Shown: positions 1 through 64,000 of the stretch, piece after piece
How the letters are laid out: every line of letters starts with the position of its first letter
How positions within the stretch are numbered: position 1 is the stretch's first letter
Source of the DNA: Actinopolymorpha singaporensis
Lineage (GTDB): Bacteria > Actinomycetota > Actinomycetes > Propionibacteriales > Actinopolymorphaceae
Direction of reading: 5' to 3'
NCBI RefSeq assembly: GCF_900104745.1
Contig: NZ_LT629732.1
Location: 4,823,981 to 4,887,980 of the forward strand
Length of the DNA: 64,000 nucleotides
Program-made: the position numbers and the translations under genes
The notes under the pieces: model-generated
Database searches by the model: none
What the model saw: only the letters and a program-made list of their open reading frames with translations
What the model was told of the DNA's origin: nothing

Positions 1-594
1 CAGGCCGGCGAACTGGTAGACCACGAACGCGATCACCCCGCCGACCGCGACCATCGCCACGGTGTGCACACCGGCGGCGAGCAGGCCGTGCACCGCGGCC
101 TCGCCCAGGCCGGTGGCGCCGTGACCGGGACTGTTCGCCGCGGGCACCGGCTCCGCCGACGTCGCATGCCCCGGATGCCCGGCCGGGCCCGCGCGTCCGC
201 CGGAGGCCAGAACGGGTACGAGCATCAGGCCCGCGCCGTGCACCGAGGCCATCAGGAACGACCACGCCGCCAGCTGCCAGGCGGACAGCCGCATCCCCAC
301 CCATGCGAAGTGGCGCTTGGACAGCAGCCGCCACGTTCCCATGCCCACCAGCGCGACACCGCCCGCGACGGCCACCACCCGGGTCGTCCACGCGGACGCG
401 CCGACGGTCACCGCCACCGCCACCGCGGCGATCGAGGCGAGGTGCCCGGCGCCGATGGGCGCCAGCGAACGCGCCATCGCCCATCGGCTGCGTTCCTGCA
501 GGCCGATCGCCACCGCGAGCAGCCACCCCATCGCGGGATTGAGCCCGTGGAAGGCGCCGAGGCCGGCCAGGGCGAGCGTCGTTCCCAGTGTCAT
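1..594 (-). CDS. Polytopic membrane protein, C-terminus outside window
   Basis: From ATG at 594 the minus-strand frame stays open for 198 codons to the window edge, so the C-terminus is missing. The protein is very hydrophobic with about five or six likely membrane segments. HGLNPAMGW lies in the first segment (residues 16-24), GHLAS at 50-54 and HGAG at 119-122. A Gly/Pro/His-rich loop (about 131-165) precedes the last segment. Histidines and prolines inside membrane segments recall metal transporters of the NicO/HupE/UreH type, but I cannot assign the family. The start lies 24 nt after the SBP56 stop, so the two are probably co-transcribed. Function unknown; it may serve the copper-dependent enzyme upstream (inference). 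Confidence 0.6.
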   Translation of the reverse strand, partial: MTLGTTLALAGLGAFHGLNPAMGWLLAVAIGLQERSRWAMARSLAPIGAGHLASIAAVAVAVTVGASAWTTRVVAVAGGVALVGMGTWRLLSKRHFAWVGMRLSAWQLAAWSFLMASVHGAGLMLVPVLASGGRAGPAGHPGHATSAEPVPAANSPGHGATGLGEAAVHGLLAAGVHTVAMVAVGGVIAFVVYQFAGL

Positions 595-618
595 CCGGTC
601 ATCGGGGCAGTACGGCCA

Positions 619-2022
619 TCAGGGGAAGCAGTAGGAGTCCGACGAGGCGTCGCCGCCCTGGAGGCGGATCTGGTGCACCCGGCGCCCCCGGAAGTCCGCG
701 CCGTGGGGGAAGAACCGCTCGTCCGGAGTCAGACCACCCGTCCGCGGGTCGACGTCGAGCTTGGCCACCCACGCCCCCACCCCGTCGGGGTAGAACTGGT
801 CGTCCCACGCCCCGTAGAGGGAGTTCGAGACGTACACCCGGGTCCCGTCCCGGCTGACCTCCACCATCTGTGGCCCCCCGGACAACGCGAGCTCCGGCGC
901 GGCGGGATGGGGGGTACGCCGTAGGACCCCTCCGAGCCGGACCGACCCCGTCTGCCGCGGATGCTCGGGGTCGGTGACGTCGTACTGCAGCAACTCCCCG
1001 GTCCCCCACGCCGAGACGTACAGGAAGCGGTCGTCGACCGACAGGTCGATGTCGGTGACCAGTGGTGGGACCGCACCGAACGGCTGCAGCGCGGGCGGCA
1101 GGTCGGCGGCGTCCGCCGGCTCGGCCGGGATCTCGATCACCTTCCGCACCGCGAACTGCGAACCCTCGCGGGTCCACAGCCACACCGACGCGGACAGGTC
1201 CTCGGTGCTCACCACCACGCCGACGAAGCCGTACTGCTTCCGAGGGTCGTGGGCCGGGCGCAACTCCAGCGCCATCTGGTACTGCGCGCCGAGGTCGACG
1301 GTCTGGATGTTGCGTCGTTTGCGCAGATCCCAGAAGTGCAGCCGGTGGCCGTACTTGTTGGCCAGCAGGAGCTCGGGCACCACGCCGTTCTCGATCATCG
1401 AGGGCGTGCCCCACTCGCTGGTCACCGCGACGTCGTGGCCGATGTGCCACCACAGGTCGTAGGCGAGGTACTGGTCGCCCCGGTCGGCCTCCCAGGGCCC
1501 GCGCACCTCGAACGTGGTGTGGTCCAGGATCGCGACCCCGCCCGGGCCTTCCTCGCCGTGGCCGCCGAGCGCGGACACGTAGATCCCCTCCGGGCCACAG
1601 TGGACGGTGTGGGGCCGGGAGTAACCGGCCCGCTTGCCGAGTTCGTCGGCCTCCAGCACCTTGACGATCCGCGGGCTGGCCGGGTCGTCGCGGGTGTCGA
1701 TGACGTAGATCCGTGACGAGCGGATTCCGGGAACGACGAGGTAGCGGCGTTCCACGTGGGGATGTGCCGCCGTCGGGCACAGCGCACTGCTGCAGGCGTT
1801 CCAGCCGAAGTGGTGCACCTCGTCACCGAGGTTCGGCAGATCCGTCCAGCCGACCACCTCGCCGTAGGAGCCGGAAGTCTGGTCGACGTCGAGCACCGCG
1901 AGCGCGTCGGGCTTGTCGGCCGGACGGGCGAACGCCGCGACGTAGGCGAGCTTCTCAGCCGGCGCGGCGGCGGCGTCTCGCGGCGAGGGATAGAACGTCG
2001 GGTCCGGGGTGAACCGGGGCAC
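619..2022 (-). CDS. Selenium-binding protein SBP56 family / methanethiol oxidase
   Basis: About 467 residues, the usual length for the SBP56 family, whose bacterial members include MtoX, a copper enzyme that oxidises methanethiol to formaldehyde, sulfide and peroxide. Family landmarks visible are HHFGWNACSS (about 70-79), HPHVERRYLVVPG, the SSRIYVIDT strand and later beta-propeller blades (HIGHDVAVTSEWGTP; DIDLSVDDRFLYVSAWG). A GTG at 2031 is also in frame, but the AGGAG at 2031-2035 overlaps it and sits 8 nt before the GTG at 2022, so I prefer 2022. No signal peptide is evident, whereas characterised MtoX is periplasmic. Nitroreductase lies upstream and a membrane protein follows after 24 nt. 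Family assignment is secure; the substrate is inferred. Confidence 0.9.
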   Translation of the reverse strand: MPRFTPDPTFYPSPRDAAAAPAEKLAYVAAFARPADKPDALAVLDVDQTSGSYGEVVGWTDLPNLGDEVHHFGWNACSSALCPTAAHPHVERRYLVVPGIRSSRIYVIDTRDDPASPRIVKVLEADELGKRAGYSRPHTVHCGPEGIYVSALGGHGEEGPGGVAILDHTTFEVRGPWEADRGDQYLAYDLWWHIGHDVAVTSEWGTPSMIENGVVPELLLANKYGHRLHFWDLRKRRNIQTVDLGAQYQMALELRPAHDPRKQYGFVGVVVSTEDLSASVWLWTREGSQFAVRKVIEIPAEPADAADLPPALQPFGAVPPLVTDIDLSVDDRFLYVSAWGTGELLQYDVTDPEHPRQTGSVRLGGVLRRTPHPAAPELALSGGPQMVEVSRDGTRVYVSNSLYGAWDDQFYPDGVGAWVAKLDVDPRTGGLTPDERFFPHGADFRGRRVHQIRLQGGDASSDSYCFP

Positions 2023-2164
2023 GTCGACCACTCCTGTCGGACGAGGCAGACCAACGAGTCGGACCTACGAGGCAGAACAACGTCTGCCCCGACTCCGGCG
2101 ACCCGGCCACTTTGTCACGCCGCGCGAGCACCGGGCAACAGTCGCCGCGCGGCGTGACCCACGC

Positions 2165-2809
2165 TCACTTCTCCACGTGCCCCCAGCTGTCCCAGTAGGT
2201 GATCTCCTCGACCGGGCGGCGCTTGGCGGGCTTGAAGTCGGTGCCGATGGTGTAGGCAACCGGCAGCAGGGCGGCCTGGGTGACATCCGGCGGGATGCCG
2301 AGCAGCTCTGCGGCCTCCTCCTCTTGGGCGAGGTGGAACGACGTCCACGCCGAGCCGAGGCCGCGCGAGCGCAACGCCAGCTGGAAGCTCCAGATGGCCG
2401 GGTGGATCGAGCCGAAGAAGCCGGCGGCGTGCCGCACGTCGGTGATGCGGCCCTCGATGCACGGCACGACCAGCGCCGGAACTCGGTCGATGACCTCCAT
2501 GAGGTAACGGGCCGAATCCTGCACGCGGTCCTGCTGGGCGCCCCGGGACTCCGCCTGGCCGGCAGCACGCATGTAGGCGGCGCCGCCGGAGCGGTAGAGC
2601 TCCCCCAGCCGGGCACGCTTGTCCGGATCGGTCACGATCACCCAGCGCCAGCCCTGCTGGTTGCTGCCGGTCGGCGCCTGGACGGCGAGCCGGAGACAGT
2701 CCAGCAGCACCTCCCGCGGCACCGGGCGGTCGAGGTCGAGTCGCTTGCGCACCGCCCGGGTGGTGGTGAGCAGGTGGTCGGTGGCCTGCGTGTCGATTGG
2801 TTGAGACAT
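2165..2809 (-). CDS. Nitroreductase family protein
   Basis: 214 residues. The N-terminal TTTRAVRKRLDL (15-26) is the FMN-phosphate contact region of nitroreductases, followed by APTGSNQQGWRW (45-56), the second flavin-binding signature. The C-terminal part has the usual GLGSAWTSFHL and GIPPDVTQAALLPVAYT segments. Such FMN proteins reduce nitro groups or quinones with NAD(P)H, and the true substrate cannot be read from sequence. The gene starts 66 nt after the uvrA stop on the same strand and may be read through from it. The ATG at 2809 begins MSQPIDTQ. Confidence 0.9.
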   Translation of the reverse strand: MSQPIDTQATDHLLTTTRAVRKRLDLDRPVPREVLLDCLRLAVQAPTGSNQQGWRWVIVTDPDKRARLGELYRSGGAAYMRAAGQAESRGAQQDRVQDSARYLMEVIDRVPALVVPCIEGRITDVRHAAGFFGSIHPAIWSFQLALRSRGLGSAWTSFHLAQEEEAAELLGIPPDVTQAALLPVAYTIGTDFKPAKRRPVEEITYWDSWGHVEK

Positions 2810-2875
2810 GCGTTCGACCCTACCGACGGCCCGAGGATCAGCGGGTCGCGCGCCGAAGCGCCGGCCCGACGTCCC

Positions 2876-5968
<3,093 letters not shown>

Positions 5969-6393
5969 GTGGCGGTTCCGTCCTCGGCAGCGGGGGTGGT
6001 GGGCTGTGGTTGGTGCGGGTGGTCTGGCGTGTGTGGCGCGTGCTGGTGATCGAACGGCCAGGTCAGCAGCCCCCTGAGGGGCCGCGGGCCGGCCGGTCGG
6101 CGGCCGAGTTTTGTCAGGGCTTGGCCATGCTAGCCCCGCCCACCGACAAGCCCCGGCGGCCGCCTCGTTCCGTCACACCCACTCACCCCGAGTCTTCCTC
6201 GCCTGGCCATGTGCGGCCACACGGGGCCGGTATCCCCCTGCGGGTTGGACTTGCCCCCGGCGCACCCCGAAAGAATGGTCGGAACCGCAGGAAAACCGCC
6301 GCGCCGTCGCATCGGTTCCGATTCCCATCACCCGGGTCGAAGATCCGTTCGCGCCCGGCTCGGCCTGCTCGTCCCCGTACAGAATGGGTTTCG
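5969..6393. other. Intergenic region between divergent uvrA and oxidoreductase genes
   Basis: 425 bp without a supportable gene; it must hold both divergent promoters. A 9-bp inverted repeat, TCGGAACCG at 6279-6287 and CGGTTCCGA at 6313-6321 (25-nt spacer), is the only symmetrical element I could find and could be an operator for the oxidoreductase at 6394. No Shine-Dalgarno precedes that ATG. CAGAAT at 6380-6385 could be a -10 placing transcription start close to the ATG (weak). Confidence 0.4.
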
Positions 6394-7395
6394 ATGATTC
6401 GTATCGCCATGCTCAGCTTCTGGCACGTCCACGCCCTCGGCTACGCCCGCCAGGCCCAGGAACACCCGGGCACGGAGATCGTGGCCGCCTGGGACGAGGA
6501 CCCGGCACGCGGCCGGGCCGAGGCGGACAAGCTGGGTGTCCCCTTCCACGAGAACCTCGCCGACGTGCTCGCCCGAGACGACGTGGACGCGGTGATCGTG
6601 GACACGCCGACCAACATCCACCCCGAGGTGATCAGCGCCGCCGCCCGGGCCGGCAAGCACATCTTCACCGAGAAGGTGCTCGCCCTCACCGTGCGCGAGT
6701 GCAACGAGATCCTCGCCGAGGTCGACAAGGCGGGCGTGGCGCTGATCCTGTCGCTGCCCAGGCTGTACCACGGCTACACCCAGGCGGTCCGGGAGGTTCT
6801 GGACTCCGGGGCTCTCGGTGACCTCGCGGTGGTCCGCACCCGGCTGTCCCACGGCGGGGCGGTCGGCGAGGGCTGGCTGCCGGAGCACTTCTACGACCCC
6901 GAGCAGTGCGGCGGCGGCGCGCTGGTCGACCTCGGCTGCCACCCGATGTACCTCACCCGGCTGTTCCTCGGCGCGATGCCCGAGTCGGTGAGTGCGAGCT
7001 ACGGCCACGTCACCGGCCGCCAGGTCGAGGACAACGCGGTCGCCGTGCTCCGCTACCCCAACGGCGCGCTCGGCGTCGTCGAGGCCGGCTTCGCCACGAC
7101 GTACTCCCCCTTCACCATCGAGATCCACGGCACCAAGGGCAGCCTGCTGTTCGGTACGCCCGAGCAGAAGCTGCTGGTGCGCAGCCCCGCACACGAGGAC
7201 GGCGAGAAGTGGGTCGAGCTCCCCGTGCCCGACGACCAGCCGGACGCGTTCGCCCAGTGGGTCCAGCACATCAACGACGGCACCCGGGCGACCGCCAACG
7301 TCGAGATGGGCGTCGACCTCACCCGCCTGATGGAGGCCGCCAACCACTCGGTCGCCGTCGACGGGCCGGTGCGCATCGACAGCGTGACCGGCTGA
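6394..7395 (+). CDS. Gfo/Idh/MocA family oxidoreductase (atypical Rossmann motif)
   Basis: 333 residues from ATG at 6394 (MIRIAMLSFWHVHA). The C-terminal half fits the family: GGGALVDLGCHPMYLTRLFLG (catalytic His region) and FTIEIHGTKGSLLFG. The N-terminal dinucleotide motif is unusual: where most members have GxGxxG, this protein reads LSFWHVHA, and the usual EKP is EKV (EKVLALT). A subgroup of the family with HVHA-type N-termini exists, so the change does not show loss of function. These enzymes oxidise or reduce sugars and inositols with NAD(P). The second paralogue starts 152 nt downstream with its own strong ribosome site. Substrate unknown. Confidence 0.85.
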   Translation: MIRIAMLSFWHVHALGYARQAQEHPGTEIVAAWDEDPARGRAEADKLGVPFHENLADVLARDDVDAVIVDTPTNIHPEVISAAARAGKHIFTEKVLALTVRECNEILAEVDKAGVALILSLPRLYHGYTQAVREVLDSGALGDLAVVRTRLSHGGAVGEGWLPEHFYDPEQCGGGALVDLGCHPMYLTRLFLGAMPESVSASYGHVTGRQVEDNAVAVLRYPNGALGVVEAGFATTYSPFTIEIHGTKGSLLFGTPEQKLLVRSPAHEDGEKWVELPVPDDQPDAFAQWVQHINDGTRATANVEMGVDLTRLMEAANHSVAVDGPVRIDSVTG

Positions 7396-7547
7396 ACACC
7401 CTGACCCCGAGCTGACCCGGACGACCGTCCGGACAAGCGGAGATCGGCAGCGTCGCCGAGATCCCGTACATCCCGGTCGACGGAAACCCCCGGACCGGCC
7501 GGGACCGCGCGTCAACCCCGCAGTTGCAAACCAGGAGGATCTCCCCA

Positions 7548-8543
7548 ATGACCGTGAACGTCGGGCTCATCGGCTGTGGCGGCATCTCCAACCCGCACGT
7601 CCGTGGCTACCTCGAAATCCCCGACCGGGCGAAGGTGACCGCGGTCGCCGACGTGGTCGAGGAGAACGCCCGCACCCGCGCCGAGCAGGTCGGCGGCGCC
7701 CAGGTCTTCTCCGACTACCGCGACCTGATCGCCACCGCGGGTGTCGACGCTGTCGACATCTGCCTTCCCCACCACCTGCACGCGGACGCGATCCTCGCCG
7801 CCGCCGAGGCCGGCAAGCACATCCTGTGCGAGAAGCCGCTGTGCATCACCACCGACGAGGCCGCCAAGATCACCCAGGCGGTCAAGGCCAACGGCGTGAC
7901 GCTCATGTGCGCGCACAACCAGTTGTTCATGCCGCCGGTGGCGAAGGCCCGGGAGCTCATCCAGAGCGGTGCGCTCGGCAAGGTCTACGAGCTGCGGACC
8001 ACCGACAGCTTCTTCAACCGCGGCCTGAACGCCGACATGGGCTGGCGCGGAAGCCTGCAGACCGCCGGCGGCGGCGAGCTGATCGACACCGGCTACCACC
8101 CGACGTACCTCCTGCTCCACCTGGCCACCGCCGAGCCGTCGGAGGTCGTGGCGATGACCAGCCGGCACCGGCTGGAGATGGAGGGCGAGGACTCCGCGCA
8201 GGTCATGGTGCGCTTCGCCGACGGCAGCGTGGGCACCATCGTCACCAGCTGGGCCTACCAGCCGGCGGCGGTGACCGAGAAGTTCTCCGTGGTGGCGGAG
8301 AAGGGCACGCTGTGGAGCGACGGCAGGACCCTGAACCACCGCACCATCGACGGCGAGCTCACGACGGTGGAGTTCCCGGAGGTGCACGCGTTCTCCGCGG
8401 AGATCGCCGACTTCATCACCTGCGTCACCGACAAGCGCCGGCCGATCAACACCGAGGTCGAGGGCGTGCACGTGCTGAAGGTCATCCTCGGCGCGTACGC
8501 CTCGGTGAAGGAGAAGCGGGTCGTCACCCTCGCCGACCTCTGA
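7548..8543 (+). CDS. Gfo/Idh/MocA family oxidoreductase
   Basis: 331 residues. AGGAGG at 7533-7538 sits 9 nt before ATG 7548 and fixes the start. The classical N-terminus MTVNVGLIGCGGISNPHVRG has the GxGGxS nucleotide loop, then CEKPLCITTDEA (Lys of the EKP motif) and ELIDTGYHPTYLLLHL with the active-site His. The length is normal for the family. It is probably an NAD(P)-dependent sugar or cyclitol dehydrogenase working with the preceding paralogue; tandem pairs like this are common in sugar-catabolic loci of actinobacteria. No transporter, kinase or regulator adjoins, so the substrate is unknown. Transcription probably ends at the hairpin at 8609. Confidence 0.92.
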   Translation: MTVNVGLIGCGGISNPHVRGYLEIPDRAKVTAVADVVEENARTRAEQVGGAQVFSDYRDLIATAGVDAVDICLPHHLHADAILAAAEAGKHILCEKPLCITTDEAAKITQAVKANGVTLMCAHNQLFMPPVAKARELIQSGALGKVYELRTTDSFFNRGLNADMGWRGSLQTAGGGELIDTGYHPTYLLLHLATAEPSEVVAMTSRHRLEMEGEDSAQVMVRFADGSVGTIVTSWAYQPAAVTEKFSVVAEKGTLWSDGRTLNHRTIDGELTTVEFPEVHAFSAEIADFITCVTDKRRPINTEVEGVHVLKVILGAYASVKEKRVVTLADL

Positions 8544-8608
8544 TCCGATCTCTCACCCGAGAGACGAGCCGAACAACGTACCCGCCGAGGTACGCAACGT
8601 AGGACCGA

Positions 8609-8647
8609 ACGAGGCCCGGCCCGCGGCGACGCGGCGCCGGGCCTCGT
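8609..8647. terminator. Bidirectional hairpin terminator
   Basis: ACGAGGCCCGGC (8609-8620) pairs perfectly with GCCGGGCCTCGT (8636-8647) around a 15-nt GC-rich loop. It lies between the convergent oxidoreductase (ends 8543) and acetyltransferase-synthetase (ends 8694). There is no clear T run, as is common in GC-rich actinobacteria. Confidence 0.65.
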
Positions 8648-8693
8648 CGCGTTCGGGAGTGTGCGAGGAGGGCGCGCCGAGGCCGGTCCGCAG

Positions 8694-11366
8694 TCAGAGC
8701 CGGGTGAGCCGGCGGGCATACCAGTCGGTGCGGGCCTGCGGCTCGACCGGCACCACCTGTACCCGTGCGCCGAGCACCGTGAGCCCGCTGGGGCGAGCCA
8801 GCACCGGCTGGAGGTAGGCGGTCACCACCTCGGGCAGGTCCTGAGCCAGCCGGGACACCCGGTGCAGCAGGTCCTCCAGCGCGGCGACGTCGGCGTGCTC
8901 GCCGCCGCGGTGGCCGAACAGCAGCGGTGCCGCGCGCACCTCCCGGACCATCTCCGCCGCGTCCACGTCGGTCAGCGGCGGGATGCGGTAGGCGAGGTCG
9001 CCGAGCAGGTCGGTGGCCACGCCCGCGAGACCGAACGACACGATCGGGCCGAACATCTGGTCCTCCGCGCACCCGATCACCACGGGTACGCCGGGCGCGG
9101 CCATCTGCTGCACCACGAAGCCGGCCCGCTCCGGCTCGCCCATGGTGCCGGCCATGGTCGCCCAGGCGTCCCGCATCTCCGCCTCGGTGTCGATGTTGCG
9201 CCACACGTCGGCCATGTCGGGGCGCTGGCGCAGGTGGGGCGCGGTGGCCTTGAGAACGACGTTCCAGCCGAGCCGTCCGGCGGTGGCGACCGCCTCGTCG
9301 GCGGACCCGACGGGGTACGCCGGCCAGATGTCGATGCCGTAGCAGGCCAGGAGGTCGTCCAGGCCCTTGCCCTCGACGTCCCCGCCGTCGGGCCGGTCGG
9401 CCAGCACGCCCGCGACGATGGACCGGGCCCGGTCGTCGTCGATGCCCTCCAGTGGCGGGATCCGCCCACGCGGGCTGGCCCGCCACCGGGCGTACGCGGT
9501 CACCTTGGCCAGCGCGCGCACCCCGGCGTCCGGCGAGGGGTAGGAGGGCACGGAGCCGCGGACGGCCACGCCATCCTCGTCGTAGCGGCGCAGTGGTTCG
9601 GGGACACCCTGGCTGCCGAGGAACGTGACCACCACCGGCTTGGTGCACTCCCCCGCCACCCGGGCGATCACCTCCGCCACGTCGGCGCCGTCGCGGTCGA
9701 GCGGAGAGACCCACACGGCCAGGACGGAGTCGACCTCCTCGTCGTGGACCACCTCGCCGAGCGCGCGTTCGAAGTCCTCGGCGGTGGCGTCCGGCGGCAG
9801 GGCACCAGCCTGCCGGACCACGGTCAGACCGGCCTCGGCGGCCGCGTCGGCGGCCAGCATGCCGAGGGAGTCGGAGTTGCCGACGATGGCGAGGTCACCG
9901 CCGGCCGGCAGCGGTTGGTACGCGAGCACCTGGGCGACGTCGAGCATCGCGTCCAGGGTGTCGACCAGGATCACCCCGGCCTGGCGGAACATCGCGTCAA
10001 CCGCCGCTTGCGGCACGCTCGTACGGTGCACCGTGTGGCCGATCGGCACCCCCTGGGTGAACCGGCCGGACCGCACCGCCACCACCGGCTTGGTCTGTGC
10101 GAGCCGGCGGGCCACCCGGCTGAACTTGCGCGGGTTGCCGATCGACTCCAGGAACAACAGCACCACCTCGGTCGCCGCGTCCTCGCCCCAGTACTGCATG
10201 AGGTCGTTGCCGGACACGTCGGCGCGGTTGCCCGCGGACACGAACGTCGACAGGCCGAGGCCGCGCCGGGCGACCGTCTCCAGGATCACCGAGCCGAGCT
10301 CACCGGACTGGCAGAAGAAGCCGACCGCGCCCCGCGCCGGCACCACCGGCGACAGGGACGCGTTCAGGCACAGGCCCGGCTGGGTGTTGATGATGCCGAG
10401 CGCGCTCGGCCCGATCACCCGCAGGCCGTACGCCCTCGCCAGCCGCGCAAGCTTGCGTTGACGTTCGCGTCCTTCCCGTCCGGTCTCGGCGAACCCGCTG
10501 GAGACGACGAGCAGGCCGTGCACGCCCTTCGCGGCGCAGTCGATCACCACGTCGCGGACGGCGTCCGCGGGCACCGCCACCACGGCGAGGTCGATCTCGC
10601 CGGGGACGTCGAGCAGGCTGCCGTACGCGGGTACGCCGGCCACCGCGCGCGCGGTCGGGTTCACGGCGTACACCGGGCCGGTGAAGCCGCCGAGCACGAG
10701 GTTGCGGACCAGCGCCTGGCCCACCTTGTCCCGCGACCGACTGGCGCCGACCACCGCAATCGAACCCGGGGTGAGCAGGCGCTCCACCGAGCGTGCCTCC
10801 GCCCGATGCTCACGCGCGCCCATCACCGCCATGCTCATCGCGGTGGGCTCGATCTCCAGGGCGAAGGTGACGACACCGTCCTCCATGTCGCCGGTCACCT
10901 CGTAGCCCGCCTCGCGGAAGACCACGGCCATCCGGCGGTTGTCCGGGAGAACCTCCGCGGTGAACTTCTCGATGCCGTTCTCCCGGGCGGCCTGGGCGAG
11001 GTGCTCGAGCAGGACGCTGCCGACTCCCCTGCCCTGGTGTGCGTCCTGCACCAGGAACGCCGCCTCCGCGTCCCGGGGTCCGGTGCGGTCGTAGCGGGCG
11101 ACGGCGATCATCTCGTCGCCGACGGTGAGGATGAACGCCACCCGGTCGCGGTGGTCGACCTGGGTGAAGCGTGCGACGTCGCGTTCGGACAGCTGGGGGT
11201 AGGGCGCGAAGAACCGGTAGTACTTCGATTCTTCGGACACGCGCGCGTAGAAGGACACCAGGCGTTCGGCGTCGTCGGGCCGGATCGGCCGCAGGAGGGC
11301 CGTGCCGCCGTCGCGGAGCACGACGTCGGCCTCCCAGCGGGCGGGGTACGGCAGCTCGGCGGTCAC
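8694..11366 (-). CDS. GNAT acetyltransferase fused to acyl-CoA synthetase (ADP-forming-like)
   Basis: 890 residues. An N-terminal GNAT domain (about 10-165) shows the acetyl-CoA loop DAHQGRGVGSVLLEHL. It is followed by a CoA-binding Rossmann domain (IAVVGASRSRDKVGQALVRN), a succinyl-CoA-ligase-like domain (FCQSGELGSVILE) and a C-terminal ATP-grasp domain (GWNVVLKATAPHLRQRPD). Members with this domain set include Pat-type lysine acetyltransferases that modify acetyl-CoA synthetase and other enzymes. The segment that carries the phospho-histidine in true ADP-forming synthetases (usually SHTGA) reads GHTVHRTS here, so the synthetase half may be regulatory (inference). It starts at ATG 11366 and reads towards the convergent hairpin at 8609. 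Confidence 0.88.
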   Translation of the reverse strand: MTAELPYPARWEADVVLRDGGTALLRPIRPDDAERLVSFYARVSEESKYYRFFAPYPQLSERDVARFTQVDHRDRVAFILTVGDEMIAVARYDRTGPRDAEAAFLVQDAHQGRGVGSVLLEHLAQAARENGIEKFTAEVLPDNRRMAVVFREAGYEVTGDMEDGVVTFALEIEPTAMSMAVMGAREHRAEARSVERLLTPGSIAVVGASRSRDKVGQALVRNLVLGGFTGPVYAVNPTARAVAGVPAYGSLLDVPGEIDLAVVAVPADAVRDVVIDCAAKGVHGLLVVSSGFAETGREGRERQRKLARLARAYGLRVIGPSALGIINTQPGLCLNASLSPVVPARGAVGFFCQSGELGSVILETVARRGLGLSTFVSAGNRADVSGNDLMQYWGEDAATEVVLLFLESIGNPRKFSRVARRLAQTKPVVAVRSGRFTQGVPIGHTVHRTSVPQAAVDAMFRQAGVILVDTLDAMLDVAQVLAYQPLPAGGDLAIVGNSDSLGMLAADAAAEAGLTVVRQAGALPPDATAEDFERALGEVVHDEEVDSVLAVWVSPLDRDGADVAEVIARVAGECTKPVVVTFLGSQGVPEPLRRYDEDGVAVRGSVPSYPSPDAGVRALAKVTAYARWRASPRGRIPPLEGIDDDRARSIVAGVLADRPDGGDVEGKGLDDLLACYGIDIWPAYPVGSADEAVATAGRLGWNVVLKATAPHLRQRPDMADVWRNIDTEAEMRDAWATMAGTMGEPERAGFVVQQMAAPGVPVVIGCAEDQMFGPIVSFGLAGVATDLLGDLAYRIPPLTDVDAAEMVREVRAAPLLFGHRGGEHADVAALEDLLHRVSRLAQDLPEVVTAYLQPVLARPSGLTVLGARVQVVPVEPQARTDWYARRLTRL

Positions 11367-11411
11367 AGGGACGAATGTAGCCGCGGGTCCCCCGCCCTCG
11401 GTCCGGTCGGG

Positions 11412-12200
11412 TCAGCTCATGAACATCCCGCTGGTGACGTTGACGAACGTGCCGGTGATCGCGCCGGCCAGGTCAGAGGCCAGGAACGCGGCCGTACCGG
11501 CCACCTCGGCCAGCCGCGGGGAGCGGCGGGTCATCCGCATCTGGTCCAGCTGCGCCAGCAGGCCGGCGAAGGCCTCCTCGTCCAGCTGCATGCCGGAGTT
11601 GACGGCGTTCAGCTTCTCCCTGCTGAACGTCTCCGGGAGCCCGGCCGTCCAGATGCCGACCACCCGCACGCCCTGCGGCCCGATCTCCGCGGCGAGGTTG
11701 CGGACGAACGTGTCGGTGGCCGCGTCCGCTGGACCGGTGCTGCCCATCATCGGGCTGCCGTGCGACGAGCCGCTGTTCAGCGCCAGGATCGTGCCCGACC
11801 CCTGGGTGATCATGTGCCTGGCGGCCGCGCGGGCGGTGACGAAGTTCGTCGTCAACCGAGTGTTGACAGCGCGCAGCAGGTCGGCCGTTGTCATGTCGAC
11901 CAGCGGGATCCCCTGCACGTCGCCTCCCGGGACGAGGTTGAACGACACGTCCACGCTCCCGGCCTGGGCCACCACGGCCCGTACGTGCTCGTCGACCGCG
12001 CTCTCGTCCAGCGCGTCGAGCACGGCGACGTCCGCCTGCCCGCCGGCCGCGGTGATCTCCTTGGCCACCCGCTCGAGGCTGTCGCGGGTACGCCCCGCCA
12101 GGAATACCCGGGCGCCCTCGCGGGCGAAGGTGGTGGCCGTCGCCGAGCCGATCGACCCGCCGGCGCCGTAGATGATCGCGGTCTTGTTCTCCAGCAGCAT
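11412..12200 (-). CDS. SDR-fold protein lacking the YxxxK catalytic pair
   Basis: 262 residues from ATG 12200 (MLLENKTAIIYGAGGSIGSA). The fold is a short-chain dehydrogenase: GAGGSIG nucleotide loop (12-18), LDALDE acidic segment, NSGSS at 142-146 and a C-terminal FLASDLAGAITGTFVNVTSG. The catalytic Tyr and Lys expected about 12 and 16 residues after the Ser are absent; that stretch reads GSTGPADAATDTF (153-165). The protein may bind NAD(P) without ordinary SDR chemistry, or use other residues. It is divergent from the LuxR-family gene at 12400, with a nested palindrome between them, so the regulator may control it (inference). Confidence 0.85.
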   Translation of the reverse strand: MLLENKTAIIYGAGGSIGSATATTFAREGARVFLAGRTRDSLERVAKEITAAGGQADVAVLDALDESAVDEHVRAVVAQAGSVDVSFNLVPGGDVQGIPLVDMTTADLLRAVNTRLTTNFVTARAAARHMITQGSGTILALNSGSSHGSPMMGSTGPADAATDTFVRNLAAEIGPQGVRVVGIWTAGLPETFSREKLNAVNSGMQLDEEAFAGLLAQLDQMRMTRRSPRLAEVAGTAAFLASDLAGAITGTFVNVTSGMFMS

Positions 12201-12293
12201 GTGCCTGCTCCGTTTCGTACCTGGACTTCGCGGGATGTCGCCGGGCGTTCGCCGGCTGGCACCGACACTAGAGACGTACGCACGCCGCGGAAT

Positions 12294-12329
12294 CCGTACC
12301 GGCATCAGTACTTCCGTACTCCGGTACGG
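12294..12329. promoter_or_regulatory. Nested palindrome (candidate operator)
   Basis: Outer arms CCGTACCGG (12294-12302) and CCGGTACGG (12321-12329) enclose a second inverted repeat, AGTAC (12307-12311) and GTACT (12316-12320). GTAC therefore occurs four times in 32 bp, and once more at 12276-12279. The site is in the 199-bp region between the divergent SDR (start 12200) and LuxR-type regulator (start 12400), where a shared operator would be expected. Confidence 0.5.
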
Positions 12330-12399
12330 CCCCACTACACGACCGCGCCTGCGCGCCCGCGGTACGCCGGCCTGCCCCGCGCCACGTAGGGTCGGGCGC

Positions 12400-15282
12400 G
12401 TGCTGGTGGGCCGGAAGGCGGAACGCGCGCGGATCGGCGCCCTGCTCGACGACGCCCGCGCCGGCGCCAGCGCCGCGCTGGTCCTGCGCGGCGAGCCCGG
12501 CATCGGCAAGACCGCCCTGCTCGACCACGCGGCCGAAAGCGCCGCCGGCCTTCGGGTGCTGCGGGCGGCCGGAGTGGAGTCGGAGGCGGAGCTTCCGTTC
12601 GCCGGCCTGCACCAGTTGCTGCGTCCGGTGCTCGGGCGTCTGCCCGCGCTGCCCGGGCCACAGCGGCGGGCCCTGGAAGGCGCGTTCGGGCTGGGCACGA
12701 GTCCTGCCGCGGCAGGTGCCGGCGACCGCTTCCTGCTCGGGGCGGCCGTGCTGTCGCTGCTCGCCGAGGCGGCCGAGGACGGTCCGCTGCTGTGCCTCGT
12801 CGACGACGCCCAGTGGCTGGACCCGACGTCGGCGCAGGCGCTGGAGTTCGCCGCCCGGCGGTTGGACCGCGAGGGCGTCGTCGCGGTGTTCGCCGTACGC
12901 GACCACTCCGAGGTGTTCTCCCGTACCGGTCTGCCCGAGCTTCCGCTGAGCGGGCTCGACGACGACAGCGCGCTCGGCCTGCTCTCCTCGGTCGACGCGG
13001 CCCTGCCCGGCGCGGTCCGGGAGGAACTGCTCGCCCAGACCGGCGGCAACCCGCTCGCCCTGCGTGAGCTGCCTGCACTCCTTCGGTCGGCGCGTGGGCG
13101 GCCGGCCGGGCCGATGCCGCTGACCAGTCGCGTCCTGGACGCCTTCCACCACCGGATCCGGGCGCTGCCCGCGAGCGCCCGGGCGTTCCTGCTGGTGGCC
13201 GCGGCCGACGACACCGGCGAGGTGGCGGTCGTGCTCCGGGCGGCGGCCGAGCTCGGCGCGGGCATCACCGACCTGCAGTCGGTGGAGGAGCACGGGCTGG
13301 TCTCAGCGGCGGGGAACATCCTGGCGTTCGGGCATCCGCTCATCCGGGCGGCCGCCTACCACGGCGCGCCGCTCGCCCAACGGCTCGGTGCGCACACCGC
13401 GCTGGCCGCGGCGTACTCCGCACACAACGACGCCGACCGGCGGGCCTGGCACCTCGCGGCGGCCGCCACCGGACCCGACGAGGCGGTGGCCGACGCCCTG
13501 GCCGCCGCGGCCGGGCGGGCCGCCGCGCGGGGCGGCCACCACGCCGCGGCCACGGGGTACGAACGGGCGGCCCGGCTGAGCGCCGACCCCGTCGCAGCGG
13601 CCCTGCGGACCACCCTCGCCTGCGAGGCCGGCGTACACAGCGGTCAACCACAGTGGGCCCGGGTCCGCGCCGAGCACGCCGGCCCGCACGTCGACGACCC
13701 GTCCCTGCGGGCTCGGCTGCTGGAAGTACGCGCGGCCGCCGCGTTCGGGCAGGGCGACCTGCGCGGCGCTCACCACCTGCTCGCCGAGGGAGCCGCGCTG
13801 GTCGCTTCGCGGGACCGCGCCCGGGCCGGCTGGATGCTGATGCGCGCGGTGCACGCGGCCTGGGCGACGCCGACCGACCTGGCACTGATCGCCGCGAGCG
13901 TGGACGAGCTCGACACGTTGGACCTGCCCGCGGACGACCCGCTCACGTCGGTGTTCTGGCTGGCCCGGTGGGCGATGGCGGTGCCGCTGCGGCGCGACAC
14001 CGCCGGCTACCCGCCGCTGGATGCGGTCCTGGCCCGCGCCCGTTCCGCCGGCGCCGGGGCCGGTCCCCGCGCACTGGTCGAGGTGGCCTCCCGGGCCTTC
14101 GTCCTCGGCCGGGACGAGGAGGTCGCCGACATCGCGGCCGGGCTGGTCGCCGACGCCCGGACCCGGGGGATGCTGTCGGCGCTGCCCGCCGGGCTCGGCT
14201 ACGCCACCCTCACCCATGCCCTGCTCGGCCGGCACCGGGACGCGCTGGTGAGCGGGGACGAGGGGATGCGTATCGCCCGCGACACCGACCAGCCGCTCTG
14301 GGAGAGCTACACCTCGGGCGCCCTGGCTCACCTGGCCGCCGTTCGGGGCGACGAGGCGGACTGCCGGGAGTACGCCGAGGCCGCCGGGGTCCGCTCCGAA
14401 CCGAGCGCCTCCCAGTCCGGAGCCCGGTCCGGAGCACCGGCCGGAGCGCTGACGGGAGCGCCGGTCGGCTCCCTGGCCGGACTGGCGACGGCCCAGGCGG
14501 CCCTGGCGCTGCTGGACCTCGGGTACGGCCGGGTCCAGGCCGCCTTCGACCGGCTGGTCTCCCTGGTCGAGGGACCGCAGGGCCACCAGAACGTCCCGGT
14601 GCGATCGGTCCCGGACCTGACCGAGGCGGCGGTACGCCTTGGCCGGCCGGACGACATCGCGGGCCCGCTGGCCACCTACGCGACCTGGGCCGCCGCGGTC
14701 CGCCGGCCCTGGAGCGACGCGCTGCTGGCCCGCTGCCGGGCGCTGACCACACCGGGTCCTGACGCCGAGCGGCTCTACCTGCGCGCCCTGGACCTGCACG
14801 ACCCGCGGCAGCGGCCGTTCGACCGCGCGCGTACCGAACTGTCGTTCGGCGAGTGGCTGCGGCGAGGGCGGCGCCGCAGCGACGCGCGCGGACGGCTGGC
14901 GAGCGCGCTGCGGACGTTCGAGGAGATCGGCGCGCGGCCGTGGGCCGAACGCGCGCGGGTGGAGCTCGGCGCCGCCGGGCACACCGGGCACACCGGGGAC
15001 CCGGTCAGCACGGGGGCGGCCGGCGACGCCGCGGTCGCCCCGAGCGCCGGGCCCCGCGGCTCGGCCGGCGACGCCGGCGTACGTCTCACCCCGCAGGAGC
15101 TGCAGATCACCGAGCTCGCCGCCACCGGCCTGTCCAACCGCGACATCGCCGCCCGCCTCTACCTCAGCCCGCGGACAGTGGCGTACCACCTGTACAAGGC
15201 GTACCCCAAGCTTGGCGTCAGCTCCCGCGGCGAGCTCGGACGTGTCTCTGACGTCCTCGCCACCCTCCGCACCGCACGGTAG
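12400..15282 (+). CDS. LuxR-family regulator with AAA ATPase domain (LAL type)
   Basis: 960 residues from GTG 12400. N-terminal ATPase: Walker A GEPGIGKT (31-38) and Walker B LLCLVDDAQWLD. A long helical-repeat, TPR-like middle follows (about 330-860). The C-terminal LuxR helix-turn-helix reads LTPQELQITELAATGLSNRD then IAARLYLSPRTVAYHLYKAY. This is the usual layout of large ATP-binding LuxR (LAL/MalT-like) activators that respond to a small ligand and control sugar or secondary metabolism. A Ser/Gly/Ala-rich linker near residues 665-690 and an acid-poor GHTGHTGDPVSTGAAG stretch just before the HTH are low-complexity. Earlier in-frame codons exist, but the VLVGRKAERARI motif is the normal beginning of this family. 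Divergent from the SDR gene. Confidence 0.92.
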   Translation: MLVGRKAERARIGALLDDARAGASAALVLRGEPGIGKTALLDHAAESAAGLRVLRAAGVESEAELPFAGLHQLLRPVLGRLPALPGPQRRALEGAFGLGTSPAAAGAGDRFLLGAAVLSLLAEAAEDGPLLCLVDDAQWLDPTSAQALEFAARRLDREGVVAVFAVRDHSEVFSRTGLPELPLSGLDDDSALGLLSSVDAALPGAVREELLAQTGGNPLALRELPALLRSARGRPAGPMPLTSRVLDAFHHRIRALPASARAFLLVAAADDTGEVAVVLRAAAELGAGITDLQSVEEHGLVSAAGNILAFGHPLIRAAAYHGAPLAQRLGAHTALAAAYSAHNDADRRAWHLAAAATGPDEAVADALAAAAGRAAARGGHHAAATGYERAARLSADPVAAALRTTLACEAGVHSGQPQWARVRAEHAGPHVDDPSLRARLLEVRAAAAFGQGDLRGAHHLLAEGAALVASRDRARAGWMLMRAVHAAWATPTDLALIAASVDELDTLDLPADDPLTSVFWLARWAMAVPLRRDTAGYPPLDAVLARARSAGAGAGPRALVEVASRAFVLGRDEEVADIAAGLVADARTRGMLSALPAGLGYATLTHALLGRHRDALVSGDEGMRIARDTDQPLWESYTSGALAHLAAVRGDEADCREYAEAAGVRSEPSASQSGARSGAPAGALTGAPVGSLAGLATAQAALALLDLGYGRVQAAFDRLVSLVEGPQGHQNVPVRSVPDLTEAAVRLGRPDDIAGPLATYATWAAAVRRPWSDALLARCRALTTPGPDAERLYLRALDLHDPRQRPFDRARTELSFGEWLRRGRRRSDARGRLASALRTFEEIGARPWAERARVELGAAGHTGHTGDPVSTGAAGDAAVAPSAGPRGSAGDAGVRLTPQELQITELAATGLSNRDIAARLYLSPRTVAYHLYKAYPKLGVSSRGELGRVSDVLATLRTAR

Positions 15283-15323
15283 GTCCGGCCCCGCGATTCC
15301 CCGCGATCCCCGTTGCCAACTTT

Positions 15324-15360
15324 GGTTGACAGCGGCACCCTGTCAACCTAGATTGACAGG
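15324..15360 (+). promoter_or_regulatory. Leaderless promoter overlapped by a perfect operator palindrome
   Basis: TTGACA (15327-15332), 16 bp, then TAGATT (15349-15354) form a good -35/-10 pair that predicts transcription start at about 15361, the first base of the GTG start codon. A 9-bp perfect inverted repeat, GGTTGACAG (15324-15332) and CTGTCAACC (15340-15348), covers the -35 and spacer. A third half-site, ATTGACAGG (15352-15360), overlaps the -10 and abuts the start codon. This arrangement is typical of repression, and autoregulation by the HTH protein that follows is the simplest reading. Confidence 0.7.
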
Positions 15361-15591
15361 GTGCCGGACACACTTGTGGACACCCTGCGAGCGAAGGACC
15401 CGCTGGACGCCCTGGGCCAGATCGCCGCGCTCGAACGCCGGCTCGACGCCGAGACCGAGATCCAGGTCCGCCGCGCCCGCGTCCAGGGCTGCTCCTGGGA
15501 GGTCATCGCCGCCGCGCTCGGAGTCAGCCGCCAGGCGGTGCACAAACGGTTCGCCGGCCGCACCGGTCTGCTCAGACGCAACCGAAAGTAG
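15361..15591 (+). CDS. Small helix-turn-helix protein
   Basis: 76 residues from GTG 15361, with no Shine-Dalgarno and a promoter predicting a leaderless mRNA. Residues 1-38 look like an amphipathic helix (LDALGQIAALERRLDAETEI). A compact HTH follows: RRARVQGCSWEVIAAALGVS then RQAVHKRFAG, near residues 40-70. Related short HTH proteins are widespread in actinobacteria, where the same module is also found fused to a Clp N-domain. It probably binds the palindrome that overlaps its own promoter. It could also regulate the lipoprotein gene on the opposite strand beyond 15909, but nothing in the sequence shows this. Confidence 0.85.
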   Translation: MPDTLVDTLRAKDPLDALGQIAALERRLDAETEIQVRRARVQGCSWEVIAAALGVSRQAVHKRFAGRTGLLRRNRK

Positions 15592-15598
15592 GGGAACG

Positions 15599-15856
15599 AT
15601 GCCCCGAAGGCCTCGACCACGATCCCGCAGCGTGGGGTGTCCGCCCCGCCGGCGCGGCGGCCTGCTCGCCCGGCTGCGCAGGCGCCGGACGCCGTTGCCT
15701 CCTGGACCGGCCGGGCCGGGCGGCCCGCCCGACGGGGGGCCGCCGCCGGCGGGAGTACGCGAACCGCGCCGGCCGGGACCCGCCCCCTCCGCGATGAGTG
15801 CGGCCGCCGGCGAGCCGCGCGACCAGTTCGTGAACCTCGCCCCGGACCGCGCCTGA
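15599..15856 (+). CDS. Possible small Arg/Pro-rich protein
   Basis: 85 codons from ATG 15599, starting 8 nt after the HTH stop, with a weak GGGGAA upstream. Composition is extreme: Arg, Pro and Gly dominate and no domain is recognisable. It ends EPRDQFVNLAPDRA, which looks more protein-like. It could be a genuine small basic protein of the same transcript or merely an open frame in GC-rich DNA. Confidence 0.25.
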   Translation: MPRRPRPRSRSVGCPPRRRGGLLARLRRRRTPLPPGPAGPGGPPDGGPPPAGVREPRRPGPAPSAMSAAAGEPRDQFVNLAPDRA

Positions 15857-15882
15857 CAGCGCCGCACACGTTCGCGGGTGGC

Positions 15883-15908
15883 CCCGCGGGCCCCGCGGGT
15901 CCCGCGGG
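15883..15908. repeat. Three tandem CCCGCGGG palindromes
   Basis: CCCGCGGG occurs at 15883-15890, 15892-15899 and 15901-15908, with a 9-10 bp period, directly abutting the stop codon of the minus-strand lipoprotein gene (15909). Any two copies can pair, so it may work as a terminator or 3' RNA stabiliser. Confidence 0.6.
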
Positions 15909-17525
15909 TCAGACCGAACGCGGCCGGCGCGCCGGGTTGGCCACGTCGTCCTCGGTGAGGCCGGTGTTCGCCAGGATGTCGGCGAAGTGTGTCTCGATCG
16001 TCTTCTGCACCTGGGTGGCGTACTCCTGCGGAGGCGTCCGGCGCTGCAGCACGTTGGTGAACAACGCCTGCAGGATCTGCGTGGTGCGTCCGCCTCCGGG
16101 GCCGTTGACCCAGAAACTGCCGTACGCCGGCCCGACGATCCCCTTCTGCTGGACCTTTCCGAGCAGGTCCGCGATGTCTCGGGGGTACTCGATGCCGTTC
16201 ACCATCGGCGGGCCGGCCGGCGCGAGTTCGCCTGCGTCCGACGTGCCCTGCAGGAACGCGGTGTAGCCCGGCTTGGACAACCAGAACATCAGGAAGTCCA
16301 TCACCATCTCGGTGTGCTCGGGATCCTTCTCCACCACTCCGAGGTGATAACCGGTGGTGCCTTCGGGCGGACGGGGCCGCGACTCCACCAGCGGTCCCTC
16401 CATCGGCGGGAACTCGAAGACGTCCCAGTCGAACGGCTGCAGCTTGCCGGGCTTGATCCCGAGCTTCTTGGCCCGGCTCTCGGTGAGCGACTGAAGGTCC
16501 TTGTGCAGCAGCGTCAGCGACCACGAGCCGTCCACGAGCATCGCGGCCTTGCCCTGTACGAACGGGAGGTACTGGTCGGTGTAGGCGAAGAAGTCGCCGT
16601 TGGAGTACTGCGGAAAGACCCTGATCAGGTTGGTGACCAGCTCGACCATCGCCGGCGTGTCGTACCGCAGCGTCTTGGCCTTCAGCGCCTGGTAGAACCT
16701 CTGGGCGCTGTAGGTGTACTTCGCGTGCAGTGCCGGGTCGTTGGCGTCGTAGTCGAAGTCGCCGTCGAGCTCGGGGTTCCAGTTCCAGTCACCCGGCTGG
16801 GAGCGCACGGCGGTGGACCAGGAGGGGTGGTACTGGTCGAAGTAGACCGAGCAGATCCAGCCGGGAAGGATGTAGTCGAAGTTCGTGGACAGCGGGATGT
16901 GCCCGGCCTTCTTGAGCTTCCGGCTAACCTCCACGACCTCGCGCCAGTTCTTCGGCGGGCTGACGTTGGCCGAGGCGAAGATCTCCTTGTTGTAGTACCA
17001 CAACAGGTGCAGCTGGTCGGTGCCGAGCTCCGGCCGGGTGCCCTCCGCGGTGAGCTCGCGGTACTTCCCGAAGTCGTAGTCCTTCTCCCACGCCTGACCG
17101 GTGTAGGGGTTGACCTGGGCGCGGTACTCGTTGAAGTCGACGAAGCCGCGGAAGTCAGGGGCGTATCCGCTGGTGACGATGTCCGGCCCGACCCGGCTGG
17201 CCGACAACTGCCTGCCCAGCCACTGTCCGTACGCGCCGGTGTCGGTGTAGTCCCTGGCCTGCCAGTAGATCCGCACGTCCGGCTGGTGCTCGCGGTAGGC
17301 CCGGGTCAGCGCCTCCTGGGCCGCCTTCGGCGGATTCTCCAACGGGGCAACGACGATGTGCCCGCGGTAGCGCGCGGCGTCGTCGGCGCGCTGCCGGGTC
17401 GCGGGATTGCCGAACGGCGGGCCGTCGTCACCGGTGCAGCCGGCCAGGACGGACGCGATCGTGGGAGCGGAAACCCCGAGGGCCAGGGAACGCAGCAAGA
17501 AGGCGCGCCTACTCGAGCCGGACAT
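15909..17525 (-). CDS. Tat-exported lipoprotein, extracellular solute-binding protein
   Basis: 538 residues. Start at ATG 17525 is fixed by GGAGG 7 nt upstream. The N-terminus MSGSSRRAFLLRSLALG has a twin-arginine motif followed by a lipobox, SVLAGC, so the protein should be exported by Tat and anchored by lipid. The mature part is an ABC-type sugar or oligosaccharide binding protein (GPDIVTSGY; LLWYYNKEIF; YTDQYLPFVQGKAAMLVDGS), somewhat longer than the usual 420-450 residues. No permease or ATPase gene is adjacent on either side, so it is an orphan here. Downstream of its stop are three CCCGCGGG palindromes. Ligand unknown. Confidence 0.88.
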   Translation of the reverse strand: MSGSSRRAFLLRSLALGVSAPTIASVLAGCTGDDGPPFGNPATRQRADDAARYRGHIVVAPLENPPKAAQEALTRAYREHQPDVRIYWQARDYTDTGAYGQWLGRQLSASRVGPDIVTSGYAPDFRGFVDFNEYRAQVNPYTGQAWEKDYDFGKYRELTAEGTRPELGTDQLHLLWYYNKEIFASANVSPPKNWREVVEVSRKLKKAGHIPLSTNFDYILPGWICSVYFDQYHPSWSTAVRSQPGDWNWNPELDGDFDYDANDPALHAKYTYSAQRFYQALKAKTLRYDTPAMVELVTNLIRVFPQYSNGDFFAYTDQYLPFVQGKAAMLVDGSWSLTLLHKDLQSLTESRAKKLGIKPGKLQPFDWDVFEFPPMEGPLVESRPRPPEGTTGYHLGVVEKDPEHTEMVMDFLMFWLSKPGYTAFLQGTSDAGELAPAGPPMVNGIEYPRDIADLLGKVQQKGIVGPAYGSFWVNGPGGGRTTQILQALFTNVLQRRTPPQEYATQVQKTIETHFADILANTGLTEDDVANPARRPRSV

Positions 17526-17696
17526 GCACTGCCTCCCTGACGGTTTCGGCGACCACACTACCGGTGAGCCTCACCCACCCGGCCGGAAACTCGAAGCCCG
17601 TGCGGGGCGGCGGAATTGTGTCCGACCACGGGTGCGGGCCCACCCGTCCGGAGCTCGCACGTGAAGCTCACACCTCCGCCGTACCCGGCCTCGGGC

Positions 17697-18395
17697 TCAC
17701 GGTGCGACGAGCAGCACCTCGGCGCCGACCGGGCGGTAACCGGCCGCCAGCAGCGTACGCACCGACGCGGCGTTGCCCGGCGACACCTGCGCCCACACCG
17801 CACGCGCAGCGGGCGGCAGCAGATGGCGCGCCGCGCGGGCCAGCACCCGGCCGAGTCCCCGGCCCTGCCGGCCGGGCTCGACCTCGAACGCCAGCTCCCA
17901 CCGGCCGGCCAGGCCCCGGCCGACCAGGACGAGTCCGCCGTCGGCGGCGTACACGCGTACGTCGTCGCGGTACCGATGCGCCCGGCGTACGCGGGGATGG
18001 CCGGAGTCGGTGAGCTCGGTGAGCTCCAGTGGCGGCGGGCCGGGCAGCGGGCCCGCCAGCATCATCTGGTCGAGCGCACCGATCCGGCGGCCGGTGCGCT
18101 CGGCCAGGGCGGACAGAAACGCCGGCCTCATCGGCGCGCCCAGGTCGAAGATGTCGTCCCGGTCGAGCACAGCGTGCACCCACTCCTGGGTGACGTCCGC
18201 AGCGACGACGGTGTGCGCGGTGAAAGCGACCACGGCGGCGGCGCGTCCCGGGGGCTGCGACAGCACCCGGATCGAGCCGTCGGGCGGCGGCCACTCGGCT
18301 CTTTCGGCCCGGGCCAACAGGTCGGCCAGCGGGTCGCCGGCCTCTCCGTCCGCCGGTCCTTCCGGGGACCCTGGTGGAAGCGTGTCCGCAGTCAC
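17697..18395 (-). CDS. GNAT family N-acetyltransferase
   Basis: 232 residues from GTG 18395; an ATG at 18413 is also in frame but overlaps the start of the divergent FetB gene. The C-terminal half carries the acetyl-CoA loop EVEPGRQGRGLGRVLARAAR and the final NAASVRTLLAAGYRPVG, the usual last motif of GNAT enzymes. The N-terminal half (DDIFDLGAPMRPAFLSALAE) is a partner-specific extension seen in actinobacterial acetyltransferases of unknown substrate. The gene is divergent from fetB. Confidence 0.8.
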   Translation of the reverse strand: MTADTLPPGSPEGPADGEAGDPLADLLARAERAEWPPPDGSIRVLSQPPGRAAAVVAFTAHTVVAADVTQEWVHAVLDRDDIFDLGAPMRPAFLSALAERTGRRIGALDQMMLAGPLPGPPPLELTELTDSGHPRVRRAHRYRDDVRVYAADGGLVLVGRGLAGRWELAFEVEPGRQGRGLGRVLARAARHLLPPAARAVWAQVSPGNAASVRTLLAAGYRPVGAEVLLVAP

Positions 18396-18411
18396 GGGTC
18401 CATCCTGTCCC

Positions 18412-19161
18412 ATGCGCTCCGTCGGCCTTGGTCCCGCGACCCTCGTACTCCTCCCGGTCCTGGCCGGCCTCGCCGCCCTGTTGTCGAGGCTCGGCGGCCT
18501 CGGCCACCAGCGCGCCCTCCCGCTCGCCGTCGGCCGCGCGGTCCTCCAGCTCGCCGCGGTCGGGCTCGTGGTCGGCTTCGCGCTCTCGTCGTACGCCGGG
18601 ACGCTGGCGTTCCTCGTCCTGATGGCCGGGGTAGCGACCTTCACCAGCGGCCGCCGGCTGCGTGGACTGCCGGGCGCCTGGGCACGGGCGGGTGCGGCGA
18701 TCGTCGTACCCGCGACACCGGTCCTCGTCCTCCTCCTGCTGACCCGTAGCGTCCCGGCGAACCCGGCCACCCTCCTCCCCCTCGGCGGCATCCTGGTCGG
18801 CGGGGCGATGTCGGCCACCACCCTCGCCGGCCGGCGGGTGCTGGCCGAGCTCCGCGGGCGCTGGGGTGAGGTCGAGGCGGCGATGGTCGTCGGGCTGACA
18901 CCGCGGCAGGCGTACCGCGAGATCGCCGGACGGGCCGGAGCGGACGCTCTGCTGCCCGCGCTCGACCAGACTCGTACCGTCGGCCTGGTGACCCTGCCCG
19001 GCACGTTCGTGGGGATGGTCCTCGGTGGCGCCCCGCCGCTGCGGGCCGCGGCGTTCCAGCTGGTCGTGCTGGTGTGCCTGCTCGCGGTGGAGGCGGCTGC
19101 GATCGTGCTGGTCACCGAACTCGTCGCGGCGGCCGCGCCGTTCCCCCGGCCCTCGCTCTGA
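18412..19161 (+). CDS. FetB-like (UPF0014) iron export ABC permease
   Basis: 249 residues with about seven hydrophobic segments. The cytoplasmic coupling region EAAMVVGLTPRQAYREI and the segment DQTRTVGLVTLPGTFVGMVL are the family signature of FetB/UPF0014, the permease of an iron-exporting ABC transporter in E. coli. FetA, its ATPase, is normally the adjacent gene but is not found here, so the partner must be elsewhere or the protein works differently. The ATG at 18412 shares the tetranucleotide CATG with a possible ATG of the divergent GNAT gene. Stop at 19161, 122 nt before parC. Confidence 0.82.
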   Translation: MRSVGLGPATLVLLPVLAGLAALLSRLGGLGHQRALPLAVGRAVLQLAAVGLVVGFALSSYAGTLAFLVLMAGVATFTSGRRLRGLPGAWARAGAAIVVPATPVLVLLLLTRSVPANPATLLPLGGILVGGAMSATTLAGRRVLAELRGRWGEVEAAMVVGLTPRQAYREIAGRAGADALLPALDQTRTVGLVTLPGTFVGMVLGGAPPLRAAAFQLVVLVCLLAVEAAAIVLVTELVAAAAPFPRPSL

Positions 19162-19283
19162 GCGGAGCGGGTGCTGCCGCCCGCGAGTCGCTGTGTGGCA
19201 CTGTCGGTGGTGGGTGGCACGATTCCGGGAGGACCCCAGCCACCTGGTTCGACCTCGCCTGACCCTGAGGAGTGCACGCCCGT

Positions 19284-21731
19284 ATGGCCCGTCGCAAAAC
19301 CACGCTGCCGCCCCCGGACGACTTCGAGGAGCAGATCAGCGACATCGACGTCGGCGACGAGATGCGGACGAGCTTCCTCGAATACGCCTATTCGGTTATC
19401 TACACCCGGGCGCTTCCCGACGCCCGCGACGGCCTCAAGCCGGTGCAGCGCCGCATCCTCTACACCATGTCCGACATGGGGCTGCGCCCCGACCGCGCCC
19501 ACGTCAAGAGCGCGCGGGTGGTCGGTGAGGTGATGGGTAAGTTGCACCCGCACGGCGACAGCGCGATCTACGACGCGCTGGTCCGGATGGCGCAGCCGTT
19601 CGCGATGCGGGTGCCGCTGATCGACGGTCACGGAAACTTCGGCTCCCACGACGACAGCCCGGCCGCGATGCGCTACACCGAGTGCCGGATGGCGGCACCG
19701 GCGCTGGCGATGACCGGGTCCCTGGACGAGGACGTCGTCGACTGGAAGCCCAACTACGACGGCCAGGAGAGTGAGCCGCAGGTCCTGCCGGCGGCGATCC
19801 CCAACCTGCTGGTCAACGGCGCCTCCGGCATCGCGGTCGGGATGGCGACCAACATGGCGCCGCACAACCTGGTCGAGGTGGTCCAGGCGCTCCGGCAGCT
19901 GATCAAGAAGCCGAGTTCGAGCCTCGACGACCTGATGCGGTACATCCCCGGCCCCGACCTGCCCACCGGCGGCAAGATCGTGGGCCTGACCGGCATCCGG
20001 GACGCCTACGAGACCGGGCGGGGCGCGTTCAGGATGCGGGCAACGGTCCGGATCGACAACGTGACGCCCCGGCGCAAGGGCCTGATCGTCACCGAGCTCC
20101 CCTACAACGTCGGCCCCGAGCGGGTGATGGAGCGCATCAAGCTGCTCGTCCAGTCCAAGAAGCTGCAGGGCATCGCCGACCTGAAGGACCTCACCGACCG
20201 CGCGCACGGGCTGCGGCTCGTCATCGAGATCAAGAACGGCTTCCACCCCGAGGCGATCCTCGAGCAGCTCTACAAGCTCACGCCGATGGAGGAGTCGTTC
20301 AACATCAACAACGTCGCCCTCGTCGACGGCCAGCCACGCACGCTCGGGCTCAAGCAACTGCTGGAGGTCTACCTCGGCCACCGCTACGACGTCACCCGGC
20401 GGCGCACGAGGTTCCGGCTGACCAAGGCCTCCGACCGCCTGCATCTGGTCGAGGGCCTGCTGCTGGCCATCATCGACATCGACGAGGTCATCCAGATCGT
20501 CCGCGGCAGCGACGACGCAGGCCAGGCGAAGGACCGGCTGATGACCGTCTTCGACCTCACCGAGATCCAGGCGCAGTACATCCTCGACATGCAGCTGCGC
20601 AGGCTGACGAAGTTCTCCCGCATCGAGCTGGAGAAGGAGAAGTCCTCGCTGGAGAAGGAGATCGAGGAGCTCTCCGCGATCCTGGAGGACGAACGCCTGC
20701 TGAGGCGCCTGGTGTCGGGCGAGCTGACCGAGATGGCCAACGCCTACGGCACCGAACGCCGCACCGTGCTGCTGGAGTCGTCCGGGCACGCGGTCACCAG
20801 CACCGTGCCGCTCGAGGTGGCCGACGACCCGTGCTGGGTGCTGTTGTCCTCCACCGGGCTGATGGCCCGCACCACCGGCGCCGACCCGCTGCCCACGGAG
20901 GGCTCGCGCGCCAAGCACGACGTCGTGGTGTCCGCCGTACGCGGGACCGCGCGCGGTCAGGTCGGCCTGGTCACCAGCAGCGGGCGGCTGGTGCGCCTGA
21001 ACGTGCTCGACATGCCGGCACTCCCGCCGACCGCTCACGTACCCAACCTCCAGGGCGGTGCGCCGCTGAGCGAGTTCGTCTCGCTGGACAAGGGCGAACG
21101 CGGTCTGTGCCTCACCACCCTCGACCCCGACTCCCCCGGCCTGGCGCTGGGCACGGCCGCCGGCGTGGTCAAGCGGCTCGCACCCGATCACCTGGCCAAC
21201 CGCGACTCCTGGGAGGTCATCACCCTCAAGGCCGGTGACGAGGTGGTCGGCGCGACCGAGTTGCGCACCGGTGAGGAGGACCTGGTCTTCGTCACCAGTG
21301 ACGCCCAGCTGCTGCGCTTCTCCGCCGGTGCCGTACGCCCACAGGGCCGGACCGCCGGAGGGGTCAGCGGGATCCGGCTCGGCGCGAAGGCCCGGGTGGT
21401 CTTCTTCGGTGCCGTGCCCGCCGACCGGGAGGCCGTCGTCGTCACCGTGGCCGGCTCGACCTCCGCGCTGCCCGGGATGGACGGCGGTTCGCTCAAGGTG
21501 GCTCCCTACAGCGAATACCCCGCCAAGGGACGTGCCACCGGAGGGGTGCGCTGTCACCGGTTCCTCAAGGGCGAGGAGGTCATCCAGCTGGCCTGGGCAG
21601 GGCCGGCGCCCGCGCGTGCGGCCACCGCCGCCGGTGCGGCCGTGCCCCTGCCGGCCGCGACCGGCCGGCGGGACGGCTCGGGCGAGCCGTCCACCAAGCC
21701 GATCGCCGCGATCGGCGGCCCGCTCGTCTGA
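19284..21731 (+). CDS. parC: Topoisomerase IV subunit A (ParC-type)
   Basis: 815 residues from ATG 19284; GAGGAG at 19267-19272 supports this start. Type IIA topoisomerase cleavage subunit: [38 protein letters not shown] and the catalytic tyrosine in [10 protein letters not shown] (Tyr131). The C-terminal domain forms beta-pinwheel blades ([20 protein letters not shown]), and a gyrase-box QRRGGKG-type sequence is not visible, in keeping with a decatenating ParC rather than GyrA. The matching ATPase subunit is on the opposite strand at 23337-25415, with an APC permease between them. Actinobacteria often carry this second type IIA enzyme next to the DUF7455/sigma locus. Confidence 0.93.
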
Positions 21732-21761
21732 GCCCGACTGCCTCGCCACGGCCGGCCTGCT

Positions 21762-21814
21762 GAACGGGATCGGCTCGCCTGAGCCGATCCCGTGCAGGCG
21801 AACCGATCCCGTTC
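21762..21814. terminator. Alternative overlapping hairpins at parC/permease 3' ends
   Basis: GGGATCGGCTC (21766-21776) pairs perfectly with GAGCCGATCCC (21781-21791) around GCCT. The same left arm, extended as GAACGGGATCGG (21762-21773), can pair instead with CCGATCCCGTTC (21803-21814). The two right arms lie in a near-perfect 17-bp direct repeat, CCGATCCCGTGCAGGCG and CCGATCCCGTTCAGGCG. The site lies between convergent parC (ends 21731) and the permease (ends 21858), so it is a likely bidirectional terminator. Confidence 0.75.
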
Positions 21815-21857
21815 AGGCGGGTTCGGTCCCCTCGCCCGAGTAAGTCCTGGCCGGCGG

Positions 21858-23219
21858 TCAGGACCGGGCCGAGGCGCTGCCCCACCTTCGCCCGGCCCAG
21901 GTGGCCAGCCACAGGACCAGGCCGATCGCGAGCAGCACGCCCGCGATGGCGTACTCCTGTGGGTCGCGCCCGCTCCACGGCGTGGCCAGGTAGGCGCAGG
22001 AGACGATCCCGAGCACCGGGAACACCGTCGGCGCACGGTAGTGGCGATGCTCCACCTGGTCCCGGCGCAGGACCAGCACGGCGGCGTTGACCAGCGTGAA
22101 GACGCACAGCAGGAGCAGTGCGGTGGTGCCGCCGAGCTGGCTGACCCCACCCCACGCCGCCAGGCCGACGGCGAGCACCGAGGTGAACACGATGGCCGCC
22201 CACGGCGTGCGCCGAGTGCGGTGTACGACGCCGAGCACCCGCGGAACGATCCGCTCCCGGGACATGCCGTAGACGAGACGGGACGCCATCAGCATGTTGA
22301 TGAGCGCGGAGTTCGTCACCGCGAACAACGCGACGAAGGAGAACACCGCGAGCGGCAGCCATTCCGCACCTACCCGGACCACCTCCAGCAACGGGCCGTC
22401 GGAGGCGCTCAGGGCGTCCAGCGGCACCAGGCTGGTCGCGATGAACGCCACCAGCATGTAGATGACGCCGGTGATGGAGATGCCGAGGAACAACGCCCGC
22501 GGGAACACCCGCTGCGGGTTGTGGGTCTCCTCCGCCATGTTTACCGAGTCCTCGAAACCCACCAGGGCGAAGAACGCCAGTGCCGCACCGCTCACCACCA
22601 GGCCGAACGGGTTGCCGTCGGAGCTGAACTCGAACGACCTGCCCGGGTCGCCGACTCCCCGGAGAACCGCGATCGCACCGATCACGATGATGAAGAGCAG
22701 GCCGGACACCTCGACGCAGGTCAGTACGACGTTGAGGCGTACCGACTCAGACACTCCCCGGAAGTTGACCAGCGCCAGGACGACCAGGAACGCCACCACG
22801 ACCAGCAGCGTCGGCACCTCGACGAACTCGGTGAGGTAGTCGCCACCGAACGTGCGGGCGGCGGCGCCGGCCGAGGTCAGCCCCGAGCACATCACCGCGA
22901 ACGCCACCATGAACGTCAGGAAATGGATGCCGAACGCGCGCTGGGTGTACAAGGCCGCCCCGGCTGCCTTGGGGTACTTCCCGACGAGTTCGACGTAGGA
23001 CGTCGCGGTGAACATCGCCACCACGAACGACAGGCCGAACGACATCCAGGCGGCGCCCCCGACCTCGCCCGCGACCTTGCCGGTCAGGGCGTAGATGCCG
23101 GTGCCGAGGATGTCGCCGACGACGAAGAACAACAGCAGCTTGGGGCCGATGGCCCGGCGGAGTTCGGGCTCGGCGTCGGTGTCGGAGGTGACGCTGGCAG
23201 AGCTGGCGGAGTCCGGCAC
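21858..23219 (-). CDS. APC superfamily amino acid permease
   Basis: 453 residues from GTG 23219, preceded by GAGGGGA at good spacing; an ATG at 23249 is in frame but lacks such a site. Twelve hydrophobic segments are apparent. Segment 1 contains the unwound substrate helix VVGDILGTGIYALTG, the APC fingerprint, and segment 6 has ALAFFALVGFEDSVNMAEET, another conserved APC site. It probably exchanges or imports amino acids or amines, and the substrate is not predictable. It lies downstream of parE on the same strand (117-nt gap containing a 13-bp tandem duplication) and convergent to parC. Confidence 0.9.
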   Translation of the reverse strand: MPDSASSASVTSDTDAEPELRRAIGPKLLLFFVVGDILGTGIYALTGKVAGEVGGAAWMSFGLSFVVAMFTATSYVELVGKYPKAAGAALYTQRAFGIHFLTFMVAFAVMCSGLTSAGAAARTFGGDYLTEFVEVPTLLVVVAFLVVLALVNFRGVSESVRLNVVLTCVEVSGLLFIIVIGAIAVLRGVGDPGRSFEFSSDGNPFGLVVSGAALAFFALVGFEDSVNMAEETHNPQRVFPRALFLGISITGVIYMLVAFIATSLVPLDALSASDGPLLEVVRVGAEWLPLAVFSFVALFAVTNSALINMLMASRLVYGMSRERIVPRVLGVVHRTRRTPWAAIVFTSVLAVGLAAWGGVSQLGGTTALLLLCVFTLVNAAVLVLRRDQVEHRHYRAPTVFPVLGIVSCAYLATPWSGRDPQEYAIAGVLLAIGLVLWLATWAGRRWGSASARS

Positions 23220-23319
23220 GGTGGTCCCCTCTTCTTGTCGGATGACCACCGTGCCCGATCGGTCGCGCGCCGTAAAGCCCTCCGTCGCCTGACCGGGCGC
23301 AGAGGCCAGTCGGCCCGGT

Positions 23320-23345
23320 GGGATCAGGCGTCGGGATCAGGCGTC
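23320..23345. repeat. 13-bp tandem duplication across the parE stop codon
   Basis: GGGATCAGGCGTC occurs twice head to tail (23320-23332 and 23333-23345). The second copy contains the stop codon and last two codons of parE (minus strand), so the gene's end and its 3' flank are duplicated. It looks like a slippage or small duplication event. Confidence 0.8.
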
Positions 23346-25415
23346 GATGCGAGCGTCGTCCAGTTCGTAGGCGTTCGCCACCAGGAACTCCCGGCGGGGC
23401 GCCACGTCGTTGCCCATCAGCAGGTCGAACACCCGGTCGGCCTCCTCGGCCCCGGCCATCGTGAGCCGGCGCAGAGTGCGGTGCCTGGGGTCCATCGTCG
23501 TCTCGGCGAGTTGGTCGGCGTCCATCTCCCCGAGGCCCTTGTAGCGCTGGGGCGGGTTCTTCCAGCGGACGCCCTTCTTCTCCAGCTGCACGCAGGTGCG
23601 TTGGTACTCCGCGTCGGAGTAGGTGTAGAGGTACTTGCTCTGCCCCTTCTTGGGGTTGGTGAGCTCGAACCGGTGCAGCGGCGGGACGGCGGTGTAGACC
23701 CGGCCGGCCTCGACCAGCGGCCGCATGTAGCGCCAGAACAACGTGGCCAGCAGGCAGCGGATGTGCGCGCCGTCGGAGTCGGCGTCGGCCATGAAGATGA
23801 TCTTGCCGTACCTCGCGGCGTCCAGGTCGAACGTGCGCCCGGAGCCCGCGCCGACCACCTGGATGATGGCCGCACACTCGGCGTTCTTCAGCATGTCCGA
23901 GACGGACGCCTTCTGGACGTTCAGGATCTTTCCGCGGATCGGCAGCAGCGCCTGGAACTCCGCGTTGCGGGCGAGCTTCGCGGTGCCGAGCGCGGAGTCG
24001 CCCTCGACGATGAACAGCTCGGTGTTGTCCGCCGAGGAGGAACGGCAGTCGGCGAGCTTGGCCGGCAGCGCCGACGACTCCAGGGCGTTCTTCCGGCGCT
24101 GGGCGTCGCGGTGCTGGCGAGCCGCGAGCCGGGCCCGGGCGGCGGAGGCGACCTTGTCCAGCACTGCCCGCGCCTGCTGCTTCTCGCCCCGCTTGGACGA
24201 GGTGAGGAACGCCTTCAGCTCCTTGCGGACGACCTCGGACACGATCCTGGCCGCCGCCGGGGTGCCGAGCACCTCCTTGGTCTGGCCCTCGAACTGGGGC
24301 TCGGCCAGCCGGACGGTCACGACCGCGGTGAGCCCCTCCAGGATGTCGTCCTTGGTGACGTCGGGCTCGCTCGCCCGGAGGACGCGGGTGGTCTTGAGAG
24401 CGTCGTTGAACGTCTTGCCGAGGGCCCGCTCGAAGCCCTGCACGTGCGTGCCGCCCTTGGGCGTGGAGATGACGTTGACGAACGACCGGATCTCGGTTTC
24501 GTACCCGGTGCCCCACCGCACCGCGATGTCCACGGCGAGGTCCCGCTCGACATCGCGCGGGGTCAGGTGACCCTGGTCGTCGAGGACCGGAACCGTCTCG
24601 GTGAAGTGACCGCCGCCCTGCAGGCGGAGCACGTCCGTCACGCCCTCGTCGGTGGCCAGGTACTCGCAGTACTCCGCGATTCCGCCGTCGTGCCGGAAGC
24701 TCTCCTCCCGGACCTCGGCCTCGCGCTCGTCCCGGACCACGACCTCCAGGCCGGGCACCAGGAAGGACGTCTGCCGGGCCCGGGTGACGAGCTCGTCGAA
24801 GACGAACGTGGCGTCCTTGGTGAAGATCTGCCGGTCGGGCCAGAAGCGCACCCGCGTCCCGGTCGTACCCCGCTTGACCCGGCCGATCTTGGCAAGGCCC
24901 GACCCCTTGGAGAAGGACGCCCGCGGCCCGTCCCCCGCGAACGTGCCCGGCACGCCGCGGCGGAAGCTCATCCCCCACTTCGCGGGCGAGCGGTCGACCT
25001 CGACGTCGAGCCGGGCGGAGAGTGCGTTGATCACCGACGCACCGACACCGTGCAGGCCGCCGGAGGCGGTGTAGGAGATGCCGCCGAACTTGCCACCGGC
25101 GTGCAGCCGGGTGAACACGACCTCGACGCCGGACAGCTTGGTCCTGGGCTCGATGTCGACCGGGATGCCGCGCCCGTCGTCGCGTACCTCGGCCGACCCG
25201 TCGGCGTGCAGGATGACGTCGATGCGGGTGCAGGCACCGGCAAGCGCCTCGTCGACGGCATTGTCGATCGGCTCCCAGAGACAGTGCATCAGACCACGGG
25301 TGTCGGTCGACCCGATGTACATCCCCGGCCGCTTGCGCACCGCCTCGAGGCCCTCGAGAACCGTGAGGTGCTGGGCGGTGTAGCCGGAGTGATCCAGATC
25401 CGCGGGCCGAGTCAA
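23337..25415 (-). CDS. parE: Topoisomerase IV subunit B (ParE/GyrB-type ATPase)
   Basis: 692 residues from a TTG start at 25415, with GAGGAG 8 nt upstream. GHKL ATPase motifs: EPIDNAVDEALAG (catalytic Glu/Asn box), DDGRGIPVD and GGLHGVGASVINAL. TOPRIM: IVEGDSALGTAK and MADADSDGAHI. C-terminal: YKGLGEMDADQLAETTMD. It should pair with ParC at 19284 as the ATP-driven subunit of topoisomerase IV. The final residues RIDA are followed by a 13-bp tandem duplication. The DUF7455 gene is divergent from it across a 457-bp region. Confidence 0.93.
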   Translation of the reverse strand: MTRPADLDHSGYTAQHLTVLEGLEAVRKRPGMYIGSTDTRGLMHCLWEPIDNAVDEALAGACTRIDVILHADGSAEVRDDGRGIPVDIEPRTKLSGVEVVFTRLHAGGKFGGISYTASGGLHGVGASVINALSARLDVEVDRSPAKWGMSFRRGVPGTFAGDGPRASFSKGSGLAKIGRVKRGTTGTRVRFWPDRQIFTKDATFVFDELVTRARQTSFLVPGLEVVVRDEREAEVREESFRHDGGIAEYCEYLATDEGVTDVLRLQGGGHFTETVPVLDDQGHLTPRDVERDLAVDIAVRWGTGYETEIRSFVNVISTPKGGTHVQGFERALGKTFNDALKTTRVLRASEPDVTKDDILEGLTAVVTVRLAEPQFEGQTKEVLGTPAAARIVSEVVRKELKAFLTSSKRGEKQQARAVLDKVASAARARLAARQHRDAQRRKNALESSALPAKLADCRSSSADNTELFIVEGDSALGTAKLARNAEFQALLPIRGKILNVQKASVSDMLKNAECAAIIQVVGAGSGRTFDLDAARYGKIIFMADADSDGAHIRCLLATLFWRYMRPLVEAGRVYTAVPPLHRFELTNPKKGQSKYLYTYSDAEYQRTCVQLEKKGVRWKNPPQRYKGLGEMDADQLAETTMDPRHRTLRRLTMAGAEEADRVFDLLMGNDVAPRREFLVANAYELDDARIDA

Positions 25416-25872
25416 CCGACGACTCCTCTACGTGTCGATACAGGTGCTTTCAGTTGCACGCGGCCGCCGTGGCTGCAAACGACCACCGATGCGAATGTCA
25501 GGCTACCCACGGCCTCCGACAGTGGGCCCACTCACACGCCGCCGCCCTCCGGACGTGATCTTCGGCTGCCCGGATCCTCCGGTTCTCGGGAGAAAGTCCT
25601 TTCCGAGCCGCGCGGCTCTTTCGCAGGCGCCGCTGTGACGTTGACCACACCACCGAGGGGCGAAACGGCCCGATCGCGCTGCCAAAGGTCCCGTACCTCG
25701 CAGGACCGGGCCGGGCACATACGCCGATCCAGCAGTACGTTGGCCACATGGCACGTGTCCTGGCTGCTGAGGCCGTCCGACTCTGCGGGGCAAATCTCCG
25801 GGAGCGGGAACACGATGCACCTGGTTTGATGTTGCTGGAGTGGAGTCCCCGACGGATCGGAGTGAAGATCAC
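25416..25872. other. Intergenic region between divergent parE and DUF7455 genes
   Basis: 457 bp with no supportable gene. It should contain both divergent promoters. TTGCA (25452-25456) and TGCAA (25475-25479) frame a GC-rich near-palindrome close to the parE start. No convincing -35/-10 pair could be chosen by eye. Confidence 0.4.
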
Positions 25873-26079
25873 GTGACTGCTGCAGTTGCCACACCGCTCT
25901 CGGCCGCGGACCGTTGCGACCGCTGTGGCGCCCAGGCCTACGTCCGGGTGTCCCTCGCGTCCGGCGGTGAGCTGCTGTTCTGCGGACACCACGGACGCGA
26001 GCACTCGGAGAAGCTCCGGGAGGTCGCGTCCGACATCCACGACGAGACCAACCGGCTCGCGGCGGACAACCCCAACTAG
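25873..26079 (+). CDS. DUF7455 zinc-ribbon-like protein
   Basis: 68 residues from GTG 25873. It begins VTAAVATPLSAADRCDRCGA and ends with LFCGHHGREHSEKLREVASD and DIHDETNRL. The Cys pairs CDRC and CGHH form an obvious metal site. This small protein is found beside parE and the principal sigma gene in many actinobacteria, and its role is unknown. A long two-part hairpin at 26123-26169 probably ends the transcript. An in-frame ATG at 25840 exists but GGAG closer to the GTG favours the short form. Confidence 0.85.
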   Translation: MTAAVATPLSAADRCDRCGAQAYVRVSLASGGELLFCGHHGREHSEKLREVASDIHDETNRLAADNPN

Positions 26080-26122
26080 GAAACAGCGCCGTGTGCGGCG
26101 AGGAGGCCGCACACCTCCAACA

Positions 26123-26169
26123 GACGTGAACGTGCCGGTCACCACCATGGTGACCGGCCGTTTCACGTC
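26123..26169 (+). terminator. Long hairpin terminator
   Basis: Inner stem CCGGTCACCA (26135-26144) and TGGTGACCGG (26148-26157) with a 3-nt loop. Outer stem GACGTGAA (26123-26130) and TTCACGTC (26162-26169), separated from the inner one by a 4x4 internal loop. Lies 44 nt after the DUF7455 stop. Confidence 0.8.
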
Positions 26170-26327
26170 CGAGGGCGGTTGCCGGGATCGCCTCCCGTCC
26201 GGGACCGGTCGCCCCCGGGCTCGCGCGGCCTCTTCTCCGTCCCTGGGTCCCCGGTCATACTCGGCGTCGATCAGCGCGGAACGTTCCGGTGGTCGGGCCG
26301 CCCGCGCGGCTCGGAGAGGACGCCGCC

Positions 26328-26745
26328 ATGGCCCGCTGGAAGCGCACCGCCGTCCCGCTCCTCCTGGCCCTGTCGGTCGCGGGCGCCACCCCCGCCCGCT
26401 CAGCCGGCCAAGCCCTTCGCGGACGGCGTGGTGACGCCGCACGCGTCCTTCCTCGCCCTGCCGTACGCGCAGCATGCGGCGGTGGACAACCTGGTCCGGC
26501 TGGAGCGCGACTTCGACTCGTACGGGCCCGGCGGCTTCTACGACGCCGTGGCCGTACGCAGCGGCACTGTCGCGCGGAGGTACCTCGCCCTGGACCAGGC
26601 AATGGTGCTCGGCCCGATCGGCAACGCGCTGAGCCACGACGACATCCGGGGGTACTTCTCCCGCGGGCAGGTCGAGCGTGCGATCCGGCCGTTGCTGGCA
26701 CGGGAACGCTTCAGCGCCGGACGCTCCGCCGGCACCGACAGGTGA
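26328..26745 (+). pseudogene. Deleted remnant of a secreted GH144-like glycosidase
   Basis: A ribosome site (GGAGAGGA 26313-26320) and ATG 26328 open a signal peptide, MARWKRTAVPLLLALSVAGA, cut after about residue 23. Near 26395 the coherent protein moves to another frame, which reads KPFADGVVTPHASFLALPYA, then YGPGGFYDAVAVRSGTVARR and YLALDQAMVLGPIGNAL and ends at 26745. Those motifs match the C-terminal end of the glucoamylase-like/GH144 (endo-beta-1,2-glucanase) family. The catalytic body of several hundred residues is missing. I read this as an internal deletion plus frameshift; a start and secretion signal fused to about 110 C-terminal residues cannot make an active enzyme. Confidence 0.75.
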
Positions 26746-26779
26746 GGCAGGGTGACCCCGTGGACGTGGGGTCATCCCC

Positions 26780-27898
26780 TTACGTGAGGTCGAGGTAGTC
26801 GCGCAGCACCTGTGAGCGCGACGGGTGCCGCAGCTTGGACATCGTCTTGGACTCGATCTGGCGGATCCGCTCCCGGGTCACGCCGTAGACCTTGCCGATC
26901 TCGTCCAGCGTCTTCGGCTGGCCGTCGCCCAGGCCGAATCGCAGGGACACCACGCCCGCCTCGCGTTCGGACAGGGTCTCGAGGACTGAGTAGACCTGCT
27001 CCTGCAAAAGCCGGAACGCCACCGCGTCGGCCGGCACCACGGCCTCGGAGTCCTCGATCAGGTCACCGAACTCCGACCCTCCGTCGTCACCCAGCGGGGT
27101 GTGCAGAGAGATCGGCTCCCGGCCGTACTTCTGGACCTCGACGACCTTCTCCGGGGTCATGTCGAGTTCCTTGGCCAGCTCCTCCGGAGTCGCCGCCCGG
27201 CCGAGGTCCTGCAACATCTGCCGCTGAACCCGGGCGAGCTTGTTGATCACCTCGACCATGTGCACCGGGATGCGGATGGTACGGGCCTGGTCGGCCATCG
27301 CACGCGTGATCGCCTGCCGGATCCACCACGTGGCGTACGTGGAGAACTTGTAGCCCTTGGAGTAGTCGAACTTCTCCACCGCCCGGATCAACCCGAGGTT
27401 GCCCTCCTGGATCAGGTCCAGGAACCCCATGCCGCGGCCGGTGTAGCGCTTGGCCAGCGACACCACGAGGCGGAGGTTGGCCTCCAGCAGGTGGTTCTTC
27501 GCCTGGCGGCCGTCCTCGGCCAGCCATTCGTACTCCGCACCCAGGTCCTCGGGAGGAGCCCCGGCCTCACCGCCGAGCTTCTCCTCGGCGAACAGGCCGG
27601 CCTCGATCCGCTTCGCCAGCTCGACCTCCTGCTCGGCGTTCAGCAGGGAAACCCGGCCGATCAGCTTGAGGTAGTCCTTCACCGGGTCGGCCGTGGCACC
27701 GGCGACCAGCACCTGCTGCTCGGGCTCGTCGGCGTCGTCACCCTCGGCGAGGACGAACCCCTCCTCCGGTGGCGGCTGCCCGGTGTCGCTGTTGGTCCCG
27801 GTGGCCGCCTCGGAGCCGGCCTCGGCGCTGCTGTCCGGGCTGCTCTCGGGGCCGGCCTCGGTGCTGTTCTTGACCTCGGTCCTGCTCTGCGCGACCAC
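26780..27898 (-). CDS. Principal-type sigma-70 factor lacking region 1.1 (SigA paralogue)
   Basis: 372 residues from GTG 27898 with AGGAGG upstream. N-terminal 45 residues are Ser/Glu/Thr-rich disorder, then [20 protein letters not shown] and [20 protein letters not shown] (region 1.2). Regions 2.3-2.4 ([20 protein letters not shown]) and 4.2 ([20 protein letters not shown]) are essentially the same as in the sigma gene directly upstream (28117-29730), so both should recognise the same promoters. It lacks region 1.1, the autoinhibitory module that keeps free sigma off DNA. A likely promoter (28032-28062) and a leader hairpin (27981-28009) lie between the two genes, so it can be expressed on its own. 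Confidence 0.92.
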
Positions 27899-27980
27899 GT
27901 TCCTCCTTCGGTCGAGCCGGCGCCCGCTGGGCCCTCGGCGATGGACTGACGCGGATACGACGGTGGCCAGTTAGCCGAAC

Positions 27981-28009
27981 GCCCCGTACTCCACGCGGAA
28001 GTACGGGGC
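27981..28009 (-). promoter_or_regulatory. Hairpin in the leader of the second sigma gene
   Basis: GCCCCGTACT (27981-27990) and AGTACGGGGC (28000-28009), 10 bp perfect with a 9-nt loop. It lies after the upstream sigA stop (28117) and also after the predicted promoter at 28032-28062, so it could be the sigA terminator, an attenuator in the 5' leader of the short sigma gene, or both. Confidence 0.6.
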
Positions 28010-28031
28010 GAAAGAGCGTCCAAGATCACAG

Positions 28032-28062
28032 AGTCTACCGGCTTCGGAATCGAAACGCACAA
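28032..28062 (-). promoter_or_regulatory. Predicted promoter of the short sigma gene
   Basis: On the minus strand TAGACT (28032-28037) is a strong actinobacterial -10. TGCGTT (28054-28059) gives a 16-bp spacer, or TTGTGC (28057-28062) a 19-bp spacer. Predicted transcription start is near 28025, leaving a leader of about 125 nt before GTG 27898. Confidence 0.5.
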
Positions 28063-28116
28063 CGCAGGCGACCCGGGCCGTCGCCGACCTGGGTCCCCAC
28101 AAGCGTCGTCAAGCCG

Positions 28117-29730
<1,614 letters not shown>

Positions 29731-30085
29731 GACCTTCCTCTCGTCGTACTAGTGGTGAGAGTGACCGGGACACCGGGCAAGTGCGCAAGAGAGCATTCTG
29801 ACATGCCCTCGGCCAGATGCACGCACGGCACCTGGTAGGGATTGTCAGGATGACTTCGCGGCACGAGTGCGCCTCACGCGGTCGGGCCCGGATGCTCGAT
29901 GTTCCAGCATACGTCGGCCTCCAAATGACACATTTCCCCCGCACTCCCGGGGCCGTGGATGCTCCCAGACTGTATGCCCGCACGTCGGCGCGGGAAATCC
30001 GCCCCGCGCCGACTCGGCTGGTGAGATGTCCGACAACCGGGTCCGGGCGGCCGGGACCGACCAGCGGGATCGGCCCACGCACGCC
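29731..30085. other. sigA upstream region
   Basis: 355 bp upstream of sigA and downstream of the universal stress gene, both minus strand. No gene is supportable. On the minus strand TATGCT (29906-29911) could be a -10, but no matching -35 was found. It must hold the sigA promoter(s) and the end of the stress gene. Confidence 0.35.
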
Positions 30086-30484
30086 TCACACGTCGGGGTC
30101 GGCCTTGACTGCCAGCACCGGGCACGAGGCATCCAGAAGAATTCGCTGCGCATTGCTGCCCAGAATCAACTTTCCCACCGGCGAACGCCTGCGGAGACCG
30201 ATCACGATGAAGTCGGCGGCCACCTCGTCGGCGACCGCGATCAGGTCGTCGGCCGGCTCGGCGCCCTGGCCCAGTTCGCGGTATTCGTAGCCCAGCCCGT
30301 GCGCGTCCAACTCGGCCCGGACACCCGCCACGGCCTCGTCGGCCTCCGCAGTGCCCTGGGCGCGGGCTCCCTGGGCGTTGACGACGACAAGTCTGGCCTG
30401 GCGAAGTTTGGCCTCGGTGGCGGCACGGCGGAGGGCGGCACGGCCCTCCGGCTTGTCGACGTATCCGACGACGATCGCCGACAT
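30086..30484 (-). CDS. Universal stress protein (UspA family)
   Basis: 132 residues from ATG 30484 with GGAGGTG upstream. Begins MSAIVVGYVDKPEGRAALRR and ends with the ATP-binding signature GLRRRSPVGKLILGSNAQRI then LLDASCPVLAVK, matching the G-2x-G-9x-G-(S/T) pattern. It is therefore likely an ATP-binding single-domain Usp that modulates stress or dormancy responses. It lies between sigA and a region of helically phased GCTGG repeats (30537-30583) in its own upstream DNA. Confidence 0.92.
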   Translation of the reverse strand: MSAIVVGYVDKPEGRAALRRAATEAKLRQARLVVVNAQGARAQGTAEADEAVAGVRAELDAHGLGYEYRELGQGAEPADDLIAVADEVAADFIVIGLRRRSPVGKLILGSNAQRILLDASCPVLAVKADPDV

Positions 30485-30536
30485 CGGCGCACCTCCGAGG
30501 ACCGGGTGGGACGGATCTGGCTCAGGACTTGATCAC

Positions 30537-30583
30537 GCTGGTTCGGGCTGGAACAGGCTGGATCAGGGCCGCGCGGCGGCTGG
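30537..30583. repeat. Phased GCTGG repeats upstream of the universal stress gene
   Basis: GCTGG at 30537, 30547, 30557 and 30579: spacings of 10, 10 and 22 bp, close to whole helical turns. The first three form an imperfect 10-bp tandem repeat. They lie 50-100 bp upstream of the stress gene start, on the promoter side, and could be a protein-binding array. Confidence 0.4.
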
Positions 30584-30675
30584 ACCAGGGATCTGTCCTG
30601 GAGCCCGGACGCTACTACAGCCGCGTTGTGGATGACGCCAACCGGGGATCACGCCGTAGGGGCAAGGTTGCCACC

Positions 30676-31248
30676 ATGACTCCCCCGTCGCCCGCAACGC
30701 CGTCTTCCGCGCCGGTCCCGGACAGTTCGCGGCCGGCTGGTCCGCACCCGGATCTGGCCCGGCTGGTCACCGCCTCGGTGTGGATCCTGCGCGGCCAGAC
30801 GCGCAGGCGGGCGTTCGCGCCGACTGCCCGGATCGTGCTGCTGGATCCCGACGGGGCGCCGGTCGGCGATCCCTCCCCCAACCTGCTGGCGGCCACCGCC
30901 GGCGAACCCGACCATGCTCTGCGAGTCGACCTGGCCGTGGCCGGGCTGGACCGGCTGCTGACCGCCGGTGCGGGCGCGGCGGTGGCCCCCCACCTGCCGC
31001 GCCCGCACCGGCGAGCAGCCCTCGTGACCGTGCGGCCCGGACCGCTGGAAAGCCTCGATGGCGACCACGCCTGGTCGCGCGCCTGGCTGGTCGCCTGCGA
31101 GATCGTGGGGGCGCACCCGGATCCGGTCTACGTCGCGACCCGGATCGGGTGGTTCGACCTGTCCGGGCCATCCGCCCCGGTGGTGGTGCCGCGCCTGCGC
31201 GGTCCACGAGCACGGGACTTCGACGGCGGCCCGCGCCGACGAGGCTGA
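30676..31248 (+). CDS. Hypothetical protein
   Basis: 190 residues from ATG 30676. After a Pro/Ser-rich start, the core begins LARLVTASVWILRGQTRRRA. It contains a beta-rich region (ARIVLLDPDGAPVGDP; PRPHRRAALVTVRPGPLESL) and DPVYVATRIGWFDLSGPSAP, with no recognisable catalytic motif, signal peptide or membrane segment. I do not recognise the family. A hairpin at 31258-31282 follows the stop. Coding is supported by codon bias, by the hairpin and by lack of a better frame. Confidence 0.55.
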   Translation: MTPPSPATPSSAPVPDSSRPAGPHPDLARLVTASVWILRGQTRRRAFAPTARIVLLDPDGAPVGDPSPNLLAATAGEPDHALRVDLAVAGLDRLLTAGAGAAVAPHLPRPHRRAALVTVRPGPLESLDGDHAWSRAWLVACEIVGAHPDPVYVATRIGWFDLSGPSAPVVVPRLRGPRARDFDGGPRRRG

Positions 31249-31257
31249 GGAGCGGAA

Positions 31258-31282
31258 CGGCCCGATGGAGCTGATCGGGCCG
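31258..31282. terminator. Hairpin terminator
   Basis: CGGCCCGAT (31258-31266) and ATCGGGCCG (31274-31282), 9 bp perfect, 7-nt loop, 9 nt after the stop of the hypothetical gene and upstream of the convergent whiB stop at 31418. Confidence 0.65.
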
Positions 31283-31417
31283 ATGAACTGGTTGGGGCTG
31301 ATGGACCGGTGGGGATCGACGGCTGCTGACCGGAACTGACCGGAACTGACGGGAACGCGGCTGGTGGTTCGCCAGCCTGGTGTCCCGACTCCGCCGAGGA
31401 GCTCTCGAAGATCTGGG

Positions 31418-31762
31418 CTAGGACGACTGTTCGACGGCCGTGAGCCTCCTTCGGCTCGGCGTCTGGGCGCCCGAGCGCCGGGCGGCGGAACGCGACGACT
31501 CGGTGGTGCCGCCCCAGACGCCATAGGGTTCAGGGCGCTTCAGGGCGTGCTTCTGGCATGGTGTGCGCACGGGACACCGGTCACAGATCGCCACGGCGCG
31601 GGCTTCGCGGGCCAGTCGTTCGTGCTGGGACTCCCCTTCGGGTCCGTAGAAGAGTTCGGCCGGCTCGTCACAGCACGCCGCCTGTTCGTGCCACTCCAGG
31701 AACGGCTCGACGACGATGAGGCGGCGGCCGCCTGGACGGGTGGATCGCTGTCTGATGGGCAT
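31418..31762 (-). CDS. WhiB-family iron-sulfur transcription factor
   Basis: 114 residues from ATG 31762 with AGGAGGT upstream. The WhiB domain shows the cluster cysteines: Cys30 or 31, then Cys60, Cys63 and Cys69 in ICDRCPVRTPC. It is followed by GVWGG (81-85) and a basic C-terminus (RSAARRSGAQTPSRRR) for DNA or sigma contact. WhiB proteins hold a [4Fe-4S] cluster and act with region 4 of SigA-type sigma factors, two of which are encoded nearby (inference only). A perfect 22-bp palindrome ends 18 bp upstream of the start. Which WhiB subtype (WhiB1, 2, 3, 7) cannot be fixed. Confidence 0.93.
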   Translation of the reverse strand: MPIRQRSTRPGGRRLIVVEPFLEWHEQAACCDEPAELFYGPEGESQHERLAREARAVAICDRCPVRTPCQKHALKRPEPYGVWGGTTESSRSAARRSGAQTPSRRRLTAVEQSS

Positions 31763-31779
31763 GGGTCACCTCCTTCTCC

Positions 31780-31801
31780 GAGTTGTGACGTCTCACAACT
31801 C
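31780..31801 (-). promoter_or_regulatory. Perfect palindrome upstream of whiB
   Basis: GAGTTGTGA (31780-31788) and TCACAACTC (31793-31801) with CGTC between: a 22-bp perfect palindrome. It is immediately 5' of the whiB Shine-Dalgarno, a place where a bound repressor or an RNA hairpin would block expression. Confidence 0.6.
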
Positions 31802-32143
31802 TCGACGGTTGCCTGCCCTGGCGATCTCCTCGGTTTCTGTGCACAGCACAAAGTCGACGCATCTACGCGATGGAGGCTCGCCGCCTGGAACATCGGCCCG
31901 CCGGCAACCGCGAATCACCGCCCGACCAGCGCCGGGGACGAACCGGTGACGGTTACGGAGCCAGGGGCGGGGTGGGGCGGGGCGGGGGTTGGCCGTCAAG
32001 CGCTCGAACACCGCCGAGCTCGGTCGGGTGGTGTCGATGGTCCCCGTGTGATGACCTCAGCGGCCCGGGACGCCGGATCGGCGGCCCGGATCGCGATTCA
32101 CCCGACCCAGTACGTCAGACGCACCTCATCGGCGCTGGTCAGG

Positions 32144-32177
32144 CGTACGGGCTGATCAGACGTACGGGCTGGTCGGA
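32144..32177. repeat. 17-bp imperfect tandem repeat
   Basis: CGTACGGGCTGATCAGA (32144-32160) followed by CGTACGGGCTGGTCGGA (32161-32177), 15 of 17 identical, 35 bp downstream of the glutamate-cysteine ligase stop. Short tandem duplication of unknown role. Confidence 0.7.
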
Positions 32178-32212
32178 CGTGTGGTGTGCCTCTCGGAGTC
32201 CGATGATGCCGG

Positions 32213-33691
32213 TCAGTCGAGCGGCCAGGTGTGCACGGGCGCGTTGGTGCGCATGTGCTCGACGTACCGGATGGTCATCGCCCGCAGGGCATCCAGCCGG
32301 GAGAGTCCGCTGCCGTCGTAGAGCCGGTGGAACACCGCAGCCTGCCACTCCGCGCCGTTTCGGCCCGTACGGCAACGCTGCTCGACGACGCCGAGCAGCC
32401 GGTCGCGATCCGCGGGATCGACTCCCCAGCGGTCCAGGCCTTCGTACGCCAGCGGCAACAGGGTGTCCAGGGTGAGTTCGGCCGCCCCGACCTCGCCGAG
32501 GCCAGGCCAGTGCAGCCGGGCACCGATGCCGTCGCGCGCACCGCGCAGGAAGTTGTCCTCGGCCGCTTCGAAGGAAAGCCGGGTCCACACCGGCTGTTCG
32601 TCCGCCGCCAGTCGCCGGACGAGGCCGAAGTAGAACGCGGCGTTCGCCATCGTGTCGATGACGGTCGGGCCGGCCGGAAGGATGCGGTTCTCGATCCGCA
32701 GGTGCGGGCGGCCGTCGGCGACGTCGTAGACCGGGCGGTTCCAGCGGTAGATGGTTCCGCTGTGCAGGGAGAGTTCGGCGAGTCGCGGGGTGCCGCCCTG
32801 GTCCAGGACCTCCAGCGGATCCTCGTCGTCGAGGTCGGGCAGCAGCGGCGAGAAGTAGCGCTGGTTCTCCTCGAAGAGGTCGGTCACCGACTCCAGCCAG
32901 CGTTGGCCGAACCACACCCGCGGCCGGACGCCCTGCTCGGTCAGCTCGACGCTGCGGGTGTCGATCGACTGCTCGAACAGCTTGATCCGGGTCTCGCGCC
33001 ACAGCTCCTTCTGGAACAGGAACGGCGAGTTGGCGCACACGGCCACCTGTGGGCCCGCGATGGCCTGGGCGGCGTTCCAGTAGACCGGGAAGGCGCCCTC
33101 GCTGACCTCCACGTGAAGCTGGGTGCTCGTGCAGGCCGACTCCGGCACCACCGAGTCGGAGGTCAGATCTAGCTTCTCGACGCCTTCGAGGCTGATGTGG
33201 ATGTTCTCTCCACGCTCGGCGATGATCTGCTCGTTGAGGAGCCTGTAGCGGACCTTCGGCGACAGCGTCTCCGCGCCCATGTGGTCCGGGGTCACGGTCG
33301 GCAGGATCCCGACCATCACCACCTCCGGACCGACAGCCCTGGCCTTGGCGCCGGCCGTCTCCAGTCGGGCCACCAGGTCGTCCTCGAACTCCCGCAGCGC
33401 GCTGCCGCGAAGGCGGCGCGGCTCGACGTTGATCTCCACGTTGTACTGGGCGAGTTCGGTCTGGAACGACTCGTCATCGATCGCGGCCAGCACCTCGGTG
33501 TTGGTGAGAGAGGGATCACCACGCTCGTCGACGAGGTTGAACTCGATCTCGAACCCCGTGAACGGCCGGCGTACCTCGAATCTGCCTTCTTCGGACATTC
33601 GGACGAATGCACGCAGACATCTCCGCAGCTTGTCGCGGAACAACGCCCGGTCCTCAGGGCTGAAAGAGCGGGGCTTGATGTCCTGGCCCAT
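32213..33691 (-). CDS. Glutamate-cysteine ligase family protein (GCS2 type)
   Basis: 492 residues from ATG 33691. Family motifs: RRPFTGFEIEFNLVDERGDP (metal/Glu binding Glu residues near 48-50), LAQYNVEINVEPRRL, ENIHISLEGVEKLDL, CTSTQLHVEVS and RIENRILPAGPTVID. It should join glutamate to cysteine or a related amine in an ATP-dependent ligase reaction. In actinobacteria members of this family make gamma-glutamyl compounds, including precursors of ergothioneine (EgtA) or unknown peptides. No egt genes are adjacent, so the biological product is open. Transcribed towards whiB, with which it may not be co-regulated because 450 bp separate them. Confidence 0.9.
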   Translation of the reverse strand: MGQDIKPRSFSPEDRALFRDKLRRCLRAFVRMSEEGRFEVRRPFTGFEIEFNLVDERGDPSLTNTEVLAAIDDESFQTELAQYNVEINVEPRRLRGSALREFEDDLVARLETAGAKARAVGPEVVMVGILPTVTPDHMGAETLSPKVRYRLLNEQIIAERGENIHISLEGVEKLDLTSDSVVPESACTSTQLHVEVSEGAFPVYWNAAQAIAGPQVAVCANSPFLFQKELWRETRIKLFEQSIDTRSVELTEQGVRPRVWFGQRWLESVTDLFEENQRYFSPLLPDLDDEDPLEVLDQGGTPRLAELSLHSGTIYRWNRPVYDVADGRPHLRIENRILPAGPTVIDTMANAAFYFGLVRRLAADEQPVWTRLSFEAAEDNFLRGARDGIGARLHWPGLGEVGAAELTLDTLLPLAYEGLDRWGVDPADRDRLLGVVEQRCRTGRNGAEWQAAVFHRLYDGSGLSRLDALRAMTIRYVEHMRTNAPVHTWPLD

Positions 33692-33830
33692 CGATTTCCT
33701 CTCCCAAGGGGGGCCGGCCTCGCCGGAGCCTCGTACCGAAACTTATCTGCCGTGGGGCCCGGCCGCGCACTCAGGAGCGCGAACCGCGGCTCGGATGTGG
33801 GCAGGGCAGCGGGATCGCTGCTCGGAGCAC

Positions 33831-34805
33831 TCATGACCCGACCACGGGAGGCTCCCACGCCTCGGGCGGGATGCCGCACCGCAGGACCTGCTCGATCAAC
33901 CGCGCCATGGAGTAGTCGGGGTCACCGGCGTGCACCCGCTCGAGGGCACAGCGGGCCAGTGCTCCCTGTCCCTGGAGCCAGGCGGCGAACGCCAGCAGCG
34001 CCGCGGGTGCGACGTCGTGGGGTGGGACCGTGCGCCGGACGACATCGGACCAGAACTCGACATGGCGGCCCGCGGACTCCCTGGTGATCCGGGACCAGAA
34101 TGCGTCCCGTACGGCGACATCGCTCACCCCGACGGCGACCCGCGCCACCTCCTCGTCGCTGAGCCGATCGCCTCTCCCGGTCCGGGCGAACAGCCCGGCC
34201 GCCACGCCGGCTCCCACCGAACCGCCCGGACCGGCGGAAAGCACCCGGGCGACGGCCTGCTCGGCAGCCTCCCGCGCGGCGCCCGTCGGCGGCGCGACCG
34301 TACGACGGAACTCCTCCTGCCCGGCGAGCGCGACCTCTCCCCTGTAGATCGACCGTGCGGTCAGCGGATGGGAGGCGAGGTCGTAGAGCTTTCCCTCCGG
34401 TGGGCAGCACGCCGGGTCGGCGCAGACGTCGGACCACCATCGGCGCCCGTCGGCGACGATGGCGTCCAGAACCGTCACGTCCACGTCGGAGAACGCAGCG
34501 ACCGCCGCCCGCAGCGCCGGGGTGGCGCGCGCTCTCGTGGTCGTGTAGGCGACCAGCAGGCAGTACCGGACCTCGCGGGCGAAGACCAGGCAGGCCAGGC
34601 GGTCACCGGCAGCTCGCAGCTCCTGCGGGGTCAGATCCGGCTCCGGGAGGTCGGCCCGGGCGGTGAGGGTCAGCTCCCGGTCCTCGTCGAAGGTCAGCGT
34701 GACCAGGCTCTCCTCCGGATGGAACCCCACGAGGAACGGGATCTTGGCGAGGACGTCCTCCGGCCCACGCAACGTGAGCCGGTCGGTACCGGTTGGTGTG
34801 CTCAT
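33831..34805 (-). CDS. DUF4192 domain protein
   Basis: 324 residues from ATG 34805. The start MSTPTGTDRLTLRGPEDVLA followed by KIPFLVGFHPEESLVTLTF is the DUF4192 signature. WWSDVCADPACCPPEGKLYD, another conserved patch with paired cysteines, lies in the middle. The C-terminal part is helical (LLAFAAWLQGQGALARCALE). DUF4192 proteins are nearly confined to actinobacteria and have no established function. The dinB gene starts 150 bp away on the other strand, so they share an upstream region. Confidence 0.88.
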   Translation of the reverse strand: MSTPTGTDRLTLRGPEDVLAKIPFLVGFHPEESLVTLTFDEDRELTLTARADLPEPDLTPQELRAAGDRLACLVFAREVRYCLLVAYTTTRARATPALRAAVAAFSDVDVTVLDAIVADGRRWWSDVCADPACCPPEGKLYDLASHPLTARSIYRGEVALAGQEEFRRTVAPPTGAAREAAEQAVARVLSAGPGGSVGAGVAAGLFARTGRGDRLSDEEVARVAVGVSDVAVRDAFWSRITRESAGRHVEFWSDVVRRTVPPHDVAPAALLAFAAWLQGQGALARCALERVHAGDPDYSMARLIEQVLRCGIPPEAWEPPVVGS

Positions 34806-34954
34806 GCCCTTGAGCGTGTCAGCGGCCCGATCATCTCGGCGCGCTCGCGACCGGCCCTGGGGACAGCCGCGCCGATCCGGCGGCTGTGGACGAGAACCCG
34901 GCAGCCGCCGACCGGGTTCGCCCGGCTGTCCGTGCGGATTGGCAGGATGGCGGA

Positions 34955-36445
34955 GTGCGCAGCGTGCCCAGCATCGTCCACCTCGACCTCGATGCGTTCT
35001 TCGCCGCGGTCGAGCAGCGGGACAAGCCCTCACTGCGCGGCAAGCCGGTCATCGTGGGCGGGGTGGGCACCCGCGGCGTGGTGGCCACCGCCTCCTACGA
35101 GGCGCGGGTGTTCGGCGTCCGATCGGCCATGCGGACCGCCGAGGCCCGTGCGCGCTGCCCACACGCGGCGTACCTCACCGGCCGGTTCGCCGCCTACCGC
35201 ATCACCAGCCGGGCGGTGATGGCAGTACTGCGGGAGATCTCTCCGCTGGTCGAGCCGGTCTCCCTGGACGAGGCATACGTCGACCTGGCCGGTGATGCCG
35301 GTCGCGACCTGTCCGCGGCCGGGGTCGAGGAACTGGCCGCTGCGTTGAAGGAGCGGGTGCGGGAGGTCACCGGCGGGGTCACCGCCTCCGTGGGGGCGGG
35401 CACGTCCAAGCTCGTCGCCAAGATCGCCAGCGACCTGCGCAAACCCGACGGGCTGCTGGTCGTGGAGCCCGGTGCCGAGACCGACCTGCTCCATCCGATG
35501 CCGGTCGGTCGCATCCCCGGCGTCGGCCCGGCCACCGCCGAGCGGCTTCGCCGGATCGGCGTACACACGGTCGGCGAACTCGCCCGAGCCGGCGAGCCCG
35601 ACCTGGTGGCGGCACTGGGCCAGGCGCACGGGCACGCGCTCGCACGGCTCGCCATGGCCGAGGACGACCGCGCCGTGGTTCCGCTGCGGGAGTCGAAGTC
35701 GATCAGCGCCGAGGACACCTTCGAACACGACATCGTCGACCCGGCCCTGCTGTCGGCCATCATCGACCGGCTCGGTACCCGGGTGTGCGAACGCCTGACC
35801 CGCGAACGCCTGTCCGGGCGCACCGTGACGGTGAAGATCCGGCTGTTCGACTTCACCACCTACACGCGGTCGGCGACGCTGGCCGGGCCGACCGACGACG
35901 TACGGGTCGTCAACCGGCTCGCCCGCCGGCTGCTGGCCGAGGTGGACACCTCCGCGGGAGTGCGCCTGCTCGGAGTCGGGGTGTCCGGCCTCGCCGACTG
36001 GGTGCAGGAGGATCTGTTCGGGTCGGCGGCCGACGTCGACCTCGCAGTCGGCCCACGCCCCAGGGCCGCGGCTGACGTCGACCTCGTCGAGGCGGTGGGC
36101 AGACCCCCGGCAGCGCGGAGGAACCCGACCGCCGACGTGCGGGCCGGGCCGGGGCATGGCGCCGAAGCCGGACCCAGGAGTGACCAGCGTGTTCCTGGCG
36201 AGCCGAACCCGCCCCGGTGGTCGCCGGGACAGGACGTCATGCACACCGAGTTCGGTCCCGGCTGGGTGTGGGGCGCGGGTCTGCGCCGGGTCACCGTGCG
36301 GTTCGAGACCGCCGCGACCGGGCCGGGGCCGGTGCGCACCTTCGCCACCGACGACCCCGACCTCGCCCCCTACACCCCGCTCACGTGGGACCCGGGCCTG
36401 CGGGTCAGTCCGAAGAAAGCACGTCCTGCTTCTCCAGCACCGTGA
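34955..36445 (+). CDS. dinB: DNA polymerase IV (Y-family, DinB)
   Basis: 496 residues from GTG 34955; a GTG at 34964 is a possible alternative. Catalytic palm residues: HLDLDAFFAAVEQ (Asp11, Asp13) and EPVSLDEAYVDL. SVGAGTSKLVAKIASDLRKP and GRIPGVGPATAERLRRIG (helix-hairpin-helix) complete the polymerase core, and the little finger follows. The C-terminal 80 residues contain an extra domain, FGPGWVWGAGLRRVTVRFET, seen in actinobacterial DinB proteins. It is an error-prone translesion polymerase. Its 3' end overlaps the convergent PKD-like gene by 41 bp, so the transcripts are antisense there. Confidence 0.93.
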   Translation: MRSVPSIVHLDLDAFFAAVEQRDKPSLRGKPVIVGGVGTRGVVATASYEARVFGVRSAMRTAEARARCPHAAYLTGRFAAYRITSRAVMAVLREISPLVEPVSLDEAYVDLAGDAGRDLSAAGVEELAAALKERVREVTGGVTASVGAGTSKLVAKIASDLRKPDGLLVVEPGAETDLLHPMPVGRIPGVGPATAERLRRIGVHTVGELARAGEPDLVAALGQAHGHALARLAMAEDDRAVVPLRESKSISAEDTFEHDIVDPALLSAIIDRLGTRVCERLTRERLSGRTVTVKIRLFDFTTYTRSATLAGPTDDVRVVNRLARRLLAEVDTSAGVRLLGVGVSGLADWVQEDLFGSAADVDLAVGPRPRAAADVDLVEAVGRPPAARRNPTADVRAGPGHGAEAGPRSDQRVPGEPNPPRWSPGQDVMHTEFGPGWVWGAGLRRVTVRFETAATGPGPVRTFATDDPDLAPYTPLTWDPGLRVSPKKARPASPAP

Positions 36446-37292
36446 CCGGCGCCGACCGGCCGCGGGTCACCGTGGCCGGACCGAAGTTCTGCCGGCCCTC
36501 GCCGGGTACCTCGAACCACCCCGTCCACTGAACGTCGACGTGCACCAGGTACTGGCCCGGCTTCTCGAACCGGTGGGTGACGTACTCGTCCTCCGGCACC
36601 GAGTCCGCGTACCGCTGCCCCGGCTTGTCGGTGTGGGTGACCGCGCTGCTGTCTCCCCACCGCCACACGAACCCGGTCGCGTCCGCGTGCACATGGATCG
36701 TGCGGCCGGAACCGTCCGGCACGGAGCGGTCAGCGTCGTAATGGATCGCCTGGTTGGCGTAGAAGATGGTCGGGAAGTTGAGCAGCGTGTGGCCGTTGCC
36801 CGGACTAACGCCGACATTGGCCCCGGGCAACCAGCCGTTGATCAGCCAGCGCTCCACCTGTTGCGGTGTCACCGGCGGAGGCGGCTGGTTGGGGTCGGTC
36901 GCGCCGGAGCAGCCGGTGCGCACCAGCTCCCAGGGGCCGTCCTTCTCCCACTGGACGTAGTAGCGCATCATGATGCCCTTTTCGCCGCGCGTCTTGCATG
37001 CCTGAGCGGCGTTCATGCACATCGCGTTCGGGTCGTTCGGCGGCGGGCCGTTGACCATGCACGCCGGCGTGGCGTAGGTGTCGTACGGCTGCTTCTGCGG
37101 CGGGCCTGGGTTGTCCGGCCCACCGGGACCGCCGGGCCCTCCCGGACCTCCCGGGCCACCAGGCGTCTCCCCGTCACAGTGGTAGTGGCCCTTGTCGTCG
37201 ATGGTGCAGTTCGCGTAGGCGGTGCCAGTGAGCGCGGGTACCCCCAGCAGAACGATTCCCAGCGTCAGGACGAGGGTGCAGGCCGACCGCAA
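36405..37292 (-). CDS. Secreted PKD-like protein with Gly/Pro repeat
   Basis: About 295 residues. The start is uncertain; TTG 37292 with GGGGGAA upstream gives a signal peptide, LRSACTLVLTLGIVLLG, ending near ...TAYA-NC. The mature part has a (GGP)n collagen-like stretch, GGPGGPGGPGGPGGPDNPGP, then paired Cys residues and a C-terminal PKD-like beta-sandwich (ATGFVWRWGDSSAVTHTDKP; HRFEKPGQYLVHVDVQWTGW). The start lies 38 nt after the stop of the DUF6318 lipoprotein gene, so the two form an operon of cell-surface proteins. The end overlaps dinB (convergent). No enzyme motif. Confidence 0.7.
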   Translation of the reverse strand: MRSACTLVLTLGIVLLGVPALTGTAYANCTIDDKGHYHCDGETPGGPGGPGGPGGPGGPDNPGPPQKQPYDTYATPACMVNGPPPNDPNAMCMNAAQACKTRGEKGIMMRYYVQWEKDGPWELVRTGCSGATDPNQPPPPVTPQQVERWLINGWLPGANVGVSPGNGHTLLNFPTIFYANQAIHYDADRSVPDGSGRTIHVHADATGFVWRWGDSSAVTHTDKPGQRYADSVPEDEYVTHRFEKPGQYLVHVDVQWTGWFEVPGEGRQNFGPATVTRGRSAPVTVLEKQDVLSSD

Positions 37293-37330
37293 CGCCGTTC
37301 CCCCGCGCCAGCCGCCCGCCAGCGGCCGTC

Positions 37331-37864
37331 TCAGTTGACGTCGAGATCCTTGACCGTCCAATGGCCCTTCCCCTTCGCGAGCGTGAAGTCGAACAACAAC
37401 ACGCGGCCCTGGTCCGGCTCGGGAGTGGCGCCGCGCTTGGAGACGATCTTGTGCGGGTTGACCTTGACGTAGGCCGACACCTTGACCGGGTCGGTGCCGG
37501 CGGGCTTCCCGAGCTCGGTGATGTGCCAGGTTGCGTCGCCGACGAAGTGGCCGCCGTTGGCGTGGAACGTCGTGAGCGACTTCGCGGTGTTCTGGCAGAA
37601 ATCGCAGTCGGGGGCGCTCATCGCCCGCATTCCTGCGGCGTCGCCGGTGTTCATCAGCTGGTTGGCCGCGGCGATGTACTGACGGACGAAGGCGGCGGGC
37701 TCGGCGGCGGAGGTGGGAGAAGGCGACGCGCTCGGAGTTGGGGTCGCGGTGGGAGTCGTCGACTCCTTCGAGAGTTCGGATGGTTGCGGAGAGTCGCCAC
37801 CACATCCCGTGAGGCCCGTCAGTCCGGCGGCAGCAACCACCAACCCCGCTATGACGTGTCGCAC
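37331..37864 (-). CDS. DUF6318 family lipoprotein
   Basis: 177 residues from GTG 37864 (MRHVIAGLVVAAAGL). A lipobox, LTGLTGC, near residues 15-21 makes it a lipoprotein. A Ser/Thr/Pro linker (TPTATPTPSASPSPTSAAEP) follows, then the domain with APDCDFCQNTAKSLTTFHAN (CxxC) and KGHWTVKDLDVN at the end. DUF6318 proteins are actinobacterial lipoproteins with no established function; the domain resembles an NTF2-like or SnoaL-like fold in pattern only. The PKD-like secreted protein is the next gene. Confidence 0.8.
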   Translation of the reverse strand: MRHVIAGLVVAAAGLTGLTGCGGDSPQPSELSKESTTPTATPTPSASPSPTSAAEPAAFVRQYIAAANQLMNTGDAAGMRAMSAPDCDFCQNTAKSLTTFHANGGHFVGDATWHITELGKPAGTDPVKVSAYVKVNPHKIVSKRGATPEPDQGRVLLFDFTLAKGKGHWTVKDLDVN

Positions 37865-38122
37865 GACTACCCGCCCAACCGACTGCCCAGCAACAACCGG
37901 CAGACGCTCGCCCACCTGACTGGGCAGCACCTGCGCACGTAGAACAACCGGAAGGTACCACCTAAATCGGACAGGGTGGAAGGTGATCGGCGGGGAGGGC
38001 GCCGGGAGGATTCGAGGGGCAGGAGGACGCCCAGCGCACGAGACGAGTGACCACACTGGGTGAACGGGGCAGCTGGACGCGTGCTGCGAAGGGCGCGGAG
38101 CCTGCGAACGAACGCGCCGGCG

Positions 38123-38701
38123 TCAGCTCGCGAGTGGGTACACCGACAGCGAGTTGGCCGACATCTCGATCAGCGTCAGCCTCCCCGACCACTCACTGCA
38201 CACCACCGCCGCGCCGTCGAGCACATGGTCGAAGCCGAAGCCGCCGAACCACCGCGCCCGGTCGTCGGGATTCCCGCTCGCCACCGCGTCGGCGCGCAGG
38301 AAGTGGTCGCGGAGGTACGCCAGCCAGGACGCCGCCTCCTCCGGCGGTGAGCCGTCACCGAACGCGGGCTCGAACACCGGGACCAGGGCGCGACCGCTGT
38401 CGGCGGGACGCCACGGGCACCACAGACCCGGCTGGCCCGGCGCCGGCTCGGCGTAATGCGTGAGGTCGAGCCCGGGATCCAGGCACTCGGCCAGCGGGTT
38501 GCCGGGAACGGCATACGGGCCGTCGGGGCGATGCCACCGGCGGGACTCGGTGAACGCGGCCAGATACTCGAACTCCTCCGTGCGCAGGGGCGGATCGACG
38601 AGCACCCGTCCGACGATTCGGAACGTCTCCGGGCCCTCCTCGCCCGTGCCGGCCCTGCCGACCGCGCCGACCACGCCGGCCCTGCCGCTGCCACGCTTCA
38701 T
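38123..38701 (-). CDS. Hypothetical protein
   Basis: 192 residues from ATG 38701. After a 25-residue Gly/Ala/Arg start, it reads FRIVGRVLVDPPLRTEEFEY. A middle part, RWHRPDGPYAVPGNPLAECL, is followed by ARWFGGFGFDHVLDGAAVVC. There is no signal peptide or membrane segment and I do not recognise the family, but the pattern of hydrophobic and Trp residues is that of a folded cytoplasmic protein. Its upstream region contains four CAGGACT repeats at 38736-38797 with near-helical phasing. Confidence 0.6.
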   Translation of the reverse strand: MKRGSGRAGVVGAVGRAGTGEEGPETFRIVGRVLVDPPLRTEEFEYLAAFTESRRWHRPDGPYAVPGNPLAECLDPGLDLTHYAEPAPGQPGLWCPWRPADSGRALVPVFEPAFGDGSPPEEAASWLAYLRDHFLRADAVASGNPDDRARWFGGFGFDHVLDGAAVVCSEWSGRLTLIEMSANSLSVYPLAS

Positions 38702-38735
38702 CCGCCGTCGCTCCTCCGCACTGGGTCCGTGTGAT

Positions 38736-38797
38736 CAGGACTGGACCGGGACCTGTCCAGGACTGGATCGGGCACCGGATCAGGACTCGTCAGGACT
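38736..38797. repeat. Four phased CAGGACT repeats in an intergenic promoter region
   Basis: CAGGACT starts at 38736, 38758, 38781 and 38791, giving spacings of 22, 23 and 10 bp. They are embedded in longer imperfect repeats (CAGGACTGGACCGGGAC and CAGGACTGGATCGGGCAC). They lie between the divergent hypothetical genes 38123-38701 and 38913-39464. Confidence 0.6.
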
Positions 38798-38912
38798 ACG
38801 CCCTCGTCCGAGAGCATGCCGAAGATCGACACACGGTGCGACCGGTCATCCACAGGGCGCCACCTGTGGACAACAACAGCGCGCCACGACGTGAGCACGG
38901 CACGCTGTGCCG

Positions 38913-39464
38913 ATGATCCCCATCACCGACCACGACCCGGCCGCCCCGGCGCCGGGCGCCGCTCGGGGCGCCACTCGCAGCACCGCGTCGGGCACCACCT
39001 CGGGCACCACCTCGGATGGTCCGGGCGCCCCGCCCACTCCCGGAGCCGCGCGCGACCCAGCCACCCTGCTGCGCCGGCTCGGCCGGCACGTCCCGTTCGG
39101 CACCGACCGTGTGCTGGTCGGCGTGGTCCGCCTCTCCCGCGGCTACGTCGAACGCGCCGGCTGGTGCGCCGCGACCACCGCGCCGGTGCCCGCCGCCGAC
39201 CTGCACGCGGCCGTCATGGCCTGCCTGGCCCCGCTGGCTCCGCCACGGCCGGCCATCCCGCCCACCCACGCGGTGGCGATGGTGCGCTGTCGCCGCGGCC
39301 GGGTGGTCTGGCTGCCCACGGACGACGCGTGGGTGTCCGCACTGGTCGCGGAGGCCGGGCGACGCCGCCTCCCGGTCGTCGAGACGTTCCTGCTCACCGA
39401 GCACGGCTGGCGCTGCCGGACGGGCACGGCGGCGGGTTCCGTACCGGCCCTGGACCGGCCCTGA
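38913..39464 (+). CDS. Hypothetical protein
   Basis: 183 residues from ATG 38913 (GTG 38907 is in frame). A 40-residue Ala/Gly/Thr-rich start precedes a folded core with VLVGVVRLSRGYVERAGWCA, PTHAVAMVRCRRGRVVWLPT and RLPVVETFLLTEHGWRCR. No catalytic motif or export signal; family not recognised. The stop is 37 nt upstream of the acylphosphatase start on the same strand, so they may be co-transcribed. Confidence 0.6.
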   Translation: MIPITDHDPAAPAPGAARGATRSTASGTTSGTTSDGPGAPPTPGAARDPATLLRRLGRHVPFGTDRVLVGVVRLSRGYVERAGWCAATTAPVPAADLHAAVMACLAPLAPPRPAIPPTHAVAMVRCRRGRVVWLPTDDAWVSALVAEAGRRRLPVVETFLLTEHGWRCRTGTAAGSVPALDRP

Positions 39465-39501
39465 CCGTCCGAACGTCAGGCCGGCACGGCAAGCTGGGTC
39501 C

Positions 39502-39789
39502 ATGTCCGCTCCGGTCCCCTCCACCCGCGTCCGGGTCGTCGTCCACGGCGCCGTCCAGGGCGTCTTCTTCCGCGACACCTGCCGGCGCACCGCCGGCGAA
39601 CACGGCGTCGCCGGGTGGGTACGCAACTGCCCCGATGGTTCGGTGGAGGCCGCCTTCGAGGGCGGTCCCGACCAGGTGCGCGCCCTGGTCGCGTGGTGCC
39701 GGTCCGGTCCGCCCGCGGCCCGAGTGGACAAGGTAGAGGAGTTTCCCGAACCACCCGAAGGCCTCATCGGCTTCGAAATCCGCCGGTGA
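39502..39789 (+). CDS. acyP: Acylphosphatase
   Basis: 95 residues from ATG 39502. The catalytic loop VHGAVQGVFFRDTCRRTA holds the anion-binding Arg24. GWVRNCPDGSVEAAFEG holds the water-positioning Asn42. This is the normal minimal length for the family, which hydrolyses acyl phosphates such as acetyl phosphate. The response regulator gene follows after 63 nt with its own operator, so the two are likely separate transcripts. Acetyl phosphate can phosphorylate response regulators, so the adjacency may be meaningful (speculative). Confidence 0.93.
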   Translation: MSAPVPSTRVRVVVHGAVQGVFFRDTCRRTAGEHGVAGWVRNCPDGSVEAAFEGGPDQVRALVAWCRSGPPAARVDKVEEFPEPPEGLIGFEIRR

Positions 39790-39811
39790 CCTCGGCGGAG
39801 GTGTCGTGAGC

Positions 39812-39830
39812 GCACTCAGCGTCTGTTCAG
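39812..39830 (+). promoter_or_regulatory. MprA-like box upstream of the response regulator
   Basis: GCACTCAG (39812-39819), CGT, CTGTTCAG (39823-39830): two 8-bp direct repeats in 19 bp. The box ends 22 nt before GTG 39853. CAGACT at 39841-39846 could be a -10 that places transcription start at the GTG. No Shine-Dalgarno at normal spacing is present. Confidence 0.55.
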
Positions 39831-39852
39831 GTGCGCGGGGCAGACTGATCTC

Positions 39853-40533
39853 GTGCGAATTCTCGTGGTGGACGACGACCAGGGCGTCCGTGACTCCCTG
39901 CGGCGCTCGCTGGTCTTCAACGGCTACGACGTCGACCTGGCCGAGAACGGCGAGCAGGCACTCCGCCGGGTCGCTGCGTCCAGCCCCGATGCGGTCGTGC
40001 TGGACGTGATGATGCCCCGCCTGGACGGGATCGCCACCTGCCGCGCGCTTCGCGCCACCGGCAACGACGTGCCCGTTCTCGTCCTCACCGCGAGGGACGC
40101 CGTCGCCGACCGGGTGGCCGGCCTCGACGCCGGCGCCGACGACTACCTCAGCAAGCCGTTCGCGCTGGAGGAACTGCTGGCCCGGCTGCGGGCGCTGATG
40201 CGCCGCTCCGCCCCGGGCGCGGACAGTTCGGTGCTGTCGTACGCCGATCTCACCCTCGACCCGGCGACGCGGGAAGTCCGCCGCGGCGACCGGCAGATCA
40301 GCCTGACCCGCACGGAGTTCTCCCTGCTCGAACTCTTCCTGCGCCATCCCCGGCAGGTGCTGGAGCGGTCCCAGATCCTCGAGGAGGTCTGGGGATTCGA
40401 CTTCCCCACCTCCGCCAACTCCCTCGAGGTCTACGTCGGGTATCTCCGCCGCAAGACCGAGGCCGGTGATGAGCCCCGGCTGCTGCACACCGTGCGTGGC
40501 GTGGGCTACGTACTCCGCGACACCCCACCATGA
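39853..40533 (+). CDS. OmpR/PhoB-type response regulator (MprA-like)
   Basis: 226 residues from GTG 39853. Receiver: acidic pocket VVDDD (5-9), phospho-acceptor Asp51 in [10 protein letters not shown] and Lys101 in DDYLSKPF. Winged helix: [20 protein letters not shown] and [14 protein letters not shown]. The sequence is close in style to mycobacterial MprA, which controls envelope stress genes, including its own operon and the pepD protease. The kinase gene overlaps its stop by ATGA (40530-40533), and the htrA gene with the same kind of operator follows. Expression is probably autoregulated through the box at 39812-39830. Confidence 0.93.
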
Positions 40534-42053
40534 GCCGGAACGACCAGAGAACCCCCTCGGCCACCGGTGGAGGCGCTACCCACGAGGGAGCCGGCGCACG
40601 GACGACGACCCAGAGCCGCCTGCGCTCGGTCAGCCTGCGCAACCGGGTAGGACTGCTGGCTGCGTTCGGGGTGGGGATCATCGTGGTCCTCGTCTCGCTC
40701 GCGGCGTACATCACCGTCCGGGTGTCCCTGCTCGACCAGGTGGACGCCAACCTGCTCGACCGCGCCCGCGCCGCCGCGGCCGGTCCGCTGGCCGACCAGG
40801 GCGTGCTCGCCCGGGTGCCGTCGGAGGCCCTCGGCGCGGCCGACGTCCGGATCGCGCTGCTCAACGCGAACGACAGGTACATCTCCGCGAACGACCACGC
40901 GGGCAACCCGATCGCTCCGCCGCTCGGCGCGGCGGAGCGGGAGGTGGCGAGGGGCGAGGTACCGGAGAGCGTGCGCACCGCGGCGATGGGCGGTGTGAGC
41001 TACCGCGTGGTGGCGGTGCCGGCCGGACGCGAGACGGGCTGGGCGCTCGTTCTCGGCCAGTCACGCGCGGGCACCGAGGACCTCCTGTCCCGGCTGGGCT
41101 TCGTCCTGTTCCTGGTCGGTGCGGGCGGGGTCGCGGTCGCGGCGTACGCCGGTGTCGCCGTCGCCCGGACCGGTCTGCGCCCGGTGGAGCGGCTCACCGC
41201 CGGAGCCGAGCACGTCGCCCGTACCGGTGAGCTGCGCCCCATCCCGGTACAGGGCGACGACGAGCTCGCCCGGCTGGCGCACGCCTTCAACTCGATGCTG
41301 TCCGCGCTGGCCGCGGCCCGCGCCCGCGAGCGCCGGCTGATCGCCGACGCCGGCCACGAGTTGCGTACGCCACTCACCAGCCTGCGGACCAACCTCGACC
41401 TGCTCGCCCAGAGCGAGGCCCGGCCCGGCCTGTCGCGCGAGGATCGGGTCGCACTGCTGGCCGACGTACGCGCCCAGATGGCCGAACTCTCCGTTCTGGT
41501 GGGCGACCTGGTCGAGCTGTCCCGCGAGGACCCGCCCGCCACCGCGCACGCGCCCGTCGAACTCGCGGACGTCGTGGCCACCGCCGCCGAGCGGGTACGC
41601 CGCCGAGCCCCCGCCGTGTGTTTCGACGTCGAGACGCAGCCCTGGACGGTGTTCGGTGATTCCCAGGCTCTCGAGCGGGCGGTGACCAACCTGCTCGACA
41701 ACGCCGCGAAGTGGAGCCCGCCCAACGCCACCGTGACGGTGCGCCTCCGCGGCGGAGTCCTCACCGTGGCCGACGAGGGTCCCGGAATCGCCGAAGTCGA
41801 CGCGCCCCACGTGTTCGAGCGGTTCTACCGGTCCACCGAGGCGCGGACGATGCCGGGATCGGGTCTCGGCCTGGCGATCGTCAAGCAGGCCGCCGACCGG
41901 CACGGGGGTACGGTCAGTGTCGGGCGCAGCCGGCACGGTGGGACGCTGATGACTCTCGTCCTGCCCGGGATGAACGCCCCGGCGCAAGCCCCACCGGTTC
42001 GCCCGAGCCCGCAGCCCCCGCCCCCCGCCGACGAGCCGCGCCGGAACCGCTGA
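40530..42053 (+). CDS. Sensor histidine kinase (MprB-like)
   Basis: 507 residues. ATG 40530 overlaps the regulator stop. Topology: cytoplasmic start, segment 1 ([20 protein letters not shown]), extracytoplasmic sensor (about 60-190), segment 2 ([20 protein letters not shown]), HAMP linker, H box [12 protein letters not shown] with His276, N box [10 protein letters not shown] and G boxes [16 protein letters not shown] and [12 protein letters not shown] Pro-rich C-terminal tail follows. It should autophosphorylate at His276 and pass phosphate to Asp51 of the regulator. The extracytoplasmic part carries no recognised ligand domain. Confidence 0.93.
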
Positions 42054-42080
42054 CCTGATTTCTTCGCCCGCTCACGGGGG

Positions 42081-42099
42081 GCTCTCAGTCCGCTCTCAG
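42081..42099 (+). promoter_or_regulatory. MprA-like box upstream of htrA
   Basis: GCTCTCAG (42081-42088), TCC, GCTCTCAG (42092-42099): two identical 8-bp direct repeats in 19 bp, ending 23 nt before ATG 42123. AAATCT (42110-42115) could be a -10. There is no Shine-Dalgarno before the ATG, so a leaderless transcript is likely. Confidence 0.65.
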
Positions 42100-42122
42100 C
42101 TACCGGGACAAATCTAGTAACC

Positions 42123-43676
42123 ATGAACGAGACGACACCTACGCCGGGTCAGCCGGACCGAACCGACGGGACGGCTCCCGCTTCTTCCGCGCAAGAGCCG
42201 GCTGCCGCGCGCCCGGACGGCCAGCCGGTCTCGTCCACGGGTGGGCGCGAGGACACCACTCCCCTGCCCCCGCCGCACGCCGGCACCCCGACCCAAGGCG
42301 GCGGCTCGCCGTACGGAGAGTCGTTCGCCGGCCACACCGCGTACGGCCCGAACCCATACGGCCAGGCGTACGCCTCCTCACCCCAGCCCGGCTCCTACGC
42401 CGGTTCTTACTCCGGCGGTCACGGCGAGCCGCCCACTCACCACGGCCGGTCGCCCGGAACCAGCTCGGGCCGTCCGCGCCGGCGCTCCGCCGCCGGGGTC
42501 GCCGCCCTCGCCCTCGTCGCCGGACTGGTCGGTGGCGGAGTCGGCGCGGCCGCGACCGACTACCTCGGCCATGACCAGACCAGCAGCTCTTCGACCGCTC
42601 TGGACGAGCAGGCCCCGCGGTCGCAGAACGCCGCCTCGGCCCCGGTGGGGAGTGTGCAGCAGGTGGCCAACAAGGTCCTGCCGAGCGTGGTGTCGATCAC
42701 GATCTCGACCTCCCAGGGCACCGGTAACGGCAGCGGCATCGTCCTGAGCGGCGACGGCCTGATCCTCACCAACAACCACGTCGCCGCCGCGGGTAGCCAG
42801 GGCGGCCAGCTCAGCGTGACGTTCAACGACGGGAAGACCGTGAAGGCGTCCGTCGTCGGCACCGACCCGACCACCGACCTGGCCGTGATCCGGGCCGACC
42901 GCAAGTCGGGCCTGCACCCTGCCCAGCTCGGCAGGTCCTCCGACCTGAACGTGGGCCAGAACGTCGTGGCGATCGGGTCTCCCCTCGGCCTGTCGGGCAC
43001 CGTGACCTCGGGCATCGTCAGCGCGCTGAACCGCCCCGTGCGAAGCAGCGACTCCGGCAGCGACCAGTCGAGCTCCAACACGGTCATCGACGCGATCCAG
43101 ACCGACGCGGCGATCAACCCCGGCAACTCCGGTGGCGCGCTGGTCAACATGGCCGGCCAGGTCGTGGGGATCAACAGCGCGATCGCGACGCTCGGCAGCT
43201 CCATGGGCGGGCAGAGCGGCAACATCGGCGTGGGCTTCGCCATCCCGATCGACGAGGCCAGGCCGATCGCGAAGGAACTCATCGCCAACGGCCGCGCCGA
43301 ACACGCTCAGCTCGGCGTCTCGGTCACCGCCGCCTCCGGGAGCAACGGCGTGAGCAGCGGCGCCTCCCTGCAGGCGGTCAACGCGGGCGGCGCGGCCAGC
43401 ACCGCGGGCCTGCGCAAGGGCGACGTCATCACCAAGGTGGACCAGCGCCAGATCACCGACCCGGACAGCCTGATCGCGGCGGTTCGTTCCTACCGGCCCG
43501 GCGACAAGGTGACGGTGACCTACGTCCGGGGCGGCAGGTCACACACCGCCGATGTGACGTTGGGAACCGACGGCGGCAAGACCCAGCAGCCGCAGCAGAA
43601 CCAGCAACAGGACCAGAACAACCAGAACCCGAACGACGGACAGGGCAACGATCTGCCCTTCCCCTGGTCCCGCTGA
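42123..43676 (+). CDS. HtrA/DegP-family serine protease with PDZ domain (PepD-like)
   Basis: 517 residues from ATG 42123. A cytoplasmic Pro/Gly/Ser-rich region (1-115) precedes one membrane segment (VAALALVAGLVGGGVGAAAT). The extracytoplasmic trypsin-like domain has His219 (LTNNHVAA), Asp252 (TTDLAVIRAD) and Ser336 (NPGNSGGALVN). A PDZ domain (GLRKGDVITKVDQRQITDPD) follows, and the C-terminus is Gln/Asn-rich (QQPQQNQQQDQNNQNPNDG). It degrades or refolds damaged envelope proteins. In mycobacteria the homologous PepD works with MprAB, and the gene order and shared operator here agree with that. Confidence 0.94.
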   Translation: MNETTPTPGQPDRTDGTAPASSAQEPAAARPDGQPVSSTGGREDTTPLPPPHAGTPTQGGGSPYGESFAGHTAYGPNPYGQAYASSPQPGSYAGSYSGGHGEPPTHHGRSPGTSSGRPRRRSAAGVAALALVAGLVGGGVGAAATDYLGHDQTSSSSTALDEQAPRSQNAASAPVGSVQQVANKVLPSVVSITISTSQGTGNGSGIVLSGDGLILTNNHVAAAGSQGGQLSVTFNDGKTVKASVVGTDPTTDLAVIRADRKSGLHPAQLGRSSDLNVGQNVVAIGSPLGLSGTVTSGIVSALNRPVRSSDSGSDQSSSNTVIDAIQTDAAINPGNSGGALVNMAGQVVGINSAIATLGSSMGGQSGNIGVGFAIPIDEARPIAKELIANGRAEHAQLGVSVTAASGSNGVSSGASLQAVNAGGAASTAGLRKGDVITKVDQRQITDPDSLIAAVRSYRPGDKVTVTYVRGGRSHTADVTLGTDGGKTQQPQQNQQQDQNNQNPNDGQGNDLPFPWSR

Positions 43677-43686
43677 GCCCCCGGGG

Positions 43687-43712
43687 CCGCCGCCTCGAAC
43701 CCCCGGCGGCGG
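43687..43712. terminator. Hairpin between htrA and pyrD
   Basis: CCGCCGCC (43687-43694) and GGCGGCGG (43705-43712) with a 10-nt loop, 10 nt after the htrA stop and just before the convergent pyrD stop (43719). It probably serves both genes. Confidence 0.55.
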
Positions 43713-43718
43713 TCCTGG

Positions 43719-44924
43719 TCACTCCCTTCCGGAGCGACTCAGCGGTGTGCCCCCGGGCCCGGGACGGCCGGACGTGCCTACGGCTTCGGCGACGGAGCCG
43801 TAGCCGGCTGCCCGGGCTCGCCGGGCTATCCCCCGGTGGACCTTCCGCGGCCAGGCCGGCCCGCCGTAGATGAAACCGGTGTACGCCTGCACCAGCGTCG
43901 CGCCCGCACGGATGCGTTCCCACGCGTCGTCGGCGTTCTCGATGCCACCCGCCGCCACCAGCACCAGCCGGTCGCCCACCCGCGCGTGCAGGCGACGGAT
44001 CACCTCCAGGGCGCGCGCCTTCAGCGGCGCGCCGGACAGCCCGCCCGCTCCCAGCTCGGCGACCTCCCCCGCGTCGGTGCGCAGGCCGTCCCGGCCGATG
44101 GTGGTGTTGGTGGCAATGATGCCGTCCAGTCCGAGGTCGAGCGCCAGGTCGGCCACCGCGTCCACGTCGGCGTCGCTCAGATCGGGCGCGATCTTCACCA
44201 GCAGCGGGACCCGCCTGGCCGTCGGCGGCCTGGCGTGATCGGCACGATCGCGGTGGTCGACCCGCTCGGTCCGGGCCGGCTCGTCCAGGGTCTGGCGTAC
44301 GGCGGCGAGCAGGGGACGCAGCCGCTCCACCGCCTGCAGATCGCGTAGGCCGGGGGTGTTGGGGGAGCTGACGTTGACCACCAGGTAGTCGGCGTACGGC
44401 GCCAGCCGCCGGGCGCTGGCGACGTAGTCGCCGACGGCCCCGGCCTCGGGGACGACCTTCGTCTTGCCGATGTTGACCCCGACGTACGCCGTCCGGCCGC
44501 GGGCCTGGCCGCCTTCCACCCGCCGGCGCAGCCGGTCCGCCGCGGCCGCCGCTCCGTGGTTGTTGAAGCCCATCCGGTTCACCAGGGCCCGGTCGGCCGG
44601 CAGCCGGAACATCCGCGGGCGCGGGTTGCCGGGCTGGGCCTGGGCGGTGATCGTGCCGACCTCGACGTACGCGAAACCCAGAGCGGTCAGCCCGTCGACG
44701 CCCTCCGCGTCCTTGTCGAACCCCGCAGCGAGGCCCAGCGGCCCCGGCAGGTCCATCCCGAGCGCCCGGACCCGCAGCACCGGGTCCGTCGGCCCGAGCA
44801 CCCGCCGCATCCCGGCGCCCAGTCCGGGCACGGCACCGGCGAACCGGATGGCCGCGAACGCCAGCCGGTGAGCGGTCTCGGCCGGGATGTGCTGGAGCAC
44901 CCTTCTGTACAGGAGTTCGTACAT
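43719..44924 (-). CDS. pyrD: Dihydroorotate dehydrogenase (quinone), class 2
   Basis: 401 residues from ATG 44924. The N-terminal membrane-associated helix region ([20 protein letters not shown]) marks class 2. FMN-binding and catalytic parts: [51 protein letters not shown] (catalytic Ser), [29 protein letters not shown] and [15 protein letters not shown]. It is a pyrimidine biosynthesis enzyme that reduces quinone. A His/Arg-rich insertion near residue 220 ([20 protein letters not shown]) is not common and looks like an expanded loop. Divergent from ligB, with 84 bp between starts. Confidence 0.95.
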
Positions 44925-45008
44925 GCTTGTCCCGGCGTCTCCGTCCCGGCTCGTGGTCGATGGCAGGCGGTCGTGCGGTGTGTCGGTGGTCGCCGCCAGA
45001 ATGCTTTC

Positions 45009-46568
45009 ATGCTCCTCGACGACCTCGCGCAGGCCTCCGCGGCGGTCTCCGGCACGTCCTCGCGGCTGGAGAAGGTCCGCCGGATCGCCGACTGCCTGCG
45101 GGCAGCCGATCCCGACGAGGTGCCGTTGGTGGTGTCCTATCTCGCCGGTGAGCTCCGCCAGCGCCGCACCGGCGTGGGCTACGCCGCCCTGCGCGACCTG
45201 CCCCCTCCGGCCGACCAGCCGACGCTCGGCGTGAGCGAGGTCGACGCCGCGTTCGCCGAGATCTCGCAGGTGGCGGGGAGCGGATCACAGCAGCGCCGGC
45301 GCGACCTGCTCACCGCCTTGTGGGCGCGGGCGACCAGCGCCGAGCAACGCCTGCTCGCCGGCCTGGTGACCGGTGAGCTCCGGCAGGGTGCGCTCGACGG
45401 CGTGATGGTCGACGCGGTGATCCGGGCGAGTGAGCTGCCCGCGGCGCAGGTCCGCCGGGCGATCATGGTCGCCGGTGCCATCGCCCCGGTGGCCCGGGCG
45501 GCTGTCGCCGGTGGTGGTGACGTCGCGGTGCTCGACGCGTTCCGACTGGAGGTGGGTCGGCCGCTGCGCCCGATGCTCGCCTCCTCCGCGCCCGGCGTGG
45601 CCGAGGCGCTTGACAAGCTGGCCGGCCCGGCGGCACTGGAGTGGAAGCTCGACGGCATCCGTGTCCAGGTGCACCGGGCCGGAGAGGTCGTACGCATCTT
45701 CACCCGCACCCTGGACGACGTGACCGACCGGCTGCCGGAGGTCGTCGCCACGGTGCGCGCCCTGCCGGCCACGTCGCTCGTCCTCGACGGCGAGGTGCTC
45801 GCGCTGGACGAGGCCCGGCGGCCCCTGCCGTTCCAGGTCACCTCCAGCCGGGTCGGATCGCGCACCGACACCGCCCAGTCGCGGGCCACGGTGCCGCTGA
45901 GTGCGTTCTTCTTCGACGTCCTCCACCACGACGGCACCGACCTGCTCACGGCCTCGGGTGCGGAGCGCTGGTCGGTGCTGGAAAGCGTCCTTCCGGACGA
46001 GCTGGTCGTGCCGCGCATGGTCACCGCCGACGCGGTCGAGGCGGGTGAGTTCTTCGCCGATGCCGTACGCCGCGGCCACGAGGGCGTCGTGGTCAAGTCG
46101 CTGAGCGCTCCCTACGACGCGGGCCGACGGGGGTCGGCGTGGATCAAGGTCAAGCCGAGGCACACCCTCGACCTGGTGGTGCTTGCCGTCGAGTGGGGGC
46201 ACGGCCGGCGCACCGGCCTCCTCTCCAACCTCCACCTCGGCGCCCGTGATCCGGAGACCGGCGGGTTCGTGATGCTGGGCAAGACGTTCAAGGGCCTCAC
46301 CGACGAGTTGTTGCGGTGGCAGACCAAGCGGCTGCTGGAGCTGGAGACGCATCGTGACCGCTGGACGGTGCACGTGCGGCCGGAGCTGGTGGTGGAGGTC
46401 GCCTTCGACGGCATCCAGCGCTCGTCCCGCTATCCGGGAGGGATGGCGTTGCGATTTGCCCGGGTGCTGCGCTACCGCGAGGACAAGCCCGCCGCCGAGG
46501 CCGACACCGTGCAGACGGTACGCGACCTACACACCGGATCCGTCACGAACGACGCGGAAACCCAGTGA
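45009..46568 (+). CDS. ligB: ATP-dependent DNA ligase (LigB type)
   Basis: 519 residues from ATG 45009. The adenylation motif [12 protein letters not shown] holds the nucleophile Lys213. Further nucleotidyltransferase motifs are [27 protein letters not shown] and WIKVKP. The N-terminal 200 residues are the helical DNA-binding domain typical of LigB-like enzymes ([20 protein letters not shown]). The C-terminal OB-fold ends [20 protein letters not shown]. It is an accessory ligase beside the NAD-dependent replicative enzyme; its cellular role in actinobacteria is not settled. Divergent from pyrD and upstream of a sigma gene with a 151-bp gap. Confidence 0.93.
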
Positions 46569-46719
46569 CCGGGACGAAGTCGGCGGCGGCTTAGCGATGA
46601 ACACTCCCCGTGTCGGGAATTCGTCCGACCGTCCGGGACGTTGACCTGGGTGAGCGAGATCTCGGGCGTCTCACGGGCCTGCCACCGGGTCCGCGTCCCG
46701 AGCCGGGAGGGAAGTCATC

Positions 46720-47682
46720 TTGCCAGTGCGCCGCCGCCACGCCGAAGACCTCGTCGAAGACCGCGACCTCGTTGGCCGCTACCTCGACGAGATCTCGCGA
46801 ACGCCGCTGCTCGACGCGGCGCAGGAAGTCGAGCTCGCGAAGGCCATCGAGGCCGGTCAGCTTGCCGAGCAACTCCTCGACGGGAGCCGCACCGGAATTC
46901 CGGCGCAGAGGTCGGCCGGTGCGACCGTGGACGAGTTGACCTGGATCAGCGACGAAGGCCGCCGGGCCAAGCGCCATTTCCTCGAGGCCAACCTTCGACT
47001 CGTCGTCTCCATCGCGCGCCGTTACGGACGATCCGGGCTGCCGCTGCTCGACCTGGTGCAGGAGGGCAACACCGGCCTGATCCGTGCGATCGAGAAGTTC
47101 GACTACACGAAGGGTTACAAGTTCTCGACCTACGCCACGTGGTGGATCCGCCAGGCCATCACGCGAGGAATCGCCCAGCAGGCGCGGGTCGTCCGGCTTC
47201 CGGTGCATGTGGTCGAGGACCTGAACGCACTCGGCGCGGCCCGCCGCGCGCTGGAGCGCGAGCTCGGGCGCGACCCCGAGACCGCCGAGCTCGCCGCCCA
47301 GCTCGGTGTCGGGGAGCACCGGGTGGAGGAACTCGTCAGCTGGGGACGCGACCACGTGTCCCTGGATGTCACCGTCGACGACGACGGCGAGACCTCACTC
47401 GGCGACCTGGTCGCCCGTGACGTCATGCCGGGCCCGGACGAGACGGTGGTCGCCGCCGAGTCGAGCTCGCGGCTCGCCGCGCTGATCGAGACTCTCGACA
47501 GCCGGTCCGCGGAGATCGTCCGGTTGCGGTACGGCCTCGACGACGGCCGCCCGTGGAAGCTCGCGGAGATCGCCGACCGGTTCGGGCTGTCCCGCGAGCG
47601 GGTTCGCCAGCTCGAGCGCGACGCCTTGCACCGCCTCCGCAAGATCGCCGAGCCCGACCTGGTGGGGCCCAACGCGGCCTGA
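46720..47682 (+). CDS. Group 2 sigma-70 factor (SigB/HrdD-like)
   Basis: 320 residues from TTG 46720 (GTG 46726 is an alternative), with GGGAGGGAAG upstream. Region 1.2 DLVGRYLDEISRTPLLDAAQ, region 2 [20 protein letters not shown] and region 4.2 LAEIADRFGLSRERVRQLER are present. Region 1.1 is missing and the non-conserved spacer is short. It is clearly distinct from the two SigA-type genes at 26780-29730. Group 2 sigma factors usually direct stress or stationary-phase transcription. A 14-bp perfect hairpin (47741-47771) ends the transcript. Confidence 0.93.
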   Translation: MPVRRRHAEDLVEDRDLVGRYLDEISRTPLLDAAQEVELAKAIEAGQLAEQLLDGSRTGIPAQRSAGATVDELTWISDEGRRAKRHFLEANLRLVVSIARRYGRSGLPLLDLVQEGNTGLIRAIEKFDYTKGYKFSTYATWWIRQAITRGIAQQARVVRLPVHVVEDLNALGAARRALERELGRDPETAELAAQLGVGEHRVEELVSWGRDHVSLDVTVDDDGETSLGDLVARDVMPGPDETVVAAESSSRLAALIETLDSRSAEIVRLRYGLDDGRPWKLAEIADRFGLSRERVRQLERDALHRLRKIAEPDLVGPNAA

Positions 47683-48012
47683 CACCTGCATAGGCGGTTT
47701 GGTGGGGCTCGCGCCGAGGCTGCCGGGCCCGAAGATGTCCGTGCCCCGGACGACATGGTCGTCCGGGGCACGACCATGTCCACCCAACCATCCCCCCGGC
47801 CGGAGCCGTGGCCGCGCCGCCGACCGGCACCGGGAGCCGCTGCGGATCCGAGGGCTCACGCCCGGCCGCCGGAACATTGTCCTGACATCCGTACGACTGA
47901 CCGCCCCCGGACAGCAGGCACTGCTCGCTCGCGCGCTACCGTAAGTCCCCACATCTGTTTGCCCGGACGGAACGCCCGGACAAGAACGCCCGGAGAAGAC
48001 GAGGGAGAACCC
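47683..48012. other. Region between sigma gene and PfkB kinase
   Basis: 330 bp. It contains the strong terminator at 47741-47771 and the kinase leader, with GAGGGAGAA close to ATG 48013. The rest shows no gene-like pattern. Confidence 0.5.
47741..47771 (+). terminator. Perfect 14-bp hairpin terminator
   Basis: GTGCCCCGGACGAC (47741-47754) and GTCGTCCGGGGCAC (47758-47771) with a 3-nt loop, 59 nt after the sigma factor stop. No T run. Confidence 0.8.
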
Positions 48013-49200
48013 ATGGACACGGCGGAAGGCAGGCCGGGTCCGGACGCGGCCACCCACCCCACCGGCCCCAACGACCCGACCATCCCGTGGGAGCTGGGCC
48101 GGGTCGTCGGCCGTGGGCCCGCCCACGACCCGCTGGCCGCCGTACGCCGCCCCGACGACCCGCCGTTCGACGTCTTCCTGTCCGGCACGGTGTTCCTCGA
48201 CATCATCTTCACCGGCCTGGCCGGCCCGCCCACCAGCGGAACCGAGATCTACACCGACGGAATGGGCTGCTCCCCCGGTGGCGTCGCCAACCTCGCGATC
48301 GCGCTGTCCCGGCTCGGGCTGCGTACCTCCCTCGCCGCGGCGTTCGGGCACGACGTGTACGGCGCATTCTGCCGGCGCACCCTCGAGCAGCAGGAGGACG
48401 TCGACCTCACGGCCTCGCGGGAGTTCCCCCACTGGCACTCGCCGGTCACGGTGTCCCTCGCCTACCAGGCCGATCGCAGCCTGATCACGCACGCGCACGA
48501 GCCGCCGCTGTCCGCCGACGAGATGATCGCCACCAGCGGGCTGCCGCGCAGCCGCGCCTGTTTCGTCGACCTCGCCCCGGAGATGGAGGACTGGACCCGC
48601 AAGGCTGCGGCCGAGGGAACCCGGGTGTTCGCCGACACCGGCTGGGACCCCACCGAGCAGTGGTCGCAGGAGCTGCTGGAACGCCTCAGCTCCTGCTACG
48701 CGTTCATGCCCAACACGCCGGAGGCGCTCGCCTACACCCGCACCGACACACCCGAGGCCGCCCTCGCCAAGCTCGGCGACCTGGTCCCGGTGGCGGTCGT
48801 GACCCGCGGCAGCAAGGGCGCGCTGGCCGTCGACAACGAGACCGGGGAACACGCCGACGTGCCCGCGCTTCCGGTGGAGGCCATGGACGCGACCGGTGCC
48901 GGCGACGTCTTCGCGGCGGGGTTCGTCACCTCCACGCTGGCCGGCTGGCCGTTGCTGCACCGGCTGCGGTTCGCCAACCTGTGTGCCGCCCTGTCCGTAC
49001 AGCACTTCGGTGGCTCGCTGTCGGCGCCGGGCTGGGCCGACATCGCCGGCTGGTGGCAGGTGGCCAAGCGGGTGCCGGGTCTCGGTGACGTCGCCAAGGA
49101 CTACGCGTTCCTCGACGAGGTGGTGCCGCACGACCCGGTCGGCGCGGTGCGCCGGGCCAGCGCGACGATCGGTTTCCAGACCGACGGAGTCGAGCCGTAG
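48013..49200 (+). CDS. PfkB-family carbohydrate kinase
   Basis: 395 residues from ATG 48013 with GAGGGAGAA upstream. The ribokinase fold is preceded by about 55 extra residues (EGRPGPDAATHPTGPNDPTI) and followed by a C-terminal extension (about 335-395) with SAPGWADIAGWWQVAKRVPG. Motifs: GMGCSPGGVANLAIALSRLG (substrate binding), SRACFVDLAPEMEDW and catalytic DATGAGDVFAAGF. It probably phosphorylates a sugar or nucleoside with ATP. The extended ends and the lack of adjacent sugar genes leave the substrate open. An 18-bp direct repeat covers its stop codon. Confidence 0.88.
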   Translation: MDTAEGRPGPDAATHPTGPNDPTIPWELGRVVGRGPAHDPLAAVRRPDDPPFDVFLSGTVFLDIIFTGLAGPPTSGTEIYTDGMGCSPGGVANLAIALSRLGLRTSLAAAFGHDVYGAFCRRTLEQQEDVDLTASREFPHWHSPVTVSLAYQADRSLITHAHEPPLSADEMIATSGLPRSRACFVDLAPEMEDWTRKAAAEGTRVFADTGWDPTEQWSQELLERLSSCYAFMPNTPEALAYTRTDTPEAALAKLGDLVPVAVVTRGSKGALAVDNETGEHADVPALPVEAMDATGAGDVFAAGFVTSTLAGWPLLHRLRFANLCAALSVQHFGGSLSAPGWADIAGWWQVAKRVPGLGDVAKDYAFLDEVVPHDPVGAVRRASATIGFQTDGVEP

Positions 49201-49231
49201 GCCGAACCCCACCGCCGTAGGCCGAACCCCA
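49194..49231. repeat. 18-bp direct repeat spanning the PfkB stop codon
   Basis: GCCGTAGGCCGAACCCCA at 49194-49211 and 49214-49231. The first copy contains the stop codon of the kinase gene. A related GGCCTTGGGCCGA follows. Looks like a small duplication. Confidence 0.75.
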
Positions 49232-49258
49232 AGGCCTTGGGCCGAGCCGGAATACGAG

Positions 49259-49286
49259 TGCCCGCCGGGCGGTGGACCGGCGGGCA
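49259..49286. terminator. Hairpin between convergent genes
   Basis: TGCCCGCCGG (49259-49268) and CCGGCGGGCA (49277-49286), 10 bp perfect with an 8-nt loop, between the PfkB stop (49200) and the lamin-tail gene stop (49304). Confidence 0.7.
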
Positions 49287-49303
49287 GACGTTCGTGACCG
49301 GCC

Positions 49304-49780
49304 TCAGCAGTTGGTCGCGCCGCTGCCGCCCCCGCCCCAGCGGCAGGTGTCCTGGGTCGCGCCCGAGTTCGAACGCAACGTGGCCGTGTCGCCGGTGTTG
49401 TTCCAGATGTAGGCACGCGAACCCCAGTAGCGGTGGCTCGCGGTGTCGGTACCCCGCCCGGTGTGCAGGGTGACCGAGCTGCCTCGCTGCAGCGTGAAGC
49501 TGCCGAAGGTGTACACGTGGCGCTGCGCGTCGCGCACCGTCCACCCCCGCAGGTTGACCGAGGTCGTGCCGATGTTGCGGACCACGACGTACTCGGCGTT
49601 CAGGCTCTTGTTGCTTCGGTCGTCGGTGCCCGGTGAGTCGTACTGGATCCGACCGAACCGAATGACGGTGCCCGCCTCCGCGCTGCCCACGAACGGCCCT
49701 GGCGCGCTCAGCACCGCCACGCCCGTCATCGCCACACTCAGCGCCGCCGCGCAGGCGGCCACGGTCGACCGAAGTCGCAT
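49304..49780 (-). CDS. Secreted lamin-tail-domain protein
   Basis: 158 residues from ATG 49780. N-terminal signal peptide MRLRSTVAACAAALSVAMTG, probably cleaved after SAEA near residue 36. The remainder is a single LTD (lamin tail) beta-sandwich: SLNAEYVVVRNIGTTSVNLR then GWTVRDAQRHVYTFGSFTLQ and GSRAYIWNNTGDTATLRSNS. It ends with Gly/Ser/Cys (WGGGGSGATNC). Bacterial LTD proteins are secreted and often act as adaptor or nuclease-associated domains; alone the function is unknown. The start faces a 347-bp region. Confidence 0.85.
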   Translation of the reverse strand: MRLRSTVAACAAALSVAMTGVAVLSAPGPFVGSAEAGTVIRFGRIQYDSPGTDDRSNKSLNAEYVVVRNIGTTSVNLRGWTVRDAQRHVYTFGSFTLQRGSSVTLHTGRGTDTASHRYWGSRAYIWNNTGDTATLRSNSGATQDTCRWGGGGSGATNC

Positions 49781-50127
49781 TGGATCGTCCCCCCATTGGA
49801 CATGCCGGCGCCTCGCGCCGGTGAGAAGTACCCACGAAGCTCGTACGGAAGAGACCGCGGGATCGCGTCGAACCGACCTGTGCCGGTTCGAACCACATCC
49901 TGGGGCGGCGACGACAAAGGAACGTCAACTCCGGCCTGCGGACCGATTCGGGTGGCGGCGAACCTGTCGTGTGGCCGTCGGATCGTGGGGGACGGTGAAC
50001 GCGACGACGCGGTGGTGACGACCACCAAGTCGTCACCACCGCGTCCGTACGCCGCGTGGAGTGCCGCCCGTGACGGCGGCCACCTCCTACCGCGGCAGCT
50101 GAGCCTTCAGTCGTTCTTAAACTCACG
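49781..50127. other. Region upstream of the lamin-tail gene
   Basis: 347 bp. Contains the hairpin at 50006-50045 that ends the small membrane protein transcript, and the promoter of the lamin-tail gene. The rest shows no gene. Confidence 0.5.
50006..50045 (-). terminator. 16-bp perfect hairpin terminator
   Basis: Positions 50006-50021 (GACGCGGTGGTGACGA) pair with 50030-50045 around an 8-nt loop. It is downstream of the minus-strand small membrane protein stop at 50128. Confidence 0.75.
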
Positions 50128-50283
50128 TCAGCCGGCGGAGTTGCGCTTGACCCACCCCCACGCAGCCGTGGCGAGGAACAGCACAAGCGCGACGAAGCCC
50201 AACCACAGCAGGCCCTTGACCAGGAAGCCGAGGATGCTGAGTACCAGCCAGACGATCGCGATGATCAGCAGGATCCGAAGCAT
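50128..50283 (-). CDS. Small hydrophobic membrane protein (51 residues)
   Basis: ATG 50283 with GGAGGTG just upstream (same strand) and a 16-bp hairpin after the stop. Sequence begins MLRILLIIAIVWLVLSILGF and ends AWGWVKRNSAG. It has two hydrophobic stretches (about 3-20 and 26-42) separated by LVKG, so likely two membrane helices with a basic cytoplasmic end. Similar very short proteins are common in actinobacterial genomes and have no assigned role. The ribosome site and terminator make expression likely. Confidence 0.75.
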   Translation of the reverse strand: MLRILLIIAIVWLVLSILGFLVKGLLWLGFVALVLFLATAAWGWVKRNSAG

Positions 50284-50379
50284 GGTCACCTCCTGCGGCA
50301 CACCCTACGCCCGGCAGCGGGCCCGAGCGCCGCGGCGACATCCCTGAGCCGACCCCCATTCCTCCCTGAGAAGGACCGG

Positions 50380-51414
50380 TCAGGAGGTCTCGATCCGGCT
50401 GGACCTCGCCCACAGGTTGATCCCCGCCTCCACCGCGTGCTGGTCGATCTCGTCCAGCTCGGCTTCGGTGAAGTCGAGCCGGTTCAGCGCGGCCACGTTG
50501 TCCTCGAGCTGACCGATACTGCTCGCGCCGACGAGGACCGACGTCATCCGCGGATCGCGCAGCGCCCAGGCCAACGCCATCTGGGCCAGGGACTGGCCCC
50601 GGCGCTGCGCGATCGCGTTTAGGGCGCGGATGTGGCCGAGGTTCTTCTCCGACAGCTGGTCCGGCGACAGCGACTTGCCCAGCGAGGCCCGTGAGCCCTC
50701 CGGGATGCCGTTGAGGTACTTGTCGGTGAGCATCCCCTGCGCCAGCGGAGAGAACGCGATGCAGCCCGACCCCGTCTCCTCCAGTGCGTCCAGCAGCGCC
50801 TCCTCGATCCAGCGGTTGAGCATGCTGTACGACGGCTGGTGGATGAGCAGCGGCGTGCCGAGGTCCTTGAGGATTGCCGCCGCCCGGCGGGTGTCCTCCG
50901 GAGAGTACGACGAGATCCCGGCGTACAGCGCCTTGCCCTGGCGCACCGCGGTGTCCAGCGCGCCCATCGTCTCCTCCAGCGGAGTGTCCGGGTCGAACCG
51001 GTGGGAGTAGAAGACGTCGACGTAGTCCAGGCCCATCCGCGAAAGGCTCTGGTCGAGGCTGGCGAGGAGGTACTTGCGTGATCCCCACTCGCCGTACGGG
51101 CCCGGCCACATGAGGTAGCCCGCCTTGGTGGAGATGACGAGTTCGTCGCGATAGGGCGTGAAGTCCTGGGCGAACAGCTTGCCGAAGTTGAGTTCGGCCG
51201 ACCCCGCAGGCGGGCCGTAGTTGTTGGCCAGGTCGAAGTGGTTGATCCCGAGGTCGAAAGCCCGCCTGAGGATGCCCCGCTGCCGTTCCAGCGGCACGTC
51301 GTCACCGAAGTTGTGCCACAGGCCAAGTGAGACGGCGGGCAGGTGCAGGCCGCTGGCCCCGGAGCGGCGGTATTGCATCGTGTCGTAACGGTCGTCGGCA
51401 GCGTTGTATCCCAT
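50380..51414 (-). CDS. Aldo-keto reductase (YghZ-like)
   Basis: 344 residues from ATG 51414. MGYNAADDRYDTMQYRRSG at the N-terminus and LGLWHNFGDD are hallmarks of the YghZ subfamily, which includes L-glyceraldehyde-3-phosphate reductase and K+ channel beta-like members. The catalytic Asp/Tyr pair is in FDLANNYGPP. The catalytic Lys is in LVISTKAGYLMWPG, and the His in DYVDVFYSHRFD. The NADP phosphate contact is GASSIGQLEDNVAAL near the C-terminus. A cytosolic reductase of aldehydes or methylglyoxal. The GPP34 gene is divergent from it. Confidence 0.92.
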   Translation of the reverse strand: MGYNAADDRYDTMQYRRSGASGLHLPAVSLGLWHNFGDDVPLERQRGILRRAFDLGINHFDLANNYGPPAGSAELNFGKLFAQDFTPYRDELVISTKAGYLMWPGPYGEWGSRKYLLASLDQSLSRMGLDYVDVFYSHRFDPDTPLEETMGALDTAVRQGKALYAGISSYSPEDTRRAAAILKDLGTPLLIHQPSYSMLNRWIEEALLDALEETGSGCIAFSPLAQGMLTDKYLNGIPEGSRASLGKSLSPDQLSEKNLGHIRALNAIAQRRGQSLAQMALAWALRDPRMTSVLVGASSIGQLEDNVAALNRLDFTEAELDEIDQHAVEAGINLWARSSRIETS

Positions 51415-51564
51415 GTCTGCGGAGTCTTCCACGCCCGCCTGACGGGCCGACGGCGAGCTACCGATGGTGGTCACCGCACCTCCTATGCTGGGGGCGACCC
51501 TGACCCACCCGGTACGAACCATCACGATCCAGCACGACCATCTCGACCTGGACGGGGGACGACC

Positions 51565-52248
51565 ATGCTCCTGGCGGAGGATCTGCTGCTGTTGCTCGTG
51601 GACGACAGCACCGGACGGCCGGTGACCGACGGCACCAAACTCGACCACGCACTCGCGGGTGCGGTGCTCCTCGAGCTGACGCTGCGGGGGAAGGTCGACG
51701 TCGCCGGTCCGGGCGAGGACGTGCGCAAGGGCCGTCTGGTCGTGCGCGACGAGAGCCCGACCGGCGAGCCGGTCCTCGACCAGGGCCTGTCGATCCTGGA
51801 CGCCCGGGAGGGCAGCAAGCCGGCGAACGTTCTCGGCAGACTCGCCAAGGGCCTGCGGGACCGACTGCTGGCCGGCCTCGCCGACCGTGGCGTCCTCCGG
51901 CAGGAGAAGGGCAGGGTGCTCGGGATCTTCCCCACCACGCGCTGGCCCGCCGAGGACTCCTCGCACGAGAACTCCCTGCGCGTCACGCTGTCGGATGTGC
52001 TGGTCCAAGGCCGCACCCCGGACGCCCGGACCGGTGCGCTGGTGTCGCTGCTGGCGGCGATCGACGTCGTGCCGAAGGTTGTCGACGCCCCCGACCGGCG
52101 CGCGGTCCGGCGGCGGGCCAGGGAGATCTCCGAAGGTGCCTGGGCCGCGGACGCGGTGAAGAAGGCGGTCGCGGCGGTGAACGCAGCCACGATGGCGGCC
52201 GTCAGCGCCGCCACCACCGCCGCCGCCTCCTCGACGGCGACGAACTGA
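51565..52248 (+). CDS. GPP34/GOLPH3-family protein
   Basis: 227 residues from ATG 51565 (MLLAEDLLLLLVDDSTGRPV). The N-terminal LDHALAGAVLLELTLRGKVD is the family signature. The C-terminal tail is Ala/Thr-rich (TMAAVSAATTAAASSTATN). Bacterial GPP34 proteins resemble eukaryotic phosphoinositide-binding GOLPH3, and actinobacteria often carry several copies of unknown role. The ArfB gene follows after 10 nt, so they are probably co-transcribed. Confidence 0.88.
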   Translation: MLLAEDLLLLLVDDSTGRPVTDGTKLDHALAGAVLLELTLRGKVDVAGPGEDVRKGRLVVRDESPTGEPVLDQGLSILDAREGSKPANVLGRLAKGLRDRLLAGLADRGVLRQEKGRVLGIFPTTRWPAEDSSHENSLRVTLSDVLVQGRTPDARTGALVSLLAAIDVVPKVVDAPDRRAVRRRAREISEGAWAADAVKKAVAAVNAATMAAVSAATTAAASSTATN

Positions 52249-52258
52249 GGGACCGCCG

Positions 52259-52684
52259 ATGGCGCCGGGCTCCCTGCGGGTAGGACCGCTCGACCTCGAC
52301 CCGGGCGAGCTGACCTGGCGGTTCTCGCGGGCCGGAGGTCCCGGCGGTCAGGGCGTCAACACCACCGACTCCCGGGCGAGCGTGTCGTTCGACCTCACGC
52401 GGTCACCGGCGCTGAGCGAGGCGGCTCGGGAGCGGGCCACGGCCCGGCTCGGTGACCGGCTGGTGGACGGCGTACTCACCGTCACGGCGTCCGAGCATCG
52501 GTCCCAGCTGGCGAACCGGCGCGCGGCGCTGGCCAGGCTGGGGATGTTGCTGGAGCAGGCCCTCGCGCCCCCACCCAAGGCACGCCGGCGTACCCGCCCG
52601 TCGCGAGGCTCGGTGGAGCGCCGGCTGTCGTCGAAGAAGCGGCAGGGCGACGTCAAGCGGATGCGCCGCCGGCCGGACTACTGA
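52259..52684 (+). CDS. arfB: Alternative ribosome-rescue factor ArfB (GGQ-motif protein)
   Basis: 141 residues from ATG 52259. FSRAGGPGGQGVNTTDSRAS contains the invariant GGQ that hydrolyses peptidyl-tRNA. The C-terminal tail is Arg/Lys-rich (LSSKKRQGDVKRMRRRPDY), as needed for entry into the empty mRNA channel. Without the codon-recognition domain of RF1/RF2, it is a rescue factor that releases stalled ribosomes. Starts 10 nt after the GPP34 stop. Confidence 0.92.
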   Translation: MAPGSLRVGPLDLDPGELTWRFSRAGGPGGQGVNTTDSRASVSFDLTRSPALSEAARERATARLGDRLVDGVLTVTASEHRSQLANRRAALARLGMLLEQALAPPPKARRRTRPSRGSVERRLSSKKRQGDVKRMRRRPDY

Positions 52685-52732
52685 CGCCCCGCCCGGCACC
52701 GGTGCCGTCCGCGCCCGGCCGGCGGCTCGGGG

Positions 52733-53143
52733 TCAGCCGCGCCGGCGGGGACGCAGTTTGCGTACGGCGTCCGGCACCCGCGCGGGCAGTCCCTTGGGCA
52801 GTCGCGACGTCGGTTCCTCACCGGGCCGGACGCGTCGGTTGAGGTCGGCGTGCTCGAGCAGCTCGGGCAGTGGCCGGTCGACTCCCGGGTAGGCCGCGAT
52901 CGGCGACTCCCCCGCGAACACCACCCACACCTGCTCGCCGCGGTGGAAGACCCGGAGCACCGAGCCGTCGACGACGGTCCCGGCGTGCTTCAGTGCCTGG
53001 CGGCGGTTGCCCTGGCGGGCGAGCGCGTTGGTGACGGCGCGCTGGGCGGGCTCGCGTCCGTGCTTGACCGCCTCGTAGGCCAGCGGGCCGTACTTCACGG
53101 CGTAGTTGATCACGCTCCTGCTGAGCTTTCCCTTGCCGGCCAC
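52733..53143 (-). CDS. Hypothetical protein
   Basis: 136 residues. GTG 53143 (MAGKGKLSRSVINYAVKYGP) is preceded by GGAGGTGG at normal spacing, whereas GTG 53152 overlaps that site, so 53143 is preferred. The N-terminal 50 residues are basic and helical. FHRGEQVWVVFAGESPIAAY then LLEHADLNRRVRPGEEPTSR lie in the second half, and the tail is basic (VRKLRPRRRG). No recognised family; conserved-looking cytoplasmic protein, possibly nucleic-acid-binding by charge. It follows the arginase-like gene on the same strand by 51 nt. Confidence 0.65.
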   Translation of the reverse strand: MAGKGKLSRSVINYAVKYGPLAYEAVKHGREPAQRAVTNALARQGNRRQALKHAGTVVDGSVLRVFHRGEQVWVVFAGESPIAAYPGVDRPLPELLEHADLNRRVRPGEEPTSRLPKGLPARVPDAVRKLRPRRRG

Positions 53144-53194
53144 GTGGCCCACCTCCGATGATCGGCTACGGTCAGTGTCCCACGGCGGGCCGCC

Positions 53195-54103
53195 TCAGTC
53201 CTGCGCCTGCGCCCTGCCCGCGAGCGCCTCCACCATCGTCTCGGTGAACCGGCCGGCGAGGGTGCCGCCGGGGTCGAGGTCGGGGTCGAAGACCGTGACG
53301 TCCACGCCCCGGCAGCGCGGATCGGCCAGCATGGGGCCGAGCAGCGCGGCGAGCTCTGAGTGTTCCAGCCCGCCCGGGCAGGGTGAGTCGACCGCCGGCA
53401 TCACCAGCGGGTCGAGGACGTCGGCGTCCACGTGCACCCAGAACCCGTCGAGTTCGCGCAGGTAGCGCACCGTCTGACTGGCGATCCGGCGGGCCCCTTC
53501 GGCCCGGATGGCGAGGGCGGTCCGGACGGGGACACCGAGATCGGCCAGCTCGGTGAGGTGGACGTCGTTGTCGCGGATGCCGAGCACCACGGTGTCCCGG
53601 TCGCGGACGTACGGCGCCAGGCCGTCGATGTCGGCCAGGTCGTCCTGGCCCCGCCCGGTCACCAGGGCGAGGTCCTCCCCCGCCGCGGCCCCGACGTAGT
53701 CCGCGCCGTCGCCCAGGTGGCGGAAGTCGGAGTGGCCGTCGACGAACACCAGGCCGTGCCGACCGTGCCGGCGCAGGGCGAGCGCGGGGCCGAGCAGGAT
53801 GCTGCAGTCTCCGCCGAGCACGACGAGGAAGTCGCCGTCAGCCAGGCACACGCTCACCCGGTCGGCCAGGCGGCAGGTGAAGTCGGCGATGGCCGCGGCG
53901 TTGATCACTCCGTCGCCGGGCTTCCAGCCGGTGACGTCGTAGCGCGGGGCAACGACGCAGCCGACGTCGACGGCGCGGCTGCGGGCCACCAGCCCGTTGT
54001 CACGCAGGGCGCCGGCCAGCTTGTAGCAACCGGGCACGACACCGGGCGAGGGCATCGCCAGACCGAGGTTGGACGGCGCGTCCAGGACACAGATCCTGCC
54101 CAT
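53195..54103 (-). CDS. Arginase/agmatinase-family ureohydrolase with altered metal site
   Basis: 302 residues from ATG 54103. Fold and metal motifs of the ureohydrolase family: VVLGGDCSILLG (96-105), VDGHSDFRHL (121-130) and later WVHVDADVLDP. In arginases the first motif is GGDHS; here the metal-binding His is Cys100. The second motif keeps Asp122, His124 and Asp126 (DGHSD for DAHTD). A Cys here is shared by some actinobacterial members. The substrate (arginine, agmatine, formiminoglutamate or other guanidino compound) is therefore uncertain. The downstream hypothetical gene is close; the spermidine-synthase-like gene is divergent, which could link to polyamines (weak). Confidence 0.85.
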   Translation of the reverse strand: MGRICVLDAPSNLGLAMPSPGVVPGCYKLAGALRDNGLVARSRAVDVGCVVAPRYDVTGWKPGDGVINAAAIADFTCRLADRVSVCLADGDFLVVLGGDCSILLGPALALRRHGRHGLVFVDGHSDFRHLGDGADYVGAAAGEDLALVTGRGQDDLADIDGLAPYVRDRDTVVLGIRDNDVHLTELADLGVPVRTALAIRAEGARRIASQTVRYLRELDGFWVHVDADVLDPLVMPAVDSPCPGGLEHSELAALLGPMLADPRCRGVDVTVFDPDLDPGGTLAGRFTETMVEALAGRAQAQD

Positions 54104-54213
54104 GGCGCGATCGTAACCGTCCGGCGGCGCTGTCAAGGTCGCCTTGCGTTCGAACGCCGACGGAGGTCGCGGCCCCGTCCGGCGGTCCGCCGGCCGGCGT
54201 GCGAGGCTGAGGT

Positions 54214-55161
54214 GTGCCCGACCGCCGACCACCCGCCCGGACCCGGCGTGCCACCAACCGCGGCCCGGCCGGCTCCGCACAGTCCACCAGATCCGCCAGG
54301 TCAGCCGTGCCCGCCGGAACCCACCCCATCGACACCGGCGAGGTAACCCTCACCGCCGACCCGGGCGACCCGGGTGGATGGTTCGTGATCGTCAACGGCG
54401 TCCCGAGCTCCTACGTCCATCTCGGCGACCCGACCCGGCTGGACTTCGAGTACGTCCGCTGGACCGGTGACATCCTCGACCACCTGCCGCCGGGTCCCCT
54501 GCGGGTCGCGCACCTCGGCGGCGCAGGATGCACCCTCGCCCGTTATGTCGCCGCCACCAGGCCCGGGTCGCGGCAGGTGGTGTTCGAGATCGACGGCGCC
54601 CTGGTCGACCTGGTGCGGGAGGGCTTCGGGCTGGTACGCGACCGCGGCATCCGGGTGCGTACCGGCGACGCCCGAGCAGGGCTGGCGTCCCTGCGCGAAG
54701 GCTCCCAGGACGTGGTGATCCGGGACGCGTTCACCGGCAACCGGGTGCCCGGCCACCTGACCACGTGCGAGTTCGCACACGAACTGGTGCGGGTGCTGGA
54801 CTCTTCGGGCGTGTACATCGCCAACGTCGCCGACCGCACCGAGCAACGGCACGCCCGCGCCGAGGCGGCCACCCTGCGGGAGGTGTTCGCGCACGTGGCG
54901 CTGATCGCCGAGCCGTCGCAGCTGCGCGGACGAAGGTACGGCAACGTGCTGCTGCTCGCCTCCAACACCGACCTGCCACTCGACGGGCTCACCCGCCGGC
55001 TGGCGTCGGGCGCTGTGCGCGCCCGGCTGGTGCTGCCGGACCGGGTGGCCGAACTCGTGGCCGGTCTGCGGCCACTGCGCGATCCTGACGAACCTGGCAA
55101 GATCCCCATGAGCGGCCTCGCCGAGGGGGAGGCCGCCGAGGGCGTGCAACCGCACGAGTGA
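54214..55161 (+). CDS. Spermidine synthase-like methyltransferase-fold protein
   Basis: 315 residues from GTG 54214; the true start may be further in, because the first 35 residues are Arg/Ser/Ala-rich. It has the Rossmann core of polyamine synthases: GPLRVAHLGGAGCTLARYVA, VVFEIDGALVDLVREGFGLV, VRTGDARAGLASLREGSQDV and DAFTGNRVPGHLTT. Catalytic Asp in the aminopropyltransferase gate is not obvious, so it may be a related SAM-binding protein. Such proteins are abundant in actinobacteria with unknown substrate. The GNAT gene starts 17 nt downstream. Confidence 0.8.
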   Translation: MPDRRPPARTRRATNRGPAGSAQSTRSARSAVPAGTHPIDTGEVTLTADPGDPGGWFVIVNGVPSSYVHLGDPTRLDFEYVRWTGDILDHLPPGPLRVAHLGGAGCTLARYVAATRPGSRQVVFEIDGALVDLVREGFGLVRDRGIRVRTGDARAGLASLREGSQDVVIRDAFTGNRVPGHLTTCEFAHELVRVLDSSGVYIANVADRTEQRHARAEAATLREVFAHVALIAEPSQLRGRRYGNVLLLASNTDLPLDGLTRRLASGAVRARLVLPDRVAELVAGLRPLRDPDEPGKIPMSGLAEGEAAEGVQPHE

Positions 55162-55178
55162 ACGGAGGACACGTCGGC

Positions 55179-55661
55179 ATGATCCAACCGGACGTTCGGC
55201 TGCGTACGGTCGAGGACGCCGACCTGGCGTACTTCTTCGTGCACATGCAGGATCCCGCGGCGATCCAGATGGCGGCGTTCACCCCGGCCGACCCCAGCGA
55301 CCGCGACGCGTTCGACGCACGCTGGCAGCGCATCCGGACCCATCCGACCGGCACCGTGCGGACGGTCCTCACCGACGGGCAGGTCGCGGGGCACGTGGCG
55401 AGCTTCGACTACGCCGGCAACACCGAGGTCACGTACTGGCTCGGCCGCGAACACTGGGGCCGCGGCATCGCGACCCGGGCGCTGCGGGAGCTCCTCGCGG
55501 AGGTGACGACCCGGCCGCTGCACGCCCGTGCGGTGCAGGACAACGCCGCCTCCCTGCGGGTGCTGGAGCGGTGCGGCTTCCGGGTGTGTGGCGAGGACCG
55601 GGGATTCGCCAACGGCCGGGCCGCGGAGGTCGCGGAGTACGTCCTCGTACTCGACGCGTAG
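55179..55661 (+). CDS. GNAT N-acetyltransferase (RimJ/RimL-like)
   Basis: 160 residues from ATG 55179, with GGAGG about 10 nt upstream; a GTG at 55158 overlaps the previous stop. Acetyl-CoA loop YWLGREHWGRGIATRALREL and the terminal motif DNAASLRVLERCGFRVCG are typical of RimJ/RimL-like acetyltransferases that act on protein N-termini or small molecules. It follows the spermidine synthase-like gene by 17 nt and is probably co-transcribed with it. Substrate unknown. Confidence 0.9.
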   Translation: MIQPDVRLRTVEDADLAYFFVHMQDPAAIQMAAFTPADPSDRDAFDARWQRIRTHPTGTVRTVLTDGQVAGHVASFDYAGNTEVTYWLGREHWGRGIATRALRELLAEVTTRPLHARAVQDNAASLRVLERCGFRVCGEDRGFANGRAAEVAEYVLVLDA

Positions 55662-55696
55662 CCAGCGCGCCGAGCGCCCGTGCCCAGGCGTAGGCC

Positions 55697-55996
55697 CTAG
55701 TCGGCGAGCAGCCGCTCGACGCGTTCGACCTTGCCGGTGAGCTCGCCGGTGTGGCCGGGCCGGATGTCGGCCTTGAGGACGAGGCCCACCCGCGGGGAGG
55801 TCGCGGCCACGACGTCGACCGCCCGCTTGACCACTGCCATCACCTCGTCCCACTCCCCTTCGATGTTGGTGAACATCGCGTTGGTCTCGTTCGGGAGGCC
55901 GGACTCGCGGACGACCCGGACGGCCTCGGCGACCGCCTCGCTCACGCTGCCGTCGTCGGCTCCGCTGGTGGGACTGATGCTGAAGGCCACAATCAT
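55697..55996 (-). CDS. MTH1187-family thiamine-binding-like protein (DUF77)
   Basis: 99 residues from ATG 55996. [20 protein letters not shown] and YxT-type segments, together with [20 protein letters not shown], fit the DUF77/YqgV/MTH1187 family, small ferredoxin-like-fold proteins some of which bind thiamine. The stop of the TesB gene lies 5 nt upstream of this start, so the two are transcribed together. Function not established. Confidence 0.85.
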
Positions 55997-56001
55997 GGGT
56001 C

Positions 56002-56880
56002 CTACTTTTCCCTACGCGGAACCTGCCGGATCAGCCCCTCCTGGACAACGGAGGCGACCAGCGAGCCGTCCGGGGTGAACAACCGCCCGGTGGCCAGGCC
56101 GCGCGAGTCCGCCGCCGACGGGGAGACCTGGTCGTAGAGCAGCCAGTCGTCGGCCCGGAAGGCTCGGTGGAACCAGATCGCGTGGTCCAGCGACACGGTC
56201 TGCAGGTCGGGTGCGCCGATGTGGGTGCCGTGCGGGACCAGTGTGGCGCCGAGCAGAGTGAGGTCGCTGGCGTACGCGAGCACGCAACTGTGCAGCACCG
56301 GGTCGTCGGGCAGCGTGCCTGCGGCCCGCAGCCACACCCGGGCGCGGGCCGGGTGCTCGGGGTCGGCGGGTACGCCGCCGCGTGCTGAGTCGCCGGCGTA
56401 CCTCACGTCCAGCGCGGCCCACTCCTCCGCCCAGGCGGCACTGGGCCGGCCGGACACCTTCTCCAGCACCTCGCCCAGGGTCGGGCACCGCTCCGGGTCG
56501 GGTACGTCCGGCATGGCGTCCTGGTGCTCGTAGCCGGGCTCGGGCACGTGGAACGACGCGCTCATGTAGAAGATCGTCCGGCCGTGCTGGCGGGCCACCA
56601 CCCGGCGGGTGCTGAACGACCGGCCGTCGCGGGTGCACTCGACGTCGTAGACGATCGGGACGCTGGTGTCGCCCGGGCGCAGGAAGTACGCGTGCAGCGA
56701 GTGCACCATCCGGTCGGGTCCCATGGTGCGGCTGGCCGCCACCAGAGCCTGGCCCGCGACCTGGCCACCGAAGACCCGCTGGAGCCTGGTTTCGGGCTGC
56801 CGGCCGCGGAAGAGGTTGTCCTCGATCTTCTCGAGGTCGAGGAGGTCGCGGAGTTCGTCGAGGGATCGAGGCACGGCCAC
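56002..56880 (-). CDS. tesB: Acyl-CoA thioesterase II (TesB)
   Basis: 292 residues from GTG 56880. Hot-dog fold twice: [28 protein letters not shown] in the first domain, then [20 protein letters not shown] in the second, with catalytic Asp/Gln/Thr-type residues expected there. [20 protein letters not shown] is a family hallmark. It hydrolyses medium- and long-chain acyl-CoA to free acid. The downstream DUF77 gene starts 5 nt later. The FadR-type regulator lies upstream on the same strand with 105 nt between them. Confidence 0.93.
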
Positions 56881-56984
56881 ATCGTGCCAGTTGGCCGAGG
56901 CGTGCTCCCACCTCGGGCGGCCGGGGAGGGCCGGCCGGTCGGACCGGAGGGGCGCAGGAGTCGCGGCCGCGAAGGCTCGGGGGG

Positions 56985-57680
56985 TCAGCGGGGCCCGGAG
57001 GTAGCCGCCACCAGCCACCGTACGCGTTCGCGCAGGTCGGCGAAGTGGTTCAGCAACGCCTGCCGGGCCGGCGCCGGGTCGCCCGAACGCAGCGCCTCCA
57101 CCACTCGGCGGTGCCCCTGGACCACCCGGACGCGGTCGACCGGCGTCTGTTCCAGCTCGTCGGCCACCTGGTGGTAGATGTCCCAGAACACCGAGATCAG
57201 CTGGGTGGCGAGCTCGTTGGCCACCGATGCGTACAGCGCCTCGTGGAAGCGCTGGTCGGCGGCGGCGAGATCGCCCTTGTCCATCTCCTCGACCGCGCGG
57301 TCCAGGGACGCCAGCTGGGCCTCGTCGACCCTGGTGGCGACCTGTTCGATCAGGCCGAGCTCGAGGAGTTCGCGGACCTCCACCAGGTCGGCGAGTGCGC
57401 CGGGGTCGTCGCGCACCCGCAGCCGCGTACGGAACAGCAGGCCGGGCGTCACCGCGGTCATCGGGGCGGTTCCCACGAACGTGCCGTAGCCGTGCCGGAT
57501 GTCCACGATGCCCAGCGTGTGCAACGCACGTAGGGCCTCGCGCACGGAGTTGCGGCTCACGCCGAGCGTGTCGACCAAAGCCGGTTCGGCCGGGAGCGGC
57601 GAACCTGCCGGCAGGCCCTGCTCGAGGATCAGGTCGACGATGCGCTCCTCGAGATGCCTGCGCCGGCCGCTGTCCGCCAT
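56985..57680 (-). CDS. FadR-type GntR regulator (FCD domain)
   Basis: 231 residues from ATG 57680. N-terminal winged helix: ERIVDLILEQGLPAGSPLPA and VDTLGVSRNSVREALRAL. C-terminal FCD helical ligand domain: EVRELLELGLIEQVATRVDE, DQRFHEALYASVANELATQL and VQGHRRVVEALRSGDPA, with His positions able to bind a metal. FCD regulators sense small acids such as lactate, gluconate or sialic acid. The divergent gene is an aldolase at 57772, and a TGT-CT-ACA-type operator lies between them. It probably represses that catabolic gene. Confidence 0.92.
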   Translation of the reverse strand: MADSGRRRHLEERIVDLILEQGLPAGSPLPAEPALVDTLGVSRNSVREALRALHTLGIVDIRHGYGTFVGTAPMTAVTPGLLFRTRLRVRDDPGALADLVEVRELLELGLIEQVATRVDEAQLASLDRAVEEMDKGDLAAADQRFHEALYASVANELATQLISVFWDIYHQVADELEQTPVDRVRVVQGHRRVVEALRSGDPAPARQALLNHFADLRERVRWLVAATSGPR

Positions 57681-57753
57681 GGAGTACTCAGCCTTTCGGA
57701 TCGGAACGAACGTCGGCTAGCGTAGCGCCCGGCCGTTCAGACATCCCACGTCC

Positions 57754-57765
57754 TATGTCTACAGG
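57754..57765. promoter_or_regulatory. FCD-regulator-like operator
   Basis: TATGTCTACAGG (57754-57765) matches the TNGTNNNACNA-like half-site arrangement of FadR/FCD regulators. An imperfect second symmetry, AGACAT (57739-57744) and ATGTCT (57755-57760), overlaps. It lies between the divergent regulator and aldolase, directly upstream of the aldolase start. Confidence 0.45.
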
Positions 57766-57771
57766 AGTCCT

Positions 57772-58743
57772 GTGCCCGCCACCCAGCCCTCACCACCCAG
57801 CCAGCCCCTGCCTGTCCAGAGCTCACCGCCCGTCCCGGGCGGCGTGATCCCCCCTGTGTGCACCCCGCTCACCACGGACCGCGAACTCGATCTCGCCTCC
57901 CTCGAACGCCTCTGCGGCTTCCTGCTCGACGCCGGCGTCGCCGGCCTGTTCGTGGGTGGGTCGACCGGCGAGACGGCCTACCTCACCGACGACCGCCGTA
58001 CCCGCGTGCTGGCCGCGGTCGCCGGCATCGTCGCCGGCCAGGTCCCGGTGGTCGCCGGCACCATCGACCTGACCACCGACCGGGTGCTCGGCCACGCCCG
58101 CGCCGCGGCCCGTCTCGGCGCCGACGCCCTGGTCGCCACCGCGCCGTTCTACGCGCCCACCCATCCGGCCGAGATCGCGGTCCACTTCCGGTCCGTCCGC
58201 GAGGCGGTGGACCTGCCGCTGCTGGCATACGACATCCCGAGTGCGGTGCACACCAAGCTGCCCACCGACCTGGTGGCCGAACTCGCCGCGGACGGCGTAC
58301 TGGCCGGCCTGAAGGACTCCAGCGGTGACGTCGACGGCTTCCGGGCAGCGTGTGCCGCCACCGCGCGGGTGCCGGGCTTCGTCGCGTTCACCGGCTCGGA
58401 GACTCACGCCGACCTCGCCCTGCTGGCCGGCGGGGCCGGCATCGTCCCCGGGCTGGGCAACGTCGACCCGCACGGGTACGTCCGGCTGTACGACGCGGCC
58501 CGCCGCGGTGACTGGGCGGCCGCGACCGCCGAGCAGGAACGCCTCCGCGCGCTGTTCGCGATGATCGGCGTCGGCGACCCTGCGCGGATGGGGCGGTACT
58601 CCTCCGCGATCGGGGCGTTCAAGGCCGCACTCGTCCACCGCGGCGTGATCACCTCCGGCGCCACGAGCCGGCCGATGATCGGGCTGAACGACACCGAGAA
58701 CGCCGCCGTGCTCGGCCACCTCGAGCGCGCCGGCCTGTGCTGA
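57772..58743 (+). CDS. DapA/NanA-family aldolase (dihydrodipicolinate synthase-like)
   Basis: 323 residues from GTG 57772 (AGGAG at 57763-57767, tight spacing). TIM barrel with GGSTGE (62-67), the binding loop of N-acetylneuraminate lyase-type members. Tyr153 lies in LLAYDIPSAVH and the Schiff-base Lys181 in GLKDSSGD. The first 22 residues are Pro/Ser/Gln-rich and may be disordered. It should split or join pyruvate with an aldehyde. With a sialidase-like gene following 30 nt later and an FCD regulator opposite, an N-acetylneuraminate lyase or a sugar-acid aldolase is plausible. No NanK or NanE is seen. Confidence 0.88.
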   Translation: MPATQPSPPSQPLPVQSSPPVPGGVIPPVCTPLTTDRELDLASLERLCGFLLDAGVAGLFVGGSTGETAYLTDDRRTRVLAAVAGIVAGQVPVVAGTIDLTTDRVLGHARAAARLGADALVATAPFYAPTHPAEIAVHFRSVREAVDLPLLAYDIPSAVHTKLPTDLVAELAADGVLAGLKDSSGDVDGFRAACAATARVPGFVAFTGSETHADLALLAGGAGIVPGLGNVDPHGYVRLYDAARRGDWAAATAEQERLRALFAMIGVGDPARMGRYSSAIGAFKAALVHRGVITSGATSRPMIGLNDTENAAVLGHLERAGLC

Positions 58744-58773
58744 ACACCGACGACGGCGCCGAGGGAAACGACA

Positions 58774-59928
58774 GTGCCGCATACCACTGCGCCGGAAGAA
58801 GCGACGGTCTTCGAGGCCGGGACCGACGGCTACCACACGTTCCGGATCCCGGCGCTCCTGCCCGCGGGCGACGGGACACTCCTGGCGTTCGCCGAGGGCC
58901 GGCGGGACGGAGCCGGCGACGCCGGCCGTATCGACCTCGTACTCCGCCGGTCGGGCGACGGAGGCCGCACGTGGAGTCCGCTGACGGTCGTCGGGACCGG
59001 CCCCGAGCTCACGGTCGGAAACCCCAGCCCCGTGGTGGATCCGGCCACCGGTGACGTCGTCGTGCTCAGCACCTGCGCGGCCGCGGACGCGAGCGAGGAT
59101 CGGATCCTCGCCGGCCGGGTCGGGCCGCGTGAAGGGCGCAGGGTACGCGTTCAGCGCAGCACCGACGCCGGCCGCACCTGGAGCGCTCCGGTCGACGTCA
59201 CCGAGACGACGAAGCGCGCGGACTGGCGGTGGTACGCCACCGGACCAGGACACGGGCTGGCGCTGCGGTCGGGGCCGTTCGCCGGTCGCCTCGTCGTACC
59301 GGCGAACCACTCCGCGCCCGGCACCGGCTACGGCGGGCACCTGTTGCTCAGCGACGACGGTGGCCGGTCATGGCGGATCGGCGCGGTCGATCCCGGCACC
59401 CCCGGCACCCCAGGCGGCTCGGGCGGCTCGGGCGGCTCGGGCGGCTCGGGCGGCGAGGAGATCAGGCCGAACGAGACCGCCGTCACCGAACTCCCCGGCG
59501 GCCGGGTCTACGCCGCCACCCGCAACCAGGCCGCCGGTGCGCGAGCGGCCCGGGCGCACGCGTGGAGTTCGTCCGGCGGAGAGGAGTTCGACCGGCCGTA
59601 CGCCCCGGTGAGCGGCCTGGTCGCACCGGTCGTGCAGTGCTCGGTGCTGGCGATCCCGGACGTGCTGGTGTTCGCCGGCCCGGACGACGTACGCGAGCGG
59701 CGCAACCTCACCTTGCGGGTGAGCGCCGACGCGGGCCACACCTGGGCGCGTTCGCTGGTGGTGTGGCCCGGGCCGGCGGCCTACTCCGACCTCGCCCACC
59801 TCGGCAGCGGCGCCGGCACCCGGCAAGGCGCCGGGATCGGAGTGCTGCACGAGGCGGGCGAGCGGTCGGCGTACGAGCGCATCAGGTTCGTCCGCGTGCC
59901 CGTCCGGGACCTGCGAGGGTCCGCTTGA
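58774..59928 (+). CDS. Sialidase/BNR-repeat family protein, no signal peptide
   Basis: 384 residues from GTG 58774 with GAGGGAAA upstream. The start has TFRIPALLPA (the RIP catalytic Arg motif; usually YRIP). Asp-box repeats are SGDGGRTWS, STDAGRTWS, SDDGGRSWR and SADAGHTWA, as in six-bladed exo-sialidases. A GGSGGSGGSGGSGG linker (about residues 214-227), encoded by four exact 9-bp units, interrupts the middle. No secretion signal is visible, so it may act inside the cell on an imported sugar. It might also hydrolyse another glycoside or have lost catalysis. Ends 4 nt before the convergent PhyH gene. Confidence 0.82.
   Translation: MPHTTAPEEATVFEAGTDGYHTFRIPALLPAGDGTLLAFAEGRRDGAGDAGRIDLVLRRSGDGGRTWSPLTVVGTGPELTVGNPSPVVDPATGDVVVLSTCAAADASEDRILAGRVGPREGRRVRVQRSTDAGRTWSAPVDVTETTKRADWRWYATGPGHGLALRSGPFAGRLVVPANHSAPGTGYGGHLLLSDDGGRSWRIGAVDPGTPGTPGGSGGSGGSGGSGGEEIRPNETAVTELPGGRVYAATRNQAAGARAARAHAWSSSGGEEFDRPYAPVSGLVAPVVQCSVLAIPDVLVFAGPDDVRERRNLTLRVSADAGHTWARSLVVWPGPAAYSDLAHLGSGAGTRQGAGIGVLHEAGERSAYERIRFVRVPVRDLRGSA
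59413..59448 (+). repeat. Coding minisatellite (GGCGGCTCG)x4
   Basis: Four perfect 9-bp units GGCGGCTCG (59413, 59422, 59431, 59440), followed by GGCGG, encode GGS repeats in the sialidase-like protein. Copy number could vary between strains without a frameshift. Confidence 0.9.
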
Positions 59929-59932
59929 CGGG

Positions 59933-60763
59933 TCAGCCGGTGGCGACCGGGCTGCCGGGCTTCAGGTCCGCCGGCGTCAGCGCGCCCTCGCCGAACACCA
60001 GGGAGTACTCCTCGCGCCCCTTCGTGTGCTGGGTCCGCGCGTCCATGTAACAGACGCTGAAGGCCCGCCGGGGAATGTCGGTGGCGTTGACGTCGGAGGA
60101 GTGCACCAGCCAGTTGTGCAGCAGGACTGCCTCACCGGGCTGGAGTTCGAGGTGGTGCACCTTCTCCGGCAGGCAGTACTCCTTCGCCTGCTCCTCGGTG
60201 AGGAAGCCGGAGCCGTGCTCGGGGTTGATCAGGCCGAGCTTGTGGCTGCCCGGGATCACCTGGACGCAGCCGTTGGCGACCGTCGCCGGGTCGAGCGCGG
60301 TCCACACGGTGATCAGCGGGTCGCGGTCGAGGAACGCCCAGCGGTCCTGGTGCCAGGGCAGGAAAGTGCCTTGGCGGGCCGGCTTGTTCATGAACATCGC
60401 CCGGAACGCCGAGACCGGGACGTCGCCGTAGGTCTGCCGGCAGATCTCCTCGAACAGCGGCCGCTGCAGGTACGACAGGAACAGCGGGTCGAACTCGAGG
60501 TCCTGGATCTTGCGGTAGTCCAGCGTCGCGCCCTTCCAGCCCTTGGACTGCTTGCCGGCGTCGGCGTACGCGCCGTTGCGGCTGTCGAGCTGCATGAGCA
60601 GTCGGTCGTAGTCGATGGCGGCCCGGCCGAGCATGATGTCGTCGATGCGGTCGCGCAGTCCGGACAGGTCGTCGTCGGACAACACGCGGCCGAGGACGAC
60701 GTAGCCGTTCTCCTCGTAGAAGTCCCACTGCTCCGCGGTGACCGTGGTGACCAGGTCAGTCAT
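59933..60763 (-). CDS. Phytanoyl-CoA dioxygenase (PhyH) family protein
   Basis: 276 residues from ATG 60763. Fe(II)/2-oxoglutarate oxygenase core: LPWHQDRWAFLDRDPLITVW with the His-x-Asp metal pair in WHQDRW. The second metal His is in VLLHNWLVHSSDVNATDIPR and the Arg that binds 2-oxoglutarate is in PRRAFSVCYMD. The length is normal for the family. Such proteins hydroxylate lipids, ectoine or small metabolites; the substrate is not predictable. Convergent with the sialidase-like gene (4-bp gap), and the AraC gene lies upstream on the same strand. Confidence 0.9.
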   Translation of the reverse strand: MTDLVTTVTAEQWDFYEENGYVVLGRVLSDDDLSGLRDRIDDIMLGRAAIDYDRLLMQLDSRNGAYADAGKQSKGWKGATLDYRKIQDLEFDPLFLSYLQRPLFEEICRQTYGDVPVSAFRAMFMNKPARQGTFLPWHQDRWAFLDRDPLITVWTALDPATVANGCVQVIPGSHKLGLINPEHGSGFLTEEQAKEYCLPEKVHHLELQPGEAVLLHNWLVHSSDVNATDIPRRAFSVCYMDARTQHTKGREEYSLVFGEGALTPADLKPGSPVATG

Positions 60764-60902
60764 TGCACTCCTTGGCTTCGTTCCGGTTCTCCGGCACTGC
60801 GGTCACGCTAGGTTCGCATCGCCCTGGACGGAATGGATGCGCTGAACGCCGGGATGGACGATCTGAACCTCGGCCGCACTCGGACAGGTCGCCTGCACCC
60901 GC

Positions 60903-61799
60903 TCAGCCGGACTGGCTCACCGGGTCGAGATGGCGGCGGTACTCCGACGGGCTGCGGCCGAACCTCGCCCGGAACGCCCGGCTGAAGTAGTACGGATCGT
61001 CGTAGCCGACCTCCCTGGCCACCGCCCGGATCGTCAGCTGCCGGTCGGTCAGCATCGCGGCGGCGCGATCCAGCCGCAGCCGGGTGAGGTACTGCAGCGG
61101 CGTGACGCCGAGCACCCGGCCGAAGACGCGGTTCAGGTGCTGCCCGCTGAAACCGAACCTGCCGGCGAGATCGTCCAGGGTGGTCCGCCGCCCGATCCGC
61201 TGGGTGAGCTCGTCCAGCACCCAGGCGACCACCGGGTCGACCGGGCGGGGCCGCAGCAGGCCGAGCTCGGCGTCGTGCACCAGCAGCTCCAGGGTGACCA
61301 GCTGGGCCCAGGCCGGCAGCGTGAGGCGCGTCAGCCGGGCGTCGCGGTCCCACTCGGCCACCGCCGAACGAAGGTGCCCGGCCAGGCGGGTGCCGGGCCG
61401 TACCCTCCGCACGCGGGGAGGGCGCAGCAGGTCGAAGACGTCCTGGCCGCCTGCCAGCGTGGCCTCCACGTGCAGCGAGCCGATCACCACGTGACGGCTC
61501 ACCGGCGAGGCATGGTGCGGCAGGCCGGGCGGGACCACCAGCAGGTCACCGGCGGCCAGCGGCACAAGTTCGTCACCGAGGACCCAGGTCACCCTGCCCT
61601 GCCGCAGGAAGATCAGGTTGTAGTCGGGCACCGTGCGCCGCTCGAGCGTGTAGCCGTTGTCCCGGACCTGCCGGGAGCCCATGGCCCCCACGGCCCGAAT
61701 CTGCGCGTTCGCCAGTACGAAGTCCAGCAGAGGCGGGGTGACGCGCGGATCGTCCGGATCGCGCGGGTCACGCGGGTCGTACGGGTCCCCGGTGCTCAT
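60903..61799 (-). CDS. AraC-family transcriptional regulator
   Basis: 298 residues from ATG 61799. Acidic Asp-Pro-rich N-terminus (GDPYDPRDPRDPDDPR) of low complexity. Cupin-like ligand domain: RTVPDYNLIFLRQGRVTWVL and VPPGLPHHASPVS. The C-terminal double helix-turn-helix reads TLDDLAGRFGFSGQHLNRVF and IRAVAREVGYDDPYYFSRAF ending RFGRSPSEYRRHL. It is likely to respond to a sugar or related effector and control adjacent genes (PhyH downstream on the same strand, or the DUF2277 gene divergent from it). Confidence 0.92.
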   Translation of the reverse strand: MSTGDPYDPRDPRDPDDPRVTPPLLDFVLANAQIRAVGAMGSRQVRDNGYTLERRTVPDYNLIFLRQGRVTWVLGDELVPLAAGDLLVVPPGLPHHASPVSRHVVIGSLHVEATLAGGQDVFDLLRPPRVRRVRPGTRLAGHLRSAVAEWDRDARLTRLTLPAWAQLVTLELLVHDAELGLLRPRPVDPVVAWVLDELTQRIGRRTTLDDLAGRFGFSGQHLNRVFGRVLGVTPLQYLTRLRLDRAAAMLTDRQLTIRAVAREVGYDDPYYFSRAFRARFGRSPSEYRRHLDPVSQSG

Positions 61800-61880
61800 G
61801 CCGCGTCCGTTCCTCGCCGGTGGCGCCGCTCGGGGGTGGTCGGTGATTGACTGACCGCTGTCGAGTACGAGGAGAAGCCG

Positions 61881-62093
61881 ATGTGCCGAAGCATCAAGAC
61901 CCTGCGGGCGCCGTACGTCGAGTCCGCCACGCCCACCGACGTGCACGCCGCCGCGCTGCAGTACGTCCGGAAGATCTCCGGGTTCCGCGCCCCGGCCGCA
62001 CACAACGCCGAGGCCTTCGACGCCGCGGTGGAGGCGGTCGCCCGGGCGACCCAGGACCTGCTGGACGGGCTGGTCGTCCGCGGCCGGGCCTGA
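61881..62093 (+). CDS. DUF2277 protein
   Basis: 70 residues from ATG 61881, with GAGGAG upstream. MCRSIKTLRAPYVESATPTD and YVRKISGFRAPAAHNAEAF are the DUF2277 signature (small protein with a conserved N-terminal Cys-Arg). It ends VARATQDLLDGLVVRGRA. Function unknown; common in actinobacteria as a single small gene. Divergent from AraC (81 bp) and convergent with ribokinase. Confidence 0.88.
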   Translation: MCRSIKTLRAPYVESATPTDVHAAALQYVRKISGFRAPAAHNAEAFDAAVEAVARATQDLLDGLVVRGRA

Positions 62094-62115
62094 GTCCGGG
62101 CGTCAGGACTGCGGG

Positions 62116-63036
62116 TCACCGCCCGAACGCCCCGAACGTCCGGGCTTCGAACTCCTCGATCCGGGCCCGGGTCGGCATGGAGGTGCTCGCGCCCTCCTGA
62201 CCCACCGACAGCGCGGCCGCGGCGGTCGCCCACCGCAGGGCCTGCCCCATCGGCCGGCCCTCGCCGAGCGCGACCGCGAGCGTTCCCACGAAGGTGTCGC
62301 CGGCCGCGGTGGTGTCGCGCACCTGAACCGACGGCGCGGGCACGTGCTCACCGGCTCCGTCGCGGCGTAGCCAGCGCGCGCCGTCCGCGCCGAGGGTGAC
62401 CACTACCTCGGGCACCAGCTCAGCAAGCGCGTGCGCGGCGGAGTTCACGTCGTCCTTCCCGGTCAGCACGAGCGCCTCGGACTCGTTGGGCACGAGCAGG
62501 TCGACACACTTCAGCAGCTCCGCCGGCAAGGGCTGGGCCGGCGCCGGTGTCAGGACTACCTTGACACCGCGTTCCCGTGCCGCCTTCGCGCCCGCGAGCA
62601 CCGCGTCCAGTGGCAACTCCAGCTGGAGCAGGAGGAGCTGCGCACCGGTCAACGCCTCGTCCAGTCCGTAGGCCAGGCCGTGCACCGTGCCGTTGGCGCC
62701 GGGTACGACCACGATGGAGTTCTCGCCGCCGTCCTCGACCAGGATGTGTGCGGTGCCGGTGGTCTCGGCCACGTTCGCCAGCGCACGGGTGTCCACGCCG
62801 GCGTCGTCGAGCACCGCACGCAACTGCCGGCCGTAGGGATCGTCGCCGACCGAGCCGACCATCGCGACGTCGCCGCCCGCGCGCGCGGCCGCGATGGCCT
62901 GGTTGGCGCCCTTGCCGCCGGGCACGGTGACGAACCGCCGACCGGCGACCGTCTCCCCAAGCTCCGGTGCGCGTTCGGCGAACACCACCAGGTCCATGTT
63001 GGCGCTGCCGAGCACACACACCCGGGCCCTGCCCAT
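62116..63036 (-). CDS. rbsK: Ribokinase
   Basis: 306 residues from ATG 63036 with GGGGAGG upstream. PfkB fold with ribokinase-specific segments: VLGSANMDLVVFAERAPELG, VPGGKGANQAIAAARAGGDV (substrate binding), PNESEALVLTGKDD, and catalytic TTAAGDTFVGTLAVALGEGR. The GANQAIA and NMD motifs are close to known RbsK. It phosphorylates ribose or a related pentose at O-5. No ribose transporter is adjacent. It is divergent from the PhyH gene (146 bp apart). Confidence 0.93.
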   Translation of the reverse strand: MGRARVCVLGSANMDLVVFAERAPELGETVAGRRFVTVPGGKGANQAIAAARAGGDVAMVGSVGDDPYGRQLRAVLDDAGVDTRALANVAETTGTAHILVEDGGENSIVVVPGANGTVHGLAYGLDEALTGAQLLLLQLELPLDAVLAGAKAARERGVKVVLTPAPAQPLPAELLKCVDLLVPNESEALVLTGKDDVNSAAHALAELVPEVVVTLGADGARWLRRDGAGEHVPAPSVQVRDTTAAGDTFVGTLAVALGEGRPMGQALRWATAAAALSVGQEGASTSMPTRARIEEFEARTFGAFGR

Positions 63037-63182
63037 CCGGCCTCCCCGCGCGACCACAGCCGGTCGCTTCGCTGCCGAGCCTTGCCGCTCGCCGTCGGTG
63101 CACACCATTCTGGTGGTGGCACCCACCGCGGGAAACCCGTGCGTCCGGGAGTGCCCGTCTCTTGGCCAACGGAGGAGCCGAC

Positions 63183-64000
63183 ATGGCGACCGCCTCGACC
63201 AGCTCGTCCCTCGCGACCGCGGAGCTCCCGCCGCTGCGCGCCCAGGACCGCACCCTGCAACCGAGTCCGGACGCGCTCGGCCCGCTGCGGCGCTCCGACG
63301 ACGCGGTGGACGACCCGGACGAACTCTGGCGCCGCCTGGACGCCGACGGCTACCTCTACCTCCCCGGATACCTCGACCGGGAGGAAGTGCTCGCCGCCCG
63401 GCGCGACATTGCGACCTCGCTGGCCGCCGAGGGCATCCTCGACCCCGGCGCCGACCCGATGCTCGCCGTGCCCGGTCCGAGCGAGCACAACCGCATCTTC
63501 GACGACCTGGCCAAGGCGAGCGGGCCACTACAGCGGGTGCTCTACGCGGGCGCGATGGTCCGGCTGTACGAGCGGATGTTCGGCGAGCCGGTGCGCCACT
63601 ACGACTACACCTGGCTGCGGGCGGTCCGCCCTGGCCGGGGCACGGCGCCGCACGGCGACAGCGTTTTCATGAACCGCGGTACGCCGAACCTCCTCACCGC
63701 CTGGGTGCCCCTCGGTGACGTCGACCTGCGGCTCGGCGGTCTGATGCTGCTGGAGGGGTCGAACCGGCTGGAGAGCGTACGGCGCGACTACCACACCCGC
63801 GACGTCGACGCCTTCTGCGAGAGCGACGAGCAGGCGGCCGAACTCGCGCGGGAGGGACGCTGGGGCTGGAACGGCGTCTTCTCCCCCGACCCGGTTGCGC
63901 TGCGCGCCGACCTCGGCCTGCGCTGGGTCACCGGGGAGTACGCCGCGGGCGACGTGGTGACGTTCCCGATGTACACGCTGCACGGGAGCCTGGACAACAC
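63183..64000 (+). CDS. Phytanoyl-CoA dioxygenase-like protein, C-terminus outside window
   Basis: ATG 63183 with GGAGGAG (63171-63177) 5 nt upstream; the frame is open to the window edge (272 codons) so the C-terminus is missing. N-terminal 60 residues are Ala/Asp-rich (TASTSSSLATAELPPLRAQD). A PhyH-type oxygenase core begins LWRRLDADGYLYLPGYLDRE and contains the metal pair APHGDSVFMNRG (His-x-Asp). TFPMYTLHGSLDN, the second His, is the last visible region. It is a different subtype from the PhyH protein at 59933 and lies divergent from ribokinase. Confidence 0.85.
   Translation, partial: MATASTSSSLATAELPPLRAQDRTLQPSPDALGPLRRSDDAVDDPDELWRRLDADGYLYLPGYLDREEVLAARRDIATSLAAEGILDPGADPMLAVPGPSEHNRIFDDLAKASGPLQRVLYAGAMVRLYERMFGEPVRHYDYTWLRAVRPGRGTAPHGDSVFMNRGTPNLLTAWVPLGDVDLRLGGLMLLEGSNRLESVRRDYHTRDVDAFCESDEQAAELAREGRWGWNGVFSPDPVALRADLGLRWVTGEYAAGDVVTFPMYTLHGSLDN

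Follow-up and report, generated by a model that had tools for sequence, protein, structure and literature searches.

A predicted autoregulated, leaderless MprAB-PepD-type envelope stress switch in Actinopolymorpha singaporensis

A three-gene block of A. singaporensis encoding a response regulator, a sensor histidine kinase and an HtrA-type protease very probably forms an autoregulated, class-II-activated, leaderless envelope (extracytoplasmic) stress switch of the MprAB-PepD type. Two promoters, one before the regulator gene and one before htrA, carry a direct-repeat box at a fixed distance from a predicted -10 hexamer and from the start codon, and this arrangement recurs in related genomes. 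The block lies in the 64-kb window, by which we mean the whole stretch of DNA that was analysed, bases 4823981-4887980 of the single-contig 6.40-Mb genome.

The regulator-kinase-protease block and its two boxes

The genes and predicted elements, in window coordinates, are as follows.

39812-39830, plus strand: MprA-type box of the regulator gene, GCACTCAG-CGT-CTGTTCAG, conserved core 39815-39830, compared with relatives
39841-39846, plus strand: predicted -10 hexamer CAGACT, 10 nt after the box and 6 nt before the GTG, from the layout
39853-40533, plus strand: OmpR/PhoB-family response regulator, MprA counterpart, 226 aa, GTG start
40530-42053, plus strand: sensor histidine kinase, MprB counterpart, 507 aa, with HAMP, HisKA and HATPase_c domains
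42081-42099, plus strand: MprA-type box of htrA, GCTCTCAG-TCC-GCTCTCAG, conserved core 42084-42099, compared with relatives
42110-42115, plus strand: predicted -10 hexamer AAATCT, 10 nt after the box and 7 nt before the ATG
42123-43676, plus strand: HtrA-type serine protease, PepD counterpart, 517 aa, with trypsin-like and PDZ domains
43719-44924, opposite strand: pyrD-like gene downstream of htrA, named from its translation

The regulator carries the Pfam domains Response_reg and Trans_reg_C, and its gene overlaps that of the kinase by 4 nt. The kinase stop and the htrA start are separated by 69 nt (window 42054-42122), so that the box and promoter of htrA occupy most of this gap. The initial annotation had described two 8-bp direct repeats within 19 bp that stop 22 and 23 nt short of the start codons, and the sequence confirms them at both genes: the regulator box ends 22 nt before the GTG at 39853 and its two 8-mers are identical at 4 of 8 positions (TCAG), while the htrA box ends 23 nt before the ATG at 42123 and its 8-mers are identical at all 8 positions.

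The shared core, YTCAG-N6-YTCAG, matches twice in the window, precisely at the regulator and htrA boxes; in 100 dinucleotide shuffles of the window it occurred on average 0.32 times, at most once and never twice. With one mismatch allowed the core is not enriched in the window (5 found versus 8.13 expected), limiting the significance to the exact core, and because a generic repeat finder run on the window returned neither 8-mer pair the boxes rest on pattern and conservation. Across the whole 6.40-Mb genome there are 25 exact cores versus 8 for the backward-read pattern. The core is no commoner than this backward control in six of seven other genomes scanned alongside, and is thus a weak predictor when taken alone.

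Conservation was assessed in loci retrieved by searching with the kinase protein in 97 relatives (30 best taken), in 246 class genomes of which 135 match at E <= 1e-75 (30 best plus 40 chosen regions taken) and in a named genome collection; the sample is biased and contains 8 loci from the organism's own family. The 177 cluster loci comprise L006-L142 and L173-L212, the pattern-hit loci L143-L172 being left out. The regulator count covers the 146 of the 177 loci with a match of at least 60% identity and at least 150 nt upstream (of the remaining 31, 2 have no regulator match, 5 have a match starting after residue 6, 23 fall under 60% identity and 1 has less than 150 nt upstream). The htrA count covers 76 loci, the other 101 having no HtrA match within reach.

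The exact core lies within 150 nt before the regulator in 71/146 loci (backward control 0/146), and in 70 of these 71 an in-frame RTG stands 22 nt (49 loci) or 23 nt (21 loci) after the box. A relaxed form of the box precedes the regulator in 102/146 loci, 92 of them with the start at 22 or 23 nt (control 0/146), a count that places the Kribbella locus L061 at 23 nt though a later start is equally likely there. The relaxed box also precedes htrA in 58/76 loci (control 2/76), and in 48 of the 76 an in-frame RTG lies at a distance of 22 or 23 nt from it. The relaxed pattern misses near-boxes visible by eye, for example those with the first halves TTAAG or CTAAG (L013; L175, L182, L186, L188). 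The equal distance to the start codon noted in the window therefore recurs in related genomes, and where the initial annotation had looked to unconserved boxes in genomes of the same gene order as grounds for abandoning its reading, the opposite is found at both the regulator and the htrA loci.

Genera with the leaderless regulator layout include Lentzea, Saccharothrix, Kutzneria, Saccharopolyspora, Pseudonocardia, Actinokineospora, Actinosynnema, Phytoactinopolyspora, Catenulispora and Nocardioides. Actinokineospora and Actinosynnema are each represented by a further locus as well, and these two further loci do not have the layout and fall outside the MprA group in the tree described below. 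In Nocardioides-type genomes the regulator frame extends upstream and offers an in-frame start 22-23 nt from the box, and a Thermoleophilia MAG has the layout at htrA and lacks it at its regulator. No relaxed box is present in 44/146 regulator loci and 18/76 htrA loci, which counts against the switch. Seventeen of the 44 belong to the Streptomyces-like and other families f20-f22, the box being absent in 7/7 Streptomyces-like (f22) loci and, on the plus strand, in 7/7 Streptosporangiaceae-like (f21) loci. These two family labels, like Mycobacteriaceae-like (f7) and Kribbella-type (f3), are putative and draw on gene content and on resemblance to named loci; f23 corresponds to Jiangellaceae and f4 to Nocardioidaceae.

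Two side observations concern individual loci. Five f21 loci (L194, L195, L196, L197, L200) carry a box on the minus strand, the only such cases among the 146, about 72-89 nt before the regulator and with a further CTGAG some 22 bp away as judged by eye. Locus L058 (Streptomyces sp. SID13031) has a Kribbella-type promoter and may be misnamed.

Kinship with the mycobacterial system and the identity of the binder

The window holds a membrane kinase linked to the regulator and, downstream, an HtrA protease of the PepD type. The best PDB match of this protease is PepD (Rv0983), with 313 bits versus 229 for HtrA1, and PepD is likewise matched (356 bits) by the protease, present as a partial protein, of L188, a Mycobacteriaceae-like locus of the same gene order. 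When the L188 regulator is searched in the A. singaporensis genome the window regulator comes first (348 bits, 73%) and the next match scores 264 bits. A quick tree, rooted for drawing only, was built from the 131 regulators left of 166 after removal of near copies. In it all 62 rows with box and -10 lie inside one group of 76, with an SH-aLRT support of 87 where the tool's own mark is 95. This MprA group contains the window's family, Nocardioidaceae, Jiangellaceae, Pseudonocardiaceae and the Mycobacteriaceae-like family; two A. singaporensis paralogues and the Streptomyces-like family fall outside it. Thirteen of the 76 rows in the group have no box, and the recognition helix fails to separate box-bearing from box-less regulators cleanly; both points count against the switch.

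Judged by gene order (regulator, kinase, HtrA protease), the orthologous regulator and the PepD-type protease, the block is the counterpart of mycobacterial mprA-mprB-pepD. In mycobacteria this order continues with moaB2 downstream of pepD (PMC11656743), a gene that is not found downstream of the window htrA, where the opposite-strand pyrD-like gene lies instead. Because moaB2 reflects the synteny of mycobacteria and not function, its absence lowers the claim to the same operon and leaves the MprAB type untouched.

The MprA box was reportedly described by He and Zahrt in 2005 as a 19-bp element made of two 8-bp direct repeats with loose conservation. Both window genes carry repeats that answer to this description, and their half-site is the same as that in the Mycobacteriaceae-like loci. 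The proposed link to MprA and pepD is thus supported, at the level of sequence, by the orthology of regulator and protease and by the shared half-site. The initial annotation had further taken the 8+3+8 arrangement in 19 bp as a mark of MprA. The CTCAG-type half-site does prove specific, but the geometry occurs also with Corynebacterium MtrA and PhoR and is generic for OmpR/PhoB regulators, so that the assignment to MprA draws on the half-site letters and on orthology.

In an improbable though not trivial alternative, the boxes are bound mainly by another OmpR/PhoB-family regulator, such as the 60%-identical paralogue at G000:C1:2384797, and the block is the output of a different system. Eleven places in the genome, including the window, match a mycobacterial regulator at E <= 1e-40, and direct repeats with an 11-bp period are reported as common in the OmpR/PhoB family (PMC3353115, PMC6754071). 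A similar repeat at DUF347 genes moreover appears to belong to another regulator, and a box is therefore no proof of the window regulator. Against this, the box precedes the regulator gene itself, with all of the box-and-hexamer rows confined to the single MprA group, and no such box is seen by eye in the 200 nt before the match of the paralogue.

Promoter layout and the proposed switch

The hexamer NANNNT starts exactly 10 nt after the box in 97/99 distinct regulator promoters and in 55/55 distinct htrA promoters with a box, compared with 0-11 of 99 and 0-5 of 55, respectively, at 13 other offsets tested. Distinct promoters were counted because some loci duplicate (e.g. L022/L055, L036/L122), and where a locus held several boxes the one with an RTG at 22/23 nt was chosen, the hexamer playing no part. 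In relatives the RTG usually follows 6-7 nt after the hexamer. In the window the hexamer opens 12 nt ahead of the regulator start and 13 nt ahead of the htrA start, and so shows the published leaderless signature, a TANNNT about 12 bp before the start codon (PMC3160421). The box-linked NANNNT resembles the M. tuberculosis -10, TANNNT, for which no -35 motif was detected (PMC3898074). A different hexamer, TCTAGT, was considered as the htrA -10 and dropped, since the comparison with relatives sets the spacing at 10 nt.

The box and the hexamer keep their spacing even where the start codon has shifted, which is good evidence that the hexamer is a real -10. Ten Kribbella-type loci have a TANNNT 10 nt after the regulator box and an aligned start further down behind purine-rich sequence (the Shine-Dalgarno test applied to these ten was looser than that applied to the 70 leaderless promoters). 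Likewise, ten Mycobacteriaceae-like pepD boxes are followed at 10 nt by CAAGGT, CAAGCT, CACCCT, CACGCT or CATCGT, with the start further down. As had been stated for the window, no Shine-Dalgarno-like 5-mer is apparent by eye before the regulator or htrA start, and one was found in only 2/70 leaderless relatives of the regulator promoter. From this layout the regulator and htrA mRNAs are predicted to be leaderless, a reading that holds up in relatives in both the 10-nt hexamer spacing and the scarcity of Shine-Dalgarno-like 5-mers.

In the proposed switch, envelope stress would cause the kinase to phosphorylate the regulator, two subunits of which would occupy, in head-to-tail order, half-sites spaced by 11 bp. 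The half-sites span roughly positions -41 to -23 relative to the start codon and would replace the -35 element. Once bound, the regulator would assist RNA polymerase, probably carrying the principal sigma factor, at a weak NANNNT -10 located exactly 10 nt downstream, a case of class II activation. Transcription would begin from, or adjoining, the first base of the GTG or ATG to give leaderless mRNAs; the regulator-kinase operon, being under its own control, would provide positive feedback, and the protease would be the output. Autoregulation predicts a box before the regulator gene itself, as is seen over the MprA group. A review places the M. tuberculosis mprAB promoter under SigE control (PMC10027907), which a principal-sigma reading fails to explain and which counts against the proposal.

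Very unlikely, in our view, is a variant in which the boxes are real binding sites and the regulator represses, or in which transcripts start further upstream and the -10 goes unused. A site over the -35 is able to repress, and in M. tuberculosis phosphorylated MprA is reported to turn sigE P1 off; the same source has it turn on P2, a promoter transcribed by SigE polymerase into a leaderless mRNA (PMC10027907). However, the spacing to a poor -10 is fixed at 10 nt and is kept when the start codon moves, as class II activation requires and for which reason it is favoured here over repression, and autoregulation by C. glutamicum MprAB is positive (PMC12113857). Chance similarity, or merely shared ancestry of flanking DNA, might be entertained from a single genome, with its two short matches and unenriched one-mismatch versions, but can be set aside almost entirely because, over many families, the box, the 10-nt gap and the A and T of the -10 stay almost constant amid varying spacer letters and flanks.

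Targets, reach and comparison with known systems

Three of the 25 exact boxes in the genome have a NANNNT at 9-11 nt, in each case at 10 nt; the other 22 have none at 9, 10 or 11 nt. The three full-layout promoters, all of leaderless layout, are those of the regulator, htrA and the following gene outside the window.

G000:C1:4739384-4740127 (L231 585-1328), minus strand: M50B-type membrane peptidase gene, 248 aa, box-N10-TACGGT-N6-ATG

The genome-wide box scan that had been suggested for finding further envelope stress genes thus yields a third full promoter but, by the strict criterion, no broad envelope-gene set, and by exact boxes the predicted regulon of this genome is very small. The MprAB system is also linked to control of sigE and sigB, and among these full-layout promoters none has a sigma-factor gene behind it. 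Over 8 genomes of the family the composite pattern has 35 matches versus 2 for the backward control.

The M50B box is present in 4/57 loci, namely this genome and its three closest congeners, with differing spacer letters, but was not seen in the remaining two congeners (L329, L330) or in any of the more distant loci examined. Because the whole box-to-start stretch is nearly identical in the four, its conservation is weak evidence, and the M50B-type peptidase gene is best regarded as a lineage-specific candidate target, confined to this genus; as a general target it was rejected on the same count. In one of the 177 loci, a Nocardioidaceae locus (L020 2898-3482), an M50B gene lies directly after the kinase and before the HtrA match.

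Protease control as the core output gains support from three congeners in which extra HtrA genes carry the same promoter (two in G002, one each in G003 and G004). The locus scan gave no near-box at the HtrA paralogues of A. singaporensis itself (L002-L005). A DUF347 membrane protein was rejected as a regulon member: the composite occurs in G005 and one Mycobacteriaceae-like genome, and 12/14 loci have no box. By eye, the DUF347 genes (L357-L360) have a different 11-bp-period repeat upstream, of the TTCAG-N6-GTCAG kind, perhaps the site of another OmpR-type regulator. Composite matches in single genomes (PAP2 protein L259, zinc-ribbon L269, LmeA-like L284, HAMP protein L293 and L261) are not claimed as targets.

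A broader reading is more tentative and could well be wrong: that YTCAG-N6-YTCAG-N10-NANNNT-N6/7-RTG is kept as a rigid unit at both promoters across several actinobacterial orders (at htrA also in the Thermoleophilia MAG), that leaderlessness is itself a selected part of the switch, and that the M50B-type peptidase was recruited in this genus by gaining the unit. A literature search of limited depth, covering sources in part, found no description of the fixed box-(-10)-start layout or of its spread. The layout cuts the 25 boxes of this genome to 3 and could therefore sharpen target prediction in many soil and industrial actinobacteria. In some lineages the start codon of one of the two genes has shifted away with the box-to-(-10) spacing retained, and such cases provide a natural test of why stress genes keep leaderless messages.

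Among other known systems, C. glutamicum MtrA and PhoR share the 8-bp direct repeats with a 3-bp linker in 19 bp and differ in their half-site letters, RTAACAAT and CCTGTGAA (PMC3353115), while PhoP and PolR recognise an 11-nt repeat containing TCA (PMC6754071). Given these similarities of geometry and repeat, the box alone does not name its binder. The Streptomyces secretion stress systems CutRS and CssRS resemble the block as two-component systems controlling htrA-family genes. The CutR site is reported as TAWATAAA, placed at -62 from the transcription start at htrA3 (PMC12802291); inspection by eye of the stretches upstream of the window genes revealed no TAWATAAA, and identity with CutRS was set aside on this ground.

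C. glutamicum MprAB (CgtSR2) is a two-component system that controls itself and htrA, with MprA binding the htrA promoter (PMC12113857). Its published motif, TKTTAAGAAM, differs from CTCAG-N6-CTCAG (PMC12113857), and this counts against the switch. As a separate observation, the Mycobacteriaceae-like loci L180 and L191 have the second half-site CTTAC, which resembles the reverse complement of that motif.

The closest comparison is with mycobacteria, where this type of system, with its autoregulation and its MprA box, is already known. In M. tuberculosis, pepD is reported to be directly regulated by MprAB (PMC3062566). In the Mycobacteriaceae-like loci a box with leaderless layout stands at the regulator in 15/19 and a box with -10 at pepD in 10/18. 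The two differ in that pepD there starts further down, behind a sequence that looks Shine-Dalgarno-like by eye, whereas htrA in the window is leaderless by its layout. Taken with the relatives surveyed here, this comparison suggests that self-regulation of the stress system in the mycobacterial manner is probably old and tied to a strict promoter layout.
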